From: Clostridia bacterium UC5.1-2E3
Lineage (GTDB): Bacteria; Bacillota; Clostridia; Lachnospirales; Lachnospiraceae
Length of the DNA: 64,000 nucleotides
NCBI GenBank assembly: GCA_001304875.1
Contig: BBZO01000004.1
Span: 1-64,000 of the forward strand
Direction of reading: 5' to 3'
Below the pieces are notes generated by a model. That model worked only from the letters and a program-made list of their open reading frames with translations. It made no database searches and was not told the DNA's origin. How positions within the stretch are numbered: the first letter of the stretch is position 1; each line of letters begins with the position of its first letter. Both the position numbers and the translations under genes were made by a program. Of this stretch, positions 1 to 64,000 are shown in pieces.

Positions 1-206
1 GGCCGGGGACGCTCTGGGGTTTCGTTTGGCGCACAACGCCAAACGAAAAGGGGACTACGGAGAGCAAAATTTCATCAGAAATTTTGATCGAATGTCCCCC
101 GGTCCCCAGAAGCGCCCCCGGCCGGCCGTCTAAGTCATACCCATTGAGGCTCCCGGAACGGTCATCTCCCCCGCTCCTTCCACTGCCCCCGCCGCCTGCG
201 AATCCT
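1..206. repeat. Structured palindromic element A (right part; left part cut off by window start)
   Basis: Two perfect hairpins lie inside a larger fold. TTTCGTTTGGCG (20-31) pairs with CGCCAAACGAAA (37-48) across loop CACAA, and CAAAATTTC (65-73) pairs with GAAATTTTG (78-86). An outer imperfect stem joins 1-19 with 104-123. The right flank to about 206 resembles the right arm of element B near 25.7 kb, sharing a CTAAG segment and a TGCCCCCGCC...CGAATCCT end, so its left arm probably lies upstream of the window. It abuts the 3' end of the lacI-type gene. Function unknown; this is a non-coding repeat. Confidence 0.75.
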
Positions 207-213
207 ATTTCCC

Positions 214-1289
214 TCAAGTGTAAATCCCATCCACCCCTCGCGTCCCCTCAAAACACCCAACATTCCCATTCGTCACCACCTGCGGCAGCACCAGCTCCTC
301 GCTGCGAAACGATTCCTTCCTGGTCAGCAGATAGTCAACCAGAATCTGCGCCGCCCGCTGGGCCTGCTCGAAGGAACGCTTGTGAATAATGGCGGATATG
401 CGCCGGTTTTTCAGAAGTTCAATATTCTCCGGAAATACATCGCTCCCCACGGTGAGAAGCCTGTGGTCTAAATCCTGGGTGGCCTGGGAGATCGCCAGCG
501 TATTTCTCGCGCTGGTGGAATAGAGCCCCACCACATCGGCGTCGGAGGCCAGAAGCCGGGAGATCTCAAGCCGGTGGCCTGGATGCCGTCATAGTTGATC
601 AGCTTGATCATTCTGTAATTTTTCCCGTAACGTCCGATCTGTTCCTCGAAGCCCAGCGCATTCTGCCGCTGGTCCTCGATGCTGAAATCGCCGGTGAGGA
701 TGATTTTCCCGCCCTGGCCGCTCTGCAGGTTGAGAAACAGGTCGGCGGCGATTTTTCCGGCAATCTCGTTGCAGCCGGTGACGCAGCAGAGCCGCCCGGC
801 CGCCCGGCAGTCTGTTCCCACAAACACGTAGGGAATCCGGCGGCTGTCCAGCTGGCGGCAGGCGTCCAGGAAGGCCTCGTCCTCCACGCCCATGGTGATG
901 ACGCCGTTTAACTGGCCGCCCATCTCCTCGCACACCCGCTGCATGGTCTCGCCCAGAGTTTTCGGCGAGCGCTCATAGGAGAAGCGGTGTCCCTTCACCA
1001 TGTATCCGTAGGAGCCGTCCAGCACGGCCTGCACCCCGTCCCACAGGCTGGCCGCGTAATACTGATTTTCATCCTCCGCGTCCGGGAGGACAATGGCGAT
1101 ATTGACCTCGCCTTTCTTTAAGGTGGAGGCAAGAACGTTGGGGCGGTAGTTCATTTCCTTCGCCACGCGCAGGATATTCTGCCGCTGTTCGTCCCCGACG
1201 CCCTCCAGTCCCTTTAATGCGCGCTGAACCGTGGCCGGCGTGACGCCCGCCACCTTCGCGATATCTGCAAGTGTGACCCGTTTTCCCAT
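214..1289 (-). CDS. LacI-family transcriptional regulator (one frameshift)
   Basis: N-terminal helix-turn-helix TLADIAKVAGVTPATVQRA (residues about 6-24) followed by a periplasmic-binding-protein-like sensor domain, the LacI/GalR layout. The reading frame shifts by -1 near 565: the first part ends at INYDGIQATG and the sequence resumes with EISRLLASDADVVGLYS. I chose the Met at 1289 because GGAAAGG precedes it at good spacing; a Met six codons upstream (1307) has no ribosome site. It is divergent from the TRAP/uronate operon and probably controls it, perhaps binding TTTTGCGCAAAA at 1580. The inducer is unknown; a uronate derivative is an inference from context. Confidence 0.88.
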
Positions 1290-1378
1290 GGGCTTTTTCC
1301 TTTCCATAAAAAATTACTTTGCGATTACTTAATAGCAAACCATTTTTTTAATGGATGTCAAGTGGACCAACTTGAAAT

Positions 1379-1521
1379 GCTAAAAATTTAGTACATAAAA
1401 ATAAAATAACTAAAAATATTTTTATAAAAGTAGTAACTTGACTAAAAATATATTTAGATATAATGCACAGATGACGAAAATATATTTGTAAATTGCAAAC
1501 AAAATAACTAAAAATATATTG
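1379..1521. repeat. Helically phased A/T repeats upstream of TRAP promoter
   Basis: ACTAAAAATAT-type copies begin at 1409, 1441, 1474 (ACGAAAATATATTT) and 1507, with a weaker GCTAAAAATTTA at 1379. Spacings are 30, 32, 33 and 33 bp, about three helical turns, and the last copy runs into the -35 box. They may be UP-element-like or bent DNA, or repeated activator sites. The pattern is seen directly; the role is inferred. Confidence 0.6.
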
Positions 1522-1547
1522 ACATCCATAAAAAACAGGGATATAAT
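1519..1547 (+). promoter_or_regulatory. Sigma-A promoter of TRAP/uronate operon
   Basis: Perfect consensus TTGACA (1519-1524), 17-bp spacer, TATAAT (1542-1547), about 100 bp before dctP. The sequence TTGACATCCAT recurs inverted at 1351-1361, where it could serve as the -35 region for the divergent regulator. Confidence 0.85.
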
Positions 1548-1579
1548 GACCATACAACCGTAAAAAATGGTTTAAATGG

Positions 1580-1591
1580 TTTTGCGCAAAA
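1580..1591. promoter_or_regulatory. Candidate LacI-family operator
   Basis: TTTTGCGCAAAA is a perfect 12-bp palindrome with the central CG typical of LacI-family operators, placed about 35 bp downstream of the -10 box, where a repressor would block transcription. A second imperfect palindrome, TCAAGTGGACCAACTTGA, lies at 1358-1375 on the regulator side. Assignment to the neighbouring regulator is inference. Confidence 0.5.
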
Positions 1592-1651
1592 ACTAAATTT
1601 TTTTATCAAAATACGTAAACGATTGAGTAAAATGGAGGAGGAACAAAAATT

Positions 1652-2752
1652 ATGATGATGTGGAAAAAAGTTTTAGCGGCGGTATCTATTACCACTATGA
1701 CGGCTGTGAGCCTGGCAGGCTGTGTGGGCTCTTCCGGGGCTACTGTAACCACTGAGGCAGCCGCAGCGGCGGCAGACAGCGAGGCTTCGGCCGACAGCGC
1801 TGCCGGACAGAACATAACATCTGAGACCAAAGTGTGGAAAGTGGCGTTTAACCAGACGACAGACCATCCGCAGTACAAGGTGATGGAGGAGTTTGGAAGA
1901 AAATTCAACGAAGCGACCGATGGCCGCTATGCCTTTGAGATTTATCCCAACGAGACGCTGGGGGCCCAGAGAGAGACGCTGGAGCAGATCCAGTCCGGAA
2001 CGATTGAGCTTTCCATCGTGAACAACACCCATCCGGGAAGCGTTTCCGATTATTTCAAGGCGTTTGATATGCCTTTTGTATTCGACAGCGTTGAGGAAGC
2101 CATGACGTTCATGAAGGAGTCTCCGGTGATGGACAAGGTGAAGGCTGACTGCGAGCAGTACGGTTTCCGCATTGCCACCTATCTTCCGGCAGGAACCAGA
2201 AGCATGTATACTGCAAATAAGCCCATCTACAGCGTAGATGATATGAAGGGCCTCAAGGTCCGCACCATGGAATCTGATGTGTATGTGCAGATGATGGATG
2301 CATTTGGCGGAAGTGCGGCTCCGATGGCCATGGGTGAGCTTTATACCGCAATCCAGTCCGGCGTTGTGGACGGTGCGGAGAACAATGAAATCACCTATGT
2401 AAACTCCAAACACTATGAGGTGGCTCCCTACTGGTCCCAGACTAATCATCTGATCGTTCCGGACTGGCTGATCATGAGCAACGACGCATACGAGAGCCTT
2501 TCCGACGAGGATCGGGCAATCTTTGACGAGCTGGTGGCGGGAATCATGGACGAGGTATATGCACAGTGGAACGACAACGTGGATGAGCTGATGGCTTCCT
2601 TAGATACTTCTAAGGTGACGATCGTTCCGGAAGAGGAAATTGATTCCGAGTCCTTCCGTGAGGCTATTGCTCCCGTCAACGAGGCGCTTGTAAATTCCAA
2701 CGAAAAGATTAAAGAAGTTTATGATGCAATTATGGAAATGAAAGCTGAGTAA
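1652..2752 (+). CDS. TRAP transporter substrate-binding lipoprotein DctP
   Basis: The 366-residue protein has a lipoprotein signal peptide (lipobox LAGC, residues 21-24), a Ser/Ala-rich linker, and a DctP-type solute-binding domain. The family signatures include a KVAFNQTTDHP opening strand, LGAQRETLEQIQSGTIE, and the MKGLKVRTME segment bearing the conserved ligand-pairing arginine. GGAGGAGG precedes a run of Met codons (ATGATGATG), so the exact start may be 1652, 1655 or later. It would capture an organic acid outside the cell and hand it to DctQM. The enzymes downstream suggest unsaturated or plain hexuronates as substrate. No frameshift. Confidence 0.93.
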   Translation: MMMWKKVLAAVSITTMTAVSLAGCVGSSGATVTTEAAAAAADSEASADSAAGQNITSETKVWKVAFNQTTDHPQYKVMEEFGRKFNEATDGRYAFEIYPNETLGAQRETLEQIQSGTIELSIVNNTHPGSVSDYFKAFDMPFVFDSVEEAMTFMKESPVMDKVKADCEQYGFRIATYLPAGTRSMYTANKPIYSVDDMKGLKVRTMESDVYVQMMDAFGGSAAPMAMGELYTAIQSGVVDGAENNEITYVNSKHYEVAPYWSQTNHLIVPDWLIMSNDAYESLSDEDRAIFDELVAGIMDEVYAQWNDNVDELMASLDTSKVTIVPEEEIDSESFREAIAPVNEALVNSNEKIKEVYDAIMEMKAE

Positions 2753-2767
2753 AAGGGGCGCGACGGC

Positions 2768-3267
2768 ATGAAAGCTTTAAGACAGATACTTAATAAAATC
2801 GCCGAATCCATAAGCTGGGTTGTCCTGGGAATTATGGTGGTGCTGGTGACGTGGCAGGTGGTTTCCAGATATTTCTTCCACAGCCCGGTTCCGTGGACGG
2901 AGACCATGACCAGATACCTGTTCGTATGGCTGGTACTGATCAACGGCGCATATATTTTCGGCAGGCGCGAGCATATGAATATTTCCTATGTGCGTGGGAA
3001 ATGTCTCCCGGTGGCCAGAGGATACTCTGTGTGATTACTGAGGCGGTATCGTGTCTCTTCGCCGTGGTGGTTCTGGTAGGAGGCGGTCTGCTGGCCGTGA
3101 ATGTGGGACTTCCCCAGAAAGATGCGGCACTGGAAATCAGCATGGGCATCGTCTACGCGGCACTGCCAATCAGCGGAGTTTTGACCGCATTCTATACCGT
3201 CTGCAACATCCATGATATCCTTACCGGCCGTCTGGATGTTGTGGAGACACTGGCAAAGGAGGAATAA
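2768..3267 (+). CDS. TRAP transporter small permease DctQ (frameshift)
   Basis: Small membrane subunit of the tripartite transporter, about 166 residues with four predicted transmembrane helices. The family motif VSRYFFHSPVPWTETMTRYLF is split here only by description: see the VSRYFF and PWTE blocks near residues 33-45. The frame shifts near 2993-3003 (GGGAAATG, probably one A missing), after which the sequence continues as MSPGGQRILCVITEAV to the stop at 3265-3267. It sits 15 bp after dctP and 3 bp before dctM, so it is cotranscribed. DctQ links the binding protein to the large permease. Confidence 0.85.
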
Positions 3268-3270
3268 AAG

Positions 3271-4575
3271 ATGTCGTCAGCAGTTGTATGCGGACTTATC
3301 ATGCTGACGCTGGTGGTGGTCCTGTTAGTGATCGGGACGCCCATCAGCGTGGCCATAGGAACGGCTTCGGCAGCGGCCATGCTCACCATTCTGGCGCCGG
3401 AAAAGGCCATACTGGTGTCTGCCCAGAAAATGTTTTCCGGTACGAACAGCTTCTCGCTGCTTGCACTTCCGTTCTTTATACTCGCCGGTATTCTGATGAA
3501 CAACGGCGGTATTGCGAGAAAACTTGTAAATTGCGCGAAGATACTGGCGGGGGGACTTCCCGGCTCCCTGGCTCAGACCAATATTGTGGCCAACATGCTG
3601 TTTGGAGCTGTTTCCGGCTCCGGTTCGGCGGCCGCGGCGGCCATCGGCGGAATCATGGGACCGCTGGAGGAGGAAGAGGGCTACGACAAGAGTTACTACG
3701 CTGCTGTCAACATCGCCTCCGCTCCCACGGGAATGATGATCCCGCCCAGCAATACTCTGATTGTATACGCCACCGTGGCGGGAACGGTTTCCATCAGCGC
3801 TCTGTTTATGGCCGGTTATCTCCCGGGTATTTTCTGGGGCATCGGAAATATGATTGTCGCTGGATTCATGGCGAAGAAGCTGGGCTATAAGAGAAGCGAG
3901 AAACTTCCAATGAAACAGAATCTTCTGCTGGTGCTGGACGCCATTCCTTCTTTAATGATGATCGTCGTTGTCATCGGCGGTATACTGATCGGCGCGTTCA
4001 CCGCTACCGAGGGTTCGGCCATCGCGGTGGTTTACGCTCTGGTTCTTGGATTTATTTATAAAAATCTGAAGCTGAAGGAGCTTCCCGGCATTCTTCTGGA
4101 GGCGGCCTGTATGACCTCCATTATCCTGCTGATGATCGGTATTTCCAGCATCATGTCTTACGTGATGGCGTTTACCGGTATTCCCAAAATGATAGCTTCC
4201 GCGCTTTTGGGCTTGACAACCAACAAATATCTGATATTACTTATAATGAACATATTTCTTCTGTTCCTGGGAACTTTCATGGATCCGACGCCGGCGATTC
4301 TTATTTTTACGCCGATTTTCCTGCCGATCTGTGAGAGCTTTGGAATGAGCCCGATTCATTTTGGACTGATGATCACCTTCAATCTGTGTATCGGCGCCAT
4401 CACTCCTCCTGTGGGAACGGTCATGTTCACTGGTTGCCGTGTGGCTAATACCAATATAGAGACTATCATTAAGAGGCTGCTCCCGTTTTTCGGCGTGACG
4501 ATCATTGTACTGATGCTGGTGACATATTTTGAGCCCATCACAATGTTTATCCCGAGGCTGCTGGGACTGGCCTAA
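3271..4575 (+). CDS. TRAP transporter large permease DctM
   Basis: The 434-residue polytopic protein has the usual length of DctM. It carries family landmarks such as FILAGILMNNGGIARKLV, GAVSGSGSAAAAAIGGIM, APTGMMIPPSNTLIVYA and TPPVGTVMF, and a dozen hydrophobic segments. DctM provides the Na+-driven translocation path, and with DctP and DctQ forms one transporter. The next gene starts about 20 bp downstream, supporting one operon with the uronate enzymes. Confidence 0.94.
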   Translation: MSSAVVCGLIMLTLVVVLLVIGTPISVAIGTASAAAMLTILAPEKAILVSAQKMFSGTNSFSLLALPFFILAGILMNNGGIARKLVNCAKILAGGLPGSLAQTNIVANMLFGAVSGSGSAAAAAIGGIMGPLEEEEGYDKSYYAAVNIASAPTGMMIPPSNTLIVYATVAGTVSISALFMAGYLPGIFWGIGNMIVAGFMAKKLGYKRSEKLPMKQNLLLVLDAIPSLMMIVVVIGGILIGAFTATEGSAIAVVYALVLGFIYKNLKLKELPGILLEAACMTSIILLMIGISSIMSYVMAFTGIPKMIASALLGLTTNKYLILLIMNIFLLFLGTFMDPTPAILIFTPIFLPICESFGMSPIHFGLMITFNLCIGAITPPVGTVMFTGCRVANTNIETIIKRLLPFFGVTIIVLMLVTYFEPITMFIPRLLGLA

Positions 4576-4594
4576 AAGAAAGGGAATGAGAGAG

Positions 4595-4944
4595 ATGGAG
4601 ATTTTTGAGAATGTAGGAAGATTTGTCTGGGAGAAGGACTGCGAGGTTGAGGTTCTGGATTCGGGTGTCAGACGGTGCATCAAGGATACATCGACGATCT
4701 GATGGTCGCCGAGCTCAAGTGGGACAAGGGCCAGGTGGGCGAGGTTCACTCCCATCCCCACCGCCAGTGCGACTACATCATCAGCGGGACCTTCGAGGCG
4801 GAATTAAACGGAGAGAAGCGCATCTTAAAGGCGGGCGACTGCTTCTATATCGAGGCAAATGTTCCCCATGGACTGGTTTCCCTGGAGGACGGAGGCGTGA
4901 TCCTTGACATCTTTACGCCCATGAGAAAAGATTTTCTCAAGTAG
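4595..4944 (+). CDS. kdgF: KdgF-like cupin protein (frameshift)
   Basis: Single-domain cupin of about 116 residues. Metal-binding motif 1 is seen in EVHSHPHRQCDYIISG and motif 2 in GDCFYIEANVPHG. The start is the Met at 4595 (MEIFENVGRFVWEK). A -1 shift near 4672 (CGGTG, probably one G lost) separates it from HQGYIDDLMVAELKW. KdgF-type cupins help convert 4,5-unsaturated uronates to the linear keto form, and the neighbours encode the next two steps. The family assignment rests on motifs and context; a generic cupin is the alternative. Confidence 0.72.
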
Positions 4945-5057
4945 ACAGACAAGATAATTACCCCCTGAAAATACGACCGGAAGCACTCTGGAGCGGAGAC
5001 GCCCCCGGGTGCTTTTGGGAGGTTATGGAAAAATAAAGGAAAAGGAGACAACACACT

Positions 5058-5696
5058 ATGAAAATCGCACTGATCAACGAAAACAGCCAGGCGGCGAAAA
5101 ATTCCATGATTGAGAACGCGCTGCGCAAGGTGGTGGAGCCCATGGGACACCAGGTGTTTAACTACGGCATGTATACCGCTGAGGATGAGGAGCAGCTCAC
5201 CTACGTGCAGGTGGGGATTCTGGCCGCGGTTCTTCTGAACTCCGGCGCGGCGGACTACGTGATCACAGGCTGCGGCACGGGCGAGGGGGCCATGCTGGCC
5301 TGCAATTCCTTCCCGGGCGTTATCTGCGGCCATGTGGAGGACGCGCTGGACGCCTACACCTTTGCCCAGATCAACGACGGAAACGCCATCGCCATCCCTT
5401 TCGCCAAGGGCTTCGGCTGGGGCGGCGACTTAAATCTGGAGTACATTTTCGAGAAGCTTTACGTGGAGGAGAGCGGCCAGGGCTATCCCAGGGAGCGCGC
5501 GGTTCCGGAGAAGCGCAACAAAAAGATTCTCGACGAGGTGAAGACGGTCACCTACCGCGATTTAAACAGCATCTTAAAGGAGATGGACCGTGAGCTCACG
5601 AAGGGCGCGCTGTCCACCGAGGGCTTCGGAAAATATTTCTGGGATAACTGCAGGGACGAGGCGCTGGCTGAGACTGTGAGAGAAATCCTTAAATAA
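5058..5696 (+). CDS. RpiB/LacAB-family sugar isomerase, DhuI-like
   Basis: 212 residues of the RpiB/LacA/LacB fold. The core signature is ITGCGTGEGAMLACNSFPGV (about residues 75-94), the counterpart of the catalytic cysteine loop in ribose-5-phosphate isomerase B, followed by the HVEDALDAYTFAQINDGNAI segment. A C-terminal extension relative to RpiB matches the larger DhuI subgroup, which isomerises 4-deoxy-L-threo-5-hexosulose uronate in place of KduI. The position between a KdgF-like cupin and a KduD-like reductase favours this role. AAGGAG lies 14 bp before the ATG. Confidence 0.75.
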   Translation: MKIALINENSQAAKNSMIENALRKVVEPMGHQVFNYGMYTAEDEEQLTYVQVGILAAVLLNSGAADYVITGCGTGEGAMLACNSFPGVICGHVEDALDAYTFAQINDGNAIAIPFAKGFGWGGDLNLEYIFEKLYVEESGQGYPRERAVPEKRNKKILDEVKTVTYRDLNSILKEMDRELTKGALSTEGFGKYFWDNCRDEALAETVREILK

Positions 5697-5726
5697 ATTC
5701 TTGAAAATCAGTGGGAGGAAAACAAT

Positions 5727-6524
5727 ATGGGAGCAAATTTTTCGCTTGAGGGAAAAGTCGCGCTGGTGACAGGCGCTGCCTATGGAATCGGCTTTGCCAT
5801 GGCAAAGGGCCTGGCGGAGGCCGGAGCGTCCATCGCGTTCAACTGCAGAAGCAAGGAGCACATGGACCAGGCGCTGGCCGACTATGAGAAGGCAGGCATC
5901 AAGGCCAAGGGATACATCTGCGATGTGACCGTGGAGGAGGATGTGCAGAAGATGGTGGCTGACATCGAGGCGACCATGGGAACCATCGACATTCTGGTGA
6001 ACAACGCCGGAATCATCAAGAGAATCCCCATGCACGAGATGAAGGCCGAGGAGTTCCGCCAGGTGGTGGACATCGATCTGAACGCCCCGTTCATCGTCTC
6101 CAAGGCGGTGATTCCGGGCATGATGAAGAAGGGGCACGGCAAGATCATCAACGTCTGCTCCATGATGAGCGAGCTGGGACGCGAGACGGTTTCCGCCTAC
6201 GCGGCGGCCAAGGGCGGCTTAAAGATGCTGACGAAAAACATCGCTTCCGAGTACGGCGAGTACAACATCCAGTGCAACGGCATCGGACCGGGCTACATCG
6301 CCACCCCGCAGACCGCGCCGCTGCGCGAGATGCAGCCGGACGGCTCCAGACATCCCTTCGACCAGTTTATCGTGGCCAAGACTCCGCAGGCACGCTGGGG
6401 CACGCCGGAGGACCTGGTGGGGCCGACGGTATTTCTGGCGTCGGACGCCTCCAATTTCGTGAACGGCCATATCCTCTATGTGGACGGAGGCATCCTGGCC
6501 TATATCGGAAAACAGCCGAAGTAG
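5727..6524 (+). CDS. kduD: 2-dehydro-3-deoxy-D-gluconate 5-dehydrogenase (KduD/DhuD)
   Basis: The 265-residue short-chain dehydrogenase has the nucleotide motif TGAAYGIG (residues 15-22), NNAG, and the catalytic Ser-Tyr-Lys set (CSMMS and YAAAKGG). GPGYIATPQTAPLRE and the C-terminal FVNGHILYVDGGILAYIGK are typical of the KduD/gluconate 5-dehydrogenase group. It would reduce 2,5-diketo-3-deoxygluconate to 2-keto-3-deoxygluconate. It starts 30 bp after dhuI with GTGGGAGGA as ribosome site. The later KDG kinase and aldolase are not in this window. Confidence 0.88.
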   Translation: MGANFSLEGKVALVTGAAYGIGFAMAKGLAEAGASIAFNCRSKEHMDQALADYEKAGIKAKGYICDVTVEEDVQKMVADIEATMGTIDILVNNAGIIKRIPMHEMKAEEFRQVVDIDLNAPFIVSKAVIPGMMKKGHGKIINVCSMMSELGRETVSAYAAAKGGLKMLTKNIASEYGEYNIQCNGIGPGYIATPQTAPLREMQPDGSRHPFDQFIVAKTPQARWGTPEDLVGPTVFLASDASNFVNGHILYVDGGILAYIGKQPK

Positions 6525-6714
6525 CGAAGGATTCCTTACGCCTTTGTTGCAGTTGAATCCAGAGGAATCATGTCGCTTTTTGTAGAAAAACGCAGATAAT
6601 ACGGGCATCACGAATGAGGATGCTGTATTCTGTGCATGTAAGCGGGCGGGCGCCTGCAGACTGCGATCCCGGGTAAGGAATACTGCCTCCTGTGAAAATA
6701 AGGAGGAAGTTAAA
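6525..6714. other. Leader region between kduD and gltS
   Basis: 190 bp without a convincing gene. It contains a GATAAT-like box near 6595, a G/C-rich stretch near 6645-6672, and the CCTCCT/AGGAGG pair described separately. No strong terminator for the upstream operon is visible. Confidence 0.4.
6686..6706 (+). promoter_or_regulatory. Hairpin that can mask the gltS ribosome site
   Basis: CCTCCT (6686-6691) is perfectly complementary to AGGAGG (6701-6706), with a 9-nt loop. AGGAGG is the ribosome binding site of gltS, eight bases before its ATG. The pairing would hide the site, suggesting translational control; the trigger is unknown. Confidence 0.5.
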
Positions 6715-7908
6715 ATGGCTGAAATAAGTCTGAATATGTATCATGCGGTCGCCCTGGCTGCCGTGCTTTTCTGGCTGGGCTCTGTTTTGTGCAAAAAGGT
6801 TCCGGTGTTTAACCGGTACTGTATTCCGGCCCCCCTGGTGGGCGGTGTCTGCTTCGCTGCTGTCAACACGATTCTGTACGCGTCGAATGTGGCGTTTATC
6901 TCCTTCGACGACACGCTGCAGACCGTGTTCATGAACATTTTCTTTACAACGGTAGGATTTACGGTGAGTCTCCCGCAGCTGAAAAAGGGCGGAAAATCCG
7001 TGGCTCTGTGTCTGGTTCTTGCGATTGCCATTACCTTTGCCCAGAATATCGTGGGTGTGGGCATCGTGGGAGCGCTCGGCGCGGATCCCCGTCTGGGCCT
7101 GTGCGCCGGCTCCATCGCGCTGATCGGAGGTCCCGGTACGGCTGCCGCCTACGGACAGGTGATGGATGAGATGGGAATTACCGGCGCGTCCGTGGCCGGC
7201 CTTGCCTGCGCCACCTTCGGTCTGGTGTCTGGTTCCATCATGGGCGGACCGACCGCGGCCAGAAGAATCAGAAAGCACAATCTGATCTGCCCCAACAAGG
7301 CGGCCAATGTCTCCGCCGAGGAGCTGGAGAATGAGAGCTTCACCACCACCAGCGGCCGCTTCGTGAAGGGCTTCATGCTCCTCATGCTGGCTCTCGGTAT
7401 CGGAAGCTTTGTCGGCGCGGTGCTGACTGACATTACGGGAATCACCTTCCCCAGCTACATCGGCGCAATGATTACCGCCGCTGTTGTCCGCAATGTGGTC
7501 GATGCGATTCACAGTGAATTTCCGGCGGAAGAGATCGATACGGTGGGCAACATGTCCCTGAGCCTGTTTCTGGCGATGGCGCTGGCAGGACTGCAGCTGT
7601 GGCTCCTGGTAGACCTGGCTGTTCCGCTGATCACAGCCCTGGCCGCACAGGTCATTCTGATGCTCATTTTCGTATACTTTGTGGTTTTCCACGTGATGGG
7701 CAGAGATTACGATGCCGCAGTTATGAGCGCCGGCTTCATTGGCTTTGCCATGGGCGCCACTTCCAACGCGATGGCTAACATGCAGGCCGTAACCAGACAG
7801 CATGGCCCGTCCCCCGTCGCCTACTTCGCGATTCCCATGGTGGGAAGTCTCTTTATAGATTTTATCAATGCCCTGGTTATCACCGGCATGCTGGACTACC
7901 TGTCATAG
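6715..7908 (+). CDS. gltS: Sodium/glutamate symporter GltS
   Basis: The 397-residue membrane protein has about ten helices and the GltS family pattern: IPAPLVGGV near residue 40, a first re-entrant motif GLCAGSIALIGGPGTAAAYG, and a second half with MALAGLQLWLL and GFAMGATSNAMANMQAVT. It imports glutamate with Na+. It is preceded by a strong, possibly masked, ribosome site and followed by a long terminator hairpin, so it is probably monocistronic. No shift or odd feature in the protein. Confidence 0.92.
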   Translation: MAEISLNMYHAVALAAVLFWLGSVLCKKVPVFNRYCIPAPLVGGVCFAAVNTILYASNVAFISFDDTLQTVFMNIFFTTVGFTVSLPQLKKGGKSVALCLVLAIAITFAQNIVGVGIVGALGADPRLGLCAGSIALIGGPGTAAAYGQVMDEMGITGASVAGLACATFGLVSGSIMGGPTAARRIRKHNLICPNKAANVSAEELENESFTTTSGRFVKGFMLLMLALGIGSFVGAVLTDITGITFPSYIGAMITAAVVRNVVDAIHSEFPAEEIDTVGNMSLSLFLAMALAGLQLWLLVDLAVPLITALAAQVILMLIFVYFVVFHVMGRDYDAAVMSAGFIGFAMGATSNAMANMQAVTRQHGPSPVAYFAIPMVGSLFIDFINALVITGMLDYLS

Positions 7909-7941
7909 ACATATTAAAAAAATTATTTAAACAAATCTCCA

Positions 7942-8012
7942 GCGGAGATACCGGTTCGAGGTTCCGTCTTCTGTCGAAAGCGGAAGGGGAACCTCCCGGT
8001 ATCTCCGCTTTT
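7942..8012 (+). terminator. Rho-independent terminator of gltS
   Basis: GCGGAGATACCGG (7942-7954) pairs with CCGGTATCTCCGC (7996-8008), with an inner GAGGTTCC/GGAACCTC stem between them, followed by TTTTA. Confidence 0.85.
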
Positions 8013-8090
8013 ATTCCCGCTTGGAATTTCCTTCAAAAGGTGCTAAAATATTGTTAAAAAATTACCCCAAAGGAAAGTGCAGTCCAAGCT

Positions 8091-9521
8091 ATGCCAAAAT
8101 CCACCATTCTCCCCGTTCCGGAGCTTGTCTGGAGCGGAAAGCATGCTCCCGGTTTTAATAACGGCGTGTCTGCTGAAGACATCAGCTGTCTGGAAGTCCA
8201 CGGAAATCCCCCCGAAGGGGGAAACCGCCTGTATCTGGGCGACAATCTTCCGATTCTCCTTCATCTGCGGGGAGAATACGGGGGCAGCGTGGATCTCATC
8301 TATATCGATCCGCCCTTTGACAGCAGCGCCGAGTACCGGAAAAAGGTGTTCTTAAAGACAGGAACCCAGCCCATACGGATCACCGAATCCCCGCAGTACA
8401 GCGACATCTGGAGCGGCTGCGGCTACCTGCAGTTTATCTACGAGCGCCTGCTGGCCGCAAAGCTGCTCTTAAAGCCCGGCGGAAACATGGTGCTCCACTG
8501 CGACTGGCACCGGAGTCATCATCTGAGGTGTCTGATGGATGAGGTATTCGGGCCGGAAAATTTCAGAAACGAGATTGTCTACTGCTACTCCGGCGGCGGA
8601 ATCCCGCGGTCGGAGATGCCGAAGAAGCACGACGTGCTGCTGTGGTACTCCAACGGGGCCGGCTGGACCTACAACGCCCAGTACCGCAGCTATTCTGAGG
8701 GGACGCTTAAGCGGGGGCGCACCGCAGTCAAGGGCGAACATGCCAGGCTCAGGGAGCAGGGCACACCGGTCAACGACTGGTGGACGGATATTAAGAAGAT
8801 CACCAGCCCGACAGATCCGGAGAAGCTCTACTATCCGACGCAGAAATCGGAGGCGCTTCTGGAACGCATCATAAGCATGCTGTCGGATCCCGGCGGCCTG
8901 GTTCTGGACTTTTTTATGGGCTCCGGCACAGCCCCGGCCGCCGCGGCGAAGCTGGGAAGGAGATTTCTGGGAATCGACCAGAACCCCGCCGCCGTGCAGA
9001 CGGCGGTGAACCGGCTGGCGCGGATGCTGGGGGAGGCGGAACGCTGCAGAGAGACATTTCCCGGCTTTGAGGTGTTTTGCGCCGGAGGCGGAGAGGGGAG
9101 AGCGCAGATGGGCGGATGCCAGCCGGCGGACGGACATCTGGACGCGCAGATCGATGCCGGTGAGCTGCGGATCACAGCCTTCTGCTCCCCGCGTCTGAAA
9201 GCGATTATGGATGCCCAGCAGCTCCGGGCGGAGGACTGGCGGCAGACGGCGGAGGCTGTTTTCATTGACTGGGACTGCGACGGCGAGGTCTTCCGCCCGT
9301 CCGCCGCGGACATTCCGGCCCGCCGCGGGCTGGTGTCCGGCGTCTATCCCGTCCCGCAGGGGGTGGGGCGGATACGCATAAAAGCCGTGGATCTGCTGAT
9401 GGGGGCGCAGACCTGCGAGCTCTGCGTGCACGGCTCAGAACAGCGGGGGCCGTCATTTCCGGATCCCATGAAGATACAAGCGAAGAAAGAAGGAATTGAG
9501 AATGAAGGAACAGACGACTGA
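8091..9521 (+). CDS. Orphan site-specific DNA methyltransferase (beta class)
   Basis: The 476-residue protein is an amino-methyltransferase (N6-adenine or N4-cytosine). The catalytic motif DPPF (about residue 72) precedes the SAM-binding motif DFFMGSGTA (about residue 275), the order that defines the beta class. GDNLPILLHL and YPTQKSEALLERII are also typical of this type III Mod-like group. The last 150 residues have no motif I recognise and may be the target-recognition or accessory part. No restriction subunit is adjacent: upstream is a gltS terminator and downstream a MATE gene. It may mark DNA for regulation rather than defence. The stop lies 20 bp inside the MATE gene. Confidence 0.87.
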   Translation: MPKSTILPVPELVWSGKHAPGFNNGVSAEDISCLEVHGNPPEGGNRLYLGDNLPILLHLRGEYGGSVDLIYIDPPFDSSAEYRKKVFLKTGTQPIRITESPQYSDIWSGCGYLQFIYERLLAAKLLLKPGGNMVLHCDWHRSHHLRCLMDEVFGPENFRNEIVYCYSGGGIPRSEMPKKHDVLLWYSNGAGWTYNAQYRSYSEGTLKRGRTAVKGEHARLREQGTPVNDWWTDIKKITSPTDPEKLYYPTQKSEALLERIISMLSDPGGLVLDFFMGSGTAPAAAAKLGRRFLGIDQNPAAVQTAVNRLARMLGEAERCRETFPGFEVFCAGGGEGRAQMGGCQPADGHLDAQIDAGELRITAFCSPRLKAIMDAQQLRAEDWRQTAEAVFIDWDCDGEVFRPSAADIPARRGLVSGVYPVPQGVGRIRIKAVDLLMGAQTCELCVHGSEQRGPSFPDPMKIQAKKEGIENEGTDD

Positions 9522-10908
9522 GGGCAGGAATCCGCTGGGGTATGAGCGGCTTCCGAGACTGCTTAAATCGTACGCGGTCCCCAGCATCATCGCCATGCTG
9601 GTCAGCTCTCTTTACAACATTGTAGATCAGATATTCATCGGGCAGGGCGTGGGGTATCTGGGAAATGCGGCCACCAACGTGTCCTTCCCGCTGACCACCA
9701 TCTGTATGGCCATCGCCCTTTTAATCGGAATCGGAAGCGCCGCCGGCTTTTCCCTGGAGCTGGGAGCGGACAATCCGGACAAGGCGGCCCGGTATGTGGG
9801 AAATGCCGTGAGCATGCAGGTCATCCTCGGCGTGATCTACGTGATCATCATTCAGACATTTCTGCCCCTGCTTTTAAATGCCTTCGGCGCCACGCCGGAC
9901 GTGATGCCCTACGCGGTTTCCTACACGAGGATCACGGCGTTTGGAATGCCGCTTCTCATCGTGACCAACGGCCTAAGCAATCTGGCCCGCGCCGACGGAA
10001 GCCCCAAATACTCCATGTCGTGCATGCTTCTGGGGGCCATTATCAACACCATACTGGATCCTGTTTTTATCTTTGTCTTTGAAATGGGAGTGGCGGGAGC
10101 CGCGCTGGCGACCGTGATCGGGCAGTTTTTCTCTTTCCTGATGGCGGCGGCTTATTTGAGAAGGTTCAGCCATGTGACAGTCAGACGGGAGTATTTCGTG
10201 CCGGAGCTGGCCGTGTGGCGGGAGATCGCCACTCTGGGCATGAGCAATTCCTTAAACCAGGTGGCGCTGACGCTGGTGCAGATCGTGATCAACAATTCCC
10301 TGACCTACTACGGGGCCAGGTCCGTATACGGAAGCGAGGTCGCCCTGGCGGCCTGCGGCATTGTGATGAAGACAAATGCCATCCTTCTGTCCATTATTAT
10401 CGGCCTGTCCCAGGGAAGCCAGCCTATCATCGGCTTTAACTACGGGGCCAGGAATTTCGACCGCGTGCGGGGAATCTACCGGCTGGCGGTGACCTGCGCG
10501 CTGTGCATCTCGGCGGTGGGCTTTATCCTGTTCCAGTTTTTCCCACGGCAGATTATCTCCGTGTTTGGCTCCGGAGATCCACTCTACTTTGAATTTGCCG
10601 TGAATTTCATGAGGACATTTCTTTTCATGGTGCTCATAAACGGTGTGCAGCTTCTGTCGGCCAACTTTTTCTCGGCCATCGGAAAGCCCATGAAGGGCGT
10701 GTTTCTGTCGCTGACGAGGCAGGTGATTTTCCTGGTGCCGCTGATTCTGATTCTGCCTCTTTTTCTGGGAGTGACGGGCATTATGTACGCGGCGCCGGTG
10801 GCGGATACGCTGGCCTTCGCGGTGTCTGTCCTTATGATACGCAGAGAGTTTGCCATGCTTCGCTGGATGGAGGCGGAGCAGGAGCACGCGGAGCGGGAAA
10901 CCGTCTGA
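9502..10908 (+). CDS. MATE family multidrug exporter
   Basis: 468 residues, 12 hydrophobic segments and MATE landmarks: YAVPSIIAMLVSSLYNIVDQIFIG at the N-terminus, the duplicated DPVFIFVFEMGVAGAALATV region, and QGSQPIIGFNYGARN at the start of the second half. The start is ATG 9502 rather than the upstream TTG. It overlaps the end of the methyltransferase gene and is likely cotranscribed. It exports cationic drugs or metabolites using an ion gradient; the substrate is unknown. One of three MATE genes in the window. Confidence 0.9.
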   Translation: MKEQTTEGRNPLGYERLPRLLKSYAVPSIIAMLVSSLYNIVDQIFIGQGVGYLGNAATNVSFPLTTICMAIALLIGIGSAAGFSLELGADNPDKAARYVGNAVSMQVILGVIYVIIIQTFLPLLLNAFGATPDVMPYAVSYTRITAFGMPLLIVTNGLSNLARADGSPKYSMSCMLLGAIINTILDPVFIFVFEMGVAGAALATVIGQFFSFLMAAAYLRRFSHVTVRREYFVPELAVWREIATLGMSNSLNQVALTLVQIVINNSLTYYGARSVYGSEVALAACGIVMKTNAILLSIIIGLSQGSQPIIGFNYGARNFDRVRGIYRLAVTCALCISAVGFILFQFFPRQIISVFGSGDPLYFEFAVNFMRTFLFMVLINGVQLLSANFFSAIGKPMKGVFLSLTRQVIFLVPLILILPLFLGVTGIMYAAPVADTLAFAVSVLMIRREFAMLRWMEAEQEHAERETV

Positions 10909-10928
10909 TTTTGCGAAACCATATAAAA

Positions 10929-10976
10929 CTGGCCGCGGGAGGCATGGGTAAGACCTCCTGCGGCCAGTGCTGTTTT
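10929..10976 (+). terminator. Terminator after MATE gene
   Basis: CTGGCCGCGGGAGG (10929-10942) pairs with CCTCCTGCGGCCAG (10953-10966), followed by TGCTGTTTTT. It separates the plus-strand MATE gene from the convergent superoxide reductase operon. Confidence 0.8.
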
Positions 10977-11002
10977 TCAGATTCCGTTCAATCGGGCGTA
11001 TC

Positions 11003-11374
11003 CTACGCTTCCCATTTCCAGAGTCCGTGAATATTGCAGTATTCATAGACGGCAACAAATTTGTCGCCTGCGGGCACGGTGAACTCGGCCTTGGGGGCCT
11101 CGCCGGGGTTCAGATGCACGATCTGGCCGCCCTTCTCGGTCTCCATGTAGATGAAAGCGATGTAGTGGGCCTCCAGCATCGGGTGCTCCACGGAGCCCAC
11201 GGTCACCTGCACGGTATTGCCGTCCACCTTCACGTCGGGGATGTGCTTCTCAGCCGCGCCGTCGGTGGTGCCGGGAATGAGCTCTCTCAGTTTGCTCTCG
11301 CCGGAGGAAGCGCCGCCGCAGAATGTCTTTAAAAATACGCTGTTGCAGTCGTCACATTTGAAAAACTGACTCAT
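11003..11374 (-). CDS. dfx: Desulfoferrodoxin / superoxide reductase
   Basis: The 123-residue protein has the His4-Cys iron site of superoxide reductase: AAEKHIPDV, VEHPMLEAHY and the C-terminal CNIHG. It reduces superoxide to peroxide without making O2, taking electrons from rubredoxin, which is encoded just upstream. The N-terminal FeS4 centre looks incomplete: CDDC is present, but the CC pair of classic desulforedoxin domains is replaced by a single Cys in KTFCGG. CAGGAGGTA precedes the start. Confidence 0.9.
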   Translation of the reverse strand: MSQFFKCDDCNSVFLKTFCGGASSGESKLRELIPGTTDGAAEKHIPDVKVDGNTVQVTVGSVEHPMLEAHYIAFIYMETEKGGQIVHLNPGEAPKAEFTVPAGDKFVAVYEYCNIHGLWKWEA

Positions 11375-11398
11375 AATAGTACCTCCTGATATGGGAAA

Positions 11399-11560
11399 TT
11401 AATCTTCTGGCTTGAACTCTTCCTTGCCTACGCCGCAGATGGGACATACCCAGTCCGCCGGAAGATCCTCAAATGCGGTGCCGGGAGCGATGCCGTTATC
11501 CGGATCGCCGGCTGCGGGATCATACACATAACCACAGGGGTCGCAAACATATTTCTTCAT
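11399..11560 (-). CDS. Rubredoxin
   Basis: The 53-residue protein starts [19 protein letters not shown] and ends near [17 protein letters not shown]. The two CxxC pairs (Cys6/Cys9 and Cys39/Cys42) bind the single iron. The length and spacing are those of a standard rubredoxin. It is the first gene of a two-gene operon, 24 bp before dfx, and is the likely electron donor to the superoxide reductase, a common oxygen-defence pair in anaerobes. The ribosome site is AGGCAGG. Confidence 0.95.
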
Positions 11561-11608
11561 AGGTCATTACCTGCCTTTCGTTGAATTTAATATTTCCATT
11601 TCCAGACT

Positions 11609-11614
11609 ATTATA
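11609..11614 (-). promoter_or_regulatory. -10 box of rubredoxin-dfx operon
   Basis: Reading the minus strand, TATAAT lies about 50 bp before the rubredoxin start in an AT-rich tract. The -35 region is not clear. Confidence 0.5.
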
Positions 11615-11784
11615 TACCATGATGGGATAAAAAGGAAATATTTGTAAAGAAATTTATAATATTTTTATAATTGCGCTGTGCAGAGCTTCTGGATGTATAT
11701 TCTTCGGGCGGGCGCTCCGCGCGATAAAGTGTAGTCAAATGTCTGCAAAAATGTTATACTCTGTGATAAAAGGAGGAGCCTGTG

Positions 11785-12859
11785 ATGGAGAAAAAATCCA
11801 GCCTGACTACGCTGTGTTATATAGAGAAGGACGGGAAGTATCTGATGCTTCACCGTGTCAAGAAGGAAAACGATGTAAATAAGGATAAATGGATCGGCAT
11901 CGGGGGACATTTTGAGGAGGGTGAGAGCCGGAGGAGTGCCTGCTGCGGGAGGTAAAGGAGGAGACGGGCCTTGCGCTCACCTCGTACAGATTCCGGGGTC
12001 TCATCACCTTCAGCTCCGACGGGTGGCCCACAGAGTACATGTGCCTCTACACGGCGGACGGTTTTTCCGGGGAGATGACTGCCTGCAGCGAGGGGGACCT
12101 TCAGTGGGTCGAGAAGGAGCGCGTGCTCGGCTTAAACCTTTGGGAGGGGGACCGGATCTTTTTCATGCTCTTAAATGAGTGGGAGAGCTTCTTTTCCTTA
12201 AAGTTAAGCTACCGGAATGATGTGCTGACGGAGGCCGTGCTGGACGGAACGCCCATGGAGCTTTTTGACGTGCGGGACAGGGACGGGAACCCCACCGGCG
12301 TGGTGAAGGAGCGCAGCCTGGTGCACCGGTACGGCGATATCCACGGAACCTCCCACGTCTGGATCGTGCGGCCCCACGAGAACGGGGACGGCGGATTTGA
12401 CGTGCTTTTGCAGAAGCGAAGCGCCGGAAAGGACTCGTTTCCGGGCTGCTTCGACATTTCGTCGGCGGGACATGTGGACGCGGGGAAGGATTATCTGGAG
12501 ACGGCCTGCGGGAGCTCTGGGAGGAGCTGGGCATCCGGGCGGAGGCGTCGGAGCTTACGTTTTTTGGGATGCATTTTGAGGAAGATCTGACGGAGTTTTA
12601 CGGAAAGCCGTTTCTGAACCGGGAGATCAGCGCCAAGTACCTTTACACGAAACCGGTGGATATCAGCGCGCTTCATCTCCAGGCGGAGGAGGTGGAGTCC
12701 GTGCACTGGATGGACTATGACGAATGCCTGGCGCTTCTGGAGAGCGGCGGGATCAAAAACTGTATTAACCTGGAAGAGTACCGGTGTATCCGGGAGGCCG
12801 CACAGCGGGTGCTGGGGCTGACGGATGGCGGGACCGGAGGCAAAGCCGGGGACAGATAA
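11785..12859 (+). CDS. Double Nudix hydrolase: MutT-type plus IPP-isomerase-like domain (two frameshifts)
   Basis: Two Nudix domains run in one frame of about 358 codons. The first (MEKKSSLTTLCYIEKDG) has a Nudix box GGHFEEGES...REVKEETG and a C-terminal half typical of 8-oxo-dGTP diphosphatases. The second begins at MELFDVRDRDGNPTGVV, a normal start sequence for stand-alone IPP-isomerase-type Nudix proteins, with its box at GHVDAGKDYLETAC..LWEELGI. The -1 shifts near 11930 (CCC to CC) and 12505 both fall inside Nudix boxes. There is no ribosome site before the second domain, so a natural fusion is likely. Likely role: clean-up of oxidised or other nucleoside pyrophosphates. AGGAGGAG precedes the start. 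Confidence 0.82.
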
Positions 12860-12893
12860 CGGCGAGACGATAGAAAGACGAGGACGAACAGAC

Positions 12894-13573
12894 ATGATAG
12901 GGACGATTACGAATGCGGCCACGATTCTGACGGGAAGCGTGATCGGCAGCGTGGTGAAAAAAGGAATTAAGGAGGAGTACCAGGGGGCGCTGTTTGACGC
13001 CATGGGCCTGGCGGCCGCGGCGGTGGGAATCAATTCCCTGGTTTCCAACATGCCGGACAGCCAGTATCCGGTGCTGTTTATCGTGAGCCTGGCCATAGGG
13101 AGCCTGGTCGGGACGGTGCTGGATATCGACGGGCGGTTCAAGCGGCTGACCGGGAAATTTTCAAAGAGCAATCTGGGCGAGGGGCTGGCGACGGCGATTC
13201 TTCTGTTCTGCATCGGAACGCTGTCCATTCTCGGCCCATAGAGAGCGCGCTCAACAACAACCATACGCTGCTCTTCACCAACGCCACGCTGGATTTTGTC
13301 TCCTCCATGGTGCTGGCCTCCACCTACGGCATCGGGATTGCCTTCGCGGCGGTGGTGCTGTTCGTGTGGCAGGGGGCCATCTATATGGGAGCGGGGCTGC
13401 TCTCGCCGTTTCTGTCGGACGGGCTTCTGACGGAAATCTCCATCATCGGCGGGATTCTGATCGCCACCTCGGGACTCTCGATTCTTAAAATCAAAGATTG
13501 CAAGACGCTCAACATGCTCCCGTCCCTTCTGGTGCCGGCGGTGTGGTTTGTGATTGTGGAGGTATTCAGATGA
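12894..13573 (+). CDS. DUF554 (YdfK/YqgA-type) membrane protein (frameshift)
   Basis: About 226 residues, with the family start MIGTITNAATILTGSVIGSV and six or seven hydrophobic helices. The frame shifts at about 13238 (CCCC to CCC): ILGP continues as IESALNNNHTLLFTNATLDF. The C-terminal half has GGILIATSGLSILKIKD and LLVPAVWFVIV, as in DUF554. The function of the family is not established; a transport role is often guessed. The stop overlaps the start of the HAD gene by ATGA. Confidence 0.85.
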
Positions 13574-14241
13574 AGAAGAAAATAAAAGCAGTGATTTTCG
13601 ACATGGACGGCCTGATGTTTGACACGGAGGTCGTGGCCGCGGAAATGTGGAAGCAGGCGGGAAAAGAGGCCGGGCTTACGATCACCGACGAATTTCTAAG
13701 CCATATTAAGGGCTGCAACTGGACGAGATCGCGGGTCTGGTTTTATAAATACTACGACGAATCCTACGACTTTTTCGCCATCCGCACCCGGCGGATGGAG
13801 CTGGTGAACCGCTATCTGACGGAGAACGGCGTGCCGGTGAAAAAGGGGCTGCGGGAGCTTCTTTCTTACTTAAAGGAGCGTGATTACCGGATCGTGCTGG
13901 CCACCTCCACCTACGAGGAGTACGCTTTGAGATACTTAGAGCAGACGGATGTGCGGAAATATTTCGACGGCTATGTCTGCGGCGACATGGTGACGAAAAG
14001 CAAGCCGGATCCGGAGATTTTCCACAAGGCGGCGGCGATTGCCGGGGCTGCGCCGGACGAGTGCGTGGTTCTGGAAGACAGCTTCAACGGGATTGAGGCG
14101 GCCTGCGCCGGGGGATTTGTGCCGGTGATGGTGCCCGACCTGGATGAGCCCACCGACGAGATCCGGGCAAAGCTGGCGGCGCGCTGTGACAGCCTTCTGG
14201 ATGTGATGGATTTTCTGGAAGAGAGGCAGCAGGAAAAGTAG
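13570..14241 (+). CDS. HAD-superfamily phosphatase (beta-phosphoglucomutase-like)
   Basis: 223 residues with the four HAD motifs: DMDGLMFDT (nucleophile Asp10, acid Asp12), the conserved Ser/Thr in VLATSTYEE, Lys in KSKPDPEIF, and LEDSFNGIEAA. The alpha-helical C1 cap domain and overall form match the beta-phosphoglucomutase/phosphoglycolate phosphatase group. The substrate cannot be named. Translationally coupled to the DUF554 gene through an ATGA overlap. Confidence 0.9.
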   Translation: MKKKIKAVIFDMDGLMFDTEVVAAEMWKQAGKEAGLTITDEFLSHIKGCNWTRSRVWFYKYYDESYDFFAIRTRRMELVNRYLTENGVPVKKGLRELLSYLKERDYRIVLATSTYEEYALRYLEQTDVRKYFDGYVCGDMVTKSKPDPEIFHKAAAIAGAAPDECVVLEDSFNGIEAACAGGFVPVMVPDLDEPTDEIRAKLAARCDSLLDVMDFLEERQQEK

Positions 14242-14258
14242 CGGAGAGGCGGACGGAC

Positions 14259-15337
14259 ATGCGCTTTGTATACAGAGTGAAGAACGAGGGAGTTGAAATA
14301 TTGAGATGCTTCGGGGCGGGATGCGAGGTGCATATCCCGGAGACCATCGACGGGAGGCCGGTGGTTGCCCTGGGCCCTTACGCGTTTTCCGCGCACATGC
14401 GGGAGATGCCGGAGGGGCTTATTTTGACGATGGGATGGGGGAGAACATGTCCGGCGAAGAACGGCAGCCGCTGCAGACAGGCGGTGATGCCCTCTGTGGC
14501 GACCGCCTGGAGGCTTTGTATCTCCCGGCCGCGATGGAGTCCATCGGCCGCTACGCGTTCTACAACTGCTTTTCCTTCCGGCATTTTTCTTTTTACACCT
14601 CCCTGCGCGATATCGGCACCGGGGCGTACACCGGCGTGCGGAGGATGAAGACGCTCTCCGTCACCGAGGTTCCCGGCGCGCGCTCCTGTCTGAAAGAAAT
14701 GCTGGCGGAGCTTTCCATGGAGCTGGAGGTGGAGCTTATCTGTGCCGATGGCAGCCGGGCGCGGCTCGTTTTCCCGGAGTTTTACGAGGAGGCGGTGGAG
14801 AACACCCCGGCGCGGATCCTGGAGACCCACACCCACGGCTCGGGGCACCGCTACCGCTACTGTTTTAAAAATACGGAGTTTCAGTTCAAGGAGTACGACA
14901 GCCTGTTCGCCTACGCGAAGGCGCACGAGAGCACGGAGACGGCGGCGAAGCTGGCGCTTTTAAGGCTCATGTATCCGGTGAAGCTGGAGGAAAAATACGC
15001 AAAAGAATACCGGCAGTACGTGGGGACGCATGCCGGTTTCGTGGGAGAAAGCCTTCTCAAAAAAAATCTTATGAGGGAATTTAAGTTTTTCGTTCAGGTG
15101 TGTGTGGATGAGAAGGCAATCGGGCGCGGAACTGGAACTGTTTGCACAGCTGAGGGTAGGGAAGACCGCGCCCTTGAGGGTTCATTCAATCTATGGCAAT
15201 CAGCGGATGGGGCCGCCGATATTGACGGATTTTTAAATATGGCCCTTCGCTATCAGAGAAGCGAGGCGGTGAGCTTTCTGATGGAACTTTCCAGAAAGAA
15301 CGCCGGGAGCCGTAAAAAATCATTCAATTTACTTTAA
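14259..15337 (+). CDS. Leucine-rich-repeat (BspA-like) protein (frameshifted)
   Basis: The N-terminus MRFVYRVKNEGVEILRCFG followed by VHIPETIDGRPVVALGPYAF, and then LEALYLPAAMESIGRYAFYNC, are BspA-type repeat units (I...I..YAF). The rest is alpha/beta sequence ending NMALRYQRSEAVSFLMELSRK, as in cytoplasmic Clostridia proteins with a short LRR head. There is no signal peptide. The frame shifts near 14425, and the stretch 15110-15200 (GRGTGTVCTAEGREDR) reads like another out-of-frame patch between two indels. The function is unknown. It follows the HAD gene by 17 bp. Confidence 0.65.
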
Positions 15338-15343
15338 TTTAAC

Positions 15344-15375
15344 TTGATTATATACGCTAAATTGAATATAATCAA
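15344..15375. promoter_or_regulatory. Inverted repeat upstream of LysR gene
   Basis: TTGATTATAT (15344-15353) and ATATAATCAA (15366-15375) form a perfect 10-bp inverted repeat with a 12-bp spacer, about 50 bp before the LysR start. It could be an autoregulatory site or a weak hairpin ending the LRR gene. Confidence 0.45.
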
Positions 15376-15424
15376 ATAGATATAATAATATAAATGTTAT
15401 TATCTTTTGTTTATAGAGGTATGT

Positions 15425-16377
15425 ATGGACATGTTTGATGGAAAAGAGTATATCTACGCGGTATACGAGGAGAAGAGTTTTCTAAGGCGGCCCAGAAGCT
15501 CTACATCACGCAGCCGGCCCTGAGCACGGCGGTGAAGAAGGTGGAGACCCGGCTGGGGCGGCCTATTTTTGACAGGAGCACCTCGCCCATCGGGCTGACC
15601 CCCAGCGGAGAGATCTATATAGACGCCATTGAGAAGCTCTATGATCTGGAGGAGAACACGGTCAACCAGTTAAATAATCTGAACGGGCTTCTGACCGGGC
15701 GGCTCAACATCGGAGGGAGTATCTTCTTCTCGTCCTACGTGCTGCCCTCGCTTCTGGCGGAGTTTTCCAGGCGCTACCCGCAGATCCAGATCGGGCTGGT
15801 GGAGGGCTCCACGGCCCAGCTGGTGGACAAGCTCTTTTCGGAGGAGATCGATTTCCTCGTCAACAACTCGGAGCTGGACGATAAAATCTACGAGGGCTAC
15901 TACTACAGCACGGAGCGCATCATCCTGGCGATCCCGGAGAAGTACGAGATCAATCAGAGCCTCGGCGAGTACCGCATCGACGAGGAGGCCATCGCCACCA
16001 ACAAATACCAGGATCCGGACTACCCGGTGCTGCCGCTGTCGCTTCTCAAGGATATCCCGTTTGTGTTCTTAAAGCAGAGCAACGACATCTACAAGCGCGC
16101 CGTGAAGATGTGCGGCAAGTACAATTTCACGCCCAGGGTCATCTTAAAGCCCGACCAGCTGATGACTGCGTTCAGCATGGCCTGCAAGGGCATCGGCGCC
16201 ACGTTCGTCACCGACACCCTGCTTCACGGAAACACCTACGGCGTGCCGCTGTGCTTCTACAAGATGGAGGATGAGCTGTCCATCCGGAACGTGTACCTGT
16301 ATAGAAAACGGAATAAATATCTGACGAAGGCCATGGAGGAGTTCATCCACCTGGTGACGGGGGAGAGCCATGGATAG
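15425..16377 (+). CDS. LysR-family transcriptional regulator (frameshift)
   Basis: About 317 residues. The winged HTH is MDMFDGKEYIYAVYEEKSF then, after a -1 shift near 15478, KAAQKLYITQPALSTAVKKVE, followed by the linker RPIFDRSTSPIGLTPSGE. A LysR substrate-binding fold fills the rest (LNIGGSIFFSSYVLPSLL, a typical beta-strand entry). AGAGGT lies before ATG 15425. The end overlaps the next gene by 8 bp, so the regulator and the VWA/ATPase pair are probably one transcript. The effector is unknown. Confidence 0.88.
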
Positions 16378-17720
16378 AAAATCGCCGGTTACCAGAGAGC
16401 AGGCGGAGGCGGAGGAGCTTGCCGCCATCGGCCAGGAAATCTTAATAAATGCCAGAAACGAGCTGTATCTGAACATGCGCTACATGGACGTGGCGCTGAG
16501 CGCGCTGTTTCCGGTTCCCGACTATGCCGTCCGAGGTCTGCAAACGGACGGCATTTCGCTCTTTTTCCATCCGCGGGATCTGGCGGCGCTCTACCGCCGG
16601 GGGCGGGCGGAGGTGAACCGGGCGTACCTGCATATGATATTTCACTGTCTGTTCGGGCACTTCTCCGGGGCCCGGGATCCGCGCTGGGGAAATGAGCTCA
16701 TCTGGGACGTGGCCTGCGACGTGGCCGCCGAGCTTCTGACCGACGGCCTGCCTTACCGCTGTGTCCACCGCCATCCGTCGCCTTTAAAGCGGGAGTTTAC
16801 GGCGCGGCTTGCCGAGGAGGTTTCCGTGGTGACGGCCCAGAGCGTATACAGATATCTGGAAAAGCGGCAGTTTGCGGTGCAGTACCTTCTGCGCCTCCGC
16901 CAGGAATTTTTCGTGGACGACCACAGCCTCTGGCGGGACAGTCCGAACAGCGATAAAAACCAGAGACAGGGAAAAAATAATGACTGGGATGACATCCGCG
17001 AGCACATGGAGACGGAGATGGAGACGCTCTCGAAGGAGGCGGGCGGCGGCTCCGAGGGGCTATTGGAGCAGGTGAAGATCGGAAACCGGGAGCGGTACGA
17101 CTACCGGGATTTCCTGCAGAAATTCACAAGGCTTAAGGAGACCCTTAAAGTGGACACGGATTCCTTTGACTATATCTACTATGATTACGGCATGAGAACC
17201 TACGGAAATATGCCGCTCATCGAGCCGCTGGAGACGAAGGAGCTGCGGCGCATCGAGGAGTTCGTCATCGTCATCGACACTTCCATGTCCTGTTCCGGCG
17301 AGCTGGTGAAGCGATTCCTGGAGGAGACCTGCTCGGTGCTCAACCAGCGGGAGAGCTTTTTTGAGCGGGCCAATATCCACATCATCCAGTGCGACGACCG
17401 GGTGCAGAGGGATACGCCCATCCGCAGCCGGGAGGAGATGGTCTGGTACATGGAGCATCTGGAGATCGCGGGGAAGGGCGGCACCGATTTCCGTCCCGCG
17501 TTCCAGTACGTGGACGGGCTCATCGCCTCGGGCGAGCTCACGGCTTCGGGGGCTTCTATATTTCACCGACGGCTACGGGCTGTTTCCGGTGAAAATGCCG
17601 TCCTACGACACCGCGTTCATCTTTATGAAGGACGATTACCGGGATGTGGACGTGCCCGCGTGGGCAATCAAGATTATATTGGACCCCGACGACCTGGGGC
17701 CTGTGGAGGAAATAAAATGA
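16370..17720 (+). CDS. VWA-like / DUF2201 metallopeptidase-like protein (frameshift)
   Basis: About 450 residues. The N-terminal DUF2201-type domain carries HMIFHCLFGHF, resembling a zinc HxxxH site without the Glu of HExxH. The C-terminal VWA-like domain has the metal site DTSMS in EEFVIVIDTSMSCSGE and the later Thr in GKGGTDFRPAF. A -1 shift near 17550 must be undone for the true end LLYFTDGYGLFPVKMPS...PVEEIK; without the repair the frame runs straight into the downstream ATPase. Paired with a MoxR-type ATPase, the usual partnership, in which the ATPase is thought to remodel complexes together with the VWA protein. Confidence 0.82.
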
Positions 17721-19213
17721 ACATCAAGCGAGCGAAAGAGGAGATAAAAAATTCCATCGAGGCGTACCTGGCGAAGGACGCGCGGGGCGAATATCTGATC
17801 CCGGCGGTGAGGCAGAGGCCCCTTCTTCTGATGGGGCCGCCCGGAATCGGAAAGACGCAGATCATGGAGCAGGTGGCCAGGGAGTGCCGCGTGGGTCTCG
17901 TGTCCTACACCATCACCCACCACACCCGTCAGAGCGCCATCGGCCTGCCGTTCATCACCGAGAAGGAGTTCGGCGGGAAAATGTACTCGGTGACGGAGTA
18001 CACCATGAGCGAGATCGTGGCCTCGGTCTACGAGAAGATCGAGAAGACCGGGCTTTCCGAGGGGATTTTGTTCATCGATGAGATCAACTGCGCGTCGGAG
18101 ACGCTGGCGCCCACGATGCTGCAGTTTCTGCAGGCAAAGACCTTTGGCAGCCACAAAATCCCCGGCGGCTGGATCATCGTGGCCGCAGGCAATCCGCCGG
18201 AGTACAATAAATCCGTGCGTGAGTTTGACATGGCCACGCTGGACCGCGTGAAGTGGATTCCCGTGGAGGCGGATTTCGGCGTGTGGAAGGAGTACGCCTA
18301 CCAGACCGGCATTCATCCGGCGGTCATTTCCTATCTGTCGGTGCGGCGGGAGTATTTCTATTCCCTGGAGACCACGGTGGAGGGGAAATGGTTCGCCACG
18401 CCCCGCGGCTGGGAGGATTTATCGCGCCTGATGGACGTCTACGAGGCCCAGGGAAAGACCGTGGACCGGGACGTGGTGGCCCAGTACATCCGGCAGCCAA
18501 AGATCGCCAAGGATTTTGCCAACTATCTGGACCTTTACCACAAATACCGCAGCGACGACCGCATCGGCAAGGTGCTGGAGGGCGGCCGGGACGAGGCGCT
18601 GATGGCCCAGGCCGGGAAGGGGGCCTTTGACGAGAAGCTGAGCGTCATCGGTCTGATCCTGTCGCGGCTGGGAAATGAGTACAAGAGCCTTTACCTGCGG
18701 GAACAGTATATGGAGCTTCTGATGAATGCGCTGAAATCCTTCCGCACGTCCAGCGAGGCGGATGCGGTGCGCAGGATGGAGGAAATCTATGCGCGGGAGC
18801 AGGCGGAGCTTGACCGGCTTAAGAGCGCGGAGCTTCTGACCCGCGAGGAGGAGTATGTGCGGCGCGACGTTCTGGAGAGCGTGGAGCGGTATTTAAAGCT
18901 TGTGCGGGATGAGAGTCTGGACGAACCGGAGCAGGCCTTCGCCAGGATGCAGGCGGAGTTCGCGAGGGAGAACGAGGCGTTCGGGCAGATGTACGAGCGC
19001 GCCGGAGCCATGACGGAGCGGGCCTTCGACTTCATGGAGGGGGCCTTCGGCACCGGGCAGGAGCTGGTACTGTTTGTGACGGAGCTGAACCTGAATTTCT
19101 ACAGCCTCAAATTCCTGCAGGAGTATGAGTGTGAAAGGTACTATCAGTACAATCAGAGTCTCCTGTTCGAGGACCGGGAGGAGCAGATCCGCAGGAGGCT
19201 GGAGGAGATATAG
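17717..19213 (+). CDS. MoxR-type AAA+ ATPase
   Basis: 498 residues. Walker A GPPGIGKT (about residues 39-46), Walker B GILFIDEINCA, sensor 1 AAGNPPEYN, and an arginine-bearing DMATLDRVKWIPVEA segment place it with MoxR/RavA-like AAA+ proteins. A long charged coiled-coil-rich C-terminal region (residues about 330-498) follows. Its ATG overlaps the VWA stop by ATGA, so the two proteins are coupled and likely act as one chaperone-like or metal-insertion complex. The target is unknown. Confidence 0.88.
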   Translation: MNIKRAKEEIKNSIEAYLAKDARGEYLIPAVRQRPLLLMGPPGIGKTQIMEQVARECRVGLVSYTITHHTRQSAIGLPFITEKEFGGKMYSVTEYTMSEIVASVYEKIEKTGLSEGILFIDEINCASETLAPTMLQFLQAKTFGSHKIPGGWIIVAAGNPPEYNKSVREFDMATLDRVKWIPVEADFGVWKEYAYQTGIHPAVISYLSVRREYFYSLETTVEGKWFATPRGWEDLSRLMDVYEAQGKTVDRDVVAQYIRQPKIAKDFANYLDLYHKYRSDDRIGKVLEGGRDEALMAQAGKGAFDEKLSVIGLILSRLGNEYKSLYLREQYMELLMNALKSFRTSSEADAVRRMEEIYAREQAELDRLKSAELLTREEEYVRRDVLESVERYLKLVRDESLDEPEQAFARMQAEFARENEAFGQMYERAGAMTERAFDFMEGAFGTGQELVLFVTELNLNFYSLKFLQEYECERYYQYNQSLLFEDREEQIRRRLEEI

Positions 19214-19323
19214 GAGCGGGAGGAAAGCCGCCGGGAGACAGAGAAGATATGGCAAAGATATAGAGGACAGGCGGGGCGTCATATACTGTATGGAATATGG
19301 GAGCGGACGGGGATGGCGCGGAT

Positions 19324-20070
19324 ATGGGCTTTCGGGCGAGAGTGGCGGGACTGGCGGCGGTGATTGCGGCGGACATATGTCTGGCCGGGGTGCTCGCTGC
19401 AGTGGCGGCGGGAGGATCTTCGGGAGGACACGCGGAGAATATGATCCCGGAGGGCCCGTCGGCGCATTTGATAGTCCCGGTCTCGTCCGCGGATGACGAT
19501 TCAGCCGCCTCCGCTCCGCGTTTTCTGGCGCTCACCTTCGACGACGGCCCCCACGGGGAGTACACTGAATTTCTCCTGGACGGGTTAAGGGAGCGGGGCG
19601 TCAAGGCCACGTTCTTCCTCGTCGGTGAGAACATCGGGGGAAACGAGGAGCTGGTCCGGCGCATGGCCGACGAGGGGCATCTCATCGGCGTCCACTGCTA
19701 CAGCCACCAGGATCTGACACGGATGACTGTGGAGGAGGCCTGCGGGCAGATTGAAAAAACGGCAGACTTGATCGAGGAGATCACAGGAAAACGGCCGGAA
19801 TACTACCGCCCGCCCTTTGGAAAGGGCGACGGGGAGATGGAGGACCGGCTGGGAATGACGCCCGTGCTCTGGGACATCGACCCGCGGGATTGGAATGTGC
19901 AGAACAAAAACGCCGTGGCCGCCCACATTGTGAAAAACGCCCCGCGCCACCGGGTGGCGCTTCTCCATGACGTGTTTAAGCCCTCGGTGGAGGCGGCCCT
20001 CATAGTTGTTGACACCCTGGAGGCGCAGGGCTATACTTTTGTTACAGCAGACGAATTGGAGATCGATTAG
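19324..20070 (+). CDS. Polysaccharide deacetylase (NodB domain)
   Basis: About 248 residues: one N-terminal membrane anchor (GLAAVIAADICLAGVLAAVA), a short linker, and a NodB domain with motif 1 TFDDGPH, motif 2 HCYSHQDL (zinc HxxxH), motif 3 RPPFGKG, DPRDWN and VALLHD. All catalytic Asp/His residues are present. It probably deacetylates peptidoglycan or another surface glycan outside the cell. An upstream in-frame ATG at 19297 would add nine residues; neither start has a strong ribosome site. Confidence 0.88.
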   Translation: MGFRARVAGLAAVIAADICLAGVLAAVAAGGSSGGHAENMIPEGPSAHLIVPVSSADDDSAASAPRFLALTFDDGPHGEYTEFLLDGLRERGVKATFFLVGENIGGNEELVRRMADEGHLIGVHCYSHQDLTRMTVEEACGQIEKTADLIEEITGKRPEYYRPPFGKGDGEMEDRLGMTPVLWDIDPRDWNVQNKNAVAAHIVKNAPRHRVALLHDVFKPSVEAALIVVDTLEAQGYTFVTADELEID

Positions 20071-20078
20071 GAGAAGCC

Positions 20079-21408
20079 ATGGATTTATTTGATTACATGA
20101 GAGAGAGCACGATGGAGAAGGAATCTCCGCTGGCCTCCCGCCTGCGCCCGGCGACGCTGGACGAGGTGGTGGGGCAGAAGCACATTATCGGCAAAGACAA
20201 GCTTCTGTACCGGGCCATCAAGGCGGATAAATTAAGCTCCATCATTTTTTACGGCCCGCCGGGAACCGGAAAGACGACGCTGGCCAGGGTCATCGCCAAC
20301 ACCACCAGCGCCCGCTTCAAGCAGTTAAACGCCACGGTGGCCGGGAAGAAGGACATGGAAGAGGTGGTGAACGAGGCGAAGAGCGCGCTGGGAATGTACG
20401 GGCAGAAGACCATTCTGTTCATCGACGAGATTCACCGCTTCAACAAGGGCCAGCAGGACTATCTGCTGCCGTTTGTGGAGGACGGTACCGTCATTCTCAT
20501 CGGGGCCACCACGGAGAATCCCTATTTCGAGGTGAACGGGGCGCTGATCTCCCGGTCGCGGATTTTTGAGCTGAAAGCGCTGACAAGGGAGGATATAAAG
20601 GAGCTTCTGCACCGCGCCGTGACCGACCGGGAGCGGGGCATGGGAAGCTATAATGTCAAAGCCGACGAGGACGCCCTGGATTTCCTGGCCGACATGGCCA
20701 ACGGTGACGCCCGCGCCGCCTTAAACGCCATCGAGCTGGGGGTGCTGACCACGGAGCGGGCGGCGGACGGAAACATTCACATCGACCTGGCCACCGCCCA
20801 GGAGTGTATCCAGAAGCGGGCCCTGGGCTACGACAAGGACGGGGACAACCACTACGATACCATTTCCGCATTTATCAAGAGTATGCGCGGCTCCGACCCG
20901 GACGCCGCGGTCTACTACCTGGCGCGGATGATCTATGCGGGGGAGGACGTGAAATTCATCGCCCGCCGGATCATGATCTGCGCCGCCGAGGACGTGGGAA
21001 ACGCGGACCCGCAGGCGCTTGGCGTCGCCGTGAACGCGGCGCTGGCAGCGGAGCGTCTGGGCCTTCCGGAGGCCAGGATCGTCCTTTCGCAGGCGGCCAC
21101 CTACGTGGCCTGTGCGCCAAAGAGCAATGCGGCCTACGAAGCCATTGACAAGCGCTTGACACCGTGCGAAGCACGAAGACCCCGCCCGTGCCGAACCATC
21201 TGAGGGACAGCCACTACAAGGCGCGGGAAAACTGGGCCACGGCCAGGGGTATCTCTACGCCCACAGCTACCCGCATCACTACGTGAAGCAGCAGTACCTC
21301 CCCGACGGCATGGAGGACGCCGTGTTCTACACGCCCACGGACAACGGCTACGAGAAGCAGATGGGAGATTACCTGGAATTTTTAAAGGGACTTCCCGGCG
21401 AAGAATAA
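20079..21408 (+). CDS. rarA: Replication-associated recombination protein RarA (two frameshifts)
   Basis: About 443 residues of the MgsA/RarA/WRNIP1 AAA+ family: Walker A GPPGTGKT, Walker B FIDEIHRFNKGQQD, sensor GATTENPYFEVN, the arginine finger region SRSRIFELK, and the C-terminal tetramer domain KSMRGSDPDAAVYYLARM. Two -1 shifts near 21160 and 21225 break the last 80 residues; the repaired end reads GHGQGYLYAHSYPHHYVKQQ and terminates at 21406-21408. It acts at stalled replication forks. Starts 9 bp after the deacetylase. Confidence 0.9.
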
Positions 21409-21420
21409 GAACGGCAGATT

Positions 21421-21460
21421 CCCGCATACACTGTATAAACAACGTATGCGGGAGTTTTTT
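21421..21460 (+). terminator. Terminator of rarA overlapping the next gene's ribosome site
   Basis: CCCGCATAC (21421-21429) pairs with GTATGCGGG (21444-21452), then AGTTTTTT and the ATG of the next gene. The 3' arm GCGGGAG also serves as the only visible ribosome site of the following gene, with the T run as spacer. Confidence 0.75.
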
Positions 21461-21873
21461 ATGAAAAGGCTGAAATTTTGGGGCGCGTGCCTCCTTCTGA
21501 TGCTTGCGGCGGCGGTCCTCGGCGGCTGCGGGAGCGGGCAGGACGAAAATAAGGTGCGGGATTTAAGCTTTACAGTCGTCGGCGAGAACCAGCTTCCCCA
21601 GGAGCTTAAGACCATGGTGGAGGAGAAGAAGGCCGATCCCTTCAAGCTTACATACATGAACGACCAGAACCTGTTCATCGTGGTAGGCTACGGCAGCCAG
21701 CCCACCGGCGGCTACAGCATCACGGTGCCAGAGCTCTATCTGACCGACAACGCCATCGTCATACGGACCGATCTTTGGGTCCGGAGAAGGGCGAGAAGGC
21801 CGGCCAGGATACGTCGTACCCTTACGTGGTTGTGATGACGGAGCTTCTGGACCAGCCCGTGGTGTTCAAGTGA
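21461..21873 (+). CDS. PrcB-like lipoprotein (frameshift)
   Basis: About 137 residues. A lipoprotein signal (LMLAAAVLGGCGSG, lipid-accepting Cys near residue 25) is followed by one PrcB C-terminal-type domain recognised by VVGYGSQPTGGYSITV. A -1 shift near 21775 (TTT, probably TTTT) precedes PEKGEKAGQDTSYPYVVVM and the stop at 21871. In PrcA/PrcB systems this domain binds or modulates a surface protease; no protease gene is near here. An in-frame ATG at 21446 lies inside the terminator stem and is less likely. Confidence 0.72.
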
Positions 21874-21933
21874 GAAAACATGCGCCCCTTCCAGGCGGTC
21901 AGACAGCCGGAGGGGGCGCGGGTGTGCGGCGCA

Positions 21934-22353
21934 TCAGTTTTTTATGTAGATGAAAATGAACGCGGCGCTCACGATCATCAGAAATACGCCGGACCAGCCC
22001 ACGGACTGCGACGGAACATAGAGAAAACCGGTGTCCGGGAAAAAGAGGCCGATCACCCGGCTGGCGTAATAAACCGGAACGCTGCCCGACACAGGCGGCA
22101 GGCCGTACATGTATAAAAGTCTGTAAATTCTTAAAAGCAGGGCAATCGCCCAGTATCCCCCGAACAACAGACAGAACCATTTCCCCCTGGCCAGTGCGCA
22201 CAGGGCGATGTGGCACAGCAGGAAAATAACAGTCAGAGCCAGATGAAGCGGCCCGTGGTCAAGAACGTAAAAATAGCCGGCGGCCACTGCGAGGACGATG
22301 ATCTCCGCCGCCGCAAACAGCAGCCAGCAAAACAGCTTCCGTTTCGTTCCCAT
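21934..22353 (-). CDS. Four-helix membrane protein of unknown function
   Basis: 139 residues with four hydrophobic helices: LFCWLLFAAAEIIVLAVAAG, LALTVIFLLCHIALCAL, LLFGGYWAIALLLRIYRLL and VFLMIVSAAFIFIYI. No family was recognised. The start is convincing: AAAGGATGG precedes the ATG, and a TATAAT box lies about 60 bp upstream on the same strand. It is convergent with the PrcB-like gene and divergent from the M15 peptidase. Confidence 0.65.
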   Translation of the reverse strand: MGTKRKLFCWLLFAAAEIIVLAVAAGYFYVLDHGPLHLALTVIFLLCHIALCALARGKWFCLLFGGYWAIALLLRIYRLLYMYGLPPVSGSVPVYYASRVIGLFFPDTGFLYVPSQSVGWSGVFLMIVSAAFIFIYIKN

Positions 22354-22504
22354 TTCATTTCCATCCTTTCTCTATGCGTTCCCTTGTCCACTGATGGTAT
22401 TGAGATAGATTATAGCACAGCTGTGCCGGGATTAGAACCCGGTCCGATGACGTTTCTGTGTCGCGCTGCATACTATGGTACAAAAAGGACAAGGAGAATC
22501 GGGC

Positions 22505-23272
22505 ATGAGAGACATCACATTGTGCCATCCCGATCTGCAGGCGAGGGCTGCGAAGCTTCTCGCCGCCTGCGAGGCGGCCGGCATCGGCATAAAGATCGGA
22601 GAGACGCTGCGCACCGCGGCGGAGCAGGACGAGCTCTACGCCCAGGGGCGCACAAAGCCGGGGAACATCGTGACCAACGCGAAGGGCTCCAGCTACAGCT
22701 CCATGCACCAGTGGGGTGTGGCTTTCGACTTTTATCTGGCCATGGACGTGGACGGCGACGGCAAAACCTCCGACGACGCCTACAATGATTCCACCGGCCT
22801 CTTTGCGAAGGTGGGACAGATGGGAAAGAGCCTGGGCCTGGAGTGGGGCGGAGACTGGAAAAGCATCGTGGACCGGCCCCATTTTCAGCTCCCCGACTGG
22901 GGCAGCACCCCGTCGAAGCTGAAAAGTGAGTACGGAACGCCGGAGGCGTTTAAAAAGACCTGGAAAAAGGCTGCCGGCTGGGTGAAGGACAGCGAAGGCT
23001 GGTGGTACCGCCATGCGGACGGCAGCTACAGCAAGAACGCCTGGGAGCAGATTGGCGGCGAATGGTACTGGTTCGACGGCGCGGGCTATATGGTGGAAGC
23101 CGCCTGGAAGGAAACCGAAGGGAAATGGTACTATCTGAAAGAAAACGGCGCCATGGCCCACGGCGAGCTCTGCGCGGTGGGAGATGAAATCTACTGCTTC
23201 GCGGAGGACGGCAGGATGCTGGAGGGAGAGGTGACGCTCCATACCAACGAGCGGGGGGCGCTGGTGGTTTGA
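22505..23272 (+). CDS. M15 peptidase (L-alanyl-D-glutamate / D-Ala carboxypeptidase type) with wall-binding repeats
   Basis: 256 residues. The M15 domain (about 1-150) has zinc ligands in SSMHQWGVAFDFYL (His and Asp) and in DRPHFQLP (His), with GETLRTAAEQDELYAQG as in CwlK/VanY-type enzymes. The C-terminal part holds glucan/choline-binding-like repeats: GWWYRHADGSYSKNAW, GEWYWFDGAGYM and GKWYYLKENGAM. It would cut peptide stems in peptidoglycan while held on the wall. There is no signal peptide, so export may be non-classical or it may act as a lysin. AAGGAG lies 12 bp before ATG 22505. Confidence 0.86.
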   Translation: MRDITLCHPDLQARAAKLLAACEAAGIGIKIGETLRTAAEQDELYAQGRTKPGNIVTNAKGSSYSSMHQWGVAFDFYLAMDVDGDGKTSDDAYNDSTGLFAKVGQMGKSLGLEWGGDWKSIVDRPHFQLPDWGSTPSKLKSEYGTPEAFKKTWKKAAGWVKDSEGWWYRHADGSYSKNAWEQIGGEWYWFDGAGYMVEAAWKETEGKWYYLKENGAMAHGELCAVGDEIYCFAEDGRMLEGEVTLHTNERGALVV

Positions 23273-23344
23273 AAAATATCTTGCACAACCCCAAAATCTT
23301 CTGTATATTGTAAAATAGTCTGTTTTACTTAAGGAGGAAACCTC

Positions 23345-24700
23345 GTGAAGATAGAGAATGATCTGGGAAACGACCGGATTTCCGGCCTGGTCTGGAAGAT
23401 TGCCATTCCCAGTATGCTGGCCCAGTTCGTCAGCGTCTGCTACAGCATTGTGGATCGGATTTACGTCGGAAATATCCCGGAGGTGGGGGACGTGTCCCTG
23501 GCCGGCGTGGGAATCTGCGGGCCCGTGGTGACCATGATCGGCTCCGTGGCATTTCTGGTGGGCGTCGGCGGCGCGCCGATGATGAGTATTCAGATGGGAG
23601 CCGGGAGAGACTGGAAAGCCAGGCGGATTCTGGCCAACGCGTTTCTCATGCTGGCCGTGCTCTCCGTGCTTCTGGTGGCGGCGGTCCTTCCTATCCGCGA
23701 GCCCATGCTGAGACTCTTCGGGGCCAGCGGCGTGACCTACGCCTACGCGGAAACCTATTTCACCATCTACCTGTGCGGAACCCTGTTTGCGCTGATGGCC
23801 ACGGGAATGAACCAGTATATCATCTGCCAGGGCTTTGCCGTGGAGGGCATGAAGTCGGTGATCCTGGGCGCAGTCTGCAATATCGTGCTGGATCCGGTCT
23901 TTATCTTCGTGTTTGACATGGGTGTGGCGGGCGCAGCGCTGGCCACCGTCATAAGCCAGGCGGCCAGCGCCGCTACGTGCTTTCCTTCCTGTTCGGAAAG
24001 CGGACGAAGGTGCGCATCACCTTCGGGGGTTACGACCCGCAGATCATGGGAAAGATCCTGGTCATGGGAATGACGCCGTTTCTCATCGTCGCCATCGACA
24101 ACGTGATGATCATTGCCATGAACGCCGTGCTCCAGAAGTACGGCGGCCGGAGCGGGGCGACGCCTCATCACCTGCAACGCCATCGTGCAGAGCTTCATGC
24201 TGGCGCTGACCATGCCCTTAGGCGGCATCAGTGCGGGCACCCAGAGCATACTAAGCTACAATTTCGGCGCAAAGCAGATCGACCGCGTGATTAAGGCCCA
24301 GAAATACATTATGGCCATGTGCGCCGGCTTCACTGCTATCATGTTCGTGCTGGCGCGGGTGGGCGGAAATATTTTCGTATCCATGTTCACGAAGGACCCG
24401 GAGCTGGCGGCCCAGGCCGTCGAAGCCATCCGCATCTGTACGCTGGCCGTGGTTCCGCTGGGGATTCAGTACGCCATCGTGGACGGCTTCACCGGCCTGG
24501 GACAGGTCCAGCTCGCCCTGCCGCTATCGGCCTGGAGAAAAGCCGTCTATTTCACCGCCGTCTTCATCCTGCCTGCGGTTCTGGGCGCTGATTACGTCTT
24601 CTACGCCCAGCCCATCTCCGACGTGCTGGGCCCGCTGACCAGCATTACCGTGTTCGTCCTGTTCAACAGAAAGGTCCTGACCGCAGGAATGAATGCCTGA
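23345..24700 (+). CDS. MATE family exporter (two frameshifts)
   Basis: About 452 residues of the NorM/DinF-like MATE family, with ISGLVWKIAIPSMLAQFV, IVDRIYVGNIPEVG, VLDPVFIFVFDMGVAGAALATV and GGISAGTQSILSYNFGAKQ. Two -1 shifts near 23975 and 24155 break the middle third; between them YVLSFLFGKRTKVRITF is in the second frame. AAGGAGGAAA is the ribosome site. A second MATE type distinct from the copy at 9.5 kb. Substrate unknown. Confidence 0.88.
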
Positions 24701-24743
24701 ACACATAAAGCCAGATCATATAAAAAATGAAAGGCAGATACAT

Positions 24744-25353
24744 ATGGGATATTTCATACAGGGACTGACCATGGGGCTCGCCTATGTGGCCCCCATCGGT
24801 CTGCAGAATCTCTTCGTCATCAACTCGGCGCTGACACACCCGCGCCGCCGCGCCCTTTTAACGGCCCTCATTGTAATCTTTTTCGACGTAACCCTGGCGC
24901 TGGCCTGCTTTTTCGGTGCCGGCGCGTCATGCAGCGTTCCCGCTGGCTTCAGATGGGCATCCTCCTCTTCGGAAGCATGATCGTCATATGCATAGGCGTC
25001 AGCCTTCTGCGGGCGGCCCCGGAGAAATCGGCGGGCAGGCGACGGCTCTGTCCGTGCGCAAAACCATCTCCTCCGCCTGCGTCGTAACCTGGTTCAACCC
25101 CCAGGCCATAATCGACGGAACCATGATGCTGGGAGCCTTCCGGGCCGCCCTGCCCCCCGCAGAATCCGCCCCCTTCATCACCGGCGTGACCGCTGCATCC
25201 TTCCTCTGGTTCACCGCCGTCACCCTGATTATCTCTACCTTCAGCACCCGCTTCACCCCCGCCGTCCTAAAAACCATCAACCGCATCTGCGGCCTGGTCA
25301 TCATCTTCTACGGCGGTAAGCTGCTGCTGAATTTTATGCAGCCTATCATATAA
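24744..25353 (+). CDS. LysE-family amino acid exporter (two frameshifts)
   Basis: About 204 residues with six hydrophobic segments. The start MGYFIQGLTMGLAYVAPIGL and NLFVINSALTHPRRRAL are typical of LysE/ArgO, as is VVTWFNPQAIIDGTMMLG. Two -1 shifts near 24930 and 25010 are needed; the middle segment LQMGILLFGSMIVICIGVSL lies in another frame. It probably exports a basic or other amino acid. It follows the MATE gene by 43 bp. Confidence 0.85.
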
Positions 25354-25459
25354 TTACGTAGTCATATAGCTGTATAGTTGTCTAAAAACCTGGCAGCTTT
25401 TACCTTTTCATTTTAGAAAAATTAGAATCGTTAGAGAAAGGTACATTCAGCCCGCGAAG

Positions 25460-25726
25460 CATGGGAAGGCATGGGGAGGCGCGCAGCGGCTAGAGGTCTC
25501 GATACGGAGCGGCTTAGATGGGCGGTGCGGTCTGTGCCGGGGTGGAGTCTGGCGCACAACGCCAGACTCCAAGGGGCTATGAAAGAGCAAAATTTCTTCA
25601 AAATTTTGCTCGATTGCCCGATCCCGAGTACAGACCGTGCCGCCCATCTAAGCCGCTCCGTATCGAGACCTCTAGCCCGCTGCGCGCTCCCCATGCCTTC
25701 CCATGCCCCCGCCCCGCGCGAATCCT
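25460..25726. repeat. Structured palindromic element B (complete)
   Basis: A 75-bp left arm (25460-25534) is nearly perfectly complementary to 25631-25706. Inside are two perfect hairpins: GGAGTCTGGCG/CGCCAGACTCC (25544-25570, loop CACAA) and GAGCAAAATTT/AAATTTTGCTC (25585-25611). The core GGCGCACAACGCC and the AGAGCAAAATTTC start of hairpin 2 match element A, and the right end matches A and C. ORFs through it on both strands are by-products of the palindrome. No transposase is nearby. Confidence 0.85.
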
Positions 25727-25761
25727 CCATCCCCTCTCCCCCAAAAAAATTTTCTCCAACA

Positions 25762-25788
25762 TGAAACCCACCACCCCCACTTCGCGTC
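25762..25788 (+). promoter_or_regulatory. ECF-type promoter of the sigma/anti-sigma operon
   Basis: TGAAAC (25762-25767), 17-bp spacer, CGTC (25785-25788), matching the TGAAAC-N16/17-CGTC pattern of extracytoplasmic-function sigma promoters. It lies about 40 bp before the sigma gene, implying autoregulation. Confidence 0.65.
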
Positions 25789-25826
25789 AATATAAACATC
25801 AGCACAAAGAAATCGAGGTGATCCCA

Positions 25827-26387
25827 ATGAATGACGATGCAATCATAACCCTATACTTAAACCGCTCCGAGCAGGCCATCCAGGAGACCGCCGACAAATA
25901 TGAGGCATTCTGTCTCTCCATTGCCTCCCGTATCCTGGGAAACCAGGAGGACGCCAGGGAGTGCGTCAACGAGACCTGGCTGAAGGTGTGGAACTCCATT
26001 CCGCCGCAGATTCCGCGGGCGCTTCCCGCATTCTTAGGAAGCATTGCCCGGAATCTGGCGATCAGCCGTTACCGCAGGGAGAGCGCCTTAAAGCGGGGAA
26101 GCCTGGGACTTACAGTTCCCCTGGAGGAGCTGGCCCAGTGCGTGGACGGAAAAACCTCCGTGGAGGACACCGTACTTCACACGCTTCTTAAGGAGGCTTT
26201 AAACCGTTTCCTGGGAGGGCTTAAGCAGGAAGAGAGGAAAATTTTCGTGCGCAGATACTATTACATGGAATCCTTAAAAGAGATTTCCGAGGGCATGGGG
26301 AGAAAAGAAAGCTATGTGAAAACCTCCCTGCACCGAACACGGGGAAAGCTTCGGGACTATTTAAAGAAGGAGGGACTTTCAGAATGA
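25827..26387 (+). CDS. ECF RNA polymerase sigma factor (SigV-like)
   Basis: 186 residues with sigma region 2 (NQEDARECVNETWLKVWNSI, the -10 binding helix) and region 4 (MESLKEISEGMGRKESYVKTSLHRTRGKL, shown by its HTH). The size and domain order are those of ECF sigma factors. GAGGTG lies before ATG 25827. It overlaps the RsiV-like anti-sigma gene by ATGA. In SigV/RsiV systems the sigma factor is freed by lysozyme binding to the anti-sigma factor and switches on wall-protection genes. Confidence 0.9.
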   Translation: MNDDAIITLYLNRSEQAIQETADKYEAFCLSIASRILGNQEDARECVNETWLKVWNSIPPQIPRALPAFLGSIARNLAISRYRRESALKRGSLGLTVPLEELAQCVDGKTSVEDTVLHTLLKEALNRFLGGLKQEERKIFVRRYYYMESLKEISEGMGRKESYVKTSLHRTRGKLRDYLKKEGLSE

Positions 26388-27192
26388 GAAAAGAAGACGT
26401 ATTAGAGGCGATGAGCTATATCGACGAGGACTACATCATGGAAGCCAGAGAAAGCGGGAGACAAAAGCGCCGCCATGTTTTCGGAACCGTGGCGGCGGCG
26501 CTGGCGCTCTCCATCATCCTTCCGAACGTAAGCCCCGGAACCGCCATGGCCATGGCCAATATTCCTTGATCGGGAAATATTTCCAGGTGGTGACCGTCAG
26601 AGATTTCCAGTACGACGAAAATAATAAGCTTGCCGACGTGAAAATCCCCCAGGTGGACACTGCGCAGGCACAGGGCATCAACCGGGAGATCGAGGCGTAC
26701 ACCAACCGGCTTCTCGAGGAATTTAAGGAGGACGTGGAGGCCGGGGGAGACAACTTCCGGGAGCTCTCCGTCAGCTACGAGGTGACCATGGACACGGATA
26801 TCTGGTTTACGCTGCGGATCAGCGCCTTCGAGGCCCAGGGCGGCGGCGCCAACCAGGTGAAATACTACCACATCGACAAGACCACCGGAAAAGAGATGAA
26901 GCTCGTCGACCTGTTTGCCGCCAACCCCAACTACATTTCTGCCATCAGCGACGAAATCAAACTCCAGATGCGGGAGCGGATGGCGAAGGGCGGGGGAGAG
27001 GTCTACTTCATTGCCGGCGAGGGCGGGACGGAGGACGGCTTCGACACCATCAGCCCCGACGAGGATTTCTATCTGACGCCGGAGGGGAACCTGGTGATCG
27101 TGTTCGACGAATACCAGGTGGCCCCCGGATCCATGGGCTGCCCGGAATTTACGATTCCGAAGCAGATGACCGACGCCCTGCGCTCCCTGTGA
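26384..27192 (+). CDS. RsiV-like anti-sigma factor, DUF3298 (frameshift)
   Basis: About 269 residues. A cytoplasmic sigma-binding part (MRKEDVLEAMSYIDEDYIMEA) leads to one membrane helix (VFGTVAAALALSIILPNV) and an extracellular DUF3298-type domain with YYHIDKTTGKEMKLVDLF and an LTPEGNLVIVFDEYQVAPG ending, as in RsiV. The frame shifts near 26565, in MANIP/IGKYFQVV. Translationally coupled to the sigma gene. It would hold the sigma factor until an outside signal, by family analogy lysozyme, triggers proteolysis. Confidence 0.85.
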
Positions 27193-27258
27193 CGGGGTGG
27201 GGACGCCTGTGTATGTACCTTCTATCCAGAAGGAAAACTCTCATAAATACGTAAAACA

Positions 27259-27310
27259 GCGCCGGAGGCTGTGGGTATTCATAGTAATACGCCGCGGCCT
27301 CCGGCGGCGC
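27259..27310 (+). terminator. Hairpin after the sigma operon
   Basis: GCGCCGGAGGC (27259-27269) pairs with GCCTCCGGCGGCGC (27297-27310) with an inner TATT/AATA stem. There is only a short T run (GTTTG), so termination is weaker than canonical. Confidence 0.5.
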
Positions 27311-27339
27311 GTTTGCAGGCCTGCTTTCCCCGCCCCCGT

Positions 27340-27492
27340 TCACCTTCCCGTACAGGTCATGGCCGAGCCGATGGAGAGGAGCAGCAGAAACATCCAGAAC
27401 AGGGCGTTCTCGGGCAGGAAGGGGAAAATGGGATGGTCGCGCACGTATTTTCCCAGCGCTTCCAGCCGTGGCCTGAGGGAGAAACGTTTCAT
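27340..27492 (-). CDS. Small single-helix membrane protein
   Basis: 50 residues: a basic N-terminus (MKRFSLRPRLEALGKYVRDH) and one C-terminal helix (ALFWMFLLLLSIGSAMTC). No family recognised. The case for a real gene is the CCGGAGG ribosome site four bases before ATG 27492 and its position in an otherwise empty region, opposite in direction to its neighbours. Confidence 0.45.
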   Translation of the reverse strand: MKRFSLRPRLEALGKYVRDHPIFPFLPENALFWMFLLLLSIGSAMTCTGR

Positions 27493-27637
27493 GGCGCCTC
27501 CGGATTCTTCTATCGTTCTATTGCTATGACATATTTTCTGCAATTATGTGTCGGATACGCAAATATTTCCGCAAATTGATTGACTCACCGAGGAAATGGA
27601 AATATAATCAGAATAATACAGCAAATGGGAGGAAAGA

Positions 27638-29000
27638 ATGAGAATATTAATTAAGAATGGAACGGTGATCGACCCGGCCAATCATGTGTACTCCCGGCAG
27701 AATTTGTGGATAGAGGACGGGAAAATCGCCGGATATGGGGATGATCTTACAATGGAGGCCTCCTTCGACCGCGTCATCGACGCCTCCGGCCTCGTGGCGG
27801 TCCCCGGCTTCATCGACATCCATATGCATGAGGATCCCATAGACGCCGGAACGGGCCGGCCGGACACCTGCATTTCCCGGTGTATGCTCCGCATGGGCGT
27901 CACCACGGTGCTGGGAGGCAACTGCGGGATCAACGTGTACGACCCGGCAGAGTACCTCGATAGGACGGACCGGTATGGAATGCCCGTGAATATCGCGCTG
28001 ATGGCCGGGCAGACCTGGGCCAGGGAGAAGGCCGGCGCGGCGGACAAATACGGCCCGGTGAGCGCAGCCCAGCTGGAGGAGGAAAAACGCATTCTCCGCG
28101 GGGCCCTGGATGCCGGGTGCTTCGGCGTTTCCTTCGGCATCCGCTATGTGCCGGGCCTTGACCGGAACGAGCTGTTGGAGACCGCCGGCGTCTGCGGCCG
28201 GGAAAAGCATCTGATCAGCGCCCACGTCCGGGACGACGCGGCGCAGATCTTCGGTGCGGTGGAGGAGTTTCTGGATATTGGCCGCACACTCGGGCTGCGG
28301 ACCAGGTCTCCCACGTGGGGAGCATGGGCGGCTACGGCCAGATGAAGGAGCTTCTCGCGATTCTCGACCGGGAGCGGGCGATGGGACTGGATGTGCTCTG
28401 CGACTGCTATCCCTACTACGCGTTCAGCACCCGCATCGGGGAGACCACCTACGACGACGGATTTCTTGAGCGGTACCGCGCGGACTATTCCTGTATCGAG
28501 CTCTGTGAGGGGCCCTATAAAGGGATGCGGTGCACGGAGGCCATTTTCAACGAGCTTCGGGAAAATGCCCCCGAAACCATCACCGTGGGCCATGTGATGA
28601 AGCCGGAGGACGTGGATCTGGCGCTCCTCCACCCCGGCGTGATGCTGGCCAGCGACGGCCTTATGGACGCGGGGCAGGGGCATCCCAGAGCTGCGGGGAC
28701 ATTTCCGCGGTTCATCGACCGGTATGTAAAGACCGGAAAGCTCACGCTCTTCCGGGCCGTCGAAAAGATGACCGCGATGCCTGCCGGGCGTCTGGGCCTT
28801 ACGTCCAAGGGGCATCTGGGCGTGGGAGCGGACGCGGACATCGTCCTGTTTGACCCGGAAACCATAAAAGACAACGCGACATTTCACAGCCCGACCTGCC
28901 GCCGGACGGCATCGAGTACGTGCTGATCGGCGGAAAAATAGCCGCCCGGCACGGAACCATCGTGGACGCGGGGCTGGGGAAAGCCGTCCGGAAACTGTAA
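27638..29000 (+). CDS. N-acyl-D-amino-acid deacylase-type amidohydrolase (two frameshifts)
   Basis: About 455 residues. The small beta-sandwich start MRILIKNGTVIDPANHVYS, metal motif FIDIHMHEDP, ISAHVRDDAAQ and SHVGSMGGYGQ, and later VGHVMKPEDVDLALLHPG with ASDGLMDAGQGHPRAAGTF, are the D-aminoacylase pattern. Two -1 shifts near 28300 and 28890; the repaired end is DGIEYVLIGGKIAARHGTIV. It probably hydrolyses an N-acyl-D-amino acid to a D-amino acid and carboxylate. The NhaC-type carrier 20 bp downstream may handle the substrate or the ion balance. Confidence 0.82.
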
Positions 29001-29019
29001 AAAAGGGGAGGAAAAAGGT

Positions 29020-30436
29020 ATGGAATATGGCTTCTTATCGGTACTGCCGCCGGTGCTCACCATCGTGCTGGCCGTCGTATCAAAAAATGTATTTGTTTCT
29101 CTGTTCATCGGAGTGTTTTTAGGCCAGATGATCATCAGCGGGTGGCATCTGGCGGCGGCTCTGGACAACACGCTTTATGGGTTTATCAACACATTCCAGA
29201 GCAGCAGCAACACCATCACCATCGCGTCCATCCTGCTGATCGGCGCGATCATCTACATCATCGAGTGCTCCGGAGGCATCGAGGGATTCGTGGAGATCAT
29301 CGTGAAAAAGCGCGGCATCATCGGCAGCAAGCGGGCCGCTAATATTTTCACCTGGCTTCTGGGCGTGGTGGTATTCACCTCCGGCTCCTTAAGCTGCATG
29401 GTGGTGGGCTCCGTGTCGCGCCCGGTCAACGACGCGCTCAAGGTGCCTCACGAGAAGGCGGCGTTTCTGGTGCACACTACCTCGACGCCGGTCTGTGTGC
29501 TTCTGCCCTTAAGCGGCTGGGGCGCGTCCCTCATCGGCTATCTGACCTCCGGCGGCGTTCCGGAGGAGACGGCCACGGCGGTGATGGTACAGACCATCGG
29601 GCTCAATTTCTACTGCATCATCGCGGTGGCGGCGGCTTTGATTCTTGCCATCTGCCAGAAGGATTTCGGCCCCATGAAGAAGGCCGAGGAGCGGGCGGCC
29701 TCCACCGGGCTTTTAGACGAGCCGGGGAGCGGCATCGGCTTAGAAATGCAGGAGAGTGCGGAGAGCGGCGCGAAGCCGAGAGTCATCAACCTGCTTCTCC
29801 CCCATCGGCGTGCTGATCGCCACCATCGTGATCGTGCTGTTCGTGTCGGGCGGCGGAAACCTGCTGGAGGGCGAGGGAATGAGAGCTCTTCTCTGGGGCG
29901 TTTTCACCTCCCTTATCACCATCTGGATTCTCTGTCTCTGCGAGGGGCTTTACACCCTCAATCAGCTGGTGGATGTGACGTTCAAGGGGGCCGGCGGAAT
30001 GCTCTCCATCGCCATGATCCTGGTCTTCGGCTTCACCATGGGAACCGTGGTGGGCGAGCTGGGGACGGGTCTCTATCTGTCGTCCATCTTTGAGTCCATG
30101 CTGACGCCGGCGCTGCTGCCGGCCCTGGTGTTTGTCATGGCCTGTATGATCTCACTGGCGACGGGAACCTCCATGGGAACCATGGCCATCACCTCGGTCA
30201 TCGCCCTGCCCATGGCCATGACGCTGGGCGTCAACGTGCCGCTGACGGCGGCTGCGGTGTTCGGCGGAAGCATTTTCGGCGACCACGCTTCCCCGGTGTC
30301 CGACACGACGATCATGTCCTGCTCCACCACCGGCTGCAATATCATCGACCATGTGAAGACCCAGGCGCCCTACTGTGCCGCCTTCGCGCTGGCCAGCCTG
30401 GTGCTCTACGTTATTTTTGGATTTATCATGCATTAG
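29020..30436 (+). CDS. NhaC-family Na+/H+ antiporter-type transporter (frameshift)
   Basis: About 472 residues with 11-12 helices and NhaC-family features: LPPVLTIVLAVVSKNVFVSL, an arginine-rich SVSRPVNDALKVPHEKAA segment, and the GDHASPVSDTTIMSC signature in the second half. A -1 shift near 29805 falls in the central loop just before IGVLIATIVIVLFV. NhaC relatives move Na+/H+ or organic acids with Na+. The location directly after a deacylase suggests uptake of its substrate, but this is inference. Confidence 0.86.
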
Positions 30437-30449
30437 AGGAAGAACTATT

Positions 30450-31273
30450 ATGAAGGGACGAACCATTCATCTTCTGGTCACGTTTGACAAAAACTATATC
30501 CGCCCGTTCCAGGTGATGCTGCGATCATTGGAGATCAACAATCCGGGGGAGAGCTTTCACGTGTGGCTGCTGCACAGCGCCGTCTCCCAGCCGGATCTGC
30601 GCATGTTAAATGAATACTGCAGCTCCCTGCGGGCGGCGTTCACCGCAATCCAGGTGGACCGGACGTTCTTTGAAAACGCCCCCATATCGAAGCAGTACCC
30701 GCAGGAGATGTACTACCGCCTGCTGGCCCCGCTTCTTCTGCCGGATTCGCTGGAACGGATTCTCTACCTGGATCCGGACATCCTGGTCATCAACGGTGCG
30801 CCCGCTGTGGGAGCTGGAGCTGGGGGACAATATCTTCGCTGCCGCGTCCCACACGGGGCTCTTCGATGTGATGAACGACGTGAACCGGGTGCGGCTCAAA
30901 CAGGATCACGACTATTTTAATTCCGGCGTGATGCTCATGGATCTTGAGCGGGCGCGCGGGATCGTAAACCGCAGGAGATCTTCGACTGCGTGCGGGAGCA
31001 CCAGGCGGAGCTGGTTCTGCCGGACCAGGACGTGTTCAACTTTCTGTACGGGGACCGCACGCTCCAGGTGGACGACGCGGTCTGGAACTACGACGCCAGA
31101 TATTTTTCCGTGTATCTGCTGCGAAGCGGCGGAGTCTGCGGCCTGGACTGGGTGATGGAACACACCGTGTTCCTGCATTTCTGCGGCAGGCAGAAGCTGG
31201 CGGGTGGCAGAGGGGCGGGAGGTTTGCGGTGCTCTATAAGCATTATATGAATCTGGCGGGGAGGATTTATTAA
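30450..31273 (+). CDS. Glycosyltransferase family 8 (three frameshifts)
   Basis: About 275 residues. The GT8 start IHLLVTFDKNYIRPFQVMLRS, the metal-binding DxD as ILYLDPDILVING, and later YFNSGVMLMDLERAR with LPDQDVFNFLYG and a WNYDARYF segment place it in this family. Three -1 shifts near 30805, 30972 and 31205; the repaired C-terminus is RFAVLYKHYMNLAGRIY. Retaining UDP-sugar transferase acting on a cell-surface glycan or glycolipid; acceptor unknown. Confidence 0.82.
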
Positions 31274-31280
31274 AGAATAA

Positions 31281-31330
31281 AAAACGGATGGGAAACTCTG
31301 CATCAGACAGAAGCTCCCATCCGTTTTATT
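31281..31330. terminator. Bidirectional terminator
   Basis: AAAACGGATGGGA (31281-31293) pairs with TCCCATCCGTTTT (31314-31326). The A and T runs on both sides let it serve the GT8 gene and the convergent lipoprotein gene. Confidence 0.85.
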
Positions 31331-31340
31331 CATCCTGCGT

Positions 31341-32057
31341 CTACTCCGCAAAGTTAATTCCGGCCACGCCCAGGTTTCCATCCTCGTTTTCCCTGAAGAT
31401 GATGTTGTTTCCTGCGTCATCGCCCAGCACCACGCCGGCCTCAACCTCCTCGAGGCTTAAAAGGTCCACGGTGGTGACTGCCTCCACCAGGCGTCGGTGA
31501 ACAGGGCGTCTGCGCCCAGCGCCTTGAACTCGTCGGCGGTCTCCACGGTCATGCCTCCGTCCAGATCCACGTATACGGGATAGTTGGTTAAGGAGGCCAG
31601 AAGCTCGATGCTTCCGGAGTTCACGGCGGTTATGATGTCAGCCGCCATCTGGAGGCGGTCGGTGGCCAGCGCGGGAACCGCATCGCTGTCGGCCAGCCGG
31701 GTTACCTGTGCGGCGTCGATGTCGCCCTCGTATGTCACGGTTATCACGTTGCCGATCAGAAGTCCGTCGGCCAGATCCTTGTCAGCCACCTCGGAGATGT
31801 CGAAGGACACAATGCCTGCATCTGCGCTCTGGATGGTCATGGAGTTCATGGAGCGTCGATGATCACACCGTCGATGCTGGTGCCGTCGGCGCTCTCCGCC
31901 TCGCTGCTGTCTGCAGAAGTGTCCACGGGGGTCTCTGTGGCCGCCTCGCTCTGCAGGGACTCGGATGCGGGAGTTTCCGTGGCCTGCGGCTGGCTGGAGC
32001 AGCCGTACAGCGAGAGGGCTGCGGTACAGGCGAAAGCTGCAATTAACTGTTTTTCAT
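31341..32057 (-). CDS. Lipoprotein of unknown function (three frameshifts)
   Basis: About 240 residues. Restoring one A in the A run after the ATG gives MKKQLIAAFACTAALSLYGC, a lipoprotein signal with Cys near residue 20, then an acidic Ser/Thr/Glu linker (residues 21-60). The globular part has SFDISEVADKDLADGLLIGN and VITVTYEGDIDAAQVTRLAD. Further shifts near 31850 and 31490; the true end is ENEDGNLGVAGINFAE. No family recognised with certainty. Good ribosome site AGAGGAGAG. Its promoter region contains palindromic element C. Confidence 0.65.
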
Positions 32058-32087
32058 AATAATCTCTCCTCTTAAATGATCCGTGGG

Positions 32088-32232
32088 TGCTGCAAAAAGC
32101 GGGGGCATGGGGAAGGACAGCAAAACTAGCTGCGACAAGAGCTGCAAGGATGTATGGACTAAGATGCGAGTCGCCCGGGCCGCTGCCAGATTCACAGCCC
32201 TTTCCCATGCCCCCGCCTTTTTTGCGGCAGCA
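32088..32232. repeat. Structured palindromic element C (divergent copy)
   Basis: GCTGCAAAAAGCGGGGGCAT at 32089-32108, continuing as GGGGAAGG, is complementary (with small bulges) to 32195-32232 (CCCTTTCCCATGCCCCCGCC then TTTTTTGCGGCAGC). The end TTCCCATGCCCCCGCC matches elements A and B, but the inner 75 bp are different and lack the two shared hairpins. It lies between two divergent genes, in the leader of the lipoprotein gene. Confidence 0.6.
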
Positions 32233-32379
32233 TATCCATTTGGTACTGCGCCTCCCATCATAGTTTATTTTCTCTTAGGAAGCAATAAAAAAAATATTAA
32301 TTTTCCTTAAAAAATTTAAGTTTCTTGAATCTGGCGGCCAACGCGTGTATGATAGGTCTGAAAGGAGCATGATAAGGAT

Positions 32380-32619
32380 ATGCGGGAAATTGTTTTTAAA
32401 ATGGAGCGCCCGGGACTGGTGTCCGTGGGCCAGGAGGTGGAGGTCAGCGAGTCAGTGACCCCGTTTAATGTCAACTACATGATCGAGCCGGCGGTGGCCA
32501 TGTCCGGGCTTTTCAAGCTGAACGACCGGCTGAAGGCCGATCACGGCATCGTGAAGCATATAGAGGAAAATGAGCGCGGCTACTATGTGACCGTGGAGTT
32601 TGAGGAGGAAGAAAAATGA
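32380..32619 (+). CDS. Conserved small protein, unknown function
   Basis: 79 residues, MREIVFKMERPGLVSVGQEV to an acidic tail VEFEEEEK. It looks like a compact beta protein with no signal peptide or membrane helix. No family recognised. AAAGGAGC lies about 14 bp before the ATG. It overlaps the DUF4250 gene by ATGA, so the two are made together. Confidence 0.65.
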   Translation: MREIVFKMERPGLVSVGQEVEVSESVTPFNVNYMIEPAVAMSGLFKLNDRLKADHGIVKHIEENERGYYVTVEFEEEEK

Positions 32620-32795
32620 TGAATCTTCCCAAAGACCCCGTCATGCTGGTCAGCGTCCTGAATATGAAGCTCAGGGATTTCTACCCCAGCCTGGAGGCGC
32701 TGGCCGAGGACCTGGAGATGGATGCCGGCGAGCTGATGGAGAAGGCCGGGGCTGCCGGTTTTGAGTACGACAGGCAGGCGAACCGGTTCTGCTGA
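32616..32795 (+). CDS. DUF4250 domain protein
   Basis: The 59-residue protein begins MMNLPKDPVMLVSVLNMKLR and continues DFYPSLEALAEDLEMDAGEL. LPKDPVML and KLRDFY are the DUF4250 hallmarks; this small helical family is common in Lachnospiraceae and has no known function. Translationally coupled to the preceding gene; a second ATG at 32619 is an equal start candidate. Confidence 0.85.
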   Translation: MMNLPKDPVMLVSVLNMKLRDFYPSLEALAEDLEMDAGELMEKAGAAGFEYDRQANRFC

Positions 32796-32835
32796 CGCGT
32801 GACGCCGCCATGAGAGAGGAGGGACACAGGCAGGA

Positions 32836-34327
32836 ATGATAAGAGCCTTTATAGAGGCGTCCGTGGAGCTATGGATGCTTTTATTTACCAATATTTTCTT
32901 CGTCAATCTCATTTTGTCTGTGTTCATCGTGTTTTCCAGCGCAGGGATCCGAAGGCCGTCTGGACCTGGCTGCTGGCGCTCTACTTCTTTCCGGTGTTCG
33001 GCATTTTCCTGTATCTGCTGTTCGGGCAGGATATGAGGAAGAGCCGGATGTTCCGTATCAAGGAGGTGGAGGACAGCCTGGAGTACCCGGCGAAGCGGCA
33101 GGAGATCTTTATGGAAGGCCGGGACGACGCCGTATTAAGCGGGCTGTCCGGGAAGTACAGGGAGCTGGCACGCTACAATCTGGAGCTCTCCGGCGCGGTA
33201 CTCACTGCCAATAACCGGGTGGACGTGTTCACCGACGGGCGGGATAAGTTCGCCGATCTGGCCCGGGAGATCGGGGCAGCCAGGCAGTATATCCACATCC
33301 AGTATTATATTATAAAGAATGACCAGGTGTTTGACGGGCTGATGCCATTGCTGATCAAAAAGAGGCGGGAGGGCGTCGAGGTGCGCATCCTCTGCGACGG
33401 CATGGGAGGCCGCTTCATGCCGGCCAGACGCTGGAGGGAGCTTACGGAGGCGGGAATCGCGGTGGCCATGTTCTTTCCGCCGTTTCTGGGGCGCTTAAAT
33501 TTCCGCGTCAACTACAGGAATCACCGGAAAATCGTCGTCATCGACGGCGCGGTGGGCTACGTGGGCGGGTTCAATGTCGGGCGGGAATACATTTCCGCCA
33601 TCCCAGGTTCGGGCACTGGCGGGACACCCACTTGAAGATCACCGGCGAGGCCGCCGTGGCGCTGGAGATCCGCTTTGCGCTGGACTGGAACTACGCCGCC
33701 GGGGAGAATCTGTTTAAGAGGCCGGAGTATTTCGGCGGCGGGCGGATTCCCATGGAAAAGAGGAAGGAAACCTATGGAAATGTGGGCATTCAGATCGTCT
33801 CCAGCGGCCCGGACACGTCGGAGCGGCAGATCCGGGACAATTATCTGGGGTTGATTTACAGGGCGAAGGAGCACATTTATATCCAGACGCCCTACTTCGT
33901 GCCCGACGACGCGGTGCTGTCGGCGTTAAAGATCGCGGCCCGGTCCGGCGTGGATGTGCGGCTGATGATTCCCTGCAAACCGGATCACCCCTTTGTGTAC
34001 TGGGCCACCTACTCCTATATGGGGGATCTTCTGGACGCAGGGGCGAAATGCTACGTCTATGAGAACGGGTTTCTCCACTCCAAATATCTGACCGTGGACG
34101 GGGAGGCCGCCTGCTGCGGCACGGCCAATATGGACATCCGCAGCTTTGAGCTGAATTTCGAGGTGAATGCGGTGATCTATGACGCGGACACCACGGGGAA
34201 GCTGGAGCAGGCGTTTCTTAACGATATCCCGGTGAGCCGGGAGATCACGCCGGAGGTTTACCGGGCGAGAAGCCTCTGGGTGCGCGTGAAGGAGCAGGGA
34301 AGCCGGCTGCTGTCGCCTCTGCTCTAG
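32836..34327 (+). CDS. cls: Cardiolipin synthase (two frameshifts)
   Basis: About 497 residues. Two N-terminal membrane helices (LFTNIFFVNLILSVFIVF and WLLALYFFPVFGIFLYLLFG) precede two phospholipase D domains. HKD motif 1 is NHRKIVVIDG and motif 2 is HSKYLTVDG, with CGTANMDIRSFELNFE. Both catalytic His/Lys sets are intact. The -1 shifts near 32945 and 33605 fall in the first linker and just after GGFNVGREYI. It joins two phosphatidylglycerols to make cardiolipin at the membrane. AGGAGGGA is upstream. Confidence 0.9.
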
Positions 34328-34372
34328 GGCGGCCATGCATCAAATCCGCCCGCCCTGCGCATACTGTCTCCC

Positions 34373-34855
34373 ATGAGACAGATGATTAAAAACTTTTGCA
34401 AATGCGGCATCACAGGCTGGTGCCTGGAAGTCATGTTCACATCCTTAGAATCCTTCGGGAGCCGGGACTGGAGGTTCATGGGACGCACTTCCATCCTCAT
34501 GTTCCCCATTTACGGGATGGCGGTCCTGCTGGCGCCCATTGCCGGGGCGTTTGACAGGGTCGGGGGAGCCTGCGGGACGGTGGCCGGGAAACTTGCGGGA
34601 AGAAAAGAGCCCGGAAAACAGAAAAAGTCCCGGACTTCTGCGGCGAAAACGGTGCGCCACGGTGTCCTCTATATGTGCCTGATCTTCATGGCCGAGTATG
34701 CCTCCGGGGCGTGGTTAAAAGAAAAAAATATGTGTCCCTGGGACTATTCCCAGTGCCGCGCCAACATCCACGGGCTGATCCGTCTGGACTTCGCCCCGCT
34801 GTGGTTTGCCGTGGGACTTCTCTTTGAACAGCTCACGAAAACGAAGAAATACTGA
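34373..34855 (+). CDS. Putative ABC transporter permease (CmpB-type family)
   Basis: 160 residues with about four hydrophobic segments. The family pattern is CGITGWCLEVMFTSLES, GRTSILMFPIYGMAVLLAP and WDYSQCRANIHGLIRLDFAP. Members are called putative ABC transporter permeases, but the name has little experimental support. It starts 45 bp after cls and probably belongs to the same run of membrane-lipid genes. Confidence 0.75.
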   Translation: MRQMIKNFCKCGITGWCLEVMFTSLESFGSRDWRFMGRTSILMFPIYGMAVLLAPIAGAFDRVGGACGTVAGKLAGRKEPGKQKKSRTSAAKTVRHGVLYMCLIFMAEYASGAWLKEKNMCPWDYSQCRANIHGLIRLDFAPLWFAVGLLFEQLTKTKKY

Positions 34856-34930
34856 AAATCAATGCCAGATCGCACTTGTATTTACCCCGTTCATTTTATA
34901 TAATAGGGAAGGACAAGGAGGAGACTGGAT

Positions 34931-35682
34931 TTGATTCGATTTATACTGGTAGTGCTGTGGGTGGGAGGATTCCTCGTCTTTTTCTCATGGCTTTTATATA
35001 TGCAGAGGCGTCTTGGAAGGAAGGATCATCACCGGATGGAGGTGGAGAGCCTCGCGATTGTTCAGAAGGTGTTCCGCGGGTGCCTGCGCATCGCGAGGAC
35101 GACGGTGACGGTCCGCGGACTGGAGAATATACCGAAGGACCAGGCGGTTCTGTACGTGGGAAATCACAGAAGCTATTTTGACATACTGGTGGGCTACACC
35201 ACGGTTCCCACGCTTCTGGGCTTTGTGGCGAAGAAGGAGATGAGACGCTACCCTCTGCTGGCCCAGTGGATGGAGAATGTAAACTGCCTGTTCCTGGACC
35301 GCGAGAACCCGAAGGAGGGCCTCAAGACCATTCTGCAGGGCATCGAGTATGTGAAGCGCGGCGTCTCCGTCTGGATTTTCCGGAGGGGACCAGGAACCGC
35401 AATGAGGACCCGCTGGATCTCCTTCCGTTTAAGGAGGGAAGCTTAAAGATCGCGGAGAAGTCCGGATGCCCGGTGGTGCCGGTGGCACTGACGGGAACCG
35501 CGGACGTGTTTGAGCGGCATCTGCCGTTCATCTATCCGGCCCATGTGACCATTGAGTTCGGCAAGCCGTTCATCGTGAAGGAGCTGGAGCCGGAGCAGCG
35601 CAAATTTGCCGGCGCATACACCCGCTCCGTCATCATCGAGATGCTGAAGGCCGAGATGGCGCGGGTCAGTCAGGAAGGATAA
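34931..35682 (+). CDS. plsC: 1-acyl-sn-glycerol-3-phosphate acyltransferase PlsC (frameshift)
   Basis: About 250 residues with one N-terminal membrane helix. Acyltransferase motif I NHRSYFD (HX4D) and motif III FPEGTRNRNED are intact once a -1 shift near 35385 is repaired, and VVPVALTGTADVFER is motif IV. The start is probably TTG 34931, nine bases after AAGGAGG. It makes phosphatidic acid from lysophosphatidic acid, feeding the same membrane lipid pathway as cardiolipin synthase. Confidence 0.87.
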
Positions 35683-35695
35683 GAGAGAAGGATTT

Positions 35696-36822
35696 ATGGA
35701 TTTACTGGAGATAAGAGAGAAACTGGACGTCGTCGACCGGGAGATCGTGAGGCTTTTTGAGGAGCGGATGCGGCTCTGCGGCCAGGTGGCGGAGTTCAAA
35801 ATAGAGACCGGCAAGCCGGTGTTTGACGCGGAGCGGGAGAAGCAGAAGCTGGCGGCTGCCCGCGCCATGGCCCACGGGGAGTTCAATGAACAGGCGGTGA
35901 CGGAGCTGTTTTCCCAGCTTATGACCATCAGCCGCCGGTATCAGCACCGTCTGTTGGCGGAGCACGGAAAGACCGTGCCGCCGGAGTTTGAGCAGGTGGA
36001 TGAGATCCCGAAGAAGAACGTCCGCGTGGTGTTCCAGGGCGTGGAGGGGGCCTACAGCCACATTGCCACGCTCCAGTATTTCGGCGACGATGTGGACGCT
36101 ACCACGTGGTAAACTGGGAGGACGCCATGCAGGCGGTGGAGAGCGGCGAGGCCGACTATGCGGTGCTGCCCATCGAGAACTCGTCCGCCGGTGCGGTCAG
36201 CGACAACTATGATCTGCTCATCAAGTATCACAACTATATCGTGGCCGAGACCTACGTGACCGTGAACCACGCGCTTTTAGGACTTCCGGGAGCCCGGCTG
36301 GAGGATATACATACGGTATTTTCCCACCCCCAGGCATTGATGCAGAGCTCCGAGTATTTGAACAGCAACCGGCAGTGGAACCAGGTCAGCGTGAAGAACA
36401 CGGCCGTGGCGGCCAAGAAGGTTCTGGAGGACGGGGACGTGACCCAGGCCGCGGTGGCCAGCGAGACCGCCGGCCGGCTCTACGGGCTGAAGGTTTTAAA
36501 GTCCAGCATCAATTATAATAAGAACAATACCACCAGGTTCATCATTCTGGCGAAAAAGCCCCTCTACCGGGAGGCCGCCGACAAGGTGAGCATCTGTTTC
36601 GAGGCGCCGCACAGAAGCGGTTCCCTCTACAATCTGCTGGGGAATTTCATATTTAACAACGTCAACATGGTGATGATCGAATCCAGACCGATTCCGGGGA
36701 GAAACTGGGAGTATCGTTTCTTCGTGGATATCGAGGGGAATTTGAGCCAGCCTGCGGTGGTCAATGCCTTAAACGGCATCCGCAGCGAGGCGGCGGTACT
36801 GAGGATTCTGGGAAATTATTAG
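35696..36822 (+). CDS. pheA: Bifunctional chorismate mutase / prephenate dehydratase (frameshift)
   Basis: About 375 residues. AroQ-type chorismate mutase (MDLLEIREKLDVVDREIVRL, residues 1-90), prephenate dehydratase (FQGVEGAYSHIATLQYF, LPIENSSAGAVSDNYDLL, NNTTRFIILAKKP) and a C-terminal ACT regulatory domain (GSLYNLLGNFIFNNVNMVMI, ESRP). A -1 shift near 36105 lies between DDVDATTW and WEDAMQAVESGEADYAV. It converts chorismate to phenylpyruvate; the ACT domain implies phenylalanine feedback. It starts 14 bp after plsC. Confidence 0.93.
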
Positions 36823-36831
36823 CGTCGATGA

Positions 36832-36854
36832 GCCGGGGGATCTTTTTCCCCGGC
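36832..36854 (+). terminator. Hairpin after pheA
   Basis: GCCGGGG (36832-36838) pairs with CCCCGGC (36848-36854), with the T run in the loop rather than after the stem. A terminator or an RNA end-protecting hairpin. Confidence 0.4.
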
Positions 36855-36892
36855 CGCCGGCGCTAAGATGCTATAAATGGGAGGAAAAAAAG

Positions 36893-38163
36893 ATGATTCT
36901 TTACAAAAATTTCAGGTATCAGGAACTGTTTGACAGCGTGAGCGGGCTTCTGACCGGCCGCATATCACCGGAGGCGGAGCCGGAGCTCCCGGACCGTCTC
37001 GCCGGCGAGCTGGTGGAGCTGGCGGCCACCTACGGCTTCGAGGGAAATCTGTGGCACTGCTTCCTGGCCTTCTGCCTGGCCAACAACGAGAATGCCTACA
37101 GCAGAGCCTGCGAGATCGTGGGCCCCGTGGCCGGCACCATCAACCAGATGGCGCTCAAGGATTTCGGCGAGATAAAGGGACTGTTTGACATAGACATCGC
37201 GAAGCTGGACCGGGAGGGGGAGTGTCTCTGGGCCTTCCTTAAGAAGTACGAGGGAACCTCGGACAGCAGCCACGTGTTTAACAAGCGCATCCGCGACCGC
37301 ATCGTGGAACTCGCAGTGGCCCTGGAGATGGCGTCTACCGTCAAGGAGTTCGGGCAGATCGTCACCGAGTTTTACCGCGAGTTCGGCGTGGGACGGTTCG
37401 GCCTCAACAAGGCGTTCCGCATCAATGAAACCAGCGGGGGGACGGATATCATTCCCATCACCAGCATCGAGCACGTGTACCTGAAGGACCTGGTGGGATA
37501 CGAGATCCAGAAAAGGAAGCTCATCGACAACACGGAGGCCTTTATCCAGGGGCGGGCGGCCAACAACGTGCTGCTCTACGGCGACAGCGGCACCGGAAAA
37601 TCCTCCAGCATCAAGGCCATCTTAAACCAGTATTATGACCGGGGCCTGCGGATGATCGAGGTGTATAAGCACCAGTCAAGTGCCTCTCCGAGGTGCTGGA
37701 GCAGATCAAGGACCGGAATTATAAGTTTATCATTTACATGGACGATCTCTCCTTCGAGGATTTTGAGATCGAGTACAAATACTTAAAGGCGATCATCGAG
37801 GGAGGGCTGGGCAAGAAACCGCAGAATGTGCTGATCTACGCCACCTCCAACCGGCGCCATTTAATCCGCGAGAAGTTCAGCGACAAGCGGGAGATCTTAG
37901 ACGACCTGCACGCCAACGACACGGTGCAGGAGAAGCTCTCCTTAGTGGCCCGCTTCGGCGTCACCATCTACTACGGCGCGCCGGAGAAGAAGGAGTTCCA
38001 GGAGATTGTGAAAGTCCTGGCGGAGCGCTGCGGCGTGGACATGGAGAAGGAAGAGCTTTTGGCGGAAGCAAACAAGTGGGAGTTAAGTCACGGCGGACTG
38101 TCGGGCCGGACGGCCAGCCAGTTCATCACACATCTGCTGGGAAAGGATGAAAAGGGAGAATAG
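36893..38163 (+). CDS. DUF815 AAA+ ATPase (frameshift)
   Basis: About 423 residues. An all-helical N-terminal region (1-200) precedes a DUF815 ATPase core: Walker [19 protein letters not shown], Walker [15 protein letters not shown], and [15 protein letters not shown] as sensor 1. A -1 shift near 37675 separates MIEVYKHQ from [16 protein letters not shown]. The family is widespread but not assigned a clear function. It runs directly into the ppx and ppk genes with 1-3 bp gaps, so it may belong to polyphosphate metabolism. Confidence 0.86.
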
Positions 38164-38164
38164 T

Positions 38165-39730
38165 ATGGCAGTTAAATTATTTGCGGCAATCGACGTGGGA
38201 TCGCTGGAGCTGGAGCTGGGGATCTATGAGATTTCCCAGAAGACCGGGATCCGCAAGATCGATCATTTAAGACATACGCTGGCGCTGGGACGCGACACGT
38301 ACAACGACGGAAAGATAAGCTATGAGCTGATGGACGAGATGTGCCGGGTGCTGGAGGACTTCGTGCGCGTGATCCGCTCATATAAGATCGAGGACTACAG
38401 GGCCTACGCCACCAGCGCCATGCGCGAGGCGAAGAACAGCCAGATTGCCCTGGATCACATCCACGTCCGCACCGGGCTGGTGGTCAAGGTGATCAGCAAT
38501 GCGGAGCTCCGGTTCCTGCTCTATAAGGCGGTGGCGGCCCGCGACGTGGATTTCCACAAGGTCGTCCAGAAGGGGACGGCCCTCATCGACGTGGGCTTCG
38601 GAAGCACGCAGATTTCCCTGTTCGACAAGGGGACGCTCATCTCCACCCAGAACATTTTCCTGGGCGTCCTGCGCATCGTGGAGATGCTGGCGCATCTGCA
38701 GATCGATGCCAAGCAGGCGGCGGGCATTATCGAGGAGCTGGTGGACAACGAGTTCCACGCCTACAAGAAAATGTACTTAAAGGACCGGGAGGTCAAAAAC
38801 CTGATCTGCGCCGGCGAGAGCATACTCGTCATGGCGAAGCGGCTGGCGGAGCGCCAGGGCACGGACCGGGTGACTGCGGCCCAGTTCGGCGAGTTCCACG
38901 ACCGGATTTTAAAGATGTCTACGGACGAGATTGAGGAGGCCTACGAGCTGAGCACCGAGTATGCGGCCATGATGATTCCGGGCGCCATCATCTACAAGCG
39001 GATGATCGATTTAATCGGGGCGGAGACCATCTGGATCCCCAGCGTGCGCCTCTGCGACGGCATCGCGGCGGAGTACGCGCAGGAGCTTAAGCTGGCCAAA
39101 TTCAGCCACGACTTTAACAACGATATTCTCTCCACGGCCCGCAACATGGCCAAGCGCTACAAGGCCCACACGGTGCACATCCAGACCATGGAGAAACTGG
39201 TTTTGCAGATTTTTGATACCATGAAGAAATACCACGGGCTGGGGCCCAAGGAGCGGCTTCTCCTGCAGATCGCCGCGATCCTGCACACCTGCGGAAAATA
39301 TATAAGCATCCTGCGGTCCTCGGAAAACTCCTACCGCATCATCATGTCCACGGAGATCATCGGCCTCTCCTACCTGGAGCGGGAGATCGTGGCCAACGTG
39401 GTGCGCTACAACCACAAGGCGTTTGACTACAAAAACGTGGAGCTGGAGGCGGATCTGGCCGCCGACCGCAGCGCAAACATTTCCAAAAACGAGGTTACCA
39501 TCGTCATCGCCAAGCTGACAGCCATGCTGCGCCTGGCCAACTCGCTGGACCGGACCCACCTGCAGAAATTTGCCGACTGCCGCATGGCCGTCAAGGACGG
39601 AACGCTTACCGTCACCTGCACCTACCCCGGCGACATCACGCTGGAGCGGGCGGCATTCAACGAGAAGGGCGACTTTTTCGAGGAGATATTTGGACTTAGA
39701 CCCGTCATCAAACAGAAAAGGGGAATATAG
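38165..39730 (+). CDS. ppx: Exopolyphosphatase / guanosine pentaphosphatase (Ppx/GppA family)
   Basis: 521 residues: an ASKHA actin-like phosphatase part (AAIDVGSLELELGIYEI, YATSAMREAKNS, ALIDVGFGSTQISLFD) and a C-terminal HD-type helical domain (LLLQIAAILHTCGKYISI, VRYNHKAFD). The long form with an HD domain is typical of Ppx proteins. It would release phosphate from the end of polyphosphate, or hydrolyse pppGpp. It sits 3 bp before polyphosphate kinase, so opposing activities are co-expressed. No frameshift. Confidence 0.9.
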   Translation: MAVKLFAAIDVGSLELELGIYEISQKTGIRKIDHLRHTLALGRDTYNDGKISYELMDEMCRVLEDFVRVIRSYKIEDYRAYATSAMREAKNSQIALDHIHVRTGLVVKVISNAELRFLLYKAVAARDVDFHKVVQKGTALIDVGFGSTQISLFDKGTLISTQNIFLGVLRIVEMLAHLQIDAKQAAGIIEELVDNEFHAYKKMYLKDREVKNLICAGESILVMAKRLAERQGTDRVTAAQFGEFHDRILKMSTDEIEEAYELSTEYAAMMIPGAIIYKRMIDLIGAETIWIPSVRLCDGIAAEYAQELKLAKFSHDFNNDILSTARNMAKRYKAHTVHIQTMEKLVLQIFDTMKKYHGLGPKERLLLQIAAILHTCGKYISILRSSENSYRIIMSTEIIGLSYLEREIVANVVRYNHKAFDYKNVELEADLAADRSANISKNEVTIVIAKLTAMLRLANSLDRTHLQKFADCRMAVKDGTLTVTCTYPGDITLERAAFNEKGDFFEEIFGLRPVIKQKRGI

Positions 39731-39733
39731 AAG

Positions 39734-41867
39734 ATGAGAGAAGACAGATTTGAGAATCCGAAAAACTATGTGAACCGGGAACTGAGCTGGCTGGAGTTCA
39801 ACTACCGCGTACTGAGCGAGGCGAGGGACAAAACCATCCCCCTGTTTGAGCGCCTCAAGTTCTTAAGCATCACCGCGTCCAATTTAGACGAGTTTTTCAT
39901 GGTGCGCGTGGCGTCCTTAAAGGACATGGTGCACGCGAAATACACTAAGCCGGATATCGCCGGCATGACGCCCCAGGAGCAGTTAGACGCCATCGGCGTA
40001 AAGACCCACGAGCTGGTGGAGATGCAGTATTCCACCTACAACCGCTCCCTGGTTCCGGCTCTTAAGCAGAACGGGCTCAGGCTGATCGACCGCCACGAGG
40101 AGCTTACCGAGGCGGAGGCCGCGTTCGTGGACGAGTGCTTTATGGAGAACGTTTACCCGGTGCTGACGCCCATGGCCGTGGATTCCTCCAGGCCCTTCCC
40201 GCTGATCCGCAACAAATCCTTAAACATCGCGGCGCTGGTGAAGAAAAAGGGCGGGGACGGCGAGCTGGAATTTGCCATGGTGCAGGTTCCGTCGGGACTT
40301 CCGCGTATCATCGAGCTGCCGGAGCACGTGACCGGCAGCGAGCGGGCCGTGATTCTTTTGGAGGAGATCATCGAGAGAAACATCGGCCGGCTGTTCTTAA
40401 ACTATGACATCATCTGCTCCCACCCCTTCCGCGTCATGAGAAATGCCGATCTCTCCATCGACGAGGACGAGGCGGCCGATCTTTTGAAGGAGATCGAGAA
40501 GCAGCTTAAAAAACGCCAGTGGGGCGAGGTGATCCGTCTGGAGATCGAGGACCGCGCCGACAGGCGTCTCCTCAAGATGCTGAAGAAAGAGCTGGCGGTC
40601 AGCTCCGCGGACATCTATGAGATCGGCGGCCCCCTGGACCTTACGTTCCTTATGAAGATGTATGGGCTGGAGGGCTTCGGTCACTTAAAGACGCCGGGGC
40701 ATACGCCCCAGCCGGTGCCGGCGCTCATGAACGACGACGACATTTTCACCAACATACAGAAGGGCGATATCCTGCTCACCCACCCCTTTGAGACCTTCGA
40801 GCCGGTGGTGGAGTTTGTGAAGCGCGCCGCTAAGGATCCGGCGGTGCTGGCCATCAAGCAGACCCTGTACCGCGTCAGCGGCAATTCCCCGATCATCGCG
40901 GCTCTGGCCGAGGCGGCGGACAACGGAAAACAGGTGTCGGTGCTGGTGGAGTTAAAGGCGCGTTTCGACGAGGAGAACAACATCATCTGGGCGAAGATGC
41001 TTGAGAAAGCGGGCTGCCATGTAATCTACGGCCTGGTGGCTTAAAGACCCACAGCAAAATCACGCTGGTGGTGCGCCGGGAGGAGGACGGCATCCGGCGC
41101 TACGTCCATCTGGCACCGGAAACTACAACGATTCCACGGCCAAGCTCTACACCGACTGCGGCCTCTTCACCTGCAATCCGCAGATCGGGGAGGACGCCAC
41201 GGCCGTGTTCAACATGCTCTCCGGATACTCGGAGCCCCTGGGCTGGAATAAGCTGGCCGTGGCTCCGCTGTGGCTGAGGAACCGGTTCCTGCGCCTCATC
41301 GAGCGGGAGACGAAGCACGCGGCCGAGGGGAAGGAGGCCCACATCATCGCCAAGATGAACTCCCTCTGCGACAAGGAGATCATCGCCAGCCTCTATCAGG
41401 CGTCTTGCGCGGGCGTGAAGATCGAGCTCATCGTGCGCGGCGTCTGCTGCCTGAAGGCGGGCGTTCCCGGCCTTTCTGAGAACATCCATGTGCGCTCCAT
41501 CGTGGGGAATTTCCTGGAGCACAGCCGCATTTTCTACTTCTATAACGACGGCCGCGAGGAGGTCTACATGGGAAGCGCCGACTGGATGCCGAGAAACTTG
41601 GACCGCCGCGTGGAGATCATGTTCCCGGTGGAGGATCCGGCTCTCAGGGACAGGCTCTGCCATATGCTTGAGGTGCAGCTGGAGGACAACGTAAAGGCTC
41701 ACATCCTGCAACCGGACGGCAACTACGAGAAGCAGGACAAGAGAGGAAAGACGCTCATAAGCTCCCAGGACGTGTTCTGCGCGGAGGCCGACGAGGCGGC
41801 GGCGAAGGTTCTGGAGGCGGCAGAGCCGGCGGTCAGCCGGGTGTTCAAGCCCTTAGAGCAGCCCTGA
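39734..41867 (+). CDS. ppk1: Polyphosphate kinase 1 (two frameshifts)
   Basis: About 712 residues: N domain (YVNRELSWLEFNYRVLSEA), head domain, and PLD-like C1/C2 domains. After repair of a -1 shift near 41040, the autophosphorylated histidine lies in LKTHSKITLVVRRE; after a second shift near 41118, [20 protein letters not shown] follows. GSADWMPRNLDRRVEIMFPV completes the family pattern. It reversibly makes polyphosphate from ATP. Both shifts fall at the active site, so if they were real the enzyme would be dead; the gene is otherwise perfect, which argues for sequencing error. Confidence 0.92.
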
Positions 41868-41970
41868 TGACAGAAATTACCACCAAATTATTTAAGATAA
41901 AAGTAAAGCAATTTTGGCGGGCATATGTTAAACTAAGATGTCGATACGTACGAATGAAGGAGGCAGTTTC

Positions 41971-42674
41971 ATGGCGGATATCAACATACTTGTAGTGGAC
42001 GATGAGAAGGAGATCGCCGACCTGGTGGAGATTTATCTGGTCAGCGATGGATATAAAGTGTATAAGGCGGACAATGCGTTCACAGGTCTGGAGATCCTGG
42101 AGAAGGAGGACATTCACCTGGTGCTTTTGGATATCATGATGCCGGGGATGGACGGCCTGGAGATGTGCAAGAAGATCCGCGAGGACAACAACATCCCCAT
42201 CATCATGCTGAGCGCAAGTCCGCGGACCTGGATAAGATTCTGGGTCTGGGAACCGGGGCCGACGACTACGTGACGAAGCCCTTCAACCCGCTGGAGCTGA
42301 CGGCGCGGGTCAAATCCCAGCTGCGCCGCTACACCCAGTTAAATCCCAACAGCAATGCCCATGCGGCGGCGAAGAACGAGATCGCCATCCGCGGGCTCGT
42401 CATCAACAAGGACAATCACAAGGTCATCGTCTACGACGAGGAGGTCAAGCTGACCCCCATCGAGTTCGATATATTATATCTGCTGGCGTCCAATCCGGGC
42501 CGTGTGTTCAGCACCGACGAGATCTTCGAGAAGGTGTGGAACGAGAAGGTTTACGAGGCCAACAACACGGTCATGGTACATATCCGCCGTCTGAGAGGAA
42601 AGATGAAGGAGGACACCAGACAGAACAAGATCATCACGACAGTGTGGGGAGTAGGTTATAAGATTGAAAAGTAG
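41971..42674 (+). CDS. OmpR-family response regulator (frameshift)
   Basis: About 235 residues. The receiver domain has ILVVDDEKEIADLVEIYL, phosphorylation site Asp in VLLDIMMPGMDG, and the Lys of DDYVTKPFNPLEL. The C-terminal winged helix has LTPIEFDILYLLASNPGRVF and NTVMVHIRRLRGKMKED. A -1 shift near 42215 splits MLSA from KSADLDKILGLGTGADDYV. GAAGGAGG precedes ATG 41971. Paired with the kinase 4 bp downstream and likely controls the exported-protein/ABC genes that follow. Confidence 0.92.
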
Positions 42675-42678
42675 GGAT

Positions 42679-43803
42679 ATGAGCAAAGGATTTCGCACGA
42701 GACAGGTCACCAATATCCTCTACAGCGCGGTGATCACCTGCCTTCTGGAGGTGTTCCTGGTCGCCAATGTCTCGATGATTGTGAATTACTTGGAGCAGAC
42801 CAGATATGCGGACGGGCTTCTGGTCAGAGCCTACGGCGCGGACGCTATCGTCATACTGGTATACGTGCTGGTGGGCATCGGCATATTTTCGGTCACATTC
42901 CTTATGCTGGAGGAGCGGTCCATGCGCTATATCAGCCGCATTTCCGCCGCCATCCAGAATATCTCCGAGGGAGATTTAAACACCAGCGTGGAGGTGGTGG
43001 GGGACGACGAGTTCTCCGCCATGGCCGCTAATCTCAACAAGATGGTGGAGGACATCCGCCGTCTGATGGACAAGGAGAGGGAGGCGGAGCGCACGAAAAA
43101 CGAGCTGATCACCAACGTGGCCCACGACTTGAGGACGCCGCTCACGTCCATCATCGGTTATCTGGAGCTTCTGTCCGGCAAGGTGCAGCTCCCCCCGGAG
43201 ATGCAGAAGAAATACATCGATATCGCTTACATCAAGGCGAAGCGCCTGGAAAAGCTCATCGAGGATCTGTTCGGCTTCACGAAGATGAACTGCGGCAAGC
43301 TGGTGATGCATGTGGGAAAGGTGGACATCGTGAAGCTCCTAAGCCAGCTTCTGGAGGAGTTTTACCCCAGCTTTGCGGATAAGAACTTAACCTACGAGCT
43401 CTCCAGCAACGTGCCGGCCAAGGTCATCACCGCCGACGGCAATCTCCTGGCCAGGGTGTTTGATAACCTCATAAACAACGCGATCAAGTACGGCTCCGAC
43501 GGAAAGCGGGTGCTGGTGGGGATCCACGCCACCGACACGGTGGTGACGGTCTCCGTGACCAACTACGGCTACGTGATTCCGGCGGCGGAGCTTCCGCTGA
43601 TCTTTGACAAGTTCTACCGGGTGGAGCAGTCCCGTTCCACCAACACCGGAGGAACCGGGCTGGGGCTTGCCATCGTCAAGAACATCGTGGACATGCACGG
43701 CGGCAGCGTGGAAGTGGCCAGCGATCTGAAGGGCACCGTGTTTACGGTCAAATTAAAGGTGGATTTCGATGTGAACCGGGAGAATTTCGGGGATATCGGA
43801 TGA
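42679..43803 (+). CDS. Sensor histidine kinase
   Basis: About 374 residues. Two N-terminal membrane helices (NILYSAVITCLLEVFLVANV, IVILVYVLVGIGIFSVTFLM) flank a short outside loop, then HAMP (SRISAAIQNISEGDLNTSVE), the H box NVAHDLRTPLTSIIGYLELL, and the ATPase domain with N box DNLINNAIKYG and G box GGTGLGLAIVKNIVDMHGG. A TTG at 42664 could add five residues and overlap the regulator. The short outside loop suggests sensing in the membrane or through a partner, as in peptide-sensing VanS/BceS-like kinases. Confidence 0.92.
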   Translation: MSKGFRTRQVTNILYSAVITCLLEVFLVANVSMIVNYLEQTRYADGLLVRAYGADAIVILVYVLVGIGIFSVTFLMLEERSMRYISRISAAIQNISEGDLNTSVEVVGDDEFSAMAANLNKMVEDIRRLMDKEREAERTKNELITNVAHDLRTPLTSIIGYLELLSGKVQLPPEMQKKYIDIAYIKAKRLEKLIEDLFGFTKMNCGKLVMHVGKVDIVKLLSQLLEEFYPSFADKNLTYELSSNVPAKVITADGNLLARVFDNLINNAIKYGSDGKRVLVGIHATDTVVTVSVTNYGYVIPAAELPLIFDKFYRVEQSRSTNTGGTGLGLAIVKNIVDMHGGSVEVASDLKGTVFTVKLKVDFDVNRENFGDIG

Positions 43804-43829
43804 CAGGCGCAGGATGGAAAGGAGTCTGG

Positions 43830-46307
43830 ATGAAACATCTGCTTCGTTATATACTGGTTTTTATTTTAACATTAGGTGCCGCGGGCACCTATGTTTGTTC
43901 TGCGGGGGAAAATGCGCCGCTTTCCGGCATGATTTCCCTGGCGGCTGCAGCGCCTGCGGAGGAGAAGGTGACCATGGAGGCGGCCGTGGGCTACGGCGGC
44001 GCGGCCAAGACCCAGCACTATCTCCCGGTGCGGGTGGATCTATCCAACGGCACGGGACAGGTGTTTGAGGGACAGCTGGATATCCAGGTGCTGGAATCCA
44101 ATTTTGAGGTGTACCGCTACAGCTATCCCATAAGCGTGAAGCCTGAGAGCGGCCAGCAGGAGATTTACTACATTCCCCTGGGAGTGAGGAGCGAGCAGCT
44201 TAATGTGACGCTGGAGGACGCGGACGGGAAGAGCGTTATCTCCAAACGGCTCAGGCTCAACGTGGTGGAAAACATGTCGGAGCTCTACATCGGCGTGCTC
44301 TCCGACCATCCGGAAGAGCTCATGTATCTGGATGATGTGATCACCTACAACAATATGATACAGACCAGGGTTCTTCCCATGAATGCGGCCAATTTTCCAG
44401 AGGATGTCATCGGGCTCGACATGATGGATGTGGTTCTGGTCAATGATTACAGGATTAATTCCCTGAACAACGCCCAGACGGAGGCGCTTCTGCGGTGGGT
44501 GGCCGACGGCGGCACCCTGGTGTTTGGAACCGGTGAGAATATCAGAGACAACCTGGGAAGCCTGGGAAGCAGATTTTTCCCGATGCCCTATCCCGAGGCA
44601 GTCTCCACCCAGGTGGACATGGGAGCGGAGTACGCGGCCGATACGCCGGGGGATGCCATTGTCACGCTGCCCTGCGTGACAATCGACCTGGAGAACGGCA
44701 GTGAGATCATGTCCAGCGACGAGATGGTGCTCATGACCCGGGTGGCCGAGGGGCGGGGAAGCATCGTGCTGGCAGCCTATGACTTTGCGGACATAGCGGG
44801 TTTCTGTGAGCAGTTCCCATCCTATGTGGGAAAGATCATGGACGCGGTGTTTACCAGTGCCCAGCTTGACAGGATTGCGCAGAACGCTTTCTCCGGCTTT
44901 TCTGACCAGTACTGGTCGGCGCAGAACATGGTGAGCTCCGGAAATGTGGAGCGGCTTCCGAATCTGACGCTGTATGCCATCGTCATCATCGCCTATGTCA
45001 TTCTGGCGGGACCGGCGCTCTACGTATTTCTCAAGCACCGGGATCTGCAGAAGCACTATGTGATCAGCGTGCTGACAGCCTCTCTCCTGGCGGCGACGGT
45101 CATCTACTTTATGAGCGCGGGGACCCGTTTTAAAGACCGGTTTTTCTCGTATGTTTCCATCCAGGAGGTGAGCGGGGATCAGAGCCAGGACACCACATTC
45201 GTGAGCGTCCAGGCCCCCTTTAACAATCCCTATTCGGTGGCGTTTGACCCTGGGTATACGGTGCGCCCGGTGACCAGGAGCCGCCTCTATGAGATGGAGG
45301 TGCTTCCGCGGATCGGGGAGAAAGACGATTACCAGGTGGATATCCATGAGGGGCTGGAGGAGACCCGGGTGAGTGTGGAGGACGGAGTCAGCTTCGAGAG
45401 CTATCTGTTTAAGCTCACGAAGATGGAACGTGCTGCCGGGGAGCCGGGAGCGGAGGTGGAGCTGGCCTTTGACGGCGGCGACCTCACCGGAACTGTCACC
45501 AATACCTCCGGGAAAGAGATGCAGGATGCGACGCTTCTGCTTTACGGGAAATTCGTGAGGCTGGGCGATCTGGGGCCGGGGGAGACGGCCGATGTGAACG
45601 CGCAGGAGAGTATAGTCTATCCTTTGAGCTACAGCTATGCGGCGACGCAGATTGCCACCGGTTTCGACGAGTACGAGAAGGCGGATATCACGAATAAGGA
45701 TTATATGACAGACCAGAGGCGGGCCAACCTGATGAATTTCTATATCGGGCAGGTATTTAAGGGCTATAATTCCGGAGTATGGCTTGTATGGTTCACCGGG
45801 GAGGAGGAAGAACCCGACCGTTTTCTGGCCGGGGAGGGATATGAAAATGACGGCATTACCATTTATTCCATGGAGCTGGATGTGAAGCACGAGGCGGACG
45901 GCATCATCACCCGCTCCGCGCACCGCAGGCTTCCGCAGGTGGTAAGCGGCGCCTACTTCACCCAGTACAATTCCATGCAGGGCGTGGATCCGCTGGTGCT
46001 GGAATATTCCCTGGGCACGGATATCCGCGTGGAGAAGCTGATTCTGGAGTATGTCTCGGATTCCTTCAGGGACGCGGAAGAATATCCGTATCTGACCATA
46101 TTTGAGGGGACCATGCTCTTCTACAATTACAATACAGGCGAGTACGATGCCATGGACACGGAGAAGACGGAGTTTGACAGGGAGGAGCTTCTGCCCTATC
46201 TCTCCCCGGACAACAAGCTGCGCGTCCGCTATGTCCAGGAGAACTCGGGAAATATAAGCTGGGATGTGGTGCTTCCCCTGCTTTCAGTGACAGGGAGGGA
46301 ACGCTGA
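43830..46307 (+). CDS. Large exported membrane protein with GldG/DUF4350-like domain
   Basis: 825 residues from ATG 43830. Signal-like helix LLRYILVFILTLGAAGTYVC, then an extracytoplasmic region (40-375) with a beta domain and a class-I-glutamine-amidotransferase-like fold (DVVLVNDYRINSLNNAQTEA, LRWVADGGTLVFGTGENI) as in gliding-motility auxiliary proteins. Two membrane helices (ALYAIV.. near 380-400 and HYVISVLTASLLAATVIYFM near 412-431) lead to a second outside region to the C-terminus. It overlaps the ABC ATPase gene by ATGA. Probably the accessory subunit of the exporter; substrate unknown. Confidence 0.75.
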   Translation: MKHLLRYILVFILTLGAAGTYVCSAGENAPLSGMISLAAAAPAEEKVTMEAAVGYGGAAKTQHYLPVRVDLSNGTGQVFEGQLDIQVLESNFEVYRYSYPISVKPESGQQEIYYIPLGVRSEQLNVTLEDADGKSVISKRLRLNVVENMSELYIGVLSDHPEELMYLDDVITYNNMIQTRVLPMNAANFPEDVIGLDMMDVVLVNDYRINSLNNAQTEALLRWVADGGTLVFGTGENIRDNLGSLGSRFFPMPYPEAVSTQVDMGAEYAADTPGDAIVTLPCVTIDLENGSEIMSSDEMVLMTRVAEGRGSIVLAAYDFADIAGFCEQFPSYVGKIMDAVFTSAQLDRIAQNAFSGFSDQYWSAQNMVSSGNVERLPNLTLYAIVIIAYVILAGPALYVFLKHRDLQKHYVISVLTASLLAATVIYFMSAGTRFKDRFFSYVSIQEVSGDQSQDTTFVSVQAPFNNPYSVAFDPGYTVRPVTRSRLYEMEVLPRIGEKDDYQVDIHEGLEETRVSVEDGVSFESYLFKLTKMERAAGEPGAEVELAFDGGDLTGTVTNTSGKEMQDATLLLYGKFVRLGDLGPGETADVNAQESIVYPLSYSYAATQIATGFDEYEKADITNKDYMTDQRRANLMNFYIGQVFKGYNSGVWLVWFTGEEEEPDRFLAGEGYENDGITIYSMELDVKHEADGIITRSAHRRLPQVVSGAYFTQYNSMQGVDPLVLEYSLGTDIRVEKLILEYVSDSFRDAEEYPYLTIFEGTMLFYNYNTGEYDAMDTEKTEFDREELLPYLSPDNKLRVRYVQENSGNISWDVVLPLLSVTGRER

Positions 46308-47268
46308 TGCTTGAGATTAAGGATTTAAAAAAACGGTACGGCAGATTCCAGGCTCTGGACGGCCTCAGCATGGAGGTGGGCGACGGTGAGCTCTACGGCT
46401 TCGTGGGGCCCAACGGCGCGGGAAAGACCACGACGATCAAGATCATCACGGGTCTTCTGTCCGCGGATTCCGGCTCCGTGACCATAGACGGCGTGGATGC
46501 GCTTCGGGACCGCCGTATTTTAAAACAGAATATCGGCTACGTGCCGGATTTCTTCGGCGTCTACGACAATCTTAAAGTGGGCGAGTACATGGAGTTTTTC
46601 GCCTCCTGCTACGGCATCGAGGGGCTGACGGCCAGGAAGCGCTGCGCGTCCCTGCTTGAGCAGGTGAAGCTGGAGGAAAAAAAGGATTTCTACGTGGACG
46701 GCCTTTCCAGGGGCATGAAGCAGCGTCTCTGCCTGGCGCGGGCGCTGATCCATGACCCGAAGCTTCTGGTTCTGGATGAGCCCACCTCCGGGCTGGATCC
46801 CAGGAGCCGGGTGGAGTTTAAGGAGATTTTAAAGGAGCTGTGTGAGCGGGGCAAGACGATTCTGGTCAGCTCCCACGTGCTCTCGGAGCTGTCGGAGCAG
46901 TGCACCGGCATCGGACTCATCGACCAGGGAAAGATGGTCATGCAGGGCAGCATGGACTGGCTGCTCTCAAAGGTGAATACCTCCAACCCGTTAATCATCT
47001 CCGTGCTGGACAACCGGGAGCGGGCGGTGGCCATTCTGAGGAGCCATCCTGCGTGCAGACCATCTCCGTGAAGGAGGAGGAGATTATGGTGAGCTTTAAC
47101 GGCGACCGGCGGGACGAGGCGCTGCTTTTACAGCAGCTGGTGGACGCGGAGATTCTGGTCAGCGGGTTCATGCGGGAGAAGGGAAGCCTGGAGACGCTGT
47201 TCATGCAGCTTACGACCAGCGAGGAGGAGAGGATGGTGATTATCAGTGAAGAGCAACCCGGTTTATAA
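46307..47268 (+). CDS. ABC transporter ATP-binding protein (frameshift)
   Basis: About 320 residues. Walker A GPNGAGKTTTIK, Q loop YVPDFFGVYDNL, signature LSRGMKQRLCLARAL, Walker B LLVLDEPTSGLDP and H loop SSHVLSEL are all intact. A -1 shift near 47045 precedes the C-terminal accessory part (TISVKEEEIMVSFNGD) that ABC-2-type exporters often carry. Coupled by ATGA to the large exported protein and overlapping the permease gene by 23 bp. Confidence 0.93.
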
Positions 47269-48153
47269 GATGGAGCTGATGGTCAGCTCCAGAAGCATCC
47301 GCACCGCCATGATTCTCTTTGCGTTCAACGGGATTCTGGCGCTGGCGGCTCTTTTCAACATGTACTCGGTCATTGCCCAGGTAAAGATTTCCGCGGAGAT
47401 CCAGTACAGCCGTTTCCTGGACCTCTATCTGTTTATCGCGGGCATCGAGTTTTTGCTTCTCATGTTTATCATGCCGGCCATCACCTCCAGCAGCATCAGC
47501 GGCGAGCGGGAAAGGCAGACGCTGGATCTGATGCTGACGACGATGATGACGCCGGGGCAGATCGTGCTGGGAAAGCTGTTCTCGGCCTTCCAGACCATGG
47601 CGCTTCTTATCGTGTCCAGCCTGCCCATCATTTCCATGGTGTTTGTGTACGGCGGCGTCAGTCTTAAGGATCTGGGGATGCTGGTCATCTGCTACGCGGC
47701 GGTGGCGCTGTTTGCCGGCAGTCTGGGACTCTGCTTTTCGTCCTTGTTTAAGCGCTCTACGCTGGCGACGGTGTGCACCTACGGCGCGCTGGTCGCGGTG
47801 GTGGCCGGGACGTATTTTATCAACACCTTTATCTACGGCATCTCCCAGATGAATGTGGGAAGCTCGTTAAATGCCATCGGCAGCGTGGCCAGGCAGGCCA
47901 GCTCCGGCGGCTTCGTGTATCTGCTTCTCCTGAATCCGATGGTGACATTTTACAGCGTGGTAAACGGGCAGACCGGCGGCGGCCAGATCATCGACCAGAT
48001 GACAAAATGGTTTGGCGCGAACCAGCAGGAGTTTCTCATGGATCACTGGCGCCCATAAGCATTGCGGTGCAGGTGCTGGCGGCCTGCGTCCTTCTGTGGA
48101 TCGCGGTCCGGGCCGTGGATCCCATCAGAAAGACAGGAAGGGGAAAACGATGA
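47246..48153 (+). CDS. ABC-2-type permease (frameshift near end)
   Basis: About 302 residues, six helices: [58 protein letters not shown] (the conserved ABC-2 cytoplasmic motif), [36 protein letters not shown], and a last helix [20 protein letters not shown] that follows a -1 shift near 48052. The start is GTG 47246. With the ATPase it forms an exporter; the context resembles GldA/GldF plus GldG. Confidence 0.88.
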
Positions 48154-48997
48154 CGGATGGACTTGTAATAGGAAGCCACTTATCCTCCTCGAAGGGATAT
48201 CTGGCCATGGGAAAGACGGCGCGGGAGATCGGGGCGAACACGTTCCAGTTTTTCACGCGAAATCCCAGGGGAGGAAGGGCGAAGGAGATCGATGCGGACG
48301 ATGTGGCTGCGTTCCATGCGTTCGCGAAGGAGAACGGGATCGGGCGGATTCTGGCCCATGCGCCTACACCTTAAACGCCTGCTCCGCCGATGGGCGGGTG
48401 CGGGAGTTCGCCATGGAGACCATGGCGGACGATTTGAAGCGGATGGAGTGGACGCCGGGAAACTGCTATAACTTCCACCCGGGGAGCCATGTGGGCCAGG
48501 GGATGGAGACAGGAATCGGGCTGATTGCTGCGCAGCTGAACGCGCTGATCACGCCGGAGCAGACCACCACGGTGCTCCTTGAGACCATGGCCGGCAAGGG
48601 CAGCGAGGTCGGCGGCCGGTTCGAGGAGCTCAGGGAGATCATCGACCGGGTGGATCCCGGAATCCGGGATCACGTGGGCGTCTGCCTGGACACCTGCCAC
48701 GTGTGGGACGGCGGCTACGACATCGTGGGAAACTTAGACGGCGTGCTGGACGAGTTCGACCGGACCATCGGGCTTTGCCGGCTCAAAGCCATCCACTTAA
48801 ACGACAGCCAGAACGACCGCGGCGCCCGCAAGGACCGCCACGCCCGCATTGGCGAGGGGCATATCGGGACGGAGGCCATGGGCCGGATCATCAACCATCC
48901 GGCGCTGCGTGATCTGCCGTTTTACCTGGAGACGCCCAACGAGCTGGATGGGTATGCGCGGGAGATTGAGCTTTTGCACAATCTTAGAATGCTTTAA
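48150..48997 (+). CDS. nfo: Deoxyribonuclease IV (AP endonuclease Nfo, frameshift)
   Basis: About 282 residues. TIM-barrel metal sites are seen in [83 protein letters not shown] and [11 protein letters not shown] -1 shift near 48365 separates ILAHAP from [10 protein letters not shown]. It cuts DNA at abasic sites during base excision repair. It overlaps the permease stop by ATGA. Confidence 0.93.
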
Positions 48998-49115
48998 GAA
49001 AGTTTATAATTTTTTTAGGCCGGGGACAAAAATTATTCACATTCTTTTCAAATTCCTGTCACAATTTCTAAGTATACTAAAAAACGTAATAAACATTAAA
49101 CTTTTTCATACCTTT

Positions 49116-49153
49116 GGCCGGTGAGATCCCCCATCTCACTGGCCTCCTCCTTT
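49116..49153 (+). terminator. Terminator upstream of TA locus
   Basis: GGCCGGTGAGAT (49116-49127) pairs with ATCTCACTGGCC (49133-49144) with loop CCCCC, followed by TCCTCCTTTTTT. It ends transcription arriving from nfo or from a short transcript starting near 49080. Confidence 0.75.
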
Positions 49154-49253
49154 TTTCTTTGCGATGCTATTTCTGTATTCAAAACGGACCGGAGTGTTAT
49201 CTGGTCAGTATCTATTGTAATTCTGACAGGTTTCCCGGTGATCAGCAGATTTT

Positions 49254-49318
49254 CTGATAAATACATCAGTAAATTTATCAGCAGTCTAATTGGCGAAATA
49301 GCTGGAGAAGTTTATAAT
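49254..49318 (+). promoter_or_regulatory. Promoter and candidate operator of toxin-antitoxin locus
   Basis: TTGGCG (49290-49295), 17-bp spacer, TATAAT (49313-49318). Just upstream, CTGATAAA (49254-49261) and TTTATCAG (49274-49281) form an 8-bp inverted repeat that could bind the antitoxin for autoregulation. Confidence 0.55.
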
Positions 49319-49338
49319 GATAGCAGGAGGTGTGGATT

Positions 49339-49581
49339 ATGCAGAATATTGCCAGTGCAATCAGAGATACAATTTCAATTTCACTTTTTAATCGTGGCCT
49401 TGCAGGAAAGATTTTTGAGGAAGTGAAGAAGAGCGGCGCGAAGGTCGTCATGAAGAATAATACTGCCGAGCGTATGGAAAAATATGATTCTTCCGCGACA
49501 CTCTCAGAGGAGGAAATGGATGCCCGTCTTGGTATTTGTCCCGGAGATCTTGAAGATTACGAAGAGGTAGAGATAGAATGA
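49339..49581 (+). CDS. Antitoxin, Phd/YefM-like
   Basis: 80 residues: MQNIASAIRDTISISLFNRG, then LAGKIFEEVKKSGAKVVMKN, and an acidic tail ending EDYEEVEIE. The middle (KIFEEVKKSGAKVVMKNN) is the Phd/YefM-type strand region found in antitoxins of RelE toxins. AGGAGG lies before ATG 49339. It overlaps the toxin reading frame by ATGA. It looks intact. Confidence 0.7.
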   Translation: MQNIASAIRDTISISLFNRGLAGKIFEEVKKSGAKVVMKNNTAERMEKYDSSATLSEEEMDARLGICPGDLEDYEEVEIE

Positions 49582-49906
49582 TTTGGAAACTTGAATTTCT
49601 CCCCGAAGTCGAGAAGGACTTAAGGCAGCTCTAGGGAAGTCAGAGGATTCTGGTCCGGAAGGCGATAAAGAAAGTCCAGACCAATTCGCTTCCTGTGAGC
49701 GAGGGCGGATACGGAAAGCCCCTGGGAAATAAGCACGGGCAAATCTGACGGGATTTTTGAAAATCAAACTTCGCGGGGCGGGATTACGGGTGGTTTATAA
49801 ACTGATTCGTACGGAGAGCGAAATGCTCATTGTCGTGATCGGAGCAAGGGCCGATGATGAGGTCTATGAAGCGGCGGAACAACGGGGAAAGAAGTATGGG
49901 GTTTAA
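49578..49906 (+). pseudogene. RelE/ParE-type toxin, broken
   Basis: MIWKLEFLPEVEKDLRQL is followed by an in-frame TAG (about 49632-49634), then GSQRILVRKAIKKVQTNSLP in the same frame, a -1 shift near 49745, and KIKLRGAGLRVVYKLIR, MLIVVIGARADDEVYEAAEQ. These are the RelE/ParE mRNA-interferase strands. The frameshift is a homopolymer type that may be a sequencing error. The TAG is different: the frame is the same on both sides, so it looks like a true nonsense change. Confidence 0.75.
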
Positions 49907-49930
49907 AAATCATTTAATCTAGAACAGGGA

Positions 49931-49971
49931 AACGCCCCACAGGGATCATAGATTTGCTGTGGGGCGTTTTT
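49931..49971 (+). terminator. Terminator of toxin-antitoxin locus
   Basis: AACGCCCCACAG (49931-49942) pairs with CTGTGGGGCGTT (49957-49968), followed by TTT. Confidence 0.85.
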
Positions 49972-50051
49972 GGATTCCCGGCTGCCCGGAACATTTCTCC
50001 CACACCTACATATTAAATAATAAAGCGATATTTGCGTGGTGCGAAACGAAT

Positions 50052-50339
50052 ATGGTTATGCCATTGTATCAGATAGAGCCCGGCGAGCGGGCGGTTGTGG
50101 AATGGATGGACGACGAGCATGAGATGGCCCTGCGGCTTAAGGAGCTGGGGTTTGTGAGCGGGGAGCGCCTGACCTGCGTGCTTAAAAGACGGAGCGGGGA
50201 GATTGCGGCCTATCTGGTCCGCAACGCGGTGATTGCCCTGCGCAGAGAGGACGCGCGGGCGGTGCTGGTCCGGGAAGAGAGGGCAGAGGTGCGAAACGTG
50301 CGGAGCCGGGAAGATGTGCCGCGGGAGGCCGTACAATGA
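50052..50339 (+). CDS. feoA: FeoA-domain protein
   Basis: 95 residues: MVMPLYQIEPGERAVVEWMD, then an SH3-like FeoA core with ALRLKELGFVSGERLTCVLK and AYLVRNAVIALRREDARAVLV. FeoA is the small cytosolic partner of the ferrous iron transporter FeoB. It overlaps feoB by four bases (ATGA). No strong ribosome site before either Met (50052 or 50058). Confidence 0.88.
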   Translation: MVMPLYQIEPGERAVVEWMDDEHEMALRLKELGFVSGERLTCVLKRRSGEIAAYLVRNAVIALRREDARAVLVREERAEVRNVRSREDVPREAVQ

Positions 50340-51335
50340 GGCGGACGGTGGCGCTGGCGGGAAACCCCAATGTGGGAAAGAGCACGGTCTTCAACGGCCT
50401 GACCGGCAAGCATCAGCACACGGGAAACTGGGTGGGGAAGACGGTGGAGTGCGCCTGGGGAGAGTATGCCTACGGTGGTGTGACCTACAAGGTGATCGAC
50501 CTGCCGGGAACCTACTCCCTAAACGCCAGGTCCGAGGAGGAGGAGATCGCCAACACCTGCATCTGCTCCGACGAGCCGGAGCTTCTGGTGGTGATCTGCG
50601 ACGCCACCTGCCTGGAGCGGGGACTCTACCTGCTGCAGCAGATCGAGGAGAAGGCCGCCTGTCCGCTGGTGCTCTGCGTGAACCTCTGCGACGAGGCGGA
50701 GAAGAAGGGAATCTGCATTGATTTCACCCTGCTGGAGCAGATGATCGGCCTGCCGGTGGTTCCCATGGTGGCACGCAGGAAAAAACGCCTGGAGGAGCTT
50801 AAGAAAAGTGATCTGGTGGGAGCTGGACGGCAGAACGGGAGAGAAAGAAGCAGAAGCGGAGGAAGAGCCGCCGGCTCCCGATTTCAAAATATTCTGTCCC
50901 CGCTGGGTTTCCACGTCGGCGGTGACATATAAAAAGAAGGACTACCGCAGGGCCCAGGAGCGGGCCGACCGGTTTCTCACAGGATCCTGGACCGGGACGG
51001 CAGTGATGCTCCTTCTTCTGGCCGCTGTGTTCTGGCTGACCATCACCGGGGCCAATTACCCGTCGTCCTGGCTGTGGGACCGGCTGTTCGCAGTCGAGAC
51101 GTTTTTGGCGGAAGGTTTTCTGAAACTGGGAGCGCCGGACTGGCTCATAAGCGCGGCGGTGTACGGCGTTTACCGGGTGGTGGCCTGGGTCGTCTCGGTG
51201 ATGCTGCCGCCCATGGCCATTTTTTTCCCGCTGTTCACACTGCTGGAGGATCTGGGATATCTTCCGCGGGTGGCGTTCAACATGGACGGCGCGTTCAAAA
51301 AATGTCGCGCCTGCGGAAAACAGTGCCTAACCATG
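50336..51335 (+). CDS. feoB: FeoB, 5' part (gene interrupted by insertion; frameshift)
   Basis: N-terminal G protein domain: G1 [17 protein letters not shown], the switch region, G3 [15 protein letters not shown], and [14 protein letters not shown] as G4. A -1 shift near 50810 leads to [16 protein letters not shown] and the first membrane helices, ending [20 protein letters not shown] at the insertion point CATG (51332-51335). The remaining 280 codons are found at 53082-53924. Joined, the protein is about 614 residues, a normal short FeoB. It would move Fe2+ into the cell; in the interrupted form it is truncated in the membrane domain. Confidence 0.92.
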
Positions 51336-51350
51336 TGCGTAGCATTGCCT
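51318..51350. other. Candidate attL (left insertion junction in feoB)
   Basis: feoB sequence ...GTGCCTAACCATG meets element sequence TGCGTAGCATTGCC. The CATG at 51332-51335 is shared with the right junction. The boundary is inferred from where FeoB homology stops. Confidence 0.7.
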
Positions 51351-51432
51351 GAAAACTGTAAATTTTTTCCTAATATATCAAAAATCAGAAAAATTTCCTT
51401 TGGGAATCTTCCACGAATTTACATAAATTATG

Positions 51433-51461
51433 TTGACTTTGCCCGCGCGGCTCTATATAAT
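51433..51461 (+). promoter_or_regulatory. Promoter of mgsA in the feoB insertion
   Basis: TTGACT (51433-51438), 17-bp spacer, TATAAT (51456-51461). The transcript leader contains a GGCGG/CCGCC hairpin (51489-51504) before the AAGGAGG ribosome site. Confidence 0.75.
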
Positions 51462-51537
51462 GACGGAAACCCGAAGTTGTTAACGCAAGGCGGCTTTGTC
51501 CGCCGGCAGTAAAGACCGTACAAGGAGGTTAAAGCAT

Positions 51538-52013
51538 ATGGTTCAGGATAAATTTATAAATTCAAGATGGATAAGACCAAGCACATCGCCCTCGTGGCGC
51601 ACGACGGCAAGAAGAAAGAGCTGGTGGAGTGGTGTGACAAAAACAAGGAGGTGCTTAAAAACCACTTCCTCTGCGGCACCGGCACCACGGCGCGGCTGAT
51701 TTCCGACCGCACCGGCCTGCCTGTGAAGGGCTATAACAGCGGCCCCTTAGGCGGCGACCAGCAGATCGGTTCCAGAATCGTCGAGGGAGCCATCGACTTC
51801 CTCATTTTCCTGTGGGATCCGCTGGAGTCCCAGCCCCACGACCCGGATGTGAAGGCGCTTCTGCGTATTGCAGTGGTGTACGACATCCCGGTGGCCAACA
51901 ACCTGGCGACTGCGGATTTCCTCTTAAATTCCAGCTACATGAGCGGCGAGTACGAGAGAACCGTGGAAAATTTCAACGTGACAATCCAGGAACGCGTCCA
52001 GAAATTAAAATAA
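51538..52013 (+). CDS. mgsA: Methylglyoxal synthase (probable frameshift near start)
   Basis: About 149-158 residues. Family motifs: HIALVAHDGKKKELVEW, GTGTTARLI, SGPLGGDQQIG and FLWDPLESQPHDPDVKALL, with phosphate-binding and catalytic Asp residues intact. It turns dihydroxyacetone phosphate into methylglyoxal and phosphate, a glycolytic overflow route. The best ribosome site (AAGGAGG) fits ATG 51538, and a lost T near 51560 would join it to MDKTKHIALV; otherwise translation starts at 51567. A housekeeping enzyme in a tiny recombinase-bearing insertion is unusual. Confidence 0.92.
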
Positions 52014-52086
52014 AGGGTGCGCGAAGAAACTGACAGGAAAACGCCCGGCGCCGCATAGACTGTAAAAAAACGGTGAATCCGACGGT

Positions 52087-53166
52087 ATGGGCAATATGAA
52101 ATACAGGGCCGCGCTTTACATGCGGCTCTCAAAGGACGACGGCGGAGCGAGAGCTCCAGCATCCAATCACAGAGAAGCCTGCTCCTCTCCTATGCGGGGG
52201 AGCATGGCTTTTCTGTCTATAACGAGTATGTGGACGACGGCTGGTCGGGGACAAACTTTGACCGGCCCGAATTTCTGCACATGCTCTCCGACATCGAGGC
52301 CGGACAGGTGAACCTGGTCCTGGTGAAGGATTTATCCCGCCTGGGCCGCGATTACATCGGAACCGGCCGCTACACGGAAATCTACTTCCCCTCAAAAGGC
52401 GTCCGCTGCATCGCCGTCAACGACGGCTATGATTCTCTGGGCGGCGATTCTGACTTAATTCCCTTTAAACACGTGATGAATGAGATGTACGCCAGGGACA
52501 TTTCCCGGAAAATACGCTCGGCGCTGGCGGTGCGCATGGGCGAGGGCGTCTATATCGGCAATTTCGCGCCCTATGGATATCAGAAGACCCGGCGCGGCGC
52601 GGACGCCTTGAGCCGGATCCCGAGGCCGCGGCGGTGGTGCAAAGGATTTTGAGGCCGCGGCGGTGGAGGCGGATTTCACTCCGCGGGCCATGGCGGAGAG
52701 GCTGAATGCCGAGGGGATTCTGCCTCCTGCCCTCTACCGCTGCCAGAAGCATCCGGGGCTAAAACCGGAGAACTGTACGCGGGCGGGGAAATGGACCGCC
52801 AACGCCATCGTGAAGCTGATTCACAACCCGGTCTACCTGGGGCATCTGGTGCAGGGGAAAACCCGGAAGGTCTCCTTTCGCAGCGGCCCGGTTCCCGTGA
52901 GAGAGCCGGGGGAATACATTGTGGCGCGGGATACCCACGAGGCCCTGGTGACGCCGGAGATTTTCTGCGCTGCGGAGCGGCGGATCTCGCGAAAGCCGGG
53001 GAAGCTGTCGGCGGCGGTGTTTCGGGAGCGGGCGGCTGAGGAGACCGGGGAGCACTGCGCCGCGCAAAATGCCCACACATGGCTATGGGCATCGGATGCA
53101 ACGCCGCCGGCGTCACGGGATGCCGGATCATCGACTCGCCGAGGGAGCGGCTCATCGCCATTTTAA
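52087..53166 (+). CDS. Serine recombinase of the feoB element (two frameshifts)
   Basis: About 360 codons. The resolvase catalytic domain has RAALYMRLSKDDGG with the nucleophile Ser in YMRLS, VDDGWSGTNFDRPEF and LVKDLSRLGRDYIGTGRYTE, with the active-site arginines. A recombinase domain follows: FTPRAMAERLNAEGILPP, KWTANAIVKLIHNPVYLGHL. The -1 shifts are near 52145 and 52615. The protein is short: it stops about where the zinc ribbon and coiled coil of large serine recombinases would begin. The element-encoded part ends at 53081 (NAHT). The last 28 codons are read from feoB out of frame. In the excised circle the frame would end HTCA-stop. Confidence 0.85.
53060..53100. other. Candidate attR (right insertion junction in feoB)
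   Basis: Element end ...GCAAAATGCCCACACATG meets feoB GCTATGGGCATCGG. The CATG is at 53078-53081. Confidence 0.7.
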
Positions 53167-53924
53167 CCAACTCCCTGGTTCCCTGCAACGGCCGTTTTCC
53201 GACGCTCATCATGCTCATCACCCTGTTTTTCATGGGTTTTGGGGGCGGCGCGGCGGGCTCCATCGCTACGGCACTCATTTTAACAGGCTTTATTGTGGCC
53301 GGGATTCTGGCCACGCTGGGGGCGTCCTGGCTTCTCTCGCGGACGCTTTTGAAGGGCGTGCCGTCCTCGTTCACGCTGGAGCTGCCCCCCTACCGCCGTC
53401 CGCAGGTGGGAAAGGTCATCGTCCGCTCCATCTGTGACCGGACGCTGTTTGTCCTGGCCCGCGCCGTGGCCGTGGCCGCCCCGGCGGGGCTGGTGATCTG
53501 GCTCATGGCCAATGTGCCGGTGGGAGGCGGCTCGCTCCTCACGGCCTGCGCCAGCGTTCTCGACCCGGCCGGACGGCTCATGGGACTCGACGGAATCATT
53601 CTCATGGCGTTTATCCTGGGATTTCCCGCCAATGAGATCGTGGTTCCGATCATCCTCATGGCCTACCTCCAGACCGGCGTGCTGGTGGAGATGGAGGACC
53701 AGGCGGCGCTATTTAACCTGCTTGCCGCCCACGGCTGGACCGTGAAGACGGCGCTCTCCATGGCGATTTTCTGCCTGTTCCACTGGCCCTGCTCCACCAC
53801 CTGTCTGACTATAAAAAAAGAGACGGGAAGCCTCAAATGGACAGCCGTGGCGGTGGCGATCCCTACGGTGCTGGGGGCGGCGCTTTGTGTGATTAATAAT
53901 TGGGTGTGGTCGGTTTTATTATGA
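53082..53924 (+). CDS. feoB: FeoB, 3' part (continuation beyond insertion)
   Basis: Reads AMGIGCNAAGVTGCRIIDSP, FTLELPPYRRPQVGKVI and FILGFPANEIVVPIILMAYL, with eight or so helices: the Gate and core membrane motifs of FeoB, including the conserved C-terminal CLFHWPCSTTCLTIKKETG. It begins exactly where the 5' part ends. An ATG at 53079 could start a free-standing product, but no ribosome site precedes it. No frameshift in this part. Confidence 0.9.
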   Translation, partial: AMGIGCNAAGVTGCRIIDSPRERLIAILTNSLVPCNGRFPTLIMLITLFFMGFGGGAAGSIATALILTGFIVAGILATLGASWLLSRTLLKGVPSSFTLELPPYRRPQVGKVIVRSICDRTLFVLARAVAVAAPAGLVIWLMANVPVGGGSLLTACASVLDPAGRLMGLDGIILMAFILGFPANEIVVPIILMAYLQTGVLVEMEDQAALFNLLAAHGWTVKTALSMAIFCLFHWPCSTTCLTIKKETGSLKWTAVAVAIPTVLGAALCVINNWVWSVLL

Positions 53925-53994
53925 ATTGCTGGTTGAATCATATATCAATCAAATGAATTTTGATATTGATTTTAAGGAAGTGATAGCAGAATGA
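53918..53994 (+). pseudogene. Probable C-terminal remnant of a lost gene
   Basis: Directly after the feoB stop, one frame reads YELLVESYINQ then MNFDIDFKEVIAE and a stop that overlaps the next ATG by ATGA. This looks like the tail of a coupled upstream gene whose body is missing. Weak but distinctive. Confidence 0.35.
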
Positions 53995-54125
53995 TGAAAA
54001 TATATGAAAATGACGACCTCGTAATTTCTCAAAAATATAAGGCAATGTCAATTTCCGAACTCGAGGAAGAGAAAGACAGATTACTGCGGGTGCTTCGTGT
54101 GTCCGACAGACCAAAGAAAAAATAG
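53991..54125 (+). CDS. Small acidic/basic ORF, unknown
   Basis: 44 residues: MMKIYENDDLVISQKYKAMS, then SELEEEKDRLLRVLR and a basic tail DRPKKK. Helical, no membrane segment. AAGGAAG lies about 12 bp before the ATG. It is translationally coupled to the remnant before it, as if from an operon whose first gene was lost. No family recognised. Confidence 0.45.
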   Translation: MMKIYENDDLVISQKYKAMSISELEEEKDRLLRVLRVSDRPKKK

Positions 54126-54176
54126 GAAAGAATAAAAACAATATAATTTTCAGGTTCTAGATCATAAACAAACCGC

Positions 54177-54216
54177 AAAAGCAGCGCCCTGCATTATCGG
54201 CATTAGCGCTGCTTTT
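54177..54216. terminator. Bidirectional terminator
   Basis: AAAAGCAGCGC (54177-54187) pairs with GCGCTGCTTTT (54206-54216). It separates the small plus-strand ORF from the convergent radical SAM genes. Confidence 0.8.
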
Positions 54217-54272
54217 CTATGCTCTTCACATTCTTCCGCTGTGTATCCTCATCTACAAATTTTAAATTTTGA

Positions 54273-55152
54273 TTAGCCTAAAGATTTCAGACCATGCCTG
54301 TATTTCTGCATTTCTTCTTCACCTACCGTATCGAGAATATTTTGCAGCTCACTGAGGATAGAATTTCTATCTCTGGGAAGATAGGCGGCAGTGGGATAAA
54401 AGTTGGACACACTGTCTGCAAATACATGGACTCTGAGCTGTAAGTGCCTGATGAATGTCTGCAATTCTTCAATGCGTTCTCTTTCTGCAGCAGGAATAAA
54501 TCGTCCCTGTTCAGCCAACGCATACAATTCTGTATTTTCAAACAGGGTCAGAGAGTCCACAGAAATAAAACGCGGATGAACTTTGCTGAAAACTTTGGCG
54601 CTGTTTACTGCATTCCAGTATCCATTTCCTTGTCCTGCAAGACCTGTCATGTAAACAAAGTAATATTCAATTCCGGCCTCATCAAGCTTTCGGCACTGAT
54701 CTATAATATCTTTTGCAGTATACCCCTTGTTTGCAAGCCGCAGTGTGTAATCGTCGCCTGTTTCTGTGCCGATGCTCAGACCGTTGATCCCCAGGTTCCG
54801 CAGCCGTCTTAACTGCCAGACCTTTTTGGGTTTTATATCCCGGATACTTGCAAACATAGCCATGGTCTGACATTCTGGAAGATAGTCATATACGGCCAGA
54901 GCACGTTCCCTTAGTTTTTCATAGCTCATGACAAACGGATTTGCCCCTGTCCAGAAAATCCGCCTTGCATAGGCTGATAAGAAGCCAGTTCCGCTAAATC
55001 CTCCCGCCACTCTTCCATAGGAGACATGCGGAAGGGCTCATTTTTGTATAGATTGCAGAACGTGCACCTGTTATGCGTACAGCCTGCCGTTGCCTGTATA
55101 ATAAATGATTCTGCCTCATAGGGCGGCCGCCATGTTCTGCCTGTAAAGTGCA
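54273..55152 (-). CDS. Radical SAM protein, copy 2 (frameshift)
   Basis: About 293 residues. MHFTGRTWRPPYEAESFIIQ is followed by the iron-sulfur motif CTHNRCTFC (CxxxCxxC shifted by one from text alignment: C-4-C-2-C), then TGANPFVMSYEKLRERAL, SIGTETGDDYTLRLANKGY and MTGLAGQGNGYWNAVNSAKV, the radical SAM barrel. A -1 shift near 54965. It lies 11 bp after a paralogue with the same start and motifs. A one-electron SAM reaction is certain from the family, but no substrate can be named. Confidence 0.82.
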
Positions 55153-55163
55153 TAGAACCCCCT

Positions 55164-56059
55164 CTATAAATGGCGCAGATTTGATCTGTAGTTCCGAAGT
55201 TCTTCTTCATCTGCGCGTTTGATGATTGTATCCAGAACAGATACAACCTTTATCTTGTCCTCAGGGAAAGTTCCCTGTATTGGAATGGCGTTGGAAGCGC
55301 CGCTGGCAGCGAACCATACGGGAATGTTCAGGCTGTCTGCAAGCGTCCGCAATTCCCTGTATTTTTCAATTTCTGTCTCTTCCTGCCAATGGCCTGCTTT
55401 TATTTCTTTATACAGCTCTGAGTCAGGGAAAACAGTAAGCATGCTTGCCCCGATCATCTGCGGATTGAGCTGGTTGCAGATGTTTGCTGTATCGATTGCC
55501 CCTTTTCTCCTCTTCCCCGCCCGGAAATGCCTGTAAGATAGAAGAAATTATAACGAATCCCCGCATGATCGAATCGTCTGCACTGGACAATAATATCTTC
55601 CGCCTGATATCCTTTGTTCATAAACGTCAGTGCGTCATTGTCGCCTGTTTCTATTCCGATGGTTATGCTGTCATACCCGGCTTCGCGGAGTGCAGCCAGT
55701 TCCTCATCGCTTTTTATGGTAATATCCGTTATCCTCGCGAAGCAGCCAATCGACTGATTGGTGGGAAAATACTTCTGTATGAGAGAAGCTATTTCCAATA
55801 GACGGCTGGCTTTGAGCACAAACGGATTTGCGCCAACTAAAAAGGTTCTTGATATTTTCCTGCCCCATAATTTGCAATGACGCTGTGCTTCCTTTAAATC
55901 TTCCTCAATGTCCTCTAAAGGCGACAGTCTGAATTTGAATGGCAGGTCATCATAAAGTGTACAAAACTTACATTTGTGATGCGTGCATCCGGCGGTTGCT
56001 TCAATAAGCAGTGATGACGCTTCATAAGGCGGCCGCCAGACGGTTCCCGTGTAGTGCAT
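55164..56059 (-). CDS. Radical SAM protein, copy 1 (frameshift)
   Basis: About 298 residues. MHYTGTVWRPPYEASSLLIE, iron-sulfur motif CTHHKCKFC, FLVGANPFVLKASRLLEIA, TIGIETGDNDALTFMNKGYQ and FFYLTGISGRGRGE. A -1 shift near 55500; the C-terminus is VVSVLDTIIKRADEEELRNY, close to the ending of copy 2. AAAGGAG precedes the ATG. It is the first gene of the pair, divergent from the HxlR regulator, which probably controls it. Confidence 0.83.
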
Positions 56060-56115
56060 TTTTAGCGCTCCTTTCTTAATTTCTGACACTCATTATATCT
56101 TTGTACGATGATTTT

Positions 56116-56135
56116 ACAAGTACTGTACTTTTTTG
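56116..56135. promoter_or_regulatory. Candidate HxlR operator in divergent promoter region
   Basis: AGTACTGTACT (56119-56129) is a perfect palindrome inside a larger ACAAGTACTGTACTTTTTTG context. It lies between the divergent radical SAM and hxlR genes (56060-56208), where a shared operator is expected. HxlR proteins often bind such GTAC-containing sites. Confidence 0.6.
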
Positions 56136-56208
56136 TAGTATATTTAGAAAATATATCTTGTTTTTCCACTGGCCATTTCTTATAATACAAAAAAGGAGTG
56201 GGGCAGGG

Positions 56209-56534
56209 ATGAAAAAACAGAGCAGTCCATACAGAGATGTGTCACCATATCAACGGTTCAAAAGTTATTGGGCGGTAAATGGAAAATAGAGATTCTTTAC
56301 TATATTGGAATACAGGACGTTCACAGATTTGGCGAGCTTCGCCGCCACATAGGTGATATAACAGAGTCCTCTCTGACAAAACAGCTTCGTGAATTGGAAA
56401 CCGACGGGTTTATTAACCGGCATGATTTTAAAGAAGTGCCCCCGCACGTAGAATATACGCTTACAGCATTGGGGGAGAGCTTTATGTCAGTGCTGGAAGT
56501 CATTAAGCAGTGGGGGGATATGAATTTAAAATAA
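56209..56534 (+). CDS. HxlR-family transcriptional regulator (frameshift)
   Basis: About 108 residues of the HxlR winged-helix fold: LLGGKWKIEILYYI, RFGELRRHIGDITESSLTKQ, LRELETDGFINRHDFKEVPP and HVEYTLTALGESFMSVLE. A -1 shift near 56240 just before the fold. AAAAGGAGTGG is the ribosome site. The Cys expected near the N-terminus in redox-sensing members is not visible in the readable frames. Divergent from the radical SAM pair, its likely target. Confidence 0.85.
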
Positions 56535-56660
56535 AAGGCCGCAGGACAATTTCGACAAACCCTTATACCAGTATCCTTTGTCATAATACTTTGGCTGTGT
56601 TCCTCTGGAGCTTCCCTGTACCATCACAAGCGCTTCCGGGGATAATCTGTAGTCTAACAT
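56526..56660 (-). pseudogene. N-terminal fragment of a HipA-like or phage-linked protein
   Basis: Reads MLDYRLSPEALVMVQGSSRG, then TQPKYYDKGYWYKG before losing similarity. I associate this GSSRGTQPKYY...GYWYK pattern with HipA-like kinases of Clostridia elements, from memory, not certain. It is only 44 codons and runs over the end of hxlR, so it is a remnant. Confidence 0.4.
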
Positions 56661-56780
56661 CTGACCCTCACATCCTTCCACTGTATATCCTCGTCCTCAA
56701 AACGGATCCAGAAAAAATCTTCATAGGTCACGCCGTGGGAGATCCGGCACCATTTCCACGGATTGTTTTCCGAAAGTCCC
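56654..56780 (-). pseudogene. C-terminal fragment of an unknown gene
   Basis: Reads PWKWCRISHGVTYEDFFWIR, then FEDEDIQWKDVRVRC and a stop, overlapping the next fragment's ATG. It has protein-like composition but no upstream part, because the sequence ends near the MATE promoter region. Together with the fragment above it looks like a decayed two-gene operon. Confidence 0.35.
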
Positions 56781-56860
56781 ACCCGTTATTTCCTTGACGC
56801 CCTCCCCCAAAAAGGCTTACAATAATGAAACGCACTTTGCAATCCGGAGGAAACACACCA

Positions 56861-58198
56861 TGGAAAATGATTATCTGATTCAGCGAAAGCCCATGAACGC
56901 CCCTGTTCATTTTCGCCCTCCCCATCATCGTCGGCAACTTATTCCAGCAGTTCTACACCATGGCCGACTCGGCATCGTGGGCCGGTTTGTGGGGGAGCAG
57001 GCGCTGGCGGCGGTGGGGGCGTCCTACGCGCTGACTAATATATTTATCTGTGTCGCCATCGGCGGCGGAATCGGAGCGTCGGTCATCGTCAGCCGTTACT
57101 TCGGCGCCGGCGAGTACGGGCGGATGAAGCTGGCGGTCTACACGGCGCTTTTAGCGTTCCTCGGCGTCAGCGTGGCGCTGGGCGGCGTGGGGCTTGTGCT
57201 CAGCAGGGAGATCATGATTCTTTTAAATACGCCTGCCGATGTGCTTGACATGGCGGCGGAATATCTGGGGATCTATTTCCTGGGACTGCCGTTCCTCTTT
57301 ATGTATAACATCCTGTCATCCATGTTCAACGCGCTGGGAAAATCCAGGATTCCGCTCTATTTTCTCATATTTTCGTCGGTGTTCAACGTGGTGCTGGACG
57401 TGATTCTGGTGACCAGGTTCCAGATGGGCGTGGCCGGCGTGGCCTGGGCGACGCTGATCGCACAGGGGATCTCCGCGGTGCTCTCGTTTTTCGTGTTCCT
57501 GCGGGCGCTTGGAAAGCTGGATGGCGCGCGCACTGGCCTGTTTGACCGGACGGAGCTTTCGGACATGACGCGCATCGCCCTGCCGTCCATTCTGCAGCAG
57601 TCCACGGTCTCCATCGGCATGATGCTGGTGCAGTCGGTGGTCAATGGCTTCGGCTCCGAGGCGCTGGCCGGCTTCTCCGCCGCCATGCGTATCGAGTCCA
57701 TCTGCGTGGTTCCCATGACGGGCATCGGAAATGCGGTGTCCTCCTACACCGCCCAGAATATGGGCGCGCGCAGAAACGACCGTGTGATTCTGGGATATCA
57801 CGCGGCCAACAAACTGGTCGCCGCCTGCGCCGTCATCATCTGCGTGGCGCTGGAGCTTTTTCACCATCCGATTATCCGTCTGTTTCTCGGGGAAAACGGC
57901 ACTGCGACCGCAGTGGCCACCGGGGAGGGATTTCTGATATTTATGGGCTGGTTCTTCTGCCTCATAGGATTTAAGATGGCGGTGGACGGCCTTCTGCGAG
58001 GCGCCGGAGACATGAAAATGTTTACCATCGCCAATCTGGTGAATTTAAGTATCCGGGTGATTCTCGCCGTCACCCTGGCGCCCCGCTTCGGCATCGCTGG
58101 GTGTGGTACGCGGTGCCGGTGGCTGGTTTGCCAACTGGGCGATTTCCTATTCACATTACCGGACGGGAAAATGGAAAACGATGCGGGTCAATGGATAA
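56861..58198 (+). CDS. MATE family exporter (three frameshifts)
   Basis: About 447 residues. MENDYLIQ, then, in a second frame near 56925-56970, ALPIIVGNLFQQFYTMADS, then VGRFVGEQALAAVGASYALT in the first frame again. VLDVILVTRFQMGVAGVAWAT, MTGIGNAVSSYTAQNMGARR and GFKMAVDGLLRGAGDMKMF are MATE landmarks. A last shift near 58100 gives the real end YSHYRTGKWKTMRVNG. The third MATE gene of the window. Its end overlaps the convergent AEC gene by 11 bp. Confidence 0.86.
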
Positions 58199-59090
58199 CC
58201 GCGAGCATGAGAGGGATCGTGGCCACGGACAGAAGCGTGGAGACCGCGGTCCCTTTTGCGCTTAAGCCCACATCGCCGCCGTACTCGGAGCACAGCATGG
58301 TCACGTTGCTGGCCACGGGGAGGCCCATGATGATTGCGGAGATCTTCACCACCATGGTGGGACCGAAGAGCGCACACAGGCCGAAGTAGATGGCAAATGG
58401 ATAGACGATCAGCCGCAGGGCGGACATGATGTAGAGCCGGGAATCTCTGAAACAGGCTTTTAAATCCAGCTCCGCCAGCTGGGAGCCGATGACTGCCATG
58501 GCCAGGGGCGTGGTCACATTTCCCATGGCCGCTGTCATGTCGATGACGGCGGCGGGAAGGTGAATCTTCGCGAACGCGATAACCAGCGCCAGCAGCGCGG
58601 AGAGGACACCCGGCGTGCAGATGTTTTTCACCATGTCTTTCAGACTTTTCGGGCGGCCCTGCAGGATGATGACGCCCAGCGTGAACACGTGGACGTTAAA
58701 AATCATCATGTAGATGGCCACATAGAAAATGTATTCCTGGCCGTAGACGCTCTGGATCAGCGGCAGGCCCATGAAGCCTAAATTGCTGTAGTTTAACATC
58801 AGCTGGTAGGTCTTTTCCAGATGGAAGATTCTCGTGAATATAAGGCTCATGACGGGCATGGCGGCGAAGAGAATCAATGCCACGTACACCACCGACAGGA
58901 TTTCGGAGGTGTTCTCAATGTGCTGGCTCATGGCCGCGGAGAGGATGGAGGCGGGAAGTGTGACCTTCACGATAAAGCTGGAAAACCGCGCGTTTGCCAC
59001 GGCGTCGATGGCGCCTGCTTTGTTGGCGATGTAGCCCACGGCCATCAGGCCGAAGAGCAGGATCATCTGGTTGAGTACGTTACTGTCCAT
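58188..59090 (-). CDS. AEC (auxin efflux carrier) family transporter
   Basis: 300 residues, ten helices in two fives: VLNQMILLFGLMAVGYIANK, ANARFSSFIVKVTLPASILS, LMLNYSNLGFMGLPLIQSVY (the conserved N-x-G-F-M-G crossover), NICTPGVLSALLALVIAFAK and GLPVASNVTMLCSEYGGD. These carriers export or import small organic anions such as malate or amino acid derivatives; the substrate here is unknown. Intact. Convergent with the MATE gene. Confidence 0.9.
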   Translation of the reverse strand: MDSNVLNQMILLFGLMAVGYIANKAGAIDAVANARFSSFIVKVTLPASILSAAMSQHIENTSEILSVVYVALILFAAMPVMSLIFTRIFHLEKTYQLMLNYSNLGFMGLPLIQSVYGQEYIFYVAIYMMIFNVHVFTLGVIILQGRPKSLKDMVKNICTPGVLSALLALVIAFAKIHLPAAVIDMTAAMGNVTTPLAMAVIGSQLAELDLKACFRDSRLYIMSALRLIVYPFAIYFGLCALFGPTMVVKISAIIMGLPVASNVTMLCSEYGGDVGLSAKGTAVSTLLSVATIPLMLAVIH

Positions 59091-59128
59091 TTGGTTACTT
59101 CCTTAGATCTTTAATCTTTTGCATCCTT

Positions 59129-60085
59129 TTAACACTCACTATAGCATATTTCCACCGCCTGCTCAAGCTCCACCGACAGCGTGCCCATACCGTTGGCATC
59201 GGCGGCTTCCACGTCTGCTCCATTCACAAACGCCACCCGGCAGCTCCCGGCCAGCACGTGGACGCCGGCCTCCTGTGCCTCTCTAAGTGCCCGGGCAAAT
59301 TCCGGATGCATCCCGGCGTTTGGAGTGAAGCCCCGCACGCCCTCGTGCTGGATCACAAACAGCACAAATGCCTCGCAGCCGTTCTCCCGCGCCCGGATCA
59401 GCTCACGCAGATGCTTCACGCCCCGCTCGGTGGGCGCGTCCGGGAACATGGCGATGCCGTTCCGCTCCAGCGTGACGCCCTTCACCTCCATGAACGCCGG
59501 CGCTTCCCCCAGGGAAAACGCCAGGTCAAAGCGGGAATTTCCGTAGGTGACTTCGCGCCGGATGCCGGTAATTTCCGGGAACTGCCCGCCAGCGGCCTCC
59601 GCGCCCTGCCCGCCGGTAATCTCCGGCAGCATCCGCCCGAAAATCCGGGAAAATCCGCCGCCGGCCAGGCATTCTTCTGCGATCCGGTTGGGGGACTGGG
59701 AGTCGATATTTACCAGAATCTCCCGTCCTTCCCCCAGCGCATCCTTTTTATACACGCCTACCAGGGAATACTGCGTCTTTCTCCCGGCGGCCTCCGCGTC
59801 TGGGTGGTATTCCAGCAGCACCCGGCATCCGGGGAGCAGAAGCTCCCCCAGCCGTCCCGTATTTTTACATGGCAGACCACCTCGCGCGGATGGGAGTCAT
59901 CCAGGGCCGTTGCCGTTTCGCCTGCGTCCGCCGGCCCCGTATATCCCGCCAGCCCCGTATACCCCCGCCGGCCCCGCATGGCCGGATTCTGCATTCCCAG
60001 GTTTCGTCTCCCCAAGGAGAACATATGCCAGAAACCGGTTCGGTCTCCTTAGAAACGTCCCGGTCACGATATTCTCATACCTCAT
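59129..60085 (-). CDS. sfsA: SfsA DNA-binding-like protein with repeat insertion (frameshifts)
   Basis: MRYENIVTGTFLRRPNRFLA at the N-terminus, REVVCHVKNTGRLGELLLPG (after one A is restored near 59866), LVNIDSQSPNRIAEECL and FAFSLGEAPAFMEVKGVTLE-type C-terminal nuclease-like part (FDLAF...EVKGVTL, FPDAPTERG, FVLFVIQHEGVRGFTPN). The ordinary SfsA passes almost directly from the first block to CHVKNTGR; here about 45 residues rich in Gly, Ala, Tyr and Pro intervene, encoded by near-identical 18-bp units. Another frame change lies near 59950. SfsA relatives are linked to sugar metabolism and nucleic acid binding; exact role unclear. Confidence 0.8.
59925..59990 (-). repeat. Tandem repeat within sfsA
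   Basis: On the minus strand, GGCGGGGGTATACGGGGCT is followed by GGCGGGATATACGGGGCC and a partial GGCGGACGC. These 18-19-bp units encode Gly/Ala/Tyr-rich sequence (GVYGAGGIYGAGG). Confidence 0.65.
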
Positions 60086-60103
60086 AATTCACGTCCTTTC
60101 CTG

Positions 60104-60132
60104 TTGCGCCAGTTCTGAAAGTATGTTACAAT
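60104..60132 (+). promoter_or_regulatory. Promoter of thrC
   Basis: TTGCGC (60104-60109), 17-bp spacer, TACAAT (60127-60132), about 60 bp before the gene, divergent from sfsA. Confidence 0.55.
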
Positions 60133-60194
60133 TTTTAGCTAGATAAAACAAGCAGAAATTACTCCAAAATTCATATGGAAGCGAGGAAAAAGCG

Positions 60195-61685
60195 ATGGAT
60201 ATACGATACAGAAGTACCAGAGGAGACAGTGAGCAGGTGACCGCGTCCCAGGCGATCCTTAGGGGGCTTGCGAAGGACGGCGGACTCTACATGCCCGAGA
60301 CCATCCCGCAGCTTGAGAAATCTTTAAAAGAGATGGCCTCCTTAACCTACCAGGAGACGGCCTACGAGGTGATGAAGCTGTTTCTCACCGATTTCACGGA
60401 GGAGGAGCTTAAGGGCTGCATCGGCAGGGCCTACGATGAGAAATTCGACACGGAGGAGATCGCGCCCCTGGTGAAGGCCGACGGCGCGTACTACTTAGAG
60501 CTGTTCCACGGCAGCACCATTGCTTTCAAGGACATGGCGCTTTCCATCCTGCCGCATCTGATGACCGTGTCCGCGAAGAAAAATCACGCGGAGCACGACA
60601 TCGTCATTCTGACGGCCACCTCCGGCGACACCGGCAAGGCGGCCATGGCCGGGTTTGCGGACGTGCCGGGAACCCGCATCATCGTGTTCTATCCCAAGGG
60701 AGGCGTCAGCCAGGTGCAGGAGCTGCAGATGGTGACCCAGAAGGGGGACAACACAGATGTGGTGGCCATCCACGGCAATTTCGACGACGCCCAGAGCGGA
60801 GTCAAGGCCATTTTCGGGGACCGGGAGTTCGCGAAGGAGGTGGAGGCCATGGGCTATCAGTTCTCGTCCGCCAACTCCATCAACATCGGACGCCTGGTGC
60901 CGCAGATCGTCTACTACGTGTATGCATACGCGAAGCTTCTGGAGAACGGCGAGATCCAGGAGGGCGAGCAGATCAACGTGACCGTCCCCACCGGAAACTT
61001 CGGCAATATCCTGGCGGCTTACTTTGCGAAGCAGATGGGACTCCCTATCGACAAGCTCATCTGCGCTTCCAACGACAATAAGGTACTCTACGATTTCTTC
61101 AAGACCGGCGTGTACGACAGAAGAAGGGAGTTTATTCTGACCAACTCCCCGTCCATGGACATTCTGATCTCCAGCAACTTAGAGCGTCTCATTTATCTGA
61201 GCACCGGCTGCGACGGAGAGAAGACCGGACGGCTGATGAAGGATCTGGCGGAGAAAGGCATGTACGAGATCACCGGCGACATGAAGGAGCGGATGGCGGA
61301 CTTCGTGGGCGGCTTTGCCACCCAGGAGGAGAACAGCGCGGAGATTAAGAAGGTCTACGAGGATACCGGCTATGTCATCGACACCCACACCGGCGTGGCC
61401 TCCTGTGTATACAGAAATTACGCGAAGACCACCGGCGACACGAAGAAGACGGTCATCGCGTCCACGGCCAGCCCCTACAAGTTCTCCCGCAGCGTGGTGG
61501 AGGCCATCGAGGGACCGGGAAGCTCCGACGACGAGTTTACATATATCGACCGTCTGAATGCCATTTCCGGCGTGGCTCTGCCCCAGGCAGTGGAGGAGAT
61601 TAAGAGCGCTCCGGTCCGCCACCATATGGAGTGTGAGAAGGACGGCATGAAGGAGACCGTGAGAGGGATTTTGTCTGGAAAATAA
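60195..61685 (+). CDS. thrC: Threonine synthase
   Basis: 496 residues of the PLP fold-type II long form. N-terminal YRSTRGDSEQVTASQAILRG, the PLP lysine in GSTIAFKDMALSILPHLM, the phosphate loop TATSGDTGKAAMAGFADV, and NSINIGRLVPQIVYYVYAYA. It converts O-phosphohomoserine to threonine. Intact and preceded by GAGG and its own promoter. Followed about 60 bp later by the aldolase, which has its own -10 box, so the two are probably separate units. Confidence 0.95.
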   Translation: MDIRYRSTRGDSEQVTASQAILRGLAKDGGLYMPETIPQLEKSLKEMASLTYQETAYEVMKLFLTDFTEEELKGCIGRAYDEKFDTEEIAPLVKADGAYYLELFHGSTIAFKDMALSILPHLMTVSAKKNHAEHDIVILTATSGDTGKAAMAGFADVPGTRIIVFYPKGGVSQVQELQMVTQKGDNTDVVAIHGNFDDAQSGVKAIFGDREFAKEVEAMGYQFSSANSINIGRLVPQIVYYVYAYAKLLENGEIQEGEQINVTVPTGNFGNILAAYFAKQMGLPIDKLICASNDNKVLYDFFKTGVYDRRREFILTNSPSMDILISSNLERLIYLSTGCDGEKTGRLMKDLAEKGMYEITGDMKERMADFVGGFATQEENSAEIKKVYEDTGYVIDTHTGVASCVYRNYAKTTGDTKKTVIASTASPYKFSRSVVEAIEGPGSSDDEFTYIDRLNAISGVALPQAVEEIKSAPVRHHMECEKDGMKETVRGILSGK

Positions 61686-61686
61686 C

Positions 61687-61715
61687 TTTCCAAATTCTGG
61701 CGGATAGTATATAAT
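61687..61715 (+). promoter_or_regulatory. Promoter of aldolase gene
   Basis: TATAAT (61710-61715) with TTTCCA 17 bp upstream, 30 bp before the fba start and its AGGAGG site. Confidence 0.55.
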
Positions 61716-61745
61716 GAAAGAAAAACAAGCAGGAGGTTTGTCAAT

Positions 61746-62608
61746 ATGTTAGTTTCAGCGAAAGAAATGCTCGAGAAAGCACGCGACGGCAAATATGCAG
61801 TAGGTCAGTTCAACATCAACAACCTTGAGTGGACCAAGTCCATTCTTCTGACTGCTGAGGAGATGAAGTCCCCGGTGATTCTCGGTGTGTCCGAGGGCGC
61901 AGGCAAGTACATGGCAGGCTATAAGACGGTTGTGGGCATGGTGAACGGCATGCTCGAGGAGCTTAAGATCACGGTTCCGGTTGCCTTCATCTGGACCACG
62001 GCACCTACGAGGGATGCTTAAAGTGCATCGAGGCAGGATTTTCCTCCATCATGTTCGACGGTTCCCACTACCCCATCGAGGAGAATGTGGAGAAGACCAA
62101 AGAGTTAGTAAAAATCTGCGCGGAGAAGGGCATGTCCCTGGAGGCTGAGGTCGGCTCCATCGGCGGCGAGGAAGACGGCGTTGTCGGTATGGGCGAGTGC
62201 GCAGACCCGAACGAGTGCAAGCAGGTGGCGGATCTCGGCGTGACCATGCTGGCCGCAGGCATCGGCAACATCCACGGCAAATATCCGGCGAACTGGCCGG
62301 GACTCAGCTTCGAGACTCTGGCAGCCATCAAGGAGCAGACCGGCGACATGCCTCTGGTTCTTCACGGCGGCACAGGCATCCCGGAGGATATGATTAAAAA
62401 GGCAATTTCCCTCGGCGTTGCGAAGATCAACGTAAACACCGAGTGTCAGCTTTCCTTTGCGGCGGCGACCCGCAAGTACATCGAGGCAGGCAAGGACTTA
62501 GAGGGCAAGGGATTTGACCCGCGTAAGCTCCTGGCTCCCGGCGCCGAGGCGATCAAGGCCACTGTGAGAGAGAAGATTGAGCTTTTCGGCTCCGCAGGCA
62601 AGGCTTGA
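61746..62608 (+). CDS. fba: Class II fructose-1,6-bisphosphate aldolase (frameshift)
   Basis: About 288 residues. The start is MLVSAKEMLEKARDGKYAVG. A -1 shift near 62000 (CCC to CC) hides VALHLDHGTYE, which carries the catalytic/zinc His-Asp; then SSIMFDGSHYPIEENVEKT, EAEVGSIGGEEDGVVG, AAGIGNIHGKYP, LVLHGGTGIPEDMI and KINVNTE. All metal and substrate residues are present once repaired. It cleaves fructose-1,6-bisphosphate in glycolysis; it makes DHAP, the substrate of MgsA found at 51.5 kb. Confidence 0.94.
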
Positions 62609-62640
62609 TTCTGACGTGAAAGCGGCTTAGGACAGATCGG

Positions 62641-62676
62641 ATAGGCGTTCTCTTCACCGGGAACGCCTATATTTCT
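62641..62676 (+). terminator. Terminator of fba
   Basis: ATAGGCGTTC (62641-62650) pairs with GAACGCCTAT (62661-62670), followed by ATTTCTT. Confidence 0.8.
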
Positions 62677-62724
62677 TGCGCGGCAGCGCGCATGTTTATA
62701 TTTTATAGTGAAAGGGAATGGCAG

Positions 62725-64000
62725 ATGAGCGAACGTATCGACGTTACAGAGATTTTTGGGAAAAATGTGTTTAACGACTCCGCCATGCGCGAGAAACTCC
62801 CAAAGAGCGTTTACAAAAAATTAAAGCAGACCATCGAGGACGGGGCGGAGCTGGATCCGTCCATCGCGGATGTGGTGGCCCATGGGATCAAGGACTGGGC
62901 CATCGAGAGGGGCGCGACCCACTACTCCCACTGGTTCCAGCCCATGACGGGAGTCACCGCGGAGAAGCATGATTCCTTTATCTCCGCGCCCACCAGCGAC
63001 GGCCGCGTGATCATGGAATTTTCCGGAAAGGAGCTCATAAAGGGAGAGTCGGACGCCTCCTCATTTCCGTCCGGCGGCCTGCGCTCCACGTTTGAGGCCA
63101 GAGGCTACACCACCTGGGACTGCACCTCGCCGGCGTTCTTAAGAGAGGACAATCTGGGCGTGACGCTCTACATACCGACGGCGTTCTGCTCCTACCGGGG
63201 CGAGGCGCTGGACAAAAAGACCCCGCTTCTCAAATCCATGGAGGCCATCAACGAGCAGTCCCTGCGCATCCTGCGCCTGTTCGGCAACACCACGTCGAAG
63301 CGCGTGGTTCCCTGCGCAGGTGTGGAGCAGGAGTATTTCCTCATCGACAAGGCAAAATATCTGCAGAGAAAAGATCTGATTTACACGGGGCGCACCTTGT
63401 TCGGAGCCATGCCGCCCAAGGGACAGGAGATGGATGACCACTACTTTGGAAGCATCCGCCCCAGGATCGGCGCATTTATGAAGGATGTCAACGAGGAGCT
63501 GTGGAAGCTGGGCGTCAGCGCCAAGACGCAGCACAACGAGGTGGCTCCGGCCCAGCACGAGCTGGCTCCCATTTACACCCAGACCAATGTGGCCGTGGAT
63601 CACAACCAGATGACCATGGAGACACTGAAGCGCACGGCCAGCAAACATAATCTGACCTGCCTGCTGCACGAGAAGCCGTTTGCCGGCGTGAACGGCTCCG
63701 GAAAGCACAACAACTGGTCTCTGACTACCAACGACGGCATCAACCTGTTTAACCCCGGCGAGACGCCCCACGAGAACATCCAGTTCCTTCTGGTGCTGGG
63801 CTGCGTGATGAAGGCGGTGGACCGCCACGCGGATCTTCTCAGGGAGTCCACGGCGGTTCCCGGCAATGATCTCCGTCTCGGCGCCGCGGAGGCGCCGCCG
63901 GCAATCATTTCCATGTTCCTGGGCGAGCAGCTGGAGGACGTGATCGACCAGCTCTGCAGCACGGGCGAGGCGACCCACTCCCCGCAGGGCGGTACCTTTA
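62725..64000 (+). CDS. glnN: Glutamine synthetase type III (3' end beyond window)
   Basis: 425 codons, still open at the window edge; the full family length is about 700. The GSIII pattern is clear: [56 protein letters not shown] (metal Glu residues), [34 protein letters not shown], and [20 protein letters not shown]. It makes glutamine from glutamate, ammonia and ATP. AAAGGGAATGG lies before ATG 62725. No frameshift seen. Confidence 0.94.

Follow-up and report, generated by a model that had tools for sequence, protein, structure and literature searches.

Long hairpin elements dispersed in a Clostridia genome, with arms that are probably kept complementary by arm-to-arm copying

The window, that is the whole 64-kb stretch analysed here, contains between two genes a sequence (element B) that folds into one long hairpin, and the question is whether this hairpin stands alone or belongs to a family, and what keeps its two arms complementary. 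The region 25440-25740 (301 nt) folds with −235.5 kcal/mol, compared to a mean of −113.5 kcal/mol for shuffled sequences (z −21.87), and none of 100 shuffles folded as well. A second element, A, is incomplete: the window comprises the first 64 kb of contig C4, and this contig begins inside A. The fold of A (1-240) gave z −4.36. The sequence-only reading had described a two-hairpin core common to A and B with compensatory differences in the stems outside it, and both points stand: GGCGCACAACGCC and AGAGCAAAATTTC are found in A as well as in B, and the flanking stem bases differ with pairing kept, TTTCGTTTGGCG in A taking the place of GGAGTCTGGCG in B. By match to covariance model R2 the window holds these two copies. 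The inverted repeat at 32094, judged by eye, is probably a remnant, a deletion derivative of the same family. The coordinates of all features are collected in Table 1.

Table 1. Positions of the features discussed, in window coordinates unless a locus is named
Feature	Position	Strand	Remarks
Element A, tip and 3' half	1..206	+	5' arm cut off by the start of contig C4
Neighbour gene, LysE-type transporter	24693..25353	+	two frames, broken by a frameshift in the assembly
Element B, whole unit including constant ends	25448..25725	+	5' CAGCCCGCGAAG, 3' CCCCGCC...GCGAATCC
5' arm of B	25488..25542	+	family 5' motifs kept: CTAGAGG, CGATACGG, CTTAG
Inner structured domain of B	25501..25664	+	match to covariance models R1 (139.7 bits) and R2 (130.5 bits)
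Tip hairpin 1 of B	25544..25570	+	GGAGTCTGGCG CACAA CGCCAGACTCC
Tip hairpin 2 of B	25573..25619	+	internal loop; top GAGCAAAATTT / AAATTTTGCTC
3' arm of B	25623..25677	+	reverse complement of own 5' arm in place of family 3' motifs
Neighbour gene, sigma-70 family sigma factor	25827..26387	+	chosen start codon about 100 nt after B
Inverted repeat with family end sequence CCCATGCCCCCGCC, without tip	32094..32221	.	not a match to R2
Head-to-head units, large hairpin at each end	L103 608-1734; L110 904-1743 (reverse complement)		0.84-1.13 kb

The exact 13-mer core GGCGCACAACGCC occurs 17 times in the host genome, and its reversed control not at all. A first covariance model was built on the inner 166 positions from an alignment of 14 full host-genome copies, in which 65 of the 101 consensus pairs show a double-sided change. 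Covariance-model search of the host genome, as the sequence-only reading had proposed for its suspected family, gave 29 places with the same fold on the correct strand (E ≤ 2.5e-10), the remaining rows of the table being reverse-strand echoes and one weak partial match. The 29 places include C4:1 and C25:6, which are probably the two halves of A: contig C25 also begins inside an element, and the tip of this element is almost identical to that of A (L003, L013). B is thus one of about 28 noncoding hairpin-element copies in its genome.

The host genome is an 80-contig draft assembly, and contig starts lie inside or near elements at C4:1, C25:6 and C2:1; in genome G015 several matches lie no more than about 200 nt from a contig end. 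Assembly apparently breaks down at the elements, and the copy numbers are therefore probably underestimated. The MatE-, LysE- and LacI-type genes of the window (23345-25353 and 468-1307) are split into overlapping frames, which indicates that the draft carries frameshifts or pseudogenes. Contigs that begin inside or near elements, and the frameshifted genes of the window, might lead one to regard the hairpins as inverted chimeras, artefacts of assembly or amplification. This is refuted for the family by the same architecture in many independent genomes, including the one-contig genome G070, and by orthologous copies in two species; an artefact is conceivable for details of B only.

The search was extended to other genomes with the first model, which was positive in nine further genera among 250 genomes of the bacterial family, and with a second model made from 32 copies of nine genomes, which added three genomes of two genera among 392 genomes of the order. 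In the class sample the own genome was the sole match among 391 genomes under strict filters. All genome counts of these wide searches are lower bounds, since only 7-11 candidates were scored per genome and the filters were strict. The ten first carriers gave 128, 65, 55, 31, 20, 15, 7, 6, 5 and 2 matches (E ≤ 0.01, 150 candidates scored in each); these counts may include reverse-strand echoes, so that a single place may be represented more than once. A loose pattern scan returned at least 116 loci, 57 of which were fold-tested; the single positive came from an uncultured Lachnospiraceae genome (L179). Based on this one named record and on kinship labels, the carriers probably belong to the Lachnospiraceae. 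Because mainly the shape is conserved, such elements escape sequence-based repeat finding, even in the genome with 128 model matches.

The window gave no Rfam match at the curated threshold, and in this respect the family does not coincide with a catalogued repeat; such a coincidence was one of the outcomes that the sequence-only reading had named as speaking against it. At low threshold, five loci gave only sub-threshold matches, to plant miRNA precursors on two elements and off the element in the others. Among viral contigs a loose core pattern found 45 loci, none with the fold; a single query with L101 had no match in plasmids, and one with B none in phages.

The elements have an inner domain of about 165 nt with a fixed shape, surrounded by outer arms that vary in sequence and length. 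From the outside inwards, the constant ends are followed by the outer arms and an internal loop. A T.T mismatch separates the next 9 bp from a further stretch of about 26 bp, which leads to a three-way junction; this carries hairpin 1 and hairpin 2 and then a G(G/A)T linker. The loop of hairpin 1 is built around ACA, whose C is present in 32 of 32 copies. Hairpin 2 has an apical TC, again in all 32, and an internal loop whose two sides are mostly GA and GAAT. In the host genome the constant ends read approximately CAGCC(C/A)GCGAA and CCCCGCC....GCGAATCC; in G015 there is mostly an A before the arm and GNCCC after it. The span between the conserved ends is 265-271 nt in 14 host-genome copies. 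Beyond the model, the outer arm of host-genome copies measures 40-43 bp in 23 of 26 rows (one is about 60 bp long and two miss part of the arm), compared to 71-193 bp in 22 copies of G015 and 40-135 bp in other genomes.

In the alignment of 32 copies from nine genomes, each of the 65 inner pairs showed double-sided changes and 94.7% of the cells were paired. The covariation score was 0.897, a value favoured by the fitting of this alignment to the structure of the first model; shuffled alignments scored 0.217 and slid structures 0.10-0.17, with a maximum of 0.165. The T.T mismatch is found in 30 of the 32 copies, the exceptions being B and one other.

B also departs from the norm in its long stem. 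Its longest uninterrupted helix comprises 48 bp, compared to 24-32 bp in 13 other host-genome copies that were folded. The near-perfect stem described earlier is therefore real for B and peculiar to it; as a trait of the family it fails, the norm being a stem with mismatches and loops. At the family loop positions, CTTAG/CTTAG, CGATTCGG/CCCATCG and CTAGAGG/CTCCCGG, the 5' arm of B carries the family motifs and the 3' arm their reverse complement. As the family 3' motifs and the loops are replaced by the complement of the 5' arm, B looks like the direct product of copying its 5' arm onto its 3' arm. B is exceptional in having lost its loops, an indication that copies are no longer propagated once their loops have been erased. 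The perfect arm of B is conceivably an error of assembly, given that broken genes occur in the host draft.

Orthologous copies in two species were used to follow how arms change. G597 is the sole other genome of the genus of G015 among the genomes compared. The 22 copies of G015 led to 17 orthologous regions, nine with a model match and eight without, one of the latter holding a masked run. In five of the nine matched pairs the whole element could be aligned (L124/L162, L117/L166, L120/L167, L128/L168 and L129/L169). Counting outer pairs drawn from the folds of either species over these five loci, a count that left out 59 conflicting pairs, 405 were the same, 80 were changed on both sides with Watson-Crick pairing kept, 24 were changed on one side (9 G-U, 8 A-C, 7 other) and 4 fell elsewhere. 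With independent arms, 6.0 mirrored doubles and 156.1 single-sided changes would be expected. Inner pairs at the same loci comprised 319 unchanged, 18 changed on both sides, 19 on one side (11 G-U, 4 A-C, 4 other) and none of another kind. A first count gave 410 same, 81 double, 25 single and 5 other outer pairs and hides some one-sided changes, as its pairs were taken from the fold of one species; its 81 doubles were 42 transitions and 39 transversions. Indels were mirrored between the arms in the alignments of L129, L117 and L128. The excess of doubles over singles, the transversions making up about half of them and the mirrored indels fit arm-to-arm copying rather than stepwise compensation. 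The likely source of the pairing-preserving changes in the outer arms is thus a templated process in which one arm serves to rewrite the other.

Similar changes might arise by exchange between copies. Twelve outer arms of G015 were searched in G015 (40 of 255 candidates scored), and ten of them matched the two arms of their own element only; those of L125 and L126 had additional matches, at 74-88%, in other elements. When the 22 arms of G015 were compared with one another, their inner parts formed subfamilies, and L114 and L120 were 92.6% alike over the whole arm. Ectopic conversion is unlikely for L124, L128 and L129, whose outer arm is found nowhere else in G015 and which alone account for 59 double and 20 single outer changes. 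Exchange is possible for L120 because of its close relative L114 in the same genome. The argument against exchange thus covers three of the five orthologue pairs, the arm of L117 lying outside the arm search. On the result for the twelve arms, the idea that the arms are captured host DNA was rejected as well.

Arms found in their own element only would also fit fold-back copies made anew at each insertion, from target DNA or by cDNA snap-back, and not converted later. We consider this quite improbable, as both arms of orthologous copies changed together after the species split, and L119 and L155 share their site and outer arm with seven differences, all of them mirrored, around different interiors. 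At L123, L119, L125 and L132 the interior or the whole element could not be aligned with L154, L155, L163 and L161, respectively, and replacement or re-insertion may have occurred there; the outer arms are partly shared at L125 and not recognisably shared at L123 and L132. The orthologue of L116 in the congener is a mini-hairpin of the outermost arm only, and that of L130 a different short sequence. Over 60 nt of flank, the five orthologue pairs differed on the 5' side at 28/58, 26/58, 18/60, 30/57 and 20/54 positions and on the 3' side at 9/60, 4/59, 19/60, 11/60 and 2/56. The 5' flank was the more diverged one in four of the five pairs, an asymmetry that may reflect gene placement rather than a mutational direction.

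These results bear on the claim of the sequence-only reading that changes which keep pairing mean selection on the structure. For the outer arms this does not follow, because copying fits them. Selection is better shown by what survives copying, namely the T.T mismatch in 30 of 32 copies and the conserved loop bases, than by the paired changes. Covariation is usually taken as proof of RNA structure, and the family serves as a warning that it can arise from DNA copying.

A transcribed, structured RNA under ordinary compensatory selection, with the arms covarying stepwise via G-U intermediates, would also account for the strong covariation and for the conservation of the loops, which include a tandem G.A-like motif. 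Within the inner domain, G-U pairs outnumbered A-C pairs by 61 to 22 in model-fitted alignments, and in stem 3 by 60 to 24 when a wobble-blind aligner was used. The excess in stem 3 came mainly from the own genome (29 to 5) and G070 (11 to 0); the ratio was inverted in G026 (4 to 11), and relatives alone gave 31 to 19 (p 0.12). As the copies are not independent, the excess is a hint of selection at the RNA level on the inner domain, and we did not rely on the wobble test, which proved uneven across genomes on recount. In the outer arms, however, 79 copies gave 4745 Watson-Crick pairs, 56 G-U and 50 A-C, with no preference for wobble, and the orthologous loci show a surplus of double changes, about half of them transversions, together with mirrored indels. 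Nor is there a consistent orientation to neighbouring ORFs: the four gene orientations were taken by 12, 10, 9 and 5 of 36 copies, by the crude rule of the nearest ORF of at least 90 codons. An ORF of this length, of a kind that a palindrome easily generates, overlaps the core in 15 of the 36. We therefore hold the RNA explanation to be possible but doubtful.

Evidence for movement came from G568 and G179, genomes of two genera, where copies 94-99% identical over the hairpin part sit in different flanks, which suggests that the family was mobile in the past. Some units in these genomes, about 0.84 and 1.13 kb long, consist of two hairpins in opposite orientation separated by a noncoding spacer, and the two units read contained no open stretch above 77 codons. 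Head-to-head pairs of elements recur in several genomes. In L068, paired copies at 5921 and 7821 were considered as possibly enclosing a gene; the open frames of the 1.7 kb between them reach about 120 codons.

Terminal repeats bound units of about 0.3-1.1 kb in these two genomes, and some of the units have a hairpin at both ends. This recalls an ordinary MITE family with long terminal inverted repeats, moved by a DDE transposase. Terminal inverted repeats are indeed present, in the units of G568 and G179 and elsewhere as the arms themselves. In G568, the one genus searched for ends, six terminal-repeat pairs enclosed 301-1114 bp, and none of them was a longer unit with the same ends. A target-site duplication was not seen either: in 23 own and 22 G015 copies, direct repeats in the flanks were no longer than in mismatched flank pairs, a crude test with the constant end sequence lying inside the tested stretch. 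As in addition the inner architecture is conserved across genera and the arms are not, a MITE origin appears improbable. The lack of a visible target duplication, the conservation of shape instead of sequence and the head-to-head pairs, as in BIMEs, would fit a single-stranded-DNA transposition substrate of the IS200/IS605 or REP/RAYT type that is moved by a Y1 transposase encoded elsewhere. The element is, however, far larger than REPs (20-40 bp according to PMC3733652) and its copies have no common neighbouring protein, and we find this explanation rather unlikely. In a comparison of 32 neighbourhoods, the most widely distributed protein had similar proteins in seven other neighbourhoods, and the five annotated window proteins include no transposase, in agreement with the absence of an adjacent one reported from the sequence.

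In summary, we consider it probable that B is a copy of a dispersed, noncoding and apparently non-autonomous family whose arms are kept complementary by arm-to-arm copying. The inner domain would be recognised in trans as a single strand, of RNA or of single-stranded DNA, and this recognition would have let copies spread, mobility being indicated indirectly. For the outer arms no requirement for a particular sequence is visible. While the hairpin is being replicated, the polymerase may switch template between the arms and copy one onto the other, and selection would remove copies whose loops were erased in this way, B being such an overwritten copy. Each carrier genome would then provide a natural experiment, with many replicates, on the copying between palindrome arms that takes place during replication. 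More tentatively, the family could be a shape-recognised bacterial selfish element, in which the branched fold is what is transmitted and the arms are a sequence-free handle renewed by copying. In this similarly speculative idea the transmissible fold would be defined by exact distances, from the internal loop over 9 bp to the T.T mismatch and over about 26 bp to the three-way junction. If it were true, families could diverge beyond sequence recognition and yet stay functional, and the elements would take the place in bacteria of SINEs or of ssDNA replicons with hairpin ends.

Several known systems share some of these properties. Integron attC sites are recognised by hairpin shape and unpaired bases, the stem sequence being largely free. 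The elements resemble them in that shape prevails over stem sequence, but are far longer, and the box pair RYYYAAC / GTTRRRY is absent from the ends of all 45 copies inspected, one of which has the first box alone. The terminal palindromes of parvovirus type form a T or Y shape, with a long stem and two small hairpins at the tip. By analogy, the long stem with two tip hairpins, sometimes one at each unit end, may be compared to these, whereas the copies described here are chromosomal and gave no viral match in the viral-contig and phage searches. ERIC sequences are imperfect palindromes of about 100-300 bp, noncoding and scattered over intergenic regions. The family is likewise dispersed, noncoding and palindromic when set beside ERIC, RU and other intergenic palindromic repeats of bacteria (see PMC2759123). 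It differs in that its sequence is hardly conserved between genera, while the branched inner architecture is conserved and the arms evolve in concert.

REP and REPIN hairpins often occur in head-to-head pairs, as here, but measure 20-40 bp compared to about 265 to more than 500 bp. The sections of PMC3733652 on the CGTC families report them from Proteobacteria, Chlorobi, Bacteroidetes, Spirochaetes and Thermotogae, and these families seem to have no dedicated transposase there. Neither a GTAG nor a CGTC tetranucleotide appeared in the end logos of 22 G015 and 24 own copies.

Closest to the copying proposed here are hairpins maintained by template switching. Template switching has been described as creating and maintaining hairpins (PMC8794818), and the mitochondrial palindromes of nematomorphs show concerted evolution of their arms (PMC6649704; see also PMC7202029). 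The likeness to such hairpins in rRNA stems, quasipalindromes and nematomorph palindromes lies in the correction of arms to each other, and the simultaneous mirrored changes typical of quasipalindromes are present (80 double compared to 24 single, and the overwritten arm of B). In contrast to them, the hairpins described here form a dispersed repeat family with arms of up to about 190 bp and persistent inner mismatches. Searches of open-licence PMC papers with our terms brought up no description of this hairpin family.

Two further observations concern contig C4. The flanks of L037 and L052 (G000:C4 75630 and 79187) resemble each other on visual inspection, which recalls a segmental duplication; one of the two copies has lost its tip, and their arm differences look one-sided, as in decaying copies. 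Finally, an AT-rich repeat around ACTAAAAATAT occurs at 1402-1525 of the window in three spaced copies, which are possibly operator sites.
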